DNA of 34,130 nucleotides from Candidatus Azobacteroides sp. (lineage in GTDB: Bacteria > Bacteroidota > Bacteroidia > Bacteroidales > Azobacteroidaceae), in assembly GCA_009783445.1 (NCBI GenBank), contig WRFY01000101.1:1-34130 (forward strand), given 5' to 3'. Below are positions 1-34,130 of this stretch, one piece after another. How positions within the stretch are numbered: the stretch's first letter is position 1; each line of letters begins with the position of its first letter. Both the position numbers and the translations under genes were made by a program. Below the pieces are notes generated by a model, which had not been told where the DNA came from, did not search any database, and saw only the letters and a list, made by a program, of their open reading frames with translations.

Positions 1-218
1 TAATATTTACTGATAAGTTTTAATATTTATATTTATTCATTTGCTTATCATTATTTTAAGTTTATAAGTGTGTATTTATTTGAGACGCTTAGTATAGCGT
101 CGCATCATGATCAAGCAACGGTTCATTAACCTATAAACTAATTATATTTCGATAATATATGATGCCTTATTTTGACATTTTAATGTATCTGTATTTCAGT
201 ATAAAGGAACGCTTGCAA
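1..218. other. AT-rich intergenic region, no gene seen
   Basis: No reading frame of note is visible on either strand. The only structure seen is a short hairpin, GACGCT (84-89) with AGCGTC (96-101), without a T tract. It lies downstream of the minus-strand glutamine synthetase and may hold its 3' untranslated region. Confidence 0.6.
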
Positions 219-2414
219 TTAACGGATAAAAAGCAATTCGCGGTATTTGGGTAAAGTCCACAATTCGTCGTCGACAATCAATTCCAATTTATCCACTTGA
301 TACCGGATTTCATCGAAATAAGGCAGTACTTTATCGTGATATTCAATGGCTCTGGCCCGTTCATCTTCCATCTTGTTTGCGATTTTTCGCGCACTGACCA
401 AATCTTCGATTAACGACTTAAGAGAGGATATACGTTCGGAAATTTCTTCAATAGTCCCTGTATCGTGAGCCGATAGTTTGAGGGCTTTTTCTTTATCATA
501 TATCTGATGCATTTTGTAAACATTGTCGAGCAAAACAGATTGATATTTTGTAGCAACCGGAATGATATGATTCAGTACCAAATCGCCTAATACACGCGCT
601 TCAATCTGTATTTTTTTTGTATAAGTTTCCCATTTTACTTCGTTCCGCGCAAGCAATTCTCTTTCGCTGAGTACGCCTATTTTTTCGAACAATTGAATAG
701 TTGCCGGAGTGGTATAGGCATCGATAATCAAAGGAACGCTTGTTTCGCAATCTAAGCCGCGTTTTGCCGCTTCTTCTTTCCATTCATCGCTGTATCCGTT
801 GCCATCGAATCGGATGGGTTTGGATTCCTTGATATACTCTTTCAATACATCGAAAATGGCTTTATCTTTGGTAAATCCGTCTGCAATTTTTGCATCGACC
901 GTTTTTTTGAATTCAATCAGTTGCGCCGCCACAATGGAATTCAAGACGATCATGGCCGAAGCGCAATTGGCGGACGAACCTACCGCGCGAAACTCAAAAC
1001 GATTGCCCGTGAAGGCAAACGGCGAAGTGCGATTGCGGTCGGTATTATCCAAAAGGACTTCAGGTATTTTGGCTATTCCCAATTTCATCCGCTGTTTGGA
1101 GTCGATAACGACTGCTTCTTCGCTGGTGCTGTTTTCCAATTTATCCAAGACCGCTGAAACCTGCGTTCCCAGAAATACGGAAATAATCGCAGGAGGCGCT
1201 TCATTCGCCCCCAAACGGTGAGCGTTCTGAGCAGTCATAATAGAAGCTTTTAACAACGCATTGTTCTTGTAAACTGCCAGCAAAACGTTAACTATGAACG
1301 TAATAAATTGCAAATTTTCTTCGGGCGTTTTACCCGGCGTCAACAATCCTACACCCGTGTCTGTTCCCAGCGACCAATTGTTGTGCTTTCCTGAACCATT
1401 GACTCCGGCAAATGGTTTTTCGTGCAATAGCAAACGAAAACCGTGACGACGGGCGATTTTTTTCATGATCGACATTATTAATAAATTTTGATCGATCGAC
1501 AAGTTGGCTTCTCCATAAATCGGAGCTAATTCGAATTGATTAGGAGCTACTTCATTGTGACGGGTTTTCAATGGAATGCCATATTTATATCCTTCAAATT
1601 CTAAATCTTTCATATAGGCTTGCACCCGCGTCGGAATAGATCCGAAGTAATGGTCTTCCAATTGTTGGTTTTTGGCCGATTCGTGTCCGATCAATGTGCG
1701 GCCGGTTAAAACCAAATCGGGACGAGTGGCATACAGCCCGTCGTCTACCAAAAAATACTCCTGTTCCCAACCCAAGTAAGTGATAACCTTTTTAACGGAA
1801 GCGTCAAAATATTGGCACACTTCGGCAGCCGCTTTATCCACTGCATTCAAACTCTTTAGCAAAGGGGTTTTATAATCCAGAGCTTCGCCCGTATACGAAA
1901 TGAAAACCGTCGGGATACAAAGCGTATCGTCGACAATAAATGCAGGAGAAGAAGGATCCCAAGCCGTATAACCGCGGGCTTCAAACGTATTGCGAATGCC
2001 ACCGCTGGGAAAAGAAGAAGCGTCGGGTTCTTGCTGCGCCAGCAGTTTTCCCGAAAACTCTTCTCTCACAAGACTGCCCGGAGCGTCCGTATATTCGATA
2101 AACGAATCGTGCTTTTCGGCGGTTCCTCCGGTCAAGGGTTGAAACCAGTGCGTGTAATGGGTCGCGCCTCTTTCCATCGCCCACATTTTCATCCCTGCCG
2201 CCACATGATTGGCTAATTCGCGATCCAAAGTTTTCCCCTTTTCAATAACGTCGGTTAGTATTTCCAATGTTTCTTTCGAAAGGTATTTCGTCATTTGTTC
2301 TTTGTTGAACACATATTTTCCATAATATTTAGAAGTACTTTGTTCGGGAGGAGAAACAATTACCGCTTTTTTCTTAAAAGCGTCTTCAACTGCTTTAAAT
2401 CTTAAATTTGACAT
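219..2414 (-). CDS. glnN: Glutamine synthetase type III
   Basis: ATP-dependent ligation of ammonia to glutamate in the cytoplasm, the main route of ammonia assimilation in Bacteroidetes. The 731-residue product matches the roughly 730-residue length of the Bacteroides GSIII family, which is much longer than GSI/GSII. The GSIII-type block KPFAGVNGSGKHNNWS sits near residues 330-350 and supplies ATP/glutamate-binding residues; a helical C-terminal extension follows. A longer frame reaches 2489, but I chose the ATG at 2414 because the protein then begins MSNLRFKAVEDAF, as in the family, and because a TATATTTG -7 box on the minus strand (2494-2487) would place transcription initiation downstream of the longer start. 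It is a monocistronic unit. The assignment is firm; only the start is inferred. Confidence 0.97.
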   Translation of the reverse strand: MSNLRFKAVEDAFKKKAVIVSPPEQSTSKYYGKYVFNKEQMTKYLSKETLEILTDVIEKGKTLDRELANHVAAGMKMWAMERGATHYTHWFQPLTGGTAEKHDSFIEYTDAPGSLVREEFSGKLLAQQEPDASSFPSGGIRNTFEARGYTAWDPSSPAFIVDDTLCIPTVFISYTGEALDYKTPLLKSLNAVDKAAAEVCQYFDASVKKVITYLGWEQEYFLVDDGLYATRPDLVLTGRTLIGHESAKNQQLEDHYFGSIPTRVQAYMKDLEFEGYKYGIPLKTRHNEVAPNQFELAPIYGEANLSIDQNLLIMSIMKKIARRHGFRLLLHEKPFAGVNGSGKHNNWSLGTDTGVGLLTPGKTPEENLQFITFIVNVLLAVYKNNALLKASIMTAQNAHRLGANEAPPAIISVFLGTQVSAVLDKLENSTSEEAVVIDSKQRMKLGIAKIPEVLLDNTDRNRTSPFAFTGNRFEFRAVGSSANCASAMIVLNSIVAAQLIEFKKTVDAKIADGFTKDKAIFDVLKEYIKESKPIRFDGNGYSDEWKEEAAKRGLDCETSVPLIIDAYTTPATIQLFEKIGVLSERELLARNEVKWETYTKKIQIEARVLGDLVLNHIIPVATKYQSVLLDNVYKMHQIYDKEKALKLSAHDTGTIEEISERISSLKSLIEDLVSARKIANKMEDERARAIEYHDKVLPYFDEIRYQVDKLELIVDDELWTLPKYRELLFIR

Positions 2415-2486
2415 ATTCTTTTTGTTTTTTATATGAATATTTTTCCAATATAATGTTTCAAAATAGGCGATTTTTCTAATATTTTG

Positions 2487-2494
2487 CAAATATA
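2487..2494 (-). promoter_or_regulatory. -7 box of the glutamine synthetase promoter
   Basis: On the minus strand the site reads TATATTTG, a perfect match to the Bacteroidetes -7 consensus TAnnTTTG, about 73 bp upstream of the chosen start at 2414. I did not find a convincing TTTG -33 element at the expected 19-21 bp, so the promoter may be weak or activator-dependent. Confidence 0.5.
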
Positions 2495-2508
2495 CAGTAA
2501 AAAAGAAT

Positions 2509-3426
2509 TCATTCGGAGCGTTTCCAAAAATTTTTGTTTGCTGAACAATTAAGGATTATTTGCCGGCTTAATTTCCGGTAGTGAGAACCTAATTGGTGAG
2601 CAGAGAATTTGACTCCGCATTCGCAGCAAAAATAGAGAGCTTGCAAAAAATGTTTGTCTTTGACTAAGCGGATGAATACATATTCAACCATCCGAACGCC
2701 CTCTTTCGCAGCATGCGCATCTCGAAACAAATGCGAATGCATGCGCATGAAAACGGCGATGTCGAAATTGCGCCTAAAGTGTTGTTTCAAACTAAAGTTA
2801 TGCGAATGAAACACTTTTGCTTCAGCGCAATAAGCAACTTTATATCCTCCGTAGATAAAGCGTGCGGCAATTTGCAAGTCCTCGTCTGTGAGTATGGGAT
2901 ATTCGAATCCTCCGATTTGCAAATAAGCCGATCTTCGATAGACAGAACAAACGTTGGAAGCAAAAAAAGTTTTGATTCCCAAAGCAGGAATATCCTGAAT
3001 GGTACGTATATTGTCGGTTACTGGATAATTAAAAAGCCGCACCCACTTTTCGATGCAGCCGGCATCGCTTTTTGCTATTTGTCGTCCGCTTGCCAAAGCC
3101 ACCGATTCGTCGCAAAAAGGTTTCAAAATTTGTTCTACATAGTATTCGTCTACAGGAATTGCATCTTGCGTTAAAAACAAAACAAAATCGCCTGCGGATT
3201 GCCGAAAGGCATAGTCGCGGGTACGTCCATGATCAAAATCGCCGCGTTCGATAGTGATGAATCGAACTTTTTCATATAGACGGCAGATTCGCTCGGTATC
3301 GTCGTCTGATTGAGAATCAATGACAATTATTTCATCCAATAAAACAGTTTGATTATATAATGCTTCCAACAAACGACCGATTTCTTTTTCTGCATTAAGG
3401 GTAGGTATAATCAACGATACCTTCAT
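2509..3426 (-). CDS. Family 2 glycosyltransferase (rhamnosyltransferase-like)
   Basis: A 305-residue GT-A fold glycosyltransferase predicted to transfer a sugar from a nucleotide donor to a cell-surface glycan at the inner face of the membrane. It opens with the GT2 nucleotide-binding strand MKVSLIIPTLNAEKEIGRLL, followed by the acidic stretch IIVIDSQSDDDT. The TQDAIPVD segment occupies the position of the metal-binding DXD motif, and DEDLQIAARFIYGGY supplies the catalytic-base ED region. The FDHGRTRDYA segment and overall length resemble rhamnosyltransferases of the family; donor and acceptor cannot be read from the sequence. The start ATG overlaps the stop of the upstream marC-like gene by four bases (3423-3426), so translation is probably coupled. 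It is the last gene of an aspartokinase-MarC-GT2 transcription unit. Confidence 0.88.
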   Translation of the reverse strand: MKVSLIIPTLNAEKEIGRLLEALYNQTVLLDEIIVIDSQSDDDTERICRLYEKVRFITIERGDFDHGRTRDYAFRQSAGDFVLFLTQDAIPVDEYYVEQILKPFCDESVALASGRQIAKSDAGCIEKWVRLFNYPVTDNIRTIQDIPALGIKTFFASNVCSVYRRSAYLQIGGFEYPILTDEDLQIAARFIYGGYKVAYCAEAKVFHSHNFSLKQHFRRNFDIAVFMRMHSHLFRDAHAAKEGVRMVEYVFIRLVKDKHFLQALYFCCECGVKFSAHQLGSHYRKLSRQIILNCSANKNFWKRSE

Positions 3427-4007
3427 TTGCCCAGCAAAAAGGTAATATTGCTCGTAAAAAGTTTAACGGCAATTGCTAATAAGATGATTCCAAAAAATTT
3501 ACGAAGTACGTAGACGCCTCCAGCGCCAAACAGCCGTTCCACTCGATCGATTTTTGCGAGAACGAAATATACAATGAGCATATTCAAAAATAAGGCGCTT
3601 ATAATAACCAGCGAACTGTATTCGGCCTTTAAAGAAAGTAAAGCGGTAAAAGCGCCCGGTCCAGCCAGTAAAGGAAATATAATCGGAACCATGGTGACGC
3701 TTCCTGACGGGTTGTCCATTTTGAATATTTCTACGCCAAAAGTCATTTCGCAACCAATCACAAATAAAACAAGCGAACCAGCTACGGCAAAAGACATGAC
3801 GTCGACATTAAACAAGCGCAATACTCCTTCGCCTACAAAAAAGAAAGCTAACAAGATAAGAAACGAGAAAAAAGACGCTTTGGATGGGCTGAATTTCTTG
3901 TGTTTGTTTGTCAAATCTAAAAAAATAGGCAACGAACCCGTAACATCAATAATGGCAAAAAGCACTATAAATGCGCTGACAAAATCCTTTATATTAAAAC
4001 TCCACAT
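3423..4007 (-). CDS. MarC-family integral membrane protein
   Basis: A 194-residue polytopic inner-membrane protein of the MarC/UPF0056 family, whose transport or stress role remains unproven. It has about six hydrophobic segments, including IKDFVSAFIVLFAIIDVTG at the N-terminus with the family's Pro-Ile pair close by, the central PIIFPLLAGPGAFTALLSL block and a hydrophobic C-terminal segment. A frame start exists at 4046, but that would run into the upstream aspartokinase coding end (4024). The ATG at 4007 starts directly at the membrane segment and is preceded by AAAGGAAAG, so I use it. The gap to the aspartokinase stop is 16 bp, and the 3' end overlaps the glycosyltransferase start by 4 bp. 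Confidence 0.88.
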   Translation of the reverse strand: MWSFNIKDFVSAFIVLFAIIDVTGSLPIFLDLTNKHKKFSPSKASFFSFLILLAFFFVGEGVLRLFNVDVMSFAVAGSLVLFVIGCEMTFGVEIFKMDNPSGSVTMVPIIFPLLAGPGAFTALLSLKAEYSSLVIISALFLNMLIVYFVLAKIDRVERLFGAGGVYVLRKFFGIILLAIAVKLFTSNITFLLGK

Positions 4008-4023
4008 TTTCTTTTTCTTTCCT

Positions 4024-5409
4024 TTATTCTTTATGACATAAGGCATTGTTCAATGCGATAACAGCCGCTTGGTATTTTTCTCGCGAAATCACGAATTGCA
4101 TGTTTACCTGTTTCAAAGATTGAGCAAAACATTCTATATTGATATTGTTGTCGTACAAGGCTTCAGCAGCTTTGCTCAAAAAACCCGGATGAGCGATGTT
4201 GGTTCCCATAGCGCAAACAATAGCCACCGGTTTCACTGTCAGTTGGTAAACTAATTGTTCCATTTCTTTCAACATCTTGCGTATGTCGGGTCTATCCCAA
4301 ACCACCATCGTTATGCTGTTTGCATTCGTTGATTTCAAAATATAGCTGACGCCATATTTTTGCATAATTTGCATAATCTTCAAATCATAGCCGACTTCGC
4401 CCACCATCAAGGGGTCGTGCACTTCAAAAGCGATCACTTTATCTGTTCCCGAAACAATTTCAATTTTCGGTTCGGGAGAAACATAATCCGTCGAAATAAT
4501 CGTTCCCGGATGATCGGGTTCAAACGTATTCTTGATGCGGATATTTATTCCGGCCAGTTCCAAAGGTTTGGCTGCTTTCGGGTGAATGGCTTCCATGCCG
4601 ATGTCGGCCAGCTGATCGGCGATGATGTAATTGGTTTTCCCTACCGGAATAGATTTTTCAATTCCCACCAATTTGGGATCAGCGCTCGACAGATGATATT
4701 CTTTATGGATAACAGCCTCATTTGCTTTTACATCAACGGCTATTTTACTGAAAGTAACTTCGGAATATCCCCGATCGAAAGCGCGCATGATTCCTTCTGT
4801 TCCCTTGGTATAACCAGTTGCTACGCACAAAGATTTCGAAAAATCGATTCCTTGAAACGCTTTATGAATCCGCTCATCGATGGTCAAAGGTTCGTTGTCA
4901 TTGAAACCGCAAAGATCAATGAAAGTAGCATTAATTTCGTTATTATTCAGGATATTTACCGAATTCCAAGCCGAATGAGCTTCGCCCAGAGAAGCCAAAA
5001 TCTCCCGCGCCGCTAAGTAAATACTCGTTTTTTCAACATACCCTGAAGCCAGCACCTGATACATGGAAGAAAGATAGATTTTGGCCTGTTCGATGCGGTA
5101 TTGAATAAAATTGTTTGCTTCCGACAAATTTAATCCAATAGGTTCCAAAGTTTGATTGATATCCAGCAATTTATGACAAAGATCATCTAAAGCAAGTTCA
5201 TATTCTTCGTTGTGGAGAAACTTCGCATAAACGCCCGGTTCGCCCGTTTTTTTATGTTCGAGCAACCAATTGGTTACATTATTATAGGCCGAAACCACAA
5301 ATATACGATTGTACATTGTTTCTTCCGTCCGATTCTGTTTGATAATGTTATTCAAACAGTCTCCGAATTGCGACATGGAAGTCCCGCCAATTTTTTCTAC
5401 TGTTAACAT
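4024..5409 (-). CDS. Aspartate kinase, divergent (ectoine-type-like) subfamily
   Basis: Phosphorylates aspartate, the first step to lysine, threonine, methionine and diaminopimelate. The 461-residue protein has an amino-acid-kinase domain (start VEKIGGTSMSQF instead of the usual KFGGTS) and C-terminal ACT domains, the last being around VKPVAIVCAMGTNIAHPGFL. The middle motif reads RGYSEVTFSKIAVDVKANEA rather than the RGGSDYSA motif of canonical LysC/ThrA. Both differences resemble, from memory of the family, the separate aspartokinase type found in ectoine clusters (Ask_Ect). No ectABC genes are present here, so an ectoine role is not indicated. It leads an operon with marC-like and glycosyltransferase genes. 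The function as an aspartokinase is well supported; the subfamily is an inference. Confidence 0.9.
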   Translation of the reverse strand: MLTVEKIGGTSMSQFGDCLNNIIKQNRTEETMYNRIFVVSAYNNVTNWLLEHKKTGEPGVYAKFLHNEEYELALDDLCHKLLDINQTLEPIGLNLSEANNFIQYRIEQAKIYLSSMYQVLASGYVEKTSIYLAAREILASLGEAHSAWNSVNILNNNEINATFIDLCGFNDNEPLTIDERIHKAFQGIDFSKSLCVATGYTKGTEGIMRAFDRGYSEVTFSKIAVDVKANEAVIHKEYHLSSADPKLVGIEKSIPVGKTNYIIADQLADIGMEAIHPKAAKPLELAGINIRIKNTFEPDHPGTIISTDYVSPEPKIEIVSGTDKVIAFEVHDPLMVGEVGYDLKIMQIMQKYGVSYILKSTNANSITMVVWDRPDIRKMLKEMEQLVYQLTVKPVAIVCAMGTNIAHPGFLSKAAEALYDNNINIECFAQSLKQVNMQFVISREKYQAAVIALNNALCHKE

Positions 5410-5437
5410 TTTTAAAAATGATTCTTAAATTTTGCCG

Positions 5438-5468
5438 CAAAAATACGATAAATAAACCAAGTATGAAA
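5438..5468 (-). promoter_or_regulatory. Promoter of the aspartokinase operon
   Basis: Minus strand: -7 box TATTTTTG (5445-5438), with TTTC 19 bp upstream (5468-5465) at the place of the TTTG -33 element. The spacing fits the Bacteroidetes consensus; the -33 box has one mismatch. Confidence 0.5.
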
Positions 5469-5481
5469 ACATACCGTTTGG
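5457..5481 (-). terminator. Possible weak terminator of the Flx-like operon
   Basis: Between the stop of the last Flx-like gene (5500) and the aspartokinase there is a hairpin, GTATG-AAAA-CATAC with outer CCAA/TTGG pairs. On the minus strand it is followed by an interrupted T-rich stretch. It overlaps the aspartokinase -33 region. The stem is short, so the call is tentative. Confidence 0.3.
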
Positions 5482-5499
5482 AAAGATTTTGGCGAATCG

Positions 5500-6336
5500 T
5501 CAATATTCTGCCGGCAGCGTTTCCAATAGCGCTCTTGAAAATACCGGACCGTCTTTGCAAACGTACATTTTTCCTACATTGCATCGTCCGCATTTCCCTA
5601 CGCCGCATTTCATGCGGTTTTCCAACGTTGTATAGATATTCTCGGATTTAAATCCTAATTTATCCAATACAGGAAACGAAAATTTAATCATAACCGGAGG
5701 GCCGCAAACAATAGCTATGGTATTTTCTGCCGAAGGGCCGAGTTTTTCCAATATGGAAGGAACAAATCCGATTTCACCTTTCCAATCGGGAGTTTCGCCT
5801 CCCGGGTCTACCGTTACGGTAAGTTGCACATCCGGACGTTCTTCCCATTCTTTCAACTCGCGTTTATAGACTAAATCGGCGACCGACTTGGCGCCGTAAA
5901 GGATTTGAATATTTTTGAAATGATCCCGCATGTCCAATGCATTCCAAATGACGCAACGCAAGGGAGGCAAAGCGATCCCGCCGGCAATAAACAATAAGTT
6001 TTTGCCTTTCCATTCATCCATCGGGAAGGTATTTCCGAACGGGCCGCGAAATCCCATCGTTTCTCCTTCTTCCATTGCGGCTAAAGTCGATGTCACTTTA
6101 CCGGCTTCACGGAAGGTACATTCGATATATCCTTCACGCGTAGGCGGAGAGGCTATGCAAAACGTACATTCGCCTTCGCCGAATGCAGAATATTCGCCAA
6201 ATTGACCTGCTTTGAATTTGAATTCTTTGGCTTCTTCTTCGTCTTTGAATTTCAGCCGAAAGGTCTTTACTCCGGGAGCTTCCTCTACAATTTTCTCAAT
6301 AATCATGAGATAAGGAAGATAAATATTGTTATTCAT
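5500..6336 (-). CDS. FlxA/AsrB/HydG-like FAD-NAD(P) oxidoreductase subunit
   Basis: A 278-residue ferredoxin-reductase-fold subunit that would move electrons between NAD(P)H and the iron-sulfur partners encoded just upstream. An N-terminal FAD-binding beta barrel (about residues 10-105, with QFGEYSAFGEGECTFCIASP) is followed by an NAD(P)-binding lobe (LLFIAGGIALPPLRCVIWNA; IAIVCGPPVMIKF). A C-terminal cysteine cluster CGVGKCGRCNVGKMYVC matches the [2Fe-2S]/FeS tail of sulfhydrogenase gamma, anaerobic sulfite reductase B and FlxA proteins. It is the last gene of a D-C-B-A operon and its start overlaps the B stop by 8 bp. Because the D gene is MvhD-like and no sulfite reductase C or NiFe hydrogenase gene is present, FlxA is the best fit among these relatives. 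Confidence 0.85.
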   Translation of the reverse strand: MNNNIYLPYLMIIEKIVEEAPGVKTFRLKFKDEEEAKEFKFKAGQFGEYSAFGEGECTFCIASPPTREGYIECTFREAGKVTSTLAAMEEGETMGFRGPFGNTFPMDEWKGKNLLFIAGGIALPPLRCVIWNALDMRDHFKNIQILYGAKSVADLVYKRELKEWEERPDVQLTVTVDPGGETPDWKGEIGFVPSILEKLGPSAENTIAIVCGPPVMIKFSFPVLDKLGFKSENIYTTLENRMKCGVGKCGRCNVGKMYVCKDGPVFSRALLETLPAEY

Positions 6337-7342
6337 AATTGAACATTTTCAAATTATCGCTGAGATTCATATCGACAGGACAGGCGCGCGAACAACGGCC
6401 GCAGCCGGTGCATCCTACCACCGTCAGCCGTTCGGGCATGTATGAAAATTTGTGCATCAGGCGTTGACGCCACCGTTGACTTTGCGTGGAACGCGGATTA
6501 TCTCCCGATGTGTGCAAAGTAAAAAGAGCAAATCCGCAGGAATCCCAGCAGCGAATACGGTTTCCCGTATTTCCATGGGCATCTTCCTGAATATCGAAAC
6601 AAGCGCAGGTAGGACAAACAAAAGCGCAAGCGCCGCAACCGATGCACCGTTCGGATTGCAACTGCCAAATATCGCTTTCAAATAATTCCGTCATTTTTCG
6701 TTCCACCTCTTCTATGTTGAATTTCACCGGAATTTCAACTAAATAATTCTCTTTGCGGATGTCTTCAGCAGCTTCTTCAAAAAACGAACTGTATTTTTCA
6801 TACCATTCGTTTCCTTTATCGGTAATGATTTCAGCTAAATAGCCGTCCTCTTGAATAGGAGTCAGTTGAATATCGCTCCCTTCGGTATTTCCCGGACCTC
6901 CGCCCACCGAAGTACAAAAACAATACTCGTCGGCTCGGGTACAGGCCAGCGAAATCAATGTTAGGCGTTTCCGGCGTTCGTTATAGGGTTTATCCTGCGT
7001 ATCCCAATTGAAAATACTGCCCAACGGGCCGAAACCGACTGCATCGCAGGGATGAAGTCCGAAAACCAGTACTTCAGGCAGCACATCCGGATTATAATCC
7101 TGTAATTGAACGTCGTTTTTTTCTTTTGTGTAAGAAAAAAGTTTTTCGCTGCAAGGAAAAGCAACGGCTTTGGCCGACCGCACCGTTTGAACAGAATCGA
7201 ACGATAGATCGTCAACGGAGGTAATGAATCGGAAATCTGTTTGTTCGCCCCGCGTGACCGGCGCATAAAGAGAAATCCCGTCTGTTTGTACTTTTTTCAA
7301 GCAATTCATTAACGAATGGCGACTGATGTATTTTCGTTTCAT
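6329..7342 (-). CDS. FlxB/AsrA/HydB-like 4Fe-4S dicluster subunit
   Basis: A 337-residue soluble electron-transfer subunit. The N-terminal two thirds form the domain shared by sulfhydrogenase beta and anaerobic sulfite reductase A proteins, including VLVFGLHPCDAVGFGPLGSI and ACTRADEYCFCTSVGGGPGN. The C-terminus carries two ferredoxin-type motifs, CIGCGACAFVCPTC (about residues 230-243) and CTGCGRCSRACPVD (about 310-323), each able to hold a [4Fe-4S] cluster. It would pass electrons between the flavoprotein downstream and the other iron-sulfur subunits. The stop overlaps the flavoprotein start by 8 bp and its own start lies 3 bp from the preceding stop, so the four genes are translationally coupled. 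Confidence 0.85.
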   Translation of the reverse strand: MKRKYISRHSLMNCLKKVQTDGISLYAPVTRGEQTDFRFITSVDDLSFDSVQTVRSAKAVAFPCSEKLFSYTKEKNDVQLQDYNPDVLPEVLVFGLHPCDAVGFGPLGSIFNWDTQDKPYNERRKRLTLISLACTRADEYCFCTSVGGGPGNTEGSDIQLTPIQEDGYLAEIITDKGNEWYEKYSSFFEEAAEDIRKENYLVEIPVKFNIEEVERKMTELFESDIWQLQSERCIGCGACAFVCPTCACFDIQEDAHGNTGNRIRCWDSCGFALFTLHTSGDNPRSTQSQRWRQRLMHKFSYMPERLTVVGCTGCGRCSRACPVDMNLSDNLKMFNYE

Positions 7343-7345
7343 AGA

Positions 7346-8134
7346 CTATACAATAAAATTTTCTTTATCATCCGGTTTAAATGTAGATAGCACATTGCCT
7401 TTTTCGTCCGGTTCTCCAAAGTTTTCTTTCACTGCTTCCGCCATTTTGTGCGACAACAGATGAATGGGGATTCCCACCGGACAGGCAGCGCCGCAAGCGC
7501 CGCAATCGGAACAACGTCCCGCCATGTGCATCACGCGATTGATTTGCCAGTCCATATTGCTAAAGACGCTTGCCCAAGGCTGGATCCATTGCGGACGATT
7601 GATTTCAACAATACATTTTGTGCAGTAACACATCGGACAAGCCGCGCGGCAGGCATAGCATTTGAAGCATCTCGATAATTCTTCCGTCCAAAACGCCCAG
7701 CGTTCAGAAACAGTCATCGCGTCGATTTTCCGAACCCATTCCTCCTCATCGGCCTTGGCCGGCGCCGACATTTCTTTCAAGCGTTGCTTTATTTCTTCAA
7801 GGGATTGGAGTAATTGTATTTCGCCTTTTTCCGAAAGCGTAATGATACGAAGATGATCTTCTTTTAATTGATTTTCGTCAAATAACAGTATTATATTTTT
7901 TAATGTATAATACGATGCCGCTATTCCAACTTTTTTCCCTTCAACCAAATCTTTCCGCGTCAGGTAAACCGCTAAATTTCCGGAACAATTTTCATTGAAA
8001 ATCAATTTACCAGCCTCTTCTGCCTTCGACACAAAAGCCGGCCGCGGTTTGCGCGTACCCTTTTCATATCCGATGAAAATATCAATGGTTTTATTTTCCA
8101 ATAACGATTGGACTTGACTTATAAGATCATTCAT
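7346..8134 (-). CDS. FlxC-like 4Fe-4S ferredoxin-domain subunit
   Basis: A 262-residue iron-sulfur protein. The N-terminal half (LVEGKKVGIAASYYTLKNIILLF) resembles the FrhB-like region of such subunits. The C-terminal half carries a cysteine-rich segment, CFKCYACRAACPMCYCTKC, and a second motif, CSDCGACGAACPVGIP, enough for at least two clusters plus extra cysteines. It contributes the internal electron wire between the NADH-oxidising flavoprotein and the MvhD-like subunit. The start overlaps the stop of the D gene by 8 bp. The exact FlxC identity is inferred from operon order; the protein could also be called a generic 4Fe-4S dicluster protein. Confidence 0.8.
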   Translation of the reverse strand: MNDLISQVQSLLENKTIDIFIGYEKGTRKPRPAFVSKAEEAGKLIFNENCSGNLAVYLTRKDLVEGKKVGIAASYYTLKNIILLFDENQLKEDHLRIITLSEKGEIQLLQSLEEIKQRLKEMSAPAKADEEEWVRKIDAMTVSERWAFWTEELSRCFKCYACRAACPMCYCTKCIVEINRPQWIQPWASVFSNMDWQINRVMHMAGRCSDCGACGAACPVGIPIHLLSHKMAEAVKENFGEPDEKGNVLSTFKPDDKENFIV

Positions 8135-8606
8135 GCTGTTCCTCCATTTCTTTCCTTGCTTCCGTTGGACTGTCGGATAAAAAGTTGGCTACTCGATGGT
8201 ATTCGGTATAAGGGCCTAATTCGCGCAGGCCAGCTACTGTTTCATTTACAAGCTCCGCCCATTTGGCTCCTTCGGCTGCCGATACCCAGGAGAAACAGAT
8301 ACGTCGGATGTCAATTCCCAGAAAGTCGAGTAAACTTCGGAACAACATCCATCGGCGGCGGGCATGAAAATTACCCGAAGTGTAATGGCAATCATTGGGA
8401 TGACACCCTGAAACGATTACCCCATCCATTCCATTAGCAAAAGCTTTGAGTATCAGCATAAAATCGATTCGCCCTGTACAGGGAAAGCGGAGAATCTTCA
8501 CATTCGAAGCATACTTGATGCGGCTCGTACCTGTTAAATCGGCTCCCGTGTAAGTACACCAATTGCAAACAAAAGCCAATACTTTGGGTTCAAATTCGTT
8601 AGTCAT
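8127..8606 (-). CDS. MvhD/FlxD-like hydrogenase iron-sulfur delta subunit
   Basis: A 159-residue protein of the MvhD family, which hands electrons to heterodisulfide-reductase-type (HdrA) partners. The family hallmarks are all present: FVCNWCTYTGADLTGTSR near the N-terminus, ILRFPCTGRIDFMLILKAF, and VSGCHPNDCHYTSGNFHARRR with the conserved Cys and His residues that bind a [2Fe-2S] cluster. It is the first gene of the four-gene operon; a TAACTTTG -7 box lies about 30 bp upstream. In FlxABCD-HdrABC systems the partner HdrABC is normally encoded next door; none is found in this window. Confidence 0.9.
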   Translation of the reverse strand: MTNEFEPKVLAFVCNWCTYTGADLTGTSRIKYASNVKILRFPCTGRIDFMLILKAFANGMDGVIVSGCHPNDCHYTSGNFHARRRWMLFRSLLDFLGIDIRRICFSWVSAAEGAKWAELVNETVAGLRELGPYTEYHRVANFLSDSPTEARKEMEEQHE

Positions 8607-8636
8607 GTCGACGGTATGATTTATCTTTTATTGTTG

Positions 8637-8644
8637 CAAAGTTA
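8637..8644 (-). promoter_or_regulatory. -7 box of the Flx-like operon
   Basis: The minus strand reads TAACTTTG, a perfect TAnnTTTG match, about 31 bp upstream of the MvhD-like start. I see no clear TTTG at the -33 position. Confidence 0.45.
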
Positions 8645-8804
8645 ATTGAAATACTTGGATTACCAGCTCTTACGGATCAATTTTTCTTTCAAGCATAGCC
8701 GTTAATTTTTTTATTTTTGTTTCGAATCAAAGATGTTCGCGTTAAACGTCTTCGACATTTATACTTAGACAAAATAAAAAAAGATAAAAAAAACAGAGTA
8801 AACA

Positions 8805-8835
8805 TTTGTTAGTTAGTAAAAAAATATTATATTTG
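8805..8835 (+). promoter_or_regulatory. Promoter of the M23-like/ROK operon
   Basis: TTTG (8805-8808), 19 bp, then TATATTTG (8828-8835): a full match to the Bacteroidetes -33/-7 promoter. The predicted start of transcription is near 8842, leaving about 30 nt of AT-repeat leader before the ATG at 8871. Confidence 0.8.
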
Positions 8836-8870
8836 CGATTGATTGTTTTACTTAATATATATATATATAC

Positions 8871-9470
8871 TTGGAAAAAAAGATTATGATAGGAACGTCA
8901 ACACCTCAAGTAATTTTTCCGTTATTAGTTAAACCTTTAAACGATAAAGATAGCGCTTTGTATCCCAATCGCTATTGGGCGGAAGCGGCGAGCAGCAATA
9001 GCGCCACTTTTGGTTCGTCGAGAGGAGAACGAAGGCACGCAGGACGCGACCTCTACGGAAAAGAATTGGAAACAGCGGTAGTAGCCATGTGTGATGGAAT
9101 TGTTTTATACAACAACAGTTTTTATAATGCAACCAATGAAGTTGTAATCTTACATGCAACAAGGGATGGACGAAGATTCATCATTCGATACGGAGAAGTC
9201 TCTCCTTTTTCTGTTAAAGTCAAAGTGGGAGAACAAGTAGTGCAAGGACAAGAAATAGCTAAGATTGGACGTTTGACCCCCGCAGTAACCATTGACTGTA
9301 AAAAAACAAATATGCTTCATCTCGAGTACTACGAGGGGAGCGCAGGATTTGATTTGAGAAAAGCCCTCACAGACAGAAATTCATTCAATGCCTACAAAAG
9401 AAGAACCGATATAGCCGATCCATTGAATCTATTGATAGAAGGATATAATAATACGTTTAATATAGCATAG
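8871..9470 (+). CDS. M23 (LytM-like) domain protein, probably catalytically dead
   Basis: A 199-residue protein with the lysostaphin/LytM beta-sheet fold. In active M23 peptidases zinc is held by HxxxD and the second His of HxH, and two further histidines act in catalysis. Here the zinc ligands are visible as H56-x3-D60 (RRHAGRDLYG) and H150 (MLHLEYYEG). The catalytic His of the YAHLS motif is replaced by Glu (YGEVS, E109), and the first His of HxH is Met (M148). No signal peptide is visible. I infer a non-hydrolytic, possibly carbohydrate- or regulator-binding role. The gene has its own strong promoter and is followed 6 bp later by the ROK kinase, so the two probably act together. The fold is confident; the function is unknown. 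Confidence 0.75.
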   Translation: MEKKIMIGTSTPQVIFPLLVKPLNDKDSALYPNRYWAEAASSNSATFGSSRGERRHAGRDLYGKELETAVVAMCDGIVLYNNSFYNATNEVVILHATRDGRRFIIRYGEVSPFSVKVKVGEQVVQGQEIAKIGRLTPAVTIDCKKTNMLHLEYYEGSAGFDLRKALTDRNSFNAYKRRTDIADPLNLLIEGYNNTFNIA

Positions 9471-9476
9471 AGGAAG

Positions 9477-10439
9477 ATGAATATACAATATGTAATTGGA
9501 GTGGATATGGGAGGGATCAATACTCCTATCCGGGTGATTGACGCAAGAGGAAATATCCTATGCGGAAGCCACCTATTTACAGGCGACTATTCCACGGGAG
9601 AAGAATATGCGGAAGCCTTGGGAAATGCTATCAACGAGATGATCGAAAAGAACGATTTGCAAGGCAAAATCAAGGGAATCGGCATGGGAACGCCTAATGG
9701 CAATATGAATGAAGGAACGATTGAAAAAGCGGCCAATATCCCATGGGCAAAGACCGTAGTCGTTCCGATAGCCCGGATGGTTACGGAGAAAACCGGCTTG
9801 CCCTGCCGATTGACTAACGATGCCAACGCCGCAGCTTTAGGCGAAATGATTTACGGAGCGGCCAAAGGAATGAAAGATTTTATTGTGATTACCTTGGGAA
9901 CGGGCGTAGGCAGCGGAATCGTTTCCAACGGTCAATTGGTGGTGGGACACGACGGATTTGCCGGCGAATTGGGACATGTCACTGTCGTTCGCCACAACGG
10001 ACGTCTTTGCGGCTGCGGCCGCAGCGGTTGCTTGGAAACGTACGCTTCGGCAACAGGCGTAGCGAGAACGGCTCGCGAGTTTTTGGATTTGTTTCCCGAA
10101 CGGGAATCCGAATTAAGAACGATCAGCTTTCGCCCGATTACTTCCAAAGATGTTTTTGAGGCCGCTGAAAAAGGAGATGAATTGGCAATCGACATTTTTA
10201 ATTTTACGGGGAAAATATTGGGAACCGCATTTTGCGATTTTATTGCTTTCTCCAGTCCGCAAGCCATCATTCTTTTCGGGGGGTTAGCCCAGGCAGGAAA
10301 TTATTTGCTGAAGCCCATCCTTGAAGAAATAGACCGTCATGTATTGAGCGTGTATAAAGGAAAAACAAAAGTTATTTTGTCTCAATTAAAAGGTGCGGAA
10401 GCGGCTCTTCTGGGCGCCAGCGCATTGGCTTGGGAATAA
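9477..10439 (+). CDS. ROK-family sugar kinase (glucokinase-like)
   Basis: A 320-residue cytoplasmic kinase predicted to phosphorylate a hexose or amino sugar with ATP. Features in order: phosphate-binding loop GVDMGGIN (8-15), catalytic Asp in LTNDANAAALGE (D115), adenosine-motif region TLGTGVGSGIV (139-149), sugar-binding E164 and H167 in FAGELGH, and the ROK zinc motif CGCGRSGC (178-185). There is no N-terminal helix-turn-helix, so it is a kinase and not a repressor. The first loop is atypical: GGINTPIRVID instead of GGTN-type sequences. It lies 6 bp after the M23-like gene, with AGGAAG directly before the ATG. Glucokinase is the likeliest activity, but N-acetylmannosamine, allose or fructose kinases cannot be excluded. 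Confidence 0.85.
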   Translation: MNIQYVIGVDMGGINTPIRVIDARGNILCGSHLFTGDYSTGEEYAEALGNAINEMIEKNDLQGKIKGIGMGTPNGNMNEGTIEKAANIPWAKTVVVPIARMVTEKTGLPCRLTNDANAAALGEMIYGAAKGMKDFIVITLGTGVGSGIVSNGQLVVGHDGFAGELGHVTVVRHNGRLCGCGRSGCLETYASATGVARTAREFLDLFPERESELRTISFRPITSKDVFEAAEKGDELAIDIFNFTGKILGTAFCDFIAFSSPQAIILFGGLAQAGNYLLKPILEEIDRHVLSVYKGKTKVILSQLKGAEAALLGASALAWE

Positions 10440-10455
10440 AGTATCCGTTAATGTC

Positions 10456-10502
10456 AAAAAAATAGCGATCGAAGAGACGCGGGATCAGCCTCTTCGATCG
10501 CT
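10456..10502 (-). terminator. Intrinsic terminator between convergent genes
   Basis: A perfect 13-bp inverted repeat (10464-10476 with 10490-10502, starting AGCGATCGAAGAG) with a 13-nt loop. On the minus strand it is followed by a run of seven T (10462-10456), directly after the stop of the barrel gene. It may also stop transcripts from the ROK operon, although the plus side lacks a T tract. Confidence 0.8.
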
Positions 10503-10504
10503 AA

Positions 10505-11590
10505 TTAAAACCAATTATCCCAGAGATAACGATATTTTTGTTCGTTTTTTTTGTTGCTCAGATTATTCAGATCGAAAGAAGCATACAAGGCTTGCGACTG
10601 ATATAGGCTCTTTTCAGTAGAATGAAAAGAATAAATGAATTTCAGTTTTACTACGCTTGAATGAATCAATTGAATGTAAAAATCAGCACGATTGTATTCT
10701 TTTGAACGATAGATCGGATCCCCCCAATACAGTTGGTTGCTGTAAGCGTTGTAAAACGCCTGCTGCCGGCCTCCCTTGTAATAGGTATTGAACAAACCCA
10801 ATCCCCGATATTCTATCTTTAATTCCGAAAGCAAACCTTGCGGTTTATTCCATACGCCGGCATCGCGGTCGCGGTCGAGCCCCATAGACCATCCCACTTT
10901 GGCTTCCAAGACTTCAAAATCGGCCGCTGAAGCCAAATCAACGCCTAAAGAGGTCAACAACAAACCATTATCATGAACAGATTCTGTAGTATCCGCTTTC
11001 ATCGTTTTTGCAAAATGAAACATATAAGCCAAATGTTCCGCATAAAAGGGTCCCCGCTGATAGCGTCCAGACCAACCCATAAAAAAAGATTCACGCTGTT
11101 GAGACGTCTGCCGACCGACCCAATCCAACCATATATTGGCGTAATTTTTATCGGAATAAATTTCCCAAAAGAAACCATTCAAAACCGGACGATAATTCTG
11201 AATAGAATCCTGAAAAAACATGCGAGGATATTGATCCAATAACCCTCGACGAGGAAAAGCGCCCATGTAAAAACGAAACGGCTTGCCGTCGTATTCATAA
11301 TAAATGACAGGATCGTAATAATCAATTGCTTTATTACTTCCATATTCGTGCAGGATGTCCACTCCCGCAAAAATACGGTGCTTATTTTGCCAACTTAAGC
11401 CTATTTCGGGCGCCAAATGAACGCCTGCCATTGTTTGAGACATTTGAACGGACGAGCGGCCAAACTCTGTGTTGTCGAAAAAAGAACGAACATTGGCTTT
11501 CCATACCATCTCCTGGCTAAAAACGGATGAAGTATAAATGGAAGTAAAAATAAGAAACAGAATGCAATAATTTTTTAGCATCAATACCAT
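10505..11590 (-). CDS. Predicted outer-membrane beta-barrel protein, function unknown
   Basis: A 361-residue protein with an N-terminal signal peptide (a hydrophobic stretch ending at VFSQ; the Met four residues in may be the true start). The rest alternates polar and aromatic residues in short amphipathic strands (AGVHLAPEIGLSWQNKH, FFMGWSGRYQRGPFYAEHL, ADFYIQLIHSSVVKLKFIY), as expected for an outer-membrane barrel. I do not recognise the family. A TACCTTTA element (a -7 box with one mismatch) lies upstream at 11612-11605. The gene stands alone on the minus strand and ends in a strong hairpin terminator. Its neighbourhood to a ROK kinase and a GH9 enzyme suggests a carbohydrate-related role, but there is no motif proof. 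Confidence 0.7.
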   Translation of the reverse strand: MVLMLKNYCILFLIFTSIYTSSVFSQEMVWKANVRSFFDNTEFGRSSVQMSQTMAGVHLAPEIGLSWQNKHRIFAGVDILHEYGSNKAIDYYDPVIYYEYDGKPFRFYMGAFPRRGLLDQYPRMFFQDSIQNYRPVLNGFFWEIYSDKNYANIWLDWVGRQTSQQRESFFMGWSGRYQRGPFYAEHLAYMFHFAKTMKADTTESVHDNGLLLTSLGVDLASAADFEVLEAKVGWSMGLDRDRDAGVWNKPQGLLSELKIEYRGLGLFNTYYKGGRQQAFYNAYSNQLYWGDPIYRSKEYNRADFYIQLIHSSVVKLKFIYSFHSTEKSLYQSQALYASFDLNNLSNKKNEQKYRYLWDNWF

Positions 11591-11748
11591 AAAAAAGTTT
11601 TGCGTAAAGGTAGGAAAAAAACCAAAATGATCGAGTAAAGAAGATCAGAAAGTAATGGATACTTTCCGGATGTTTTTACAAAAATGTTAATATACAATAA
11701 TTTGTAGACAATTTATAAAAAAAAGAAAAGAGAAAAACGGCTTGATTT

Positions 11749-11780
11749 TTTGCTTGAATCAAAATTCTTTTCTATTTTTG
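11749..11780 (+). promoter_or_regulatory. Strong promoter in the 11.6-12.2 kb gap
   Basis: TTTG (11749-11752), 20 bp, TATTTTTG (11773-11780): a full consensus match. It points into a region without a long ORF and implies transcription starting near 11787. Confidence 0.75.
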
Positions 11781-11801
11781 CAGTAGATTTAATGTTATGC
11801 T

Positions 11802-11981
11802 ATGACTTTTTTTCTGAAAAATAATCTCCAGCCAGTATTTTTAACCGTTCAAAAATTGCGTATTATCGAGCGAGAAAATAGTTTGTTTATAAGAATGATA
11901 GGCAGAAAGACCTATCATTTTAGGAAGCATGATATCCTCTCTGAAGAAAAGCGGATTTTATATCACATAAGAGGAATATAA
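11802..11981 (+). CDS. Possible 59-residue basic peptide
   Basis: An ATG-to-TAA frame, MTFFLKNNLQ to ILYHIRGI, rich in Lys, Arg and Ile/Leu/Phe, starting about 15 nt after the inferred transcription start. Its stop codon lies inside the left arm of the terminator stem, so termination and translation would interfere. I find no motif or membrane helix. It may be a chance frame inside a structured RNA; the main support is that it lies exactly between a promoter and a terminator. Confidence 0.3.
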   Translation: MTFFLKNNLQPVFLTVQKLRIIERENSLFIRMIGRKTYHFRKHDILSEEKRILYHIRGI

Positions 11982-12020
11982 ATTTTCTGTCCAGATCATT
12001 TATATTCCTCTTATTTTTTT
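11967..12020 (+). terminator. Strong intrinsic terminator
   Basis: A perfect 17-bp stem (11967-11983 with 11998-12014, beginning ATAAGAGGAATATAAAT), a 14-nt loop, then a run of seven T. Confidence 0.85.
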
Positions 12021-12048
12021 GCTCTTATCTTTAGAAAAAGAAAAAACT

Positions 12049-12175
12049 CTGAGGCAGCATTGCTTAAACGGAGTTCTCCTGTGCAAGGGAATGCAGTTAA
12101 AGTAGTATTGGTTGTTTCCTGACTTGCACTTTAAAATCAAGGAACAAGGTTTTGATCAATAAAGCGCTGCCTCAG
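12049..12175. ncRNA. Folded RNA-like element with 6S-like architecture
   Basis: Closing stem CTGAGGCAGC/GCTGCCTCAG (12049-12058 with 12166-12175, 10 bp perfect). It encloses a large bubble and an apical stem GTGCAAG-GGGAA/TTTCC-TGA-CTTGCAC (12081-12092 against 12115-12129). One side of the bubble carries a bulged hairpin ATCAA..AAC/GTT TTGAT (12136-12156); the other carries a mini-hairpin GGA-GTTC-TCC (12071-12079). This closing stem, open bubble and apical stem layout is that of 6S RNA. T runs follow the closing stem on both strands (TTGTTTTT on plus; TTTTTT then TTTTT on minus), so the strand is undecided. On the plus strand a near-consensus TATCTTTA lies at 12026-12033. It could alternatively be the 3' end of the GH9 transcript. 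Confidence 0.35.
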
Positions 12176-12211
12176 TTGTTTTTAAAAACGCAAACAGATC
12201 AAATCTTCTGC

Positions 12212-14788
12212 TTACAGTTTTATGAACTTTTCCCGAAAATTATTTATTACAATGAAATAAGCGCCTTGCGCCAGTTGGGATATGTTGATCGTTTTCCCTG
12301 AAAGGACGCCGGACGCTATTTTCATTCCTGTAACGCTGTAAATCGTATAGGAAGTTCCATCCGGCACATCCGATATTTGAATGATTTCATTGGCCGGAAC
12401 CGGATAGATATGAAGCGCATTCCTGTTTTTTGCCAGCAAGATGCCTTCCCCCATGCCGGTATGTTGTTTGGCCGGACTAATGGCATGCAAATATCCGTAT
12501 AAAGCCGTTTTCCCGCGCATAGATTGCTGCGGGGTAAATTCATTGGCTGCATACACATAACGGGTATTGTAATAGAGTTCGCCATAAGGCCAGCTATCCA
12601 CCGCAGGATAGTTTTTACTGGTCATCCAGGTAGGACATCCCATAATCAGCCCGCCCCAATCGTATTGATTCATGTAAGGCGTATGTCCCGGATGAACGCC
12701 CGGAGTTCCATCGTTCCAACCGGAAGTATAAGCATTCTCGATGCTTCTTTTGTCGGCCAAACCGGTCGTAGCAATAGTCATGTGAATCCGATTCATGGGA
12801 TTGCGTCCGAGAGAGAAATCGGCTTCGAGGATCAAGGCATTTTCAAATAAGGCTTTGTCGTCGCTCCCTTCCGAAGATAGGGCATGGGCAATAATCGTTC
12901 GTTCATTATTGATGACAGTAATAAACCAACCGGTATCGTTGTCCGTTGATCGGCGCGAAGGGCGGGAAGTGGAATAATTGGCTTCTTTGGATTTGGCTTC
13001 GCGAATAATAGCGCTTTTCATATTATTATAGAGCGCCGGATAGTTTACCTTCTGGTTGGTAAAAAGATAACCGGCTAAGGCATAGATTTCATTGAATGAA
13101 TCGGGGTCCCATACGGTCGAAGTCGATGACGTACACCGGCTAAACGCATTCAGATCATCCTCATATCGGGTATCTCCGGTTAAGTTGTAGAGGAATGCGG
13201 CGGCTGTGATCCGAAAATCTTTACCGGTCATGACCATCTCTCCTACATCCTGAGTTTTGTCGAGCAAAGGGTCCGGCAGACTGCTGGCATAAGAATAAGC
13301 GTTTTTTGCGCTGTCGCAATATTCCGCCATCCAATCGGTATGTCCAGAAATGCGGAAACAATCGGCCAACAGGGCCGCATTGGCGGCATTGGCCCAAGCG
13401 GCCACAGCGCTCGTACCGGCTTGATAAAATACATTTTGACTGTTCGGATTATTGAGTCCATGACTGTAACCCCTGCCATCGCGCAAGCGCAACCAAAAAT
13501 CGACTTCATTGCGGGCTTCGTCGAGCAGGTCGGGAATGCCGTTTCCGCTTTCTGTAATACCCAGATTATCCTCCGAAAGCGCTCCTCCGGTGAGGTAGTA
13601 AGGCAACAGCATATCATAAATAATGGAGACATGACCCAGATGGCGATCCCAATCGAAAGCGTCTGCATGTCCGCCATACGCATTCGGATTGGTTGGATTT
13701 CCGGGTTTGCAGTAGGCGGTCCACAGGGTGGTATTGTCCCAAGGGTCTCCTCCTGAAGCGGGCCAGTGGGAATCGTAGGGTTGTAAAGTAGTTATATAGA
13801 CCGTACAATTGACCGGAGAAACTCCCGGTATATACAACGGACGGCGCGGAACCGGAACGATGTCCAAATTGTCTTCTCCGATACGCATATAATAAAAACC
13901 TTGCGTAGAGACTTTAAAAGGCTCGTAATAAATAGCGTCGCTGATGGTAAAATCGTCGCTGCATCCGATGTCTTCCACCGCCAGCCGATAGGTTCCGGGA
14001 GTATTAAATCCTGTAAAATCCGCTTTCCACACATTGGTTCGAAGCATTTGATGATTGTGGCGCGTTTCTCCTGCAGCCTGTTTCCACAGGGAAAGCGTTC
14101 CCACGGATTGGCTTTCTTGGGTAGCTGTATTGTAGATATAAATTTTTTTGCCCTCAAAAGAAGAATAGTCGCGCGAGCCGCCATCTCCCATCCAGAGATA
14201 AACGTCAGCCGCCTTAATGCTGTTGGCTGTTGAGTAACCCACAATATTTACTTTAACGGCTTCGCTCCGGCTCTGGAAGATATCGAAGGTAAGCGTTTGA
14301 GTTGCAACATCGCTATTCGCGTCGATGGGTATATGGATCGTATAACTTTTTCCGGATTGCATCGCTTGAGGTAATTTTAGAAAAAGCGTGTGTTCGTACG
14401 CCCAGTCGTATGTAAAATCATTTGCTGCGGTAGACCAGGCCATTTGAGCCATACAACCCAACTTCGATTTTCGGTAAACGGTTGAAGGACTAATGCCTTG
14501 TCCTCCAAAAGCAGGATCGTCGGTCGACGTAATCTTCCAATGGTCGGCTATTGCAGCATTCGCAGTATTCAGGAGAGAACCATAAGTGGTCAGGCTATTT
14601 TCCGAGGCACAATTTGCATAAAGGGCGCATCCTGAAGCCGCGCCTTCGTTAAAGGAAACGTCTCCATCCCGGAAATAGAGCATAAGGTAGTCTTTATCTA
14701 AGATTCCGGCCGATACAAGTTTAGAAGCCGATACCGTAACTGCCTGAAATAGCAAAGAGATAGTAATGAATAATTGAACTTTTTTCAT
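12212..14788 (-). CDS. Secreted GH9 glycanase (cellulase-type) with T9SS tail
   Basis: An 858-residue exported glycoside hydrolase predicted to cut beta-1,4-glucan or a related glycan outside the cell. Order: signal peptide MKKVQLFITISLLFQAVTVSA; N-terminal region; CelD_N-type Ig-like domain (about 165-290, ending GTYRLAVEDIGCSDDFTIS); GH9 (alpha/alpha)6 domain; C-terminal T9SS type A sorting domain (about 785-858, IYPVPANEIIQISDV to AQGAYFIVINN). GH9 acidic residues are visible in GGHADAFDWDRH (about 372-383, the DAGD-equivalent with F for G) and in YAANEFTPQQ (E near 748, the likely acid); SLGRNPMNR marks the family C-terminal region. No SusC/SusD genes adjoin it, so it is not in a typical polysaccharide utilisation locus. 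Substrate could be cellulose, xyloglucan, mixed-linkage glucan or, less likely, glucosamine oligomers. Confidence 0.92.
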   Translation of the reverse strand: MKKVQLFITISLLFQAVTVSASKLVSAGILDKDYLMLYFRDGDVSFNEGAASGCALYANCASENSLTTYGSLLNTANAAIADHWKITSTDDPAFGGQGISPSTVYRKSKLGCMAQMAWSTAANDFTYDWAYEHTLFLKLPQAMQSGKSYTIHIPIDANSDVATQTLTFDIFQSRSEAVKVNIVGYSTANSIKAADVYLWMGDGGSRDYSSFEGKKIYIYNTATQESQSVGTLSLWKQAAGETRHNHQMLRTNVWKADFTGFNTPGTYRLAVEDIGCSDDFTISDAIYYEPFKVSTQGFYYMRIGEDNLDIVPVPRRPLYIPGVSPVNCTVYITTLQPYDSHWPASGGDPWDNTTLWTAYCKPGNPTNPNAYGGHADAFDWDRHLGHVSIIYDMLLPYYLTGGALSEDNLGITESGNGIPDLLDEARNEVDFWLRLRDGRGYSHGLNNPNSQNVFYQAGTSAVAAWANAANAALLADCFRISGHTDWMAEYCDSAKNAYSYASSLPDPLLDKTQDVGEMVMTGKDFRITAAAFLYNLTGDTRYEDDLNAFSRCTSSTSTVWDPDSFNEIYALAGYLFTNQKVNYPALYNNMKSAIIREAKSKEANYSTSRPSRRSTDNDTGWFITVINNERTIIAHALSSEGSDDKALFENALILEADFSLGRNPMNRIHMTIATTGLADKRSIENAYTSGWNDGTPGVHPGHTPYMNQYDWGGLIMGCPTWMTSKNYPAVDSWPYGELYYNTRYVYAANEFTPQQSMRGKTALYGYLHAISPAKQHTGMGEGILLAKNRNALHIYPVPANEIIQISDVPDGTSYTIYSVTGMKIASGVLSGKTINISQLAQGAYFIVINNFREKFIKL

Positions 14789-14824
14789 TTGGAGAAAATT
14801 TTTATATGTTGATTAAAATCGCTT

Positions 14825-14854
14825 CAAAATTAATCATTTTTTTGACAAAACAAA
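14825..14854 (-). promoter_or_regulatory. Promoter of the GH9 gene
   Basis: Minus strand: TTTG (14854-14851), 18 bp, TAATTTTG (14832-14825). The -7 box is perfect; spacing is one base shorter than usual. It lies about 37 bp upstream of the ATG. Confidence 0.6.
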
Positions 14855-15306
14855 TATTGCTTGTTAAATAATTGATGTAGATAAAATTAAGAGAGACTAC
14901 GGCATCCCAAAGGGTGGGATGTAAAAAATGTAAGTTTATTTTTTAGAAAATACGTTCAATTGATCAATTTCTTGTCTATTAACCTTTATTTCCAATCAAT
15001 TAATAAGGGAATAAGAGGGATATGTGCCTTATACTTGGCTACTAAAGGAGCTTTTTAAAATAAAGTTAATAAAAAAACACGAAAAAATTTTGATGCACAG
15101 GCTGCATTTTTACAGCTCACGCGAAGGCTTGCAAGCTCAGTAAAAAATAGTCATTTCTATCTCCTTTGCTCGTCTGTGGCATGCAACTTAAAATCCTCTG
15201 TAAAATTTATTACTTCAAAATATATAAATATATTATAAAACTTTGCAAATAAATTAATGAACATTCAATTTAAAAAACAATTATATAATTGATAATCAAA
15301 TGATTT
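14855..15306. other. Non-coding region with a degraded repeat copy
   Basis: No gene is seen. It holds a hairpin CATCCCA/TGGGATG (14903-14909 with 14915-14921) whose flank, read in reverse, matches the CATTTTTTTACATCCCAC stretch ending the repeats near 32420. It also holds one degraded copy of the dispersed repeat (14975-15112). For the plus-strand operon, only a 7/8 -7-like AAACTTTG (15238-15245) is visible. Confidence 0.6.
14975..15112 (+). repeat. Degraded copy of the dispersed palindromic repeat
   Basis: The sequence from TCTATTAACC to GCATTTTT follows the same order as the copies at 31757-32030 and 32141-32405: a CAATCAATTAATAAGGGAATA block, then CTACTAAAGGAGCTTTTTAAAATAAAGTTAAT, then CACGAAAAA..GATGCAC..GCATTTTT. 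It lacks about 60 bp of the left arm (the AAAAGCTCCCTT region), so the terminal palindrome is lost. Confidence 0.7.
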
Positions 15307-16554
15307 ATGAAAATTGAAGTACTAAAATATATACAAAGGAATCTAACGAGAAAGAAAAAACAAACATTTTTTACGATGTTCTGTATTTTAATTTCCTCTT
15401 TTATCCTATTAGAAAATCGGGCGCTCAATAACGGGATTCAATTCAAATTAAAAGAGGGAATCAATCAGGCGATATCCGGCCAATTGACCATATATTGTAG
15501 CAATGAGGCAAAAATCAATATCATAGAATCGCAATTAAAGGATCAAAAACCTTTTCCATGGAATGCCGAAAATACAGAAATGGTCAAACAAATCGATCCA
15601 AACTTAACTATTAACAATCGAATACGATTTAGCTCTTTAATATCGTATGAAGAAGAAACCTCTTTTGTCAATATTCACGCCATCGAGGATGACCACTTCA
15701 AACGAATCCAAAATTTAATAACCCTGAAAGAAGGGACTATCCCGAAAAATAACGAGGGCATTCTCATAAGCGAGACGTTGGCCAATGATCTGCATTGCGG
15801 CATTGGCGATACCCTGCTGCTGGTTGCCGACAATTTGAACGACTATATGAGCGATGAAATTGTACCCGTTAAAGGAATTTTCATGGAAGCCGGCCTTACT
15901 TCCTTTTTTGCTTATTCTGCTTTCCTACCCTATTCATTGGGGAAAGAAATCGTTCAGCTCGAAGACGGAAACAGTTTGGAATTGATCATCAATTCATCAA
16001 CCCGCACGGACATTTCGGACAAAACAATACAGAAGATTCATCAGTATTTGGCAGGTATTTCCTTCGATATCCAGGCAGCAACTTGGGATCAGACTATTCC
16101 ATTGTTTTATACAATTGCTCATATCTGGAAAACAAGCGGTTATTTAATTCAGGCGCTATTTATCATTTTTAGTTTAATCATCCTGACCAATTTAATATCC
16201 TTGACGGTTTATTCTCGGAAAAAAGAATTCGGGACTTTGCTTGCCATGGGATTTTCTTGGAAAAAGATCACGATGATAATCGGTATGGAATACTTGGTTC
16301 TATGCGTTTTTTCTGTATTGTCGGCATTTATCCTGATCCGTTTACTAAATCTTCTTTTTACTCAAAACGGTTTGTATATTTCCTCCAAAGATATGCAGCA
16401 AGCCCTCCTGACGGAAGTTTTGGTACTGTTTTTAAATAGCAAAGATTTGATTAATACCTTGACGTTGTTTTGCCTAACAATTCTAACGTCTACTCTCTTT
16501 AGTATTTTCAGAATAAAAAAATTAAGTCCAATCCAATTAATAAACAATAAATAA
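15307..16554 (+). CDS. FtsX-type ABC transporter permease (first of pair)
   Basis: A 415-residue inner-membrane permease of the MacB/LolC/LolE type. One N-terminal membrane helix (about 21-40, FFTMFCILISSFILLE) precedes a large periplasmic MacB-like domain (about 45-270). Three C-terminal helices follow (SGYLIQALFIIFSLIILTNL, YLVLCVFSVLSAFILI and FCLTILTSTLFSIF), with the FtsX cytoplasmic coupling loop KKEFGTLLAMGFSWKKI. Such permeases do not carry substrate across the inner membrane but use ATP to move lipids, lipoproteins or small molecules from the membrane or periplasm. It is the first gene of a packed operon; the next permease starts 7 bp later. Its basic N-terminus YIQRNLTRKKKQ is typical of the family. 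Substrate unknown. Confidence 0.9.
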   Translation: MKIEVLKYIQRNLTRKKKQTFFTMFCILISSFILLENRALNNGIQFKLKEGINQAISGQLTIYCSNEAKINIIESQLKDQKPFPWNAENTEMVKQIDPNLTINNRIRFSSLISYEEETSFVNIHAIEDDHFKRIQNLITLKEGTIPKNNEGILISETLANDLHCGIGDTLLLVADNLNDYMSDEIVPVKGIFMEAGLTSFFAYSAFLPYSLGKEIVQLEDGNSLELIINSSTRTDISDKTIQKIHQYLAGISFDIQAATWDQTIPLFYTIAHIWKTSGYLIQALFIIFSLIILTNLISLTVYSRKKEFGTLLAMGFSWKKITMIIGMEYLVLCVFSVLSAFILIRLLNLLFTQNGLYISSKDMQQALLTEVLVLFLNSKDLINTLTLFCLTILTSTLFSIFRIKKLSPIQLINNK

Positions 16555-16561
16555 AATAAAT

Positions 16562-17809
16562 ATGGGGTTATTCATTCAATTGGCTGTACGGAATGTACAA
16601 CGATATGCAAAATCGAGTATTTTGAATGGCATCGGCATTTCTCTTTGTACCATCGTAATCCTCCTTATATTTGCAATATCCGAAGGAATCGAAACACAGA
16701 TTGTATCTCGAAATATAAAATTTGAAACAGGGGCGCTATCGATTGATTTCGAGAAAAAAACAACAAGCATGCAACATCAAGCAGAAGGCGACAGCCTTTT
16801 CCAAAAGATTCTAATATTGTTGAACAACAATGAAGACATTCAGAATTATGCTTTCCGCATTTATCCATCCAATTCCCTCTTATATTTTGGCGAAAATTCA
16901 CAACGAATTAATCTCATCGGTATTTCTGAAAATGAAAATTCGTTAATAAATGAAATACTTAAAATAACCGAAGGAAGTTCGGAATTACAAAAAGACGAAA
17001 AAACAATATTGATTAGTTCCGGTCTGTCCGAATTGTTAAACCTAAAAAAGAACGATCCATGCAATTTGATGGTGCAATCGCCGGATGGCGCCATTAATTT
17101 GGATAATTTCGAGGTAACAGGAATTTTCAGATATACTTCGCAAATGAACAAGTTTACAGTCTACCTGAATTACGATCAAGCAAAAGAACTTTACTATTGC
17201 AATCTGCCATCCAAAATAATAATTACGCTAAATCAGTTAGATAAAGCAAATCAAGTAAAGCAAGACTTAGCCGATCAACTAAAATGTCAATGTCCGGAAG
17301 AAGGAAAAGAAGCTCAATGCAACGGATACCGTATTTCATCCTATAAAGATCATTCAGGGATGGCTAAAACGTTGTCGGGAATCAATAAACAGGGCATGTC
17401 GAGCATAGCGCTTTTTCTAATCCTGATTTCATTTGTGGGTATTTGGTCGATGCAGACCGAAAATATAAATGAACGCAAACCAGAAATCGGTTCGCTATTA
17501 TCATTTGGGTTTCCGCGTTCTTCCATAAAGAAAATATTTTTTTATGAATCGATGATGATCAGTATGCTATTTTTTATTGGCGGGATTTTCATTGTTTTGA
17601 TTTCCCTTTTTTTAATCCATAATCAAAATGGCATTTACCTTGGAGACTCGGCGTCGTTTGCCTTTGGATCAGCGATTGTAAACCCGATACTTTCCGTAAA
17701 GGATGTATTCATTTCATTCATTATTGTGCTGGCTTACCCTTTATTGGCTACTGTTATTTCTCTCAATTCAATTAATAACGCAAATATTATCCATATATTA
17801 AAAAATTAA
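16562..17809 (+). CDS. FtsX-type ABC transporter permease (second of pair)
   Basis: A 415-residue paralogue of the upstream permease with the same layout: N-terminal helix (about 20-36, ISLCTIVILLIFAISEG), periplasmic domain, and three C-terminal helices (IALFLILISFVGIWSM, MMISMLFFIGGIFIVLISLFLI and ISFIIVLAYPLLATVISL). The FtsX coupling segment is RKPEIGSLLSFGFPRSSI. Two non-identical subunits of equal length suggest a heterodimer, as in LolCE. A small insertion with CQCPEEGKEAQC (about residues 241-252) carries three cysteines in the periplasmic domain, which could form a disulfide. It ends 5 bp before the LolA-like gene. Like its partner it depends on the ATPase at the end of the operon. 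Confidence 0.9.
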   Translation: MGLFIQLAVRNVQRYAKSSILNGIGISLCTIVILLIFAISEGIETQIVSRNIKFETGALSIDFEKKTTSMQHQAEGDSLFQKILILLNNNEDIQNYAFRIYPSNSLLYFGENSQRINLIGISENENSLINEILKITEGSSELQKDEKTILISSGLSELLNLKKNDPCNLMVQSPDGAINLDNFEVTGIFRYTSQMNKFTVYLNYDQAKELYYCNLPSKIIITLNQLDKANQVKQDLADQLKCQCPEEGKEAQCNGYRISSYKDHSGMAKTLSGINKQGMSSIALFLILISFVGIWSMQTENINERKPEIGSLLSFGFPRSSIKKIFFYESMMISMLFFIGGIFIVLISLFLIHNQNGIYLGDSASFAFGSAIVNPILSVKDVFISFIIVLAYPLLATVISLNSINNANIIHILKN

Positions 17810-17814
17810 AATTC

Positions 17815-18516
17815 ATGAAACCGATCGTTTTATTTTTATTTATGCTATCCCCTTTTTTGAATCATTACAAAGAAGTAGATTACTTAGAGCTTTTAGACAA
17901 ATCCATCTATTGCGAACAGGCCAATATACGAATGGAAGTATATAAGGACAACAAAGAAATGAAATTCTACGAAATGGAATTTTACCGCTTAAACGAAAAA
18001 ATGAGGATGGAATTCACTGCTCCAGCTACTGAAAAGGGGCGACGAATGCTCAATGACCATTCAAGTCTTTGGATGTACTTGCCCAGAACAAGCAAAGTAA
18101 TGAAGTTGCCTTTTAAACAATCTTTTATGGGTAGCGACGCATCCAATTCCGATTTAATGCGAATGACTTTTAAGAAGGATTATGAAATAACGAATGCCTC
18201 AAAAAAAGAAAGTAATCGAATCGAATTGGAGCTAAAAGCAAAAGACAGGGAAGTTTCGTACAACAAGGTACTAATTACGTTCGATACCGAAAAAAAAGTT
18301 CCTGTCAAACAGGAAATGTACAGTTTATCAAACAAATTGATAAAAACGCTCCTGTATGATAAAGTGGTATCGGTTGATGGAGAATATATCCCTTCCGAAC
18401 TTACGATCCACGATGAATTGCAGTCAAATTCTTCAACCAAGTTATCCTACACAAACATAAAGAAAAAGGGAAATAAACCGACTGAATTCTTCACGCTTGG
18501 TTCGTTAAAAAAATAA
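17815..18516 (+). CDS. LolA-like outer-membrane lipoprotein-sorting family protein
   Basis: A 233-residue periplasmic carrier candidate with an N-terminal hydrophobic export signal (IVLFLFMLSPFL) and no lipobox Cys. The body matches the LolA-like outer-membrane lipoprotein-sorting family often encoded beside exporters: alternating beta strands with MRMEFTAPATEKGRRML, SSLWMYLPRTSKVMKLP, the FMGSDASNSDLMRM segment and a C-terminal SELTIHDELQSNSSTKLSYTNI sheet region. LolA-fold proteins bind acyl chains in an open barrel, so it could ferry a lipid or lipopeptide from the FtsX pair to the barrel encoded next. The gene is 5 bp after the second permease and 2 bp before the barrel gene, indicating one pathway. 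Confidence 0.85.
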   Translation: MKPIVLFLFMLSPFLNHYKEVDYLELLDKSIYCEQANIRMEVYKDNKEMKFYEMEFYRLNEKMRMEFTAPATEKGRRMLNDHSSLWMYLPRTSKVMKLPFKQSFMGSDASNSDLMRMTFKKDYEITNASKKESNRIELELKAKDREVSYNKVLITFDTEKKVPVKQEMYSLSNKLIKTLLYDKVVSVDGEYIPSELTIHDELQSNSSTKLSYTNIKKKGNKPTEFFTLGSLKK

Positions 18517-18518
18517 AG

Positions 18519-19709
18519 GTGAAAAACTTTAAATTACATAGCGTCCTTATATTTTGGTTTGCCCTGAACAATTTATCCAGTTTATTCTCTCAATCGTCCA
18601 AATTTTCGTATCAGTTGATTTTAGAAACAAAAGAAGAATATAATGCAATAGATCCTAATTCATTGGTAAATCCGGATAATATTTTAGAATTAAACGAGAT
18701 CAATTCTACTACTCAACTTTATCCAATTTTTACGCTGAACAATCTCTCAAACGGGATCAATACTCAATTGCAAATCGAAGCGGATATTCGAAATTATGAC
18801 TTTGAAAAAGAACGTACCGACTTCTTCTTTCAGGAATTATATACCCAATTTTCATCCAAAGACAAACACTATTGGACCATAGGGAAGAAAAGATTGGATT
18901 GGGGAAGCGGAATGATCTGGAATCCCACCAATTTTTTCATCCAAAAAGATCCGTTGAGAACTCAAAACCGACTGGAAGGTCTTTTTATGATCAACTATAC
19001 TTATTTGCTGAAGAACCATGCTTTCCATTTTTATTTATTTCCAGAAGAAAAAAAAGAAGATTGCAGTTTGGCTCTAAAATACGATTTCTCCAAGAATCGG
19101 ATAGACGCTGGATTTTCTTTGGTTGAATACAAAAAATATCAACAATTCGGCTATGAATTCTCGTATGGAGGAGACCAATTCACGGCTTATTCAGAAGGAG
19201 TAGTCAAAAATTATACAAAAAGTTACCAAGTGAATGAAACCGGAGAGCTTATCGAACCCAATTCCTCTAAAAAGAAGTTCAGAGTTGAATTAGCGGCTGG
19301 AGGAATGATCTTGCTGAATGATCATTTTACATTTAGTTGCGAATACCGCTTCCGAGAAGATTATCTGAATTCAAAAGAAATTGCTTTCTATAAAGCTCAA
19401 TTACCTTCCTATTCCGTGCTATTTGATCCGATAAGCATGGGGCAACACACATTCTTTGGAAGCATGGAATATAAGGATATTTATGGAAGGGGATCGGTAA
19501 ACGTACGTACTTTTTATGATCCGGTTTCCCGGCAGCTTCTTATTTCTCCTTGGGGAATAATAAGCAGAAATAATTTTCAAATCGAATTATCGGTTCTATT
19601 TTACAATCATTCGTTTGCAATATACGATTTTCAAAGTTCAATACTCATAAGTTATTTTTTTAAAACAAAAAGCGATGGATACATTCATAAAATTGAAAAA
19701 TATCAATAA
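18519..19709 (+). CDS. Predicted outer-membrane barrel of the exporter operon
   Basis: A 396-residue protein starting at GTG (18519), 2 bp after the preceding stop. It has a signal peptide (SVLIFWFALNNLSSLFSQ) and then repeated amphipathic strands rich in Tyr, Phe and Asn (HYWTIGKKRLDWGSGMIWNP, NYTYLLKNHAFHFYLFPEE, YQQFGYEFSYGGDQFTAYSEG). The IGKKRLDWGSG..NPTNFF segment resembles DUF1302-type barrels that accompany LolA-like proteins and RND/MMPL exporters, but this is a weak, remembered similarity. It is probably the outer-membrane end of the exporter. The last 35 bp overlap the start of the ATPase gene, so the two are translationally coupled. Confidence 0.75.
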   Translation: MKNFKLHSVLIFWFALNNLSSLFSQSSKFSYQLILETKEEYNAIDPNSLVNPDNILELNEINSTTQLYPIFTLNNLSNGINTQLQIEADIRNYDFEKERTDFFFQELYTQFSSKDKHYWTIGKKRLDWGSGMIWNPTNFFIQKDPLRTQNRLEGLFMINYTYLLKNHAFHFYLFPEEKKEDCSLALKYDFSKNRIDAGFSLVEYKKYQQFGYEFSYGGDQFTAYSEGVVKNYTKSYQVNETGELIEPNSSKKKFRVELAAGGMILLNDHFTFSCEYRFREDYLNSKEIAFYKAQLPSYSVLFDPISMGQHTFFGSMEYKDIYGRGSVNVRTFYDPVSRQLLISPWGIISRNNFQIELSVLFYNHSFAIYDFQSSILISYFFKTKSDGYIHKIEKYQ

Positions 19710-20333
19710 ATACTACTTGAATGGAAGTGTAAAGAATCAAGTTCTCGACAACTTTTCGTGTGAATTCCAAGAAGGTTGTTTCACGGTTTTAGCCGGTCCA
19801 TCCGGTTCCGGAAAGTCATCATTGTTAAATATTTTGGCCGTATTGGATACTCCAAACAGCGGCGAATATTTTTTGAGAGGAAAATGGGTTGATTTCAACA
19901 AAAAAAAAAATTAATCCAATTGCGAAAAGATAATTTTGGATTTGTTTTCCAGTCATTTAACTTGATTCCCGTACTCAATGCCATTGAAAATGTTGAATTG
20001 CCGTTAACGTTGTTTGAATACACTAAAAAGGAACGATGGGAAATGTCGGAAAGAGCGCTAAAATTAGTCGGATTGGAGAACAAATTAAAAAGTCGCCCCG
20101 GAGAACTTTCGGGAGGGGAGCAACAACGCGTTGCCATCGCCAGAGCTATTGCCAGACATCCCCAAGTGGTATTCGCTGATGAACCGACAGCCAATTTGGA
20201 TAAAAAGAATGCATGGAATATTATCGCATTGATGAAGCAATTAAATGAAAACGATAGGATTAGTTTCATTGTTGCAAGCCATGATGAAAAAGTAATTCAT
20301 GCAGGAAAAGAAGTTCTGCAGTTGGGCGAGTAA
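19675..20333 (+). CDS. LolD/MacB-type ABC ATPase, frame broken at an A11 run
   Basis: The ATPase that would power the FtsX pair. The first part (19675-19914) has Walker [10 protein letters not shown] (41-49). The second part (in frame from before 19920 to 20333) has the Q-loop [24 protein letters not shown], signature [16 protein letters not shown], Walker [13 protein letters not shown] and switch His in VASHDE. The break is at 11 A (19900-19910). In the zero frame it ends KKKN-stop; a -1 shift (or 12 A) reads [18 protein letters not shown], which is the expected continuation of the family. All catalytic motifs are therefore intact and the total length (about 220) is normal. Causes could be a sequencing error, a polymorphic tract, or transcript/ribosome slippage that restores the protein. 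Confidence 0.88.
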
Positions 20334-20353
20334 ATCATTTAAAATAAATATGT

Positions 20354-20361
20354 TATATTTG
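20354..20361 (+). promoter_or_regulatory. -7 box of the membrane protein/regulator pair
   Basis: TATATTTG, a perfect -7 match, 25 bp before the ATG at 20387. No clear -33 TTTG is seen. It suggests that the two following genes have their own promoter, distinct from the exporter operon. Confidence 0.5.
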
Positions 20362-20386
20362 CAACAAAATAAAATAAGCGAAAACG

Positions 20387-20980
20387 ATGCAAGAAAAGAG
20401 ATTAAATGAAGCAGAAAGTCTGGAGCTAATCACCGCCATGATCCATAATGCGCGGACTAATTTGCGGGCAAGAATTAACTGTACCATTTTATTGGTATGG
20501 GGATACACAATTACGTTCATTTCGCTACTACTCTATATAGTAAAGAAATATGAATTATCTTCGTATTCTTCTTTGCTGTGGTTTTTGATTCCTCTGATCT
20601 GTTATCCGACGACAAAATTTCTTTATTCAAGAGATACAACTCATATTAAATCGTATTTAGACAAAATAATTGATTATATCTCCCTGCTATTTATTATTAT
20701 TTGCTCGGTAATGGGTTTGACCGTCATCTGGATTTATTTCCCCATACTCTTTATTGAAGGCATACTATTCAATATTTGGATTCTTATCATAGGCATCTTA
20801 ATCAAATACAAAGTGATTATTTGGGGAGGTATTATTGGAATTATTCTTTCATATAGTCTATTATTTGTTTCCGGAGAAATACATCAAATACTTATTTTTG
20901 GCCTAATCTCTGTTTTTTCAATTATCATACCGGGGCATTTTTTAAAAAATTCTATTTCAAAAAATGTTCAAAGAGCTTAA
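20387..20980 (+). CDS. Polytopic membrane protein partnered with a winged-helix regulator
   Basis: A 197-residue protein with a short cytoplasmic helix (QEKRLNEAESLELITAMIHNAR) and then about six hydrophobic segments (INCTILLVWGYTITFISLLL, SLLWFLIPLICYPTTKFL, YISLLFIIICSVMGLTVIWI, ILFNIWILIIGILI, VIIWGGIIGIILSYSLLF, QILIFGLISVFSIIIPGHFL). I do not recognise a named function. Its last 17 bp overlap the start of a winged-helix regulator, an arrangement that suggests the membrane protein and regulator form a sensing or control pair, perhaps for the preceding exporter. No catalytic motif is visible. Confidence 0.75.
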   Translation: MQEKRLNEAESLELITAMIHNARTNLRARINCTILLVWGYTITFISLLLYIVKKYELSSYSSLLWFLIPLICYPTTKFLYSRDTTHIKSYLDKIIDYISLLFIIICSVMGLTVIWIYFPILFIEGILFNIWILIIGILIKYKVIIWGGIIGIILSYSLLFVSGEIHQILIFGLISVFSIIIPGHFLKNSISKNVQRA

Positions 20981-21248
20981 TCCCCTGTTGCATTCTCGGT
21001 TGCGTTTAGCCATTATGTCGCTTCTTGTCTCCATCCAAGAAGCCGATTTTATGTATATCATGGAACAAACCCAGGCAACAGGAGGAAACCTGAGTATTCA
21101 AGTTGAAAAATTATCTGAAGCCGGATACATTGAAACTACCAAATCTTTCAAGGACAAAAGGCCTTGTACCACCTGCAAAATTACGCCCAAAGGACTAAAA
21201 GCATTTGAAGAATACGTGGAAACGTTAAAATCGTATATTCAGAAATAG
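20964..21248 (+). CDS. Small winged-helix transcriptional regulator
   Basis: A 94-residue protein consisting of one winged-helix DNA-binding domain of the HTH_34/ArsR-MarR-like type: HSRLRLAIMSLLVSIQEADF as helix 1-2, TGGNLSIQVEKLSEAGYIE as helix-turn-recognition helix, and KRPCTTCKITPKGLKAFEEY as wing and dimer helix. The CTTC pair in the wing could bind metal or sense redox, though such cysteines are not a family requirement. It overlaps the upstream membrane protein by 17 bp. It is probably an autoregulator or regulator of the exporter operon upstream. Confidence 0.88.
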   Translation: MFKELNPLLHSRLRLAIMSLLVSIQEADFMYIMEQTQATGGNLSIQVEKLSEAGYIETTKSFKDKRPCTTCKITPKGLKAFEEYVETLKSYIQK

Positions 21249-21251
21249 GAA

Positions 21252-21327
21252 CGCAAATGGTATAGATAACGCGGATTTGCACAGAAAACTAAATCTGCGT
21301 TAATCCGCGTTGTCCATATCATTGGCG
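21252..21327. repeat. Palindromic element between convergent genes
   Basis: A 26-bp imperfect inverted repeat (22 of 26 pairs; core AACGCGGATT/AATCCGCGTT at 21268-21277 and 21302-21311) with an inner CAGA/TCTG pair. It lies exactly between two convergent stop codons. The CGCGGATT..AATCCGCG core recalls short palindromes scattered in Bacteroidetes genomes. It may terminate transcription on both strands, though no T tract follows. Confidence 0.6.
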
Positions 21328-21334
21328 CAAACGA

Positions 21335-22150
21335 CTATACGCCGCTGAAAGCGCTAAACCCGCCGTCGATAGGGAGAATTGCTCCAGTGATGAAACTGGC
21401 GGCTTGCGAACACAAGAATTGTACCGCTCCATTCAATTCGGTAATATCGCCGAAACGTCCCATGGGCGTTTTAGCGATTACTTTTTTGCTTCGATCCGTT
21501 AACGAGCCGTCCGGATTGATCAACACCGCTCGGTTTTGGTCGCCAATAAAAAACCCCGGCGCAATCGCATTGACGCGGACGCCTTCGCCGAATTTTTGAG
21601 CTAATTCACTCGCCAGCCACTTGGTAAAAATATTAATTCCTGTTTTAGCAACCGAATAACCCGGTACGCGAGTCAGGGCCGAATAAGTAGCCATCGACGA
21701 AATATTGATAATGCTTCCTTCTTTTTGCTCCGCCATTACTTTTCCAAAAGCCAAGCAGGGATAAACCGTTCCATTTTGATTCAGGGAGATCACTTTTTCC
21801 CAGTCTTCAATTTTCATGTCAAAAATGTTTTGATCGGGCGATAAAGTGGCGCCCGGAACATTGCCGCCTGCACAATTGATCAAAATATCAATCCGTCCCC
21901 ATTTTTCTACAATTTTCGCAGCCGTTTCATGCAAACTATCCATTTGCAAAACGTTACATATAAATCCAATAGCTTCTCCTCCAGAGGATTGAATCTCTGC
22001 TACTTTTTTGTCCAGATTTTCCTGCCGAATATCCAGCACTACGATTTTTGCGCCCGCTTTCGACAAACTGTTGGCAATACTGCCGCCTAATACACCTCCT
22101 GCGCCGGTTACTACGGCTACTTTTCCTTCTACACTAAAAATGTTTTCCAT
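21335..22150 (-). CDS. SDR oxidoreductase, D-mannonate oxidoreductase-like
   Basis: A 271-residue classical short-chain dehydrogenase, probably reducing fructuronate to mannonate (or a similar keto-sugar acid) with NAD(P)H. Rossmann motif TGAGGVLG (15-22), NCAGG (92-96), catalytic Ser in NISSMA (151-152), Tyr165 and Lys169 (YSVAK), and a C-terminal GAILPIDGGFSAFSGV. The insert LSPDQNIFDMKIEDWEKV and the NRAVLINPDGSLTDRSKKVIAKTPMGRFG block are like the SDR-type mannonate oxidoreductases of Bacteroidales. It is divergent from the KDPG aldolase gene, consistent with hexuronate catabolism. A gluconate 5-dehydrogenase-like role is the main alternative. A TATCTTTG box lies upstream on the minus strand (22192-22185). 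Confidence 0.85.
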   Translation of the reverse strand: MENIFSVEGKVAVVTGAGGVLGGSIANSLSKAGAKIVVLDIRQENLDKKVAEIQSSGGEAIGFICNVLQMDSLHETAAKIVEKWGRIDILINCAGGNVPGATLSPDQNIFDMKIEDWEKVISLNQNGTVYPCLAFGKVMAEQKEGSIINISSMATYSALTRVPGYSVAKTGINIFTKWLASELAQKFGEGVRVNAIAPGFFIGDQNRAVLINPDGSLTDRSKKVIAKTPMGRFGDITELNGAVQFLCSQAASFITGAILPIDGGFSAFSGV

Positions 22151-22184
22151 ATTCGAATTCTAAATACAAAATGTTTGATGGGGA

Positions 22185-22192
22185 CAAAGATA
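22185..22192 (-). promoter_or_regulatory. -7 box of the SDR gene
   Basis: Minus strand TATCTTTG, a perfect -7 match, about 35 bp upstream of the ATG at 22150. The -33 element is not clear. It sits back to back with the KDPG aldolase promoter, so one operator could control both. Confidence 0.45.
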
Positions 22193-22246
22193 TGCAATTT
22201 CGCTCAACTCTTCCCTTGTAAAACTGAAAAAACTGCCGTCCTATCA

Positions 22247-22277
22247 TTTGAATTCAGGGAAACAATATTTACTTTTG
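22247..22277 (+). promoter_or_regulatory. Promoter of the KDPG aldolase gene
   Basis: TTTG (22247-22250), 19 bp, TACTTTTG (22270-22277): a full consensus match, 28 bp before the ATG at 22306. Confidence 0.8.
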
Positions 22278-22305
22278 CAAAGAAAATAATTAATTACTAA
22301 CTGCT

Positions 22306-22971
22306 ATGCGTTTTAATAAAATACAAGTCCTTTCTACGTTGTCGTCTACAGGCTTAGCCCCCGTTTTTTACCACTCCGACAGCGAAGTTGCAAAAAATGT
22401 ATTAAAAGCCTGTTATACGGGAGGAATACGAGTTTTTGAGTTCACCAATCGCGGTGAATTCGCCCATGAAGTGTTTGGCGAACTAAGCAAATTTGCGGCA
22501 AAAGAATGCCCAGCCATGATTTTAGGCATTGGTTCGATAGTAGACGCCCCTACGGCTGCGCTTTATATGCAGTTGGGCGCCCAATTCATTGTCGGCCCCT
22601 TGTTCAATCCCGAGGTAGCCAAAATAGCCAACAGACGGCTAACGCCCTATATACCCGGATGCGGTTCGGTTTCCGAAATCGGATTCGCGCAGGAAATGGG
22701 TTGCGATATTTGCAAAGTTTTTCCGGGCGACGTTTTAGGGCCTAATTTCGTCAAAGGACTCAAAGCGCCTATGCCTTGGTCGTTGCTGATGATAACCGGC
22801 GGCGTAAAACCCGAAGAAGAAAACCTCAAAGCCTGGTTCAACGCGGGAGCTACTTGCGTAGGCATGGGGTCGAATCTTTTCCCGAAAGAAATAATCGCGG
22901 CCAAAGAATGGGACAAAATCACCACTCTATGCAGGAATTCGTTAGCTATTATTCAAAAAGTGAGAAACTGA
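22306..22971 (+). CDS. eda: KDPG/4-hydroxy-2-oxoglutarate aldolase
   Basis: A 221-residue class I aldolase that splits 2-keto-3-deoxy-6-phosphogluconate into pyruvate and glyceraldehyde 3-phosphate, the last step of hexuronate breakdown. Catalytic residues are in place: E45 and R49 (FEFTNRG) and the Schiff-base Lys137 ([10 protein letters not shown]), the latter four residues later than in E. coli Eda. [15 protein letters not shown] and [16 protein letters not shown] are family blocks for phosphate binding. It is transcribed divergently from the mannonate oxidoreductase-like gene, which makes joint induction by hexuronates likely. The KDG kinase and mannonate dehydratase are not in the window. 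Confidence 0.95.
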
Positions 22972-23066
22972 ATCTTGCCGTTGTTGTTAAAAAAGATTAT
23001 TTTTAAAGTTTCCATTAAACTTTCCGGTAAATATCCTGTCTGAAGATAAATTTAAGAGAGGTAAAA

Positions 23067-23098
23067 TTTGGTATTGCCAATGGTATATACTATCTTTG
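23067..23098 (+). promoter_or_regulatory. Promoter of the aromatic-rich protein/FadL operon
   Basis: TTTG (23067-23070), 20 bp, TATCTTTG (23091-23098): a full consensus match. It predicts a leader of about 110 nt before the ATG at 23215. Confidence 0.8.
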
Positions 23099-23140
23099 TA
23101 GAAGGAGAGGTATTTCCCATAAACAAAAGGGAGGGGCAAA

Positions 23141-23179
23141 ATGTTCGGACAAGAGGCGAGCAGTTTGTCGGATAGGTAA
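23141..23179 (+). CDS. Possible 12-codon leader peptide
   Basis: In the leader of the aromatic-rich protein gene, a purine-rich GGGAGGGG (23129-23136) stands 4 nt before ATG 23141. The frame reads MFGQEASSLSDR and stops at 23179, 35 nt before the main start. A strong Shine-Dalgarno-like site is unusual here, as neighbouring genes lack one. It may be translated for control or be coincidental. Confidence 0.25.
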   Translation: MFGQEASSLSDR

Positions 23180-23214
23180 AAAAAATACGAACAACAATAA
23201 TAAAAGTAATTACT

Positions 23215-24354
23215 ATGAGAACATTAAACTGGTGCACATTTATTGCAATGCTGTTCTTTACATTCACGGCAATGGCTCAGGACGATTCTTTTGGAGATGA
23301 CGTTTATTCTTCCGCCAAAAGCAAAAAAAGCAAGCCTAAAACCGAAAACGTAAAGCCGGCACAGACAGAAAGAGAGACTCCGGTTGTAATTGCAACAATG
23401 CCTTCGGATAGAGACATTGACGAGTATAACAGGCGTTACGTGAACACAAATGACTACATAGATGAAATAGCTGCCGATTCGCTGGAATATAGGGAAGGGG
23501 AAGCGACCCAACGCATTGTAAAATTTCATGATCCTTCGAAAATTACCATTGTAGGCGCAGACAACGTAAATATCAACTACGATGGCGAAACTTATGAGAT
23601 AGATTTCGATGAACCGAACAACGACGCTTTGAGTATTAATGCATACGGATCGCGATACGGCTATCCCTACTATGCTTATTCTCCATGGGCCGACCCCTGG
23701 TATTTCAGAGGATGGTATAATCCATGGTATTACTCGTGGTACGGAGGCTGGTACGATCCCTGGTGGTACGGCAGTATCGGGTATGGCGCATGGTACGGTT
23801 CTTGGTATTACAGTTGGTATACTCCCTGGTATTACGGCGGTTATTATGGCGGAAACCGTCATTCTCACTCTCATTATTATGAGGGAACTCATTACAACCG
23901 GTCTTCGGACTATAGTACGCGGTCGTCTTCCGCAAGAGACCGAAGCAGCATCTATAACTCTTCGGGGAGAAGCTACTCGTCGAGAGACTATGGGGATGGT
24001 TCGTCCCGTTCGTCATCGGCTCGGAATCCGGAAGCCGTTCGCGGCTCGAATGGAGACTATTCTTCCGGCCGTCAGAATGCACGAACAAGAGCAAGCGAAG
24101 GTTCGTCTTATGAAAGTGGGCAGGGAAGCCGTTCTTCTTCGGCCAGAAGCGGAAGCGATTCCTATTCGGTTCCTTCGGGCGGCAGAAGCAATTCCGGTTC
24201 AAGCGGGTCCTATAACGGGGGAGGCAATTCCAGGTCGTCAGGAGGCGGAGGTTACTCGTCCGGTTCGTCAGGAGGCGGAGGCCGTTCATATGGCGGCGGT
24301 GGAGGCGGCGGTTCGTATGGCGGCGGCCGTTCATCCGGAGGCGGAAGAAGATAA
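23215..24354 (+). CDS. Secreted Trp/Tyr/Gly-rich low-complexity protein
   Basis: A 379-residue exported protein of unknown function with three zones. Residues 1-21 are a signal peptide ending in AMAQ. Residues 22-140 form an acidic region with a small beta-rich part (ITIVGADNVNINYDGETYEIDF). Residues about 143-220 are dominated by Trp, Tyr, Gly and Pro in near-repeats (PWYYSWYGGWYDPWWYG; GSWYYSWYTPWYYGG), then a HSHSHYY patch. The remaining 160 residues are Ser, Gly and Arg, ending in Gly-rich tracts. It resembles structural or phase-separating sequences more than enzymes. It has its own promoter and is followed 29 bp later by a FadL-family porin, so it may act at the outer membrane. Low complexity makes homology calls unreliable. 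Confidence 0.8.
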   Translation: MRTLNWCTFIAMLFFTFTAMAQDDSFGDDVYSSAKSKKSKPKTENVKPAQTERETPVVIATMPSDRDIDEYNRRYVNTNDYIDEIAADSLEYREGEATQRIVKFHDPSKITIVGADNVNINYDGETYEIDFDEPNNDALSINAYGSRYGYPYYAYSPWADPWYFRGWYNPWYYSWYGGWYDPWWYGSIGYGAWYGSWYYSWYTPWYYGGYYGGNRHSHSHYYEGTHYNRSSDYSTRSSSARDRSSIYNSSGRSYSSRDYGDGSSRSSSARNPEAVRGSNGDYSSGRQNARTRASEGSSYESGQGSRSSSARSGSDSYSVPSGGRSNSGSSGSYNGGGNSRSSGGGGYSSGSSGGGGRSYGGGGGGGSYGGGRSSGGGRR

Positions 24355-24383
24355 ATATCACTCAAGTAAAGAAAAGAGAGAAT

Positions 24384-25943
24384 ATGAAGAGATATCTATT
24401 TATTTTGATCGCAATGTTTAGTTGCATAGGTTTGTGGGCGCAAGGAGAAATCGATGCGCTCCGCTTGTCGGAAACGGATATTCAAGGCACTGCACGCGGA
24501 CAAGCAATGGGAGGAGCTTTCGGCGCGTTGGGCGGCGATGTTACCAGCGTAGGCATCAATCCGGCAGGATTGGGGATTTACATCTCGTCCGAAGTAAACG
24601 TCACGGCAAACTATTCCTCTACGCCGATTGAAACCAATTGGGCGAATAATGTCTTGAAACACGACAATTCCAAATTTAATTTTGCGAATGCTTCCTACAT
24701 CGGTTATTATCCTACAGGAAATGAAAATTTCAGCGCAATTAATTTCGGATTTTCCTATAGGCGGTTAAAAGATTTCAATCGTTCCTACAATGCCGAAGGC
24801 AAAGGACTGAATGTGTCTTTATCGAATTATATGGCGGAAACAACCAATAATCTCAATAATTACACAGGCATCAACGCAGCCGAATTTGATGAACCAAACA
24901 ACTCTGATCCGTACTATCGAGGAAATCCGTGGTTGAGCGTATTGGGTTGGCAAGGCGCATTGTTTAACGAAGCCGCTAATTCCCCAAATAAATACGAAAG
25001 TGTTATGCAACCAAACGAAACGGTGAATTCTCTCTTGAGAGTAAGCGAAAGAGGAAGCATTGAAACGTACGATTTTTCGTTGGGAACGAATATTAACGAT
25101 CTGCTTTACATAGGCGTAACTTTTTCTTTGACGGATATTAACTACCACATCCAGTCTGATTACAGAGAAAATTTTTCGGGCGGGAATGACTATTTCACTC
25201 TGTCCAATTATCAAGATACGGAAGGAGGCGGTTACCAATTCAAAATAGGAGCGATTTTGCGTCCAGCCGATTTTTTACGATTAGGGATCGCTTATCATTC
25301 GCCAACTTGGTATTCTCTAACGGACTATTATTATGGCAAAGCAAGTAATAATTACGACGCCGATTATCCGAGTGCGAATACTCCCGAGGACCACTATCCT
25401 TACCGTTTCAGGACTCCCGACAGTTGGATATTCAGTATAGCGGGTATTGTGGAAGAGAAAGCCGCCATCAGTGTCGATTACGAATTCAAAAATTATTCAA
25501 AAATGAATATCCAAGATGAAAATGGAATTGAATCGGGTGAAAATAACTATATTAATGAAGACTTTCGATTGACGACGTCTACCTTGCGGGCAGGATTGGA
25601 ATATCGGTTTACTCCCCGTTTTTCAGGACGCTTGGGTTATGCTTGGATACAAAATCCGTATGAAAAAAAATTTTATGACGGATTAAAAGAAGTAATGATC
25701 GTAGGAACAATTCCTCATTATATCATTGAAGGAGATGCGAACTATATCACAGCGGGGTTGGGCTACCACTTTACGCGGAATTTTTACATGGACGTGGCAT
25801 TTGTGTATAAAAATCAGAAGGATAGACTCTATGCCTATTCTCCTGTATGGAACGAACAAGGAGAAATTTCTGTAAATTCCCAACCGGCATCTTTCAAAAA
25901 CAATGCTTACAGAGGTTTGTTGACGCTTGGATATCGGTTTTAA
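24384..25943 (+). CDS. OMPP1/FadL/TodX-family outer-membrane protein
   Basis: A 519-residue outer-membrane barrel of the FadL family, which passes hydrophobic molecules through a lateral opening. A signal peptide (YLFILIAMFSCIGLWAQ) is followed by the family N-terminal plug region LRLSETDIQGTARGQAMGGAFGALGGDVTSVGINPAGLGIY. Repeated strands follow, including LRLGIAYHSPTWYSLTDYYYG, TLRAGLEYRFTPRFSGRLGYAW and ITAGLGYHFTRNFYMDVAFVYK, with a C-terminal aromatic strand YRGLLTLGYRF. The Bacteroidales members carry this GQAMGGAFGALGGD motif. It is co-transcribed with the aromatic-rich protein gene. Substrate unknown; fatty acids or aromatic compounds are family possibilities. Confidence 0.9.
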   Translation: MKRYLFILIAMFSCIGLWAQGEIDALRLSETDIQGTARGQAMGGAFGALGGDVTSVGINPAGLGIYISSEVNVTANYSSTPIETNWANNVLKHDNSKFNFANASYIGYYPTGNENFSAINFGFSYRRLKDFNRSYNAEGKGLNVSLSNYMAETTNNLNNYTGINAAEFDEPNNSDPYYRGNPWLSVLGWQGALFNEAANSPNKYESVMQPNETVNSLLRVSERGSIETYDFSLGTNINDLLYIGVTFSLTDINYHIQSDYRENFSGGNDYFTLSNYQDTEGGGYQFKIGAILRPADFLRLGIAYHSPTWYSLTDYYYGKASNNYDADYPSANTPEDHYPYRFRTPDSWIFSIAGIVEEKAAISVDYEFKNYSKMNIQDENGIESGENNYINEDFRLTTSTLRAGLEYRFTPRFSGRLGYAWIQNPYEKKFYDGLKEVMIVGTIPHYIIEGDANYITAGLGYHFTRNFYMDVAFVYKNQKDRLYAYSPVWNEQGEISVNSQPASFKNNAYRGLLTLGYRF

Positions 25944-25947
25944 ACAT

Positions 25948-26030
25948 ATAAGAATGCACATGGAGATTATATTAGGGTAATAACTTGCTATCTGGCTTTT
26001 CAGCATTCTTATGTTCGGTATAAAGATAGC
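25948..26030 (+). other. Pair of mutually exclusive stems after the FadL gene
   Basis: ATAAGAATGC/GCATTCTTAT (25948-25957 with 26003-26012, 10 bp perfect) contains one arm of a second stem GCTATCT/AGATAGC (25987-25993 with 26024-26030). The two stems interlock, so both cannot form as simple nested hairpins. They precede a strong terminator. It could be a 3' UTR structure or an attenuator. Confidence 0.4.
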
Positions 26031-26033
26031 AGC

Positions 26034-26069
26034 AAAAATGGCTGAACGTGAGTTTCGGCCATTTTTTTT
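26034..26069 (+). terminator. Intrinsic terminator of the FadL operon
   Basis: A 13-bp stem (26034-26046 with 26054-26066, one G-T pair; AAAAATGGCTGAA), a 7-nt loop and eight T. Confidence 0.85.
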
Positions 26070-26157
26070 GAAATGCAGATCATGTGCCGTTAGAACGTTT
26101 TTTAGTTAAGAAAACAATCTGGCGGGTACTTTTCTGCTGTTATTTGAAATAATTGCG

Positions 26158-26165
26158 TAACTTTG
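26158..26165 (+). promoter_or_regulatory. -7 box of the ABC/SGNH/MBOAT operon
   Basis: TAACTTTG, a perfect -7 match, 41 bp before the chosen ATG at 26207. An in-frame TTG at 26153 lies upstream of the expected transcription start (about 26172), so that longer start is excluded. No convincing -33 box is seen. Confidence 0.5.
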
Positions 26166-26206
26166 AAATTATTTTAAAAACAAAAAATACGATTTTTATC
26201 CCAATT

Positions 26207-27109
26207 ATGATTTTTGTTGAGACTAAAGAGGTAGTTAAGCAATATACGGCGCATTTGGCTTTGGATAAAGTCAGCATTCAAATCCCTGAGAATAAAATAT
26301 TCGGTTTGTTAGGGCCGAATGGAGCCGGAAAAACGACCTTGATCCGAATTATCAACCGGATTACAGCGCCCGATTCGGGAGAAGTTTTGTTTAAGAACCG
26401 TCCTTTGCAGGAAAACGACATTTATCATATTGGTTATCTTCCGGAAGAACGCGGCTTGTACAAAAAAATGAAAGTAGGAGAACAAGCAATTTATCTGGCC
26501 CAATTGAAAGGATTATCCTCTGGCGAAGCAGAAAAGCGTTTGAAAGTCTGGTTCAAAAAATTTGACATTTTGGATTGGTGGAACAAAAAGTTGGAAGAAC
26601 TATCCAAAGGGATGCAGCAAAAAGTACAGTTTATCATTACTGTAGTTCATGATCCGGATTTATTGATTTTTGACGAACCTTTCAGCGGATTTGACCCGTT
26701 GAATACGGAATTATTGAAAAACGAAATTCTCGAATTGAAGGAAAAAGGCAAAACCGTCATTTTTTCGACGCACAACATGGCTTCCGTTGAAGAACTTTGC
26801 GATGAAATAGCCTTGATCAATCATTCGAAAGTAGTTTTGAGCGGCGATGTACGAGAAGTCCGATCGCGCTACAAAAACCATATTTTCAAATTACAAACAA
26901 CGGGCGATGCGTTGAATGACATTCCTCCGATTTGTGAAGTAATTGAAACTCAAAAAGGGGATCATGCCTCGATTTTCCGAATAAAAAAATTACAACCCGT
27001 AACCAATTCCGAATTTTTAGCGGCTTTATTGCCAAACAATGAAATCGTATCGTTTGAAGAAGAAATTCCTTCGATGAACGATATTTTTATTCAAGCAGTT
27101 ACAGAATAG
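26207..27109 (+). CDS. ABC transporter ATP-binding protein (NatA/YhaQ type)
   Basis: A 300-residue ABC ATPase: Walker A GPNGAGKTT (36-44), Q-loop region IGYLPEERGLYKKM, signature LSKGMQQKVQ, Walker B LLIFDEPFSGFD and switch FSTHN. The C-terminal 80-residue extension, with SRYKNHIFKLQTTGD, is typical of NatA/YhaQ-type exporters that pair with an ABC-2 permease. No such permease follows; instead the next gene, 3 bp later, is an SGNH-like protein with one membrane anchor. The ATPase may work with a permease encoded elsewhere or with the surface-acylation proteins of this operon. The start at the ATG for MIFVETKEVVKQY is supported by the promoter. Confidence 0.9.
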   Translation: MIFVETKEVVKQYTAHLALDKVSIQIPENKIFGLLGPNGAGKTTLIRIINRITAPDSGEVLFKNRPLQENDIYHIGYLPEERGLYKKMKVGEQAIYLAQLKGLSSGEAEKRLKVWFKKFDILDWWNKKLEELSKGMQQKVQFIITVVHDPDLLIFDEPFSGFDPLNTELLKNEILELKEKGKTVIFSTHNMASVEELCDEIALINHSKVVLSGDVREVRSRYKNHIFKLQTTGDALNDIPPICEVIETQKGDHASIFRIKKLQPVTNSEFLAALLPNNEIVSFEEEIPSMNDIFIQAVTE

Positions 27110-27112
27110 GAA

Positions 27113-28585
27113 GTGAAAGCCGCAAAAATACTTTTATTCATTGTTTCTGTTTTATTGCTTCTGGGAATCATCAGTTTATTTTTTCCGAAAGAAGGAATCT
27201 CAGTGGGAGGAATGCATTTTTATTTTCCTTCGATAGAAGACGTTTTTACCAAACAGGAAGAACATACTACGGCTGCGCAAAAAATGGAAGAAATGAGGAA
27301 AAGCCTTCAAATGCAACAGTATCAAGATTCGCTTTATGCAGATTCGCTCGCATTTTTCACGCATTTTTTCCAGAACCATCCATCTAAAATTTATCTTCCT
27401 AACGATAACTGGGACTATTTCAATGATTTGTTTTCGTCGTTTGAACAATGTGAAAAACAAAACGAATTGATTCACATCCTTCACTACGGCGATTCGCAAA
27501 TAGAAGGCGATCGCATCACCGGATATATCCGCCAGAAATTGCAGGAAAAATTTGGAGGCGAAGGACCGGGCTTGTTGCCTGCCGTTCAGCCCATTCCTAC
27601 TTCTTCGGTAGGACAGTTGGCTTCGGAAAATATCGAACGCTACATCATTTCAGGGGCTCTTCAGAACAGAATTCCTCACAATCGTTACGGGGTTTTGGGA
27701 CAAGTGGGCATCACGCAAGGAGAAAGTTCATTTTCCGCCGCCAGCCGAAATTGGAACAATACATTCGAAAGGGTAAAAGAATTCCAGAAAATTCGGTTGT
27801 TTGTGGGTCGATCGAGTAATCATTTCCAAGCGGAATTAATTGCTCCCAATAAAAAATCATGGACGGGAAGTATCGTAGAAGAAACATCGCCCGTTCAAGT
27901 ATTTTCGTGGGAATCAGAAGCTCCGCTCAAGAAATTTACGCTGCGAATGCGCGGCGCGGGCGAAATTTATGGGGTGGCAGTCGACGGAATATCCGGAATC
28001 GCCATGAGCAACGTGCCTTTTCGGGGAAGTTCGGGAACTTTTTTCTGCGATATTGATTCCGCCGTGATGACTTCCATGATGAAGGAATTGAATGTAAAAT
28101 TGATCCTGTTGGAATTTGGAGGCAATATGATGCCAGCCATCAAAACAGACAAAGCAATCTCCAATTACAAGCAAAAAATGTCGGAACAGATTGTCTGTTT
28201 GGAAAAATGGTGTCCCGGAGTTAAAATCATATTGATCGGGCCTGCGGATATGTCGACGAAAGTCAATGGCAAATTGCAGACATATCCCTATTTAGAGAAG
28301 ATGATAGAAGCGCTGAAGGAAGCTGCTTTGGAAAACGATGCGGCTTTTTGGAACATGTACGAGGTAATGGGCGGAAAAAATTCGATGATGGACTGGGTGA
28401 AAAATTCGCCTCCCTGGGCAGCTCCCGATTACATCCATTTCACCTCCAAAGGAGCGGATCGGATTGGCGGACTGTTCTACGAATCATTCATGCTTTATTA
28501 CGATTATTACCGTTTTGTTAGCGAACATAAAAAAGTATCGGCCAACAAGAAAAAAATGAAATCGAAAACGAAATCTAAATATTAA
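27113..28585 (+). CDS. Membrane-anchored SGNH/GDSL-like hydrolase
   Basis: A 490-residue protein starting at GTG, 3 bp after the ATPase. It has one N-terminal anchor helix (KILLFIVSVLLLLGIISLFF), so the rest lies in the periplasm. A linker with a short Glu/Gln/Met-rich helix precedes the SGNH domain. Visible blocks: block I HYGDSQIEGDR (G126-D127-S128), a block III-like LEFGGNM with Asn, and block V DYIHFTSKG (D439, H442), which together complete a Ser-His-Asp triad. SGNH proteins beside MBOAT acyltransferases (AlgI/AlgJ/AlgX, PatA/PatB, DltB/DltD types) complete or reverse O-acetylation of cell-envelope glycans. A lysine-rich tail (KKKMKSKTKSKY) ends the protein. Esterase versus transferase cannot be decided. 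Confidence 0.85.
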   Translation: MKAAKILLFIVSVLLLLGIISLFFPKEGISVGGMHFYFPSIEDVFTKQEEHTTAAQKMEEMRKSLQMQQYQDSLYADSLAFFTHFFQNHPSKIYLPNDNWDYFNDLFSSFEQCEKQNELIHILHYGDSQIEGDRITGYIRQKLQEKFGGEGPGLLPAVQPIPTSSVGQLASENIERYIISGALQNRIPHNRYGVLGQVGITQGESSFSAASRNWNNTFERVKEFQKIRLFVGRSSNHFQAELIAPNKKSWTGSIVEETSPVQVFSWESEAPLKKFTLRMRGAGEIYGVAVDGISGIAMSNVPFRGSSGTFFCDIDSAVMTSMMKELNVKLILLEFGGNMMPAIKTDKAISNYKQKMSEQIVCLEKWCPGVKIILIGPADMSTKVNGKLQTYPYLEKMIEALKEAALENDAAFWNMYEVMGGKNSMMDWVKNSPPWAAPDYIHFTSKGADRIGGLFYESFMLYYDYYRFVSEHKKVSANKKKMKSKTKSKY

Positions 28586-28591
28586 TTCACA

Positions 28592-29893
28592 ATGATTACG
28601 AACCCATCGGCAAACTGCAGGATAAAACAATTGAAGTTCTTATTCACTCTGCTGTGCTTGCTTGTCTTATGCAACTCGTTAGCGGCGCAAAAAACAAAAA
28701 AAGAACTGAAGGAAATAGAGATACCGGAATATCATTTCCTCAACTACAAATACGAAGGAATCCAAGTTCCGGGAAAAGACTCCACGCGGCTCAATCGTTT
28801 TTTTCAGAAAATTGATACCTTGCTCTATTCGGGAAAGAACCGAATCAACATTTTACACATTGGCGGATCGCACGTGCAGGCCGACCTGTTTTCACACAAG
28901 GTGCGTCAAGATTTAGACGCCTTGAATGCAGAAAACCAAACGCCGCGAGGATTTATTTTTCCATTTTCAGTGGCTAAAACCAATAATCCCGCCAACTATA
29001 CGGTTACTTATACCGGAAACTGGAGCGCCGCCCGAAATGTACAAAAAGAGCGTTCCGTTCCTTTGGGAATGGGAGGAATAGCTGTTTATACCCAAGATCC
29101 GAATGCGCAAATTCATATTTCGCTCAATCCCGACCGGATTTTGCGATGGAAATTTACCCAACTCCGCCTGCTGGGTTCTGTGATGGATAAAAGTAAAGAA
29201 GTGTTGCCGGTACTTTATTATAACAACGACACGATCGAAGGGAAAAAAGATGCGTTCAGCAATACTTATTTGTTCGAATTGCCGAAGCCAGACTACGAAT
29301 TCAGTGTCGGGTTTATACAAGAAGATTCGATTCCCCACACTTTTGTGGTGAATGGATTTATTCCCGAAAACGGCAATCCCGGCATTGTCTATCACGCCAT
29401 TGGAGTGAATGGGGCTTCCGTTCTTTCTTATTTAAACAGCGAAAATTTCGAAGAAGAGCTTCATCTATTGAATCCCGATCTGATTATTTTTGCCATAGGC
29501 ATCAACGATGCCAATTCCAGCGATTTTACCGGCGAATCGTTTTGCAAAAACTACAATGCGCTGATTGAAAAGATCGAACGGGTTTCGCCGGATTGCGCGT
29601 ATATTTTTATCACCAACAACGATTCTTTTCGAAAAATTTCCAAGAAGAAATACACGGTCAATGCCAATGGGCTGATAGCCAGAGAATCTTTCTACCGCTT
29701 GGCCAAAGAACACCAAGGCGGCGTGTGGGATTTGTTTTCGTTGATGGGAGGATCCGGATCGATGAGAACTTGGCAAAACGCCGGTTTAGCCCAAAACGAT
29801 AAAGTTCACTTCACGCGAACCGGCTATCTTTTGATTGGAGACTTGTTTTACAATGCTTTAATCGATTACTACAAGCAACTTGAACCCAAATAA
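28592..29893 (+). CDS. Exported SGNH-like protein with altered GDS motif
   Basis: A 433-residue periplasmic protein with signal peptide (LKFLFTLLCLLVLCNSLAAQ). Its block I reads HIGGSHVQAD (G91-G92-S93), i.e. GDS has become GGS, while the Ser is kept. Block III is IGINDAN (G303, N305), close to canonical GXND, and block V DKVHFTRTGY keeps D403 and H406. Oxyanion and triad residues are thus mostly complete, so activity is plausible. It starts 6 bp after the first SGNH gene and ends 9 bp before the MBOAT gene. Having two unlike SGNH partners for one MBOAT recalls AlgJ plus AlgX, of which one transfers acetyl and one presents the polymer. Confidence 0.85.
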   Translation: MITNPSANCRIKQLKFLFTLLCLLVLCNSLAAQKTKKELKEIEIPEYHFLNYKYEGIQVPGKDSTRLNRFFQKIDTLLYSGKNRINILHIGGSHVQADLFSHKVRQDLDALNAENQTPRGFIFPFSVAKTNNPANYTVTYTGNWSAARNVQKERSVPLGMGGIAVYTQDPNAQIHISLNPDRILRWKFTQLRLLGSVMDKSKEVLPVLYYNNDTIEGKKDAFSNTYLFELPKPDYEFSVGFIQEDSIPHTFVVNGFIPENGNPGIVYHAIGVNGASVLSYLNSENFEEELHLLNPDLIIFAIGINDANSSDFTGESFCKNYNALIEKIERVSPDCAYIFITNNDSFRKISKKKYTVNANGLIARESFYRLAKEHQGGVWDLFSLMGGSGSMRTWQNAGLAQNDKVHFTRTGYLLIGDLFYNALIDYYKQLEPK

Positions 29894-29902
29894 ACAGACC
29901 GA

Positions 29903-31747
29903 ATGATCTATTTCCTGAAAAATATATTTGCTTTCGACTCGCATTCGCCGCTTTTATTTACCCAGTTCTATTTTTGGGTCTTTTTCGCAGGTATATTTGC
30001 AGGATTCGCCTGTTTACAGAACAAAATTTTGCTTCGAAACGCCTATCTCTGTTTCGTCAGCCTCTTCTTTTATTACAAAACAAGCGGTTTATCCGTTTTG
30101 ATTTTGATATTTACTACGGTTGTTAATTTTTATTTGGCCCAAATCATTTTCAAGTCCAACGCAGAGTGGAAGAAAAAAACGCTTTTGACTGCCGGACTGA
30201 TCGTCAACTTGTTTTTTCTCTGCTATTTCAAATACGCTTACTTTTTTATCGACCTCGTCAACAATATTTTTGGACTTCATTTGCAGGTTTTTGATTCCTT
30301 TGCCCAGTTGGGCAATTGGTTCTGCGGAGAAGGCCGGTTCAATGTCTCCACCATTTTGCTTCCGGCAGGAATTTCATTTTATATCTTCCAAAATATCAGC
30401 TATTTGATGGATATTTTCCGATCGCGCGTTCCACCGGTGAAAGAACTGTTGAACTATGGATTTTTCGTCAGTTTTTTCCCCAAATTAATAACCGGTCCCA
30501 TTGTGCGGTCCGACGAATTTATTCCTCAGCTGTATAAAAAATACTACTTGGGACAAAAAGAATTCGGATTAGCCGTATTCTGGATTATGAATGGCTTGGC
30601 CAAGAAAATCATTTTAAGCGATTACTTAGCCGTCAATTTTATCGACCGGATTTTCGAAAATCCGACCATGTTTTCAGGTTTTGAAAATCTGGTTGCTTTG
30701 TTTGCATACTCCTTGCAGATTTATGCCGACTTTTCGGGCTACACCGATATTGCCATTGGGGTTGCCCTGCTGATGGGATTTCATTTGCCCAAAAACTTCA
30801 ATTCGCCTTACAAAGCCTCCAACCCGGGCGATTTTTGGAAACGGTGGCACATTACGCTTTCCCAATGGTTGCAAAATTATTTGTATATCCCTTTGGGAGG
30901 AAATCGAAGAGCTACTTTTGCCACCTATTTTTTAATCGTCAGCATCGGGCTGGTCGCAGTGATTCTATCCGGCAGTATGTGGATGGGATTGGTATTGTTG
31001 ATCATAGCCGGAACGCTTTGTTTCCTTGCGCGCGCTTATCCTTCCCAAAAGAAAAAAATCAATACCAATCTCAATCTGATGAATACCATGCTGATTGGCG
31101 GCCTTTGGCACGGAGCCAGCTGGAACTTCATGATTTGGGGAGGTTTGAATGGATTGGGAATTGTGGTATTTAAATTCTGGAAAGACTGGAATCGGTATAC
31201 CCGCACGCTCATCTTGCTATTACTTACTTTATTATCTGCATTATTGTACATTCTGTTTCCCTTGCCCCTATTCAACATCCTTCGGATTTGGCTGGCTCTG
31301 TTGCTGTTGGGCGCCTACATTCGGATGCTGTACAAGATGAGGGGAGGCAAACGTCCTTTTCAATTCATAGAAAACGCCTGGGCTATCTTGCAAACTTTTG
31401 TTTTCGTTTCGTTTACGCGCTTATTTTTTCGTTCTGGATCGAACTTGAATCCGGCCGAAGCCAATCAAACGGCATGGAATACAGCGCAACAGATCGTAAA
31501 TCAGATTGGAGGTTCTTGGGATTTTAACGCTATCGGAAGGATGATTCACGAATATCGGTCGGTATTTTTTTTGATCATTATTGGGATGCTGATTCATTGG
31601 CTGCCCGAAAATTTCAAACGCCGTTACCGTTTAAGTTTCGCGCTGATGCCTCCTGCAGTGATGTTCTTGGCAGCAGTATTGGCCGTATTCATTATTTATC
31701 AGTTTATCACAGCGGACTTGCAGACCTTTATCTATTTTCAGTTTTAA
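29903..31747 (+). CDS. MBOAT-family O-acyltransferase (AlgI-like)
   Basis: A 614-residue polytopic inner-membrane protein with about twelve hydrophobic segments. MBOAT hallmarks: FPKLITGPIVRSDEFIPQL, QIYADFSGYTDIAIGVALLMGF, NPGDFWKRWHITLSQWLQNYLYIPLGGNRR, and the catalytic His403 in GGLWHGASWNFMIWGG. It moves acyl groups (usually acetyl from acetyl-CoA) across the membrane to a periplasmic acceptor. The C-terminal third adds further helices beyond the usual 470-520 residues. It closes the ABC/SGNH/SGNH/MBOAT operon, 9 bp after the second SGNH gene. The acceptor may be peptidoglycan, an exopolysaccharide or lipopolysaccharide. Its last codons have been copied into the repeat region downstream. 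Confidence 0.95.
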   Translation: MIYFLKNIFAFDSHSPLLFTQFYFWVFFAGIFAGFACLQNKILLRNAYLCFVSLFFYYKTSGLSVLILIFTTVVNFYLAQIIFKSNAEWKKKTLLTAGLIVNLFFLCYFKYAYFFIDLVNNIFGLHLQVFDSFAQLGNWFCGEGRFNVSTILLPAGISFYIFQNISYLMDIFRSRVPPVKELLNYGFFVSFFPKLITGPIVRSDEFIPQLYKKYYLGQKEFGLAVFWIMNGLAKKIILSDYLAVNFIDRIFENPTMFSGFENLVALFAYSLQIYADFSGYTDIAIGVALLMGFHLPKNFNSPYKASNPGDFWKRWHITLSQWLQNYLYIPLGGNRRATFATYFLIVSIGLVAVILSGSMWMGLVLLIIAGTLCFLARAYPSQKKKINTNLNLMNTMLIGGLWHGASWNFMIWGGLNGLGIVVFKFWKDWNRYTRTLILLLLTLLSALLYILFPLPLFNILRIWLALLLLGAYIRMLYKMRGGKRPFQFIENAWAILQTFVFVSFTRLFFRSGSNLNPAEANQTAWNTAQQIVNQIGGSWDFNAIGRMIHEYRSVFFLIIIGMLIHWLPENFKRRYRLSFALMPPAVMFLAAVLAVFIIYQFITADLQTFIYFQF

Positions 31748-32112
31748 AACATAGTCTATTAACCTTATTTTCAAAAGCTCCCTTAATAGACTTGACAGCC
31801 CCTCCTGACAGTTTCCCTTATTCCTTTATTTTCAATCAACGAATAAGGGAATAGAGATGTGTGCATTAAACCTTGCTACTGAGGGAGCTTTCAAAAATAA
31901 GGTTTATAAAAACGACAGGTCTCAATTTACATCCCAATAGAGGTATATCCATTAAACTTTGCTACTGAAGGAACTTTCAAAAATGAGGTCAATAAAAACG
32001 AAAAATTTGGATGTGCACGCCGCATTTTTTCCTGACTTCGACACTCTTAAAATAGCGTTTTTGTAATATGCTTACATATTTAGGCGACGCATTATCGAAA
32101 TCAGGAAACCTT
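31729..32112 (+). repeat. Tandem duplication, copy 1 (384-bp period)
   Basis: Begins within the last codons of the MBOAT gene (TATTTTCAGTTT) and continues through its stop and the non-coding repeat. Every landmark recurs 384 bp later, with one-base drifts. Internally it holds a palindromic element and two direct sub-repeats of about 80 bp (CTACTGAGGGAGCTTTCAAA at 31876 and a diverged CTACTGAAGGAACTTTCAAA near 31960). Confidence 0.85.
31757..31908 (+). repeat. MITE-like palindromic element (copy 1)
   Basis: Terminal inverted arms of 23 bp with two mismatches (31761-31783 against 31882-31904, AACCTTATTT...GCTCCCT) enclose a perfect 11-bp hairpin TTCCCTTATTC/GAATAAGGGAA (31813-31823 with 31841-31851). 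No ORF inside. This design fits a miniature non-autonomous mobile or REP-like element. Confidence 0.65.
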
Positions 32113-32410
32113 TATTTATTTTCAGTTTCAAAACATAGTCTATTAACCTTATTTTCAAAAGCTCCCTTAATAGACTTGACAGCCCCTCCTGACAGTTCCC
32201 CTTATTCCTTTATTTTCAATCAATGAATAAGGGAATAGAGGATATGTGCATTAAACCTTGCTACTGAGGGAGCTTTCAAAAATAAGGTTTATAAAAACGA
32301 CATGTCTCAATTTACATCCCAATAGAGGTATATCCATTAAACTTTGCTACTGAGGGAGCTTTCAAAAATAAGGTCAATAAAAACGAAAAATTCGGATGCG
32401 CACATCACAT
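32113..32410 (+). repeat. Tandem duplication, copy 2
   Basis: Same order as copy 1, including the decayed MBOAT tail TTTATTTATTTTCAGTTTCAA, in which the TAA stop has become CAA. The palindromic arms are at 32145-32167 and 32267-32289. The similarity ends near the GGATGCGCAC..CATTTTTTT stretch, earlier than in copy 1. Confidence 0.85.
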
Positions 32411-32615
32411 TTTTTTTACATCCCACGCAAAGCGTTAATTTGAATTTTCATTCATAACCCAAAACATTTTTCTTGTCTTTGTAGGCGAAACGTAGCGAAG
32501 TATGCAATTCCCTGCAAATCAGTCTATGAATGGCAAAAAGAGCCATAAAAGCCTATGTTTTTCTATTTTTTTGTTTGACAAATGAAATTTATTGAAGAAA
32601 AATGACTAAAATAAT

Positions 32616-32645
32616 TTTACATCTCAATTATTTCCTCTACATTTG
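32616..32645 (+). promoter_or_regulatory. Promoter of the leucine-rich repeat gene
   Basis: TACATTTG (32638-32645) is a perfect -7 box; TTTA (32616-32619) stands 18 bp upstream as an imperfect -33 box. It implies a leader of about 300 nt. Confidence 0.5.
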
Positions 32646-32752
32646 CAAATTGAAATAACAAATACAATGGGCTTATGGTAAAATAAAAGTATCTGTGTAG
32701 AAATACGCACATTTTAAGACATATTAAGAACAGCGTTTAGCTTTTATTCTGG

Positions 32753-32876
32753 GTTCCTGAAATCTCGACAATTTCAAAGAATAATCAAGAACAAAAAGGT
32801 AAACGCTCACGTTTCGTATAGGAGCGTGAGCATTACTTTTTATTTGGTTATTCGGGTAGTCGAGAACCTCAGGAAC
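32753..32876 (+). ncRNA. Structured 5' leader element
   Basis: Nested stems: GTTCCTGA/TCAGGAAC (32753-32760 with 32869-32876), CTCGAC/GTCGAG (32764-32769 with 32859-32864), and an inner hairpin GCTCACG/CGTGAGC (32805-32811 with 32825-32831). The 3- and 4-nt offset between the outer two stems makes an internal loop, as in regulatory RNAs. I do not recognise a known riboswitch. It ends 83 nt before the ATG. Confidence 0.45.
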
Positions 32877-32959
32877 GGATAAAAAAGTTTTGTTCACGCT
32901 TTTTCTATGTCCATATTTAACAGAATTATAAGGAACAGAATAATTATTTTTTAAATGAA

Positions 32960-34130
32960 ATGTTTATGTATAAACAATTTACAATGAAATGCGCTACGGA
33001 GCGATGGCGGCGACCATTGAAAAAATACGCGAAAAGTCCGAAAGGATTAAAGTTTGGAGCGATGATAATATTGCTGTGCTTTTGTGTCTTCACAAACAAA
33101 GCAATAGGGCAAACTTGGGATTGTGGCAACCACGGTGCACCTGTTAGTGCAACATTAAGCGGGAGTGGAAATAATTGCACTTTAACAATTAATGGAAGTG
33201 GCAACATGGCCGACTTTAACATTTCGGAAGGTGGTATTCCGTGGAATACCTATCTTTCTAATATAAAGACTATTGTCATAAATAACGGCGTAACAAATAT
33301 TGGTAATATTGCATTTCAAGGTTGCACTAATCTGGAGTCGGTAACAATTCCACTTTCTGTTACCAAAATTGGCGTTCGAGCATTTAAGGATTGCAGCAGT
33401 TTACAAACAATAACTATTCCAAGCGGAGTTTCTACGATTGAAGGTGAAGCTTTTATAAATTGTAGCCATTTAAATGCGATTATAATAAACAGTCACACAC
33501 AACCGTTATCGTTTGAAAGCAGTAATTATGAGGATAATGTGAGTACAACCTTTGGAATTGTTGATTGGTTTAAAAATTGCTCTTCCATTCAAACATTGTA
33601 TTTAGGCAGACAATATACTGGAATGGCATTCAAAGGAATATCCACATTGCAAAACTTAACTATAGGGAGTAGTGTTACTTCAATTGAGACAGATGCATTT
33701 AGTGACTGTGCCATAAATACTGTTACAATCGAAGATGACACTGTCGCTTTGGATTTTAGTGTATATCTTGAACCTTTTTCCAACAGTTCAATAGACACTC
33801 TGTATTTGGGCAGAAATATTAATAGCGGTTTTTTTGATTATCCATGCCCTTTTCAGAAAGATTCAACATTGAAATCGGTAACTATCGGAAATGATGTTAC
33901 TGTCATTAATAGCAACAGTTTTTACAAATGCACTGGGTTACAATCGCTAACCCTTGGAAATGCGCTTACCAGTATTGGTGAAAGTGCTTTCTATGGTTGC
34001 AGCAGTTTGACAGGACTCTCTATTCCCAATTCGGTAACTTCAATTGGGAGTGAAGCATTTAGTGGTTGTAGCAACTTAAAAACTGTTACAATCGAAGATG
34101 GGACGGTTGCTTTGGATTTCACGAGCATGA
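32960..34130 (+). CDS. BspA-type leucine-rich repeat surface protein (partial, runs off the end)
   Basis: An open frame of 390 codons without a stop reaches the window end, so the C-terminus is missing. It starts ATG at 32960 (ATGs at 32966 and 32984 are alternatives). A basic N-terminus and hydrophobic stretch (AMIILLCFCVFTNKAIGQ) form an export signal, followed by TWDCG and a short N-terminal cap. Then come LRR_5/BspA repeats of the type SVTIPLSVTKIGVRAFKDCSSLQ: the pattern I-G-x-x-A-F-x-x-C-x-x-L recurs through the frame. Interrupting blocks LYLGR (twice) and TIEDxTVALDF (twice, 121 codons apart) show a higher-order repeat. Such proteins are surface-exposed binders or adhesins, often in large families and often T9SS-exported in this phylum. 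Its function here is not shown. Confidence 0.88.
   Translation, partial: MFMYKQFTMKCATERWRRPLKKYAKSPKGLKFGAMIILLCFCVFTNKAIGQTWDCGNHGAPVSATLSGSGNNCTLTINGSGNMADFNISEGGIPWNTYLSNIKTIVINNGVTNIGNIAFQGCTNLESVTIPLSVTKIGVRAFKDCSSLQTITIPSGVSTIEGEAFINCSHLNAIIINSHTQPLSFESSNYEDNVSTTFGIVDWFKNCSSIQTLYLGRQYTGMAFKGISTLQNLTIGSSVTSIETDAFSDCAINTVTIEDDTVALDFSVYLEPFSNSSIDTLYLGRNINSGFFDYPCPFQKDSTLKSVTIGNDVTVINSNSFYKCTGLQSLTLGNALTSIGESAFYGCSSLTGLSIPNSVTSIGSEAFSGCSNLKTVTIEDGTVALDFTSM

Follow-up and report, generated by a model that had tools for sequence, protein, structure and literature searches.

To our knowledge, it is poorly understood how Bacteroidota move lipids and lipophilic products across the periplasm and the outer membrane. 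Here, we ask whether five adjacent genes in a 34,130-nt stretch of contig WRFY01000101.1 from Candidatus Azobacteroides sp. (the window) encode a complete trans-envelope exporter and whether this combination of genes is peculiar to the locus. Our favored reading, which we hold with slightly better than even confidence, is that the locus is a divergent, probably horizontally acquired member of a common Bacteroidota five-gene exporter, in which a Lol-type pump would pass an acyl/polyketide lipid to a carrier and from there to a barrel.

Layout of the operon and the split ATPase gene

The original prediction placed the five components between positions 15,307 and 20,333, with gaps of 7, 5, and 2 bp between the FtsX-1, FtsX-2, LolA-like, and barrel genes, and described a membrane protein/regulator pair behind them; the ORF coordinates agree on these points (Table 1). 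All five genes are adjacent, although the ATPase frame is split, and the GC content of the operon is 35.4% compared with 40.4% for the window. The window version belongs to a divergent clade, for which we found two further members, both from Dysgonomonadaceae, i.e., Dysgonomonas sp. PF1-14 (G308) and the locus L064. Two details of the prediction stand only in part. The two permeases are indeed of equal length, but this has little meaning with FtsX-1 and FtsX-2 being ~19% identical. Similarly, the 35-bp overlap between the barrel and ATPase genes is present, but it is the product of a barrel ORF that extends 15 residues beyond the Phe that ends both close relatives, in which the ATPase ATG lies 11 and 12 bp after the barrel end.

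Table 1. Features of the operon and its surroundings in the window
Feature	Positions	Strand	Basis or remark
Low-GC stretch around the operon	14800..21250	.	Edges approximate
FtsX-family permease 1 (FtsX-1), type VII ABC permease half, 415 aa	15307..16554	+	ORF and Pfam
FtsX-family permease 2 (FtsX-2), LolC/E-like, 415 aa	16562..17809	+	Pfam FtsX 4.3e-15
LolA-like periplasmic carrier, 233 aa	17815..18516	+	Pfam LolA_like PF17131 1.3e-39; PDB 3buu 2e-22
Putative outer-membrane beta-barrel, 396 aa, GTG start	18519..19709	+	ORF; profile-profile matches
LolD-like ATPase, N-terminal piece, Walker A, early stop	19675..19914	+	LolD TIGR02211 3.1e-14
LolD-like ATPase, C-terminal piece, Q-loop/signature/Walker B	19893..20333	+	LolD TIGR02211 1.6e-42
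A11 run where the ATPase frame changes	19900..19910	+	Both frames open across the run
Multi-spanning membrane protein, 197 aa	20387..20980	+	ORF; hydrophobic segments
Winged-helix regulator, 94 aa	20964..21248	+	Pfam HTH_34 2.6e-30

The ATPase frame starting at 19,675 reaches a stop at 19,912-19,914 after 79 codons. A different frame, open from ~19,893 to 20,333 and with its first start codon, a TTG, at 19,920, encodes the Q-loop, LSGGEQQR, and DEPT motifs. The A11 run is the sole run of at least nine in the window, and the ATPase is intact at the same place in both close relatives. Because of this split, the locus as sequenced is not the complete machine that was predicted; in lacking an intact ATPase, it departs from the five-gene set, and the split argues against a working system at the window locus. 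Activity would need one of three things: frameshift bypass at the A11 run, 3' of which a stimulatory RNA structure was unsupported (z −0.92); a borrowed LolD-type ATPase, as could come from the intact related operon on contig C118 of the same genome; or a sequencing error behind the split.

The split also fits a decaying import without function in the window's genome, an explanation that we regard as somewhat unlikely. The overlong barrel ORF would be consistent with it, as would the Dysgonomonas sp. PF1-14 copy, in which a prophage splits the operon, so that two of the three members found are damaged. However, the remaining genes of the window operon are open and conserved, and conservation also persists in the ATPase piece beyond the frameshift (74.5% identity to its G308 counterpart, pN 0.17, pS 0.88; this comparison cannot date the split), which argues that decay, if any, is probably recent.

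The five-gene set across Bacteroidota

The expectation that the five families co-occur in other Bacteroidetes was borne out. Two FtsX permeases, a LolD-like ATPase, a LolA_like carrier, and a barrel-like protein were found together in 58 of 79 sampled Bacteroidota neighborhoods, which were drawn in four samples (15/19, 13/20, 15/20, and 15/20 with all five). A usual lack of linkage between the carrier and barrel genes and the FtsX genes had been set beforehand as the refuting outcome; instead, linkage is the usual state, with all five linked in 28 of the 39 loci chosen by LolA and in 30 of the 40 chosen by the barrel. Scanned with the same HMMs, each of 12 control loci showed one of the five families at most; one control (L134) had the ATPase and a weak MMPL match. 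We conclude that the linkage exceeds chance and that the five-gene combination is real and common in Bacteroidota, in support of the main idea of the original prediction, and that it is not unique to the window.

The same five parts occur in at least five gene orders; in order-A operons, the barrel gene is upstream of the ATPase gene. As anticipated from the proposed parallel with MMPL exporters, related carrier and barrel genes adjoin an MMPL pump in five loci (L059, L101, L172, L188, and L190), which thereby resemble the window in having a related barrel beside the pump. A LolA-like carrier is shared with the MMPL/RND exporters of aryl-polyene/flexirubin clusters and with DUF1302/DUF1329/MMPL systems; unlike these, the window has an FtsX/LolD-type ABC pump rather than an MMPL pump. 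A broader reading, offered tentatively and held at somewhat less than even confidence, is that LolA-bridged lipid exporters exist phylum-wide and combine a LolA_like carrier and an unnamed barrel family, both dedicated, with either an FtsX/LolD or an MMPL pump; ordinary copies would handle envelope lipids and a mobile clade, including the window version, specialized acyl/polyketide products.

Homology of the window barrel to the barrels of the five-gene set was found by profile-profile comparison through order-B barrels (probability 95.5, E 1.4e-8; FtsX and LolA controls <7) and through barrels of MMPL-linked operons (probability 97.1); direct comparison with order-A barrels gave no match (probabilities 1.8 and 0.3). 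The signal-like N-terminus, the terminal Phe of the close relatives, and the beta-alternation (z +2.3; means of +1.7 for Wzi, −1.2 for FtsX, and −0.6 for LolA) agree with an outer-membrane barrel, and no transmembrane helix segment was found in the window protein. Outer-membrane proteins usually end in an aromatic residue; 6 of the 11 order-A barrels listed end in His instead. The window barrel has no Pfam match of its own. Searched against the PDB, a barrel profile of 2 sequences gave nothing up to an E value of 10 and one of 30 sequences gave a single chance-level match (E 0.63), and an AlphaFold model based on two sequences failed (pLDDT 29.7). Wzi was rejected as the family of the barrel, because the hhalign probability did not exceed 31, over 29 columns. 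For DUF1302, the window barrel gave no match, and 2 of 30 members of the barrel family matched weakly (best E 5.5e-4).

Relation to known transport systems

In the window permeases, the FtsX domain is accompanied by MacB_PCD (for FtsX-1, E 9e-9 and 3.7e-6, respectively, in Pfam), and FtsX-1 is 54% identical to its Dysgonomonas sp. PF1-14 counterpart. Among PDB sequences, FtsX-2 matches YtrF (7.3e-6 over 101 residues) and LolF (~4e-5 over 265), and its top Foldseek match is chain E of the LolCDE complex (2.6e-17, TM 0.39, rmsd 15; model weak with a pLDDT of 57.7). Together, the two Pfam domains and this Foldseek match on a modest model support a type VII permease fold. The carrier begins with a signal-like segment that by eye has no lipobox Cys. 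The window shares with LolCDE-LolA a type VII ABC pump, two FtsX-type permeases, a LolD-type ATPase, and a carrier of the LolA superfamily.

This likeness would also suit a second, specialized Lol pathway, in which the pump and carrier sort particular lipoproteins and the barrel displays them at the surface. LolD is the best score of both ATPase pieces and lolCE that of FtsX-2, whose Foldseek match points in the same direction, and a study on a similar Borrelia cluster suggests lipoprotein transport as a possibility (PMC13078400). Nevertheless, we consider such a pathway unlikely, because the permease and ATPase scores are far below the NCBIfam equivalog cutoffs. Against LolD TIGR02211 (cutoff 307.75), the ATPase pieces, scored separately, reach 53 and 145.5 and the intact L064 ATPase 218.7; against lolCE (cutoff 362.45), FtsX-2 reaches 50.7 bits (E 1.3e-13) and L064 FtsX-2 71, and lolCE is absent among the NCBIfam matches listed for FtsX-1. 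Unlike LolCDE-LolA, the window operon has a barrel-like gene and a carrier of PF17131 rather than PF03548 LolA, for which its score of 22.6 is just under the cutoff of 23.6 (TIGR00547, 25.6 against 112). In the window's genome, PF03548 alone gives one match and PF17131 two good matches, and LolB had no match among the eight window proteins scanned. Moreover, L064 lies within a lipid/polyketide-type gene cluster, and related carriers and barrels serve MMPL pumps, which are not known to act as lipoprotein extractors.

MacAB-TolC shares with the window a MacB-type periplasmic domain and the permease fold, but the window has a soluble LolA-like carrier, and neither a MacA-type adaptor nor TolC was found among the eight proteins scanned with Pfam. 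The Borrelia BBJ23-29 genes, as described in a purely computational study, encode a clustered ATPase, MacB-like permease, LolA-like protein, and outer-membrane barrel, proposed to export a nonpolar ligand (PMC13078400). This arrangement in one cluster is like the window; however, according to the same source, the barrel is of the Omp85 family, a single homodimeric permease is proposed, and there are extra TPR proteins. The prediction of a Lol-type ABC pump that has a LolA-like carrier and a barrel-like protein of its own and differs from both LolCDE-LolA and MacAB-TolC is upheld.

A divergent clade and its possible substrate

Returning to the favored reading of a divergent exporter, the window version is rare and was probably acquired horizontally. 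Transfer is suggested by the low GC content, by nearest relatives in another family, and by the lack of a close carrier homologue in the 20 other genomes of the window's family searched; in a plasmid collection, 19 records had LolA-like matches, every one below 60% identity. None of 12 examined stretches of relatives had the window's gene order around the operon, and the low-GC stretch showed no convincing repeats at either edge. The window's own genome carries an intact ordinary copy (L095), which lies close to housekeeping and lipid-A genes. The trailing membrane protein (55% identical) and winged-helix regulator (79% identical) are kept in Dysgonomonas sp. PF1-14; the membrane protein is not among the ORFs of at least 90 aa adjoining the L064 copy. 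This pair probably controls expression.

Genes for an integrase, a relaxase, and MobC-like and ParA-like proteins lie near the PF1-14 operon and regulatory pair, as might be expected of a mobile module for efflux or self-protection. Such an exporter would rid the envelope of a toxic amphiphile, and mobile elements would spread it along with a regulator of its own. MacB is among the next-best matches, and BtrH_N was not found in the PF1-14 genome, both of which fit such efflux. However, ordinary relatives are widespread (the barrel profile is present in 102 of 395 genomes), the surroundings of L095 are unlike resistance cargo, and the window lacks a detectable MacA-type adaptor among the proteins scanned, making this explanation distinctly unlikely.

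The L064 copy is intact and flanked by an ACP gene and a ketosynthase, in a cluster that also contains FabZ-like, FabG-like, PPTase, thioesterase, GT2, PIG-L, and two BtrH-like genes and resembles aryl-polyene/dialkylresorcinol clusters. Published aryl-polyene/flexirubin clusters contain a LolA-like carrier and an exporter (PMC3992019, PMC8253772, and PMC3949708). This biosynthetic context, which comes from one relative, L064, indirectly supports the predicted lipid-like substrate and, by analogy, makes fatty or polyketide-like molecules the probable substrate. BtrH_N was found neither in the window's genome nor in that of PF1-14, arguing that the substrate at the window may differ.

For the favored exporter, the analysis shows the families to which the carrier, permeases, and ATPase pieces belong, the conserved clustering, the exchange for an MMPL pump, and the gene-cluster context of one relative; we infer the transport direction, the substrate class, the barrel topology, and the regulation. 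The FtsX pair and LolD-type ATPase would act at the outer leaflet of the inner membrane and extract from it an amphiphilic acyl/polyketide-type molecule. The LolA-like protein would ferry this molecule through the periplasm in its hydrophobic cavity, and the barrel would release it or insert it at the outer membrane. A conserved pump-carrier-barrel set with an exchangeable pump, one version of which lies in a biosynthetic cluster, would open lipid crossing to a gene-deletion test in which a product can be measured. Where similar gene clusters are without an MMPL exporter, the set also points to an export route worth seeking.

Co-occurrence and order of the five components

Genes for two FtsX permeases, a LolD-like ATPase, a LolA-like carrier and a barrel-like protein were found together in 58 of 79 sampled neighbourhoods; the check originally proposed, conserved co-occurrence in other Bacteroidota, thereby came out in favour of the original reading. 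The places were hand-picked from LolA and barrel match lists and scanned with HMMs built from fetched proteins; because resemblance to the window's proteins and their kin decided the choice, the fractions describe these families rather than all LolA-like genes. All five components were present in 15 of the 19 top LolA matches (L033-L051), 13 of 20 weaker LolA matches (L164-L183), 15 of 20 mostly upper-list barrel matches from the phylum search (L095-L114, including the second copy in the window's own genome, L095), and 15 of 20 further, mostly weaker barrel matches from that search (L184-L203). Among the remaining 21 loci, six run into a contig end (L034, L036, L044, L114, L173, L177), four have a single component (L048, L166, L103, L194), L178 has only carrier and barrel, and L098, L112, L170, L189 and L192 lack one or more parts, some of them at the end of a stretch. 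The other five (L172, L181, L188, L190, L101) have an MMPL pump in place of the ABC set, as detected by an HMM from two MMPL proteins in L172, L181, L188 and L190, and by Pfam in L101 (E 7.9e-39) and in L059, which is the same place as L181 (E 6.3e-46). We read L059, L101, L172, L188 and L190 as a pump swap beside one carrier/barrel family. In 12 control loci that had been retrieved for a different gene, at most one of the five components was seen; one locus gave an ATPase match and a weak MMPL match.

The genes occur as barrel-ATPase-FtsX-FtsX-LolA (order A), LolA-FtsX-FtsX-ATPase-barrel (order B) and, in the window, FtsX-FtsX-LolA-barrel-ATPase, a rotation of order A; L191 has LolA-barrel-ATPase-FtsX-FtsX and L180 has LolA-ATPase-FtsX-FtsX-barrel. 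Because the parts remain together while their order changes, the simplest reading is that they function as one unit. In a LolA tree of 41 rows, the window and its two close relatives, Dysgonomonas sp. PF1-14 (G308) and the Dysgonomonadaceae MAG Cf509_bin64 (L064), group at 100/100 on a long stem, 19 order-A rows group at 99/95, and 19 order-B rows, with two MMPL-linked rows counted among them, group weakly (76/18).

The window operon and its split ATPase gene

In the window, the + strand carries four open genes in succession and then one split gene, and the ORF coordinates bear out the gaps originally noted, of 7, 5 and 2 bp, and final 35-bp overlap. The exporter had also been described as complete; this description fails, because the ATPase gene is not intact and its motifs are divided between two frames.

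Components of the window operon and the adjoining gene pair
Feature	Positions	Strand	Assignment
FtsX-1	15307-16554	+	open gene; FtsX/MacB_PCD (Pfam)
FtsX-2	16562-17809	+	open gene; FtsX/MacB_PCD (Pfam); LolC/E-like
LolA-like carrier	17815-18516	+	open gene; LolA_like PF17131 (Pfam)
Barrel candidate	18519-19709	+	open gene
LolD-like ATPase, split gene	from 19675	+	both pieces ABC_tran; best NCBIfam model LolD
Multi-spanning membrane protein and HTH_34 regulator	20387-21248		3' of operon

The first ATPase frame has Walker A and stops at 19912-19914, while the second, open from ~19893 to 20333, has the Q-loop, signature and Walker B motifs. Both frames are open across an A11 run at 19900-19910 (no other homopolymer in the window reaches 9), and no stimulatory RNA fold was found after this run (z -0.92). 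The gene is whole in both close relatives, and the part downstream of the run remains conserved (74.5% identity, pN 0.17 and pS 0.88 over 137 codons compared with G308). This conservation fits a recent change, a bypassed change or a sequencing error, which the comparison cannot separate. The window locus is a damaged or recoded copy; of more weight is the conserved set to which it belongs.

The carrier matched 3buu in the PDB (E 2e-22). FtsX-2 matched NCBIfam lolCE far below cut-off (E 1.3e-13) and, in the PDB, LolF (~4e-5 over 265 residues) and, better but over a shorter stretch, YtrF (7.3e-6); the best Foldseek match of its model (pLDDT 57.7) was LolCDE chain E (2.6e-17, TM 0.39), with MacB second. 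By these matches, the last of them on a modest model, FtsX-2 resembles LolC/E.

The barrel candidate is likely an outer-membrane protein, judging from its sequence and those of its kin. In support of this, it has no transmembrane helix segment, and both close relatives' barrels and most order-B barrels end in Phe; against it count the terminal His in 6 of 11 order-A barrels listed, a failed AlphaFold model and the lack of a significant PDB match. The beta-alternation z was +2.3 for the window barrel and +3.2 and +1.3 for the close relatives; averages taken over as many as 12 proteins were +2.3, +2.4 and +2.9 for three barrel groups, +1.7 for Wzi and negative for FtsX and LolA. The window ORF runs 15 residues past the relatives' terminal Phe, and for this reason it overlaps the ATPase gene by 35 bp, whereas in the relatives the ATPase ATG comes 11 or 12 bp after the barrel gene. 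Because the barrel HMM had been iterated on its own hits, separately built profiles were compared: order-A matched order-B barrels (prob 97.6) and the window type matched order-B (95.5) and MMPL-linked barrels (97.1), but window-type against order-A profiles gave only 1.8 and 0.3 (FtsX and LolA controls all below 7). A search with one barrel sequence matched 5 of 386 genomes at E <= 1e-3 (the window's genome is one of the five), and 102 of 395 Bacteroidota genomes were matched at E <= 1e-5 by profile A5, which was built from six members of the window's order.

Close relatives and the second copy

LolA-like relatives (E <= 1e-5) occur in 195 of 393 genomes of the order, among which G308 (65% identity) has the only close one outside the window's genome; a scan of named genomes gave two loci, in Dysgonomonas sp. 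PF1-14 (L063) and the MAG (L064). G308 has the same seven genes in the same order, with LolA and barrel separated by ~34.6 kb encoding repressor, transposase, transposition, portal, tail sheath and tape-measure proteins. From this gene content, we identify the insertion of roughly 34 kb, with approximate edges, as a transposable prophage. The first residues of the G308 barrel were not recognisable, and phage-integrase-family, relaxase, MobC-like and ParA-like genes lie near the operon. In L064, all five exporter genes are intact. The membrane protein/HTH_34 pair accompanies the operon in the window and G308 and is absent from the ORFs listed beside the L064 copy.

The operon has a GC content of 35.4% compared with 40.4% for the window, within a dip from ~14.5 to 21 kb. 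A close LolA-like carrier is present in one of 21 family genomes, the window's own, with a distant match in G795, another genome; an empty insertion site could not be shown. Upstream, 12212-14788 (- strand) encodes a protein that combines a cellulase N-terminal Ig-like domain with a secretion-system C-terminal sorting domain; the other 20 genomes of the family gave no match to it at E <= 1e-20. A second operon in the window's genome, intact and of order B, lies on contig C118 (L095:3781-8826), flanked by pyrG/yidC on one side and trmD on the other; lpxD, lpxC-fabZ and an lpxA-like gene follow 6-9 kb beyond it.

Known systems and a possible substrate

Searches of an open-licence library, which lacks preprint servers and most subscription papers, turned up no account of the five-gene set in Bacteroidota. 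Of the published systems found, the Borrelia BBJ23-29 cluster comes closest; it has an ATPase, a MacB-like permease, a LolA-like protein and an Omp85-family barrel, and non-polar ligand export was proposed for it from structure predictions (PMC13078400). F. johnsoniae LolA and LolB, and LolA2/LolB2 in the flexirubin operon, are treated in PMC11885536, the main text of which has no occurrence of FtsX. In P. gingivalis and P. intermedia, iron- or hemin-responsive operons contain TetR, MMPL and an outer membrane lipoprotein-sorting protein (PMC10434189, PMC10470040). In our samples, the MMPL pumps of L059, L101, L172, L188 and L190 adjoin related genes for a LolA-like carrier and a barrel, and L101 also has a TetR regulator.

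Ahead of the L064 exporter lies a gene for an acyl carrier protein (7124-7387; PP-binding E 9.3e-7), and around the exporter are genes for a phosphopantetheinyl transferase, an ABC-2 transporter, FabZ-like, FabG-like and PIG-L proteins, a family-2 glycosyltransferase, a 4HBT thioesterase, a ketosynthase-like protein (PF00109 just below cut-off), a second ketosynthase and two BtrH/DUF4872 proteins, the second below both cut-offs. NCBIfam gave, all below cut-off, DarH for the BtrH-like proteins and FlxB, among many, for the reductase; BtrH_N had no match in the window's genome or G308. The cluster around the intact exporter (L064:2339-19025) may make an acyl/polyketide product.

LolA-like carriers adjoin the exporters in flexirubin, arcuflavin and E. 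coli aryl-polyene clusters (PMC3992019, PMC3949708, PMC8253772), and the L064 cluster puts an FtsX-type pump in the role held by those exporters. Based on this analogy and the L064 context, we favour the idea that the exporter would export, or deliver to the outer membrane, an acyl or polyketide-type amphiphile.
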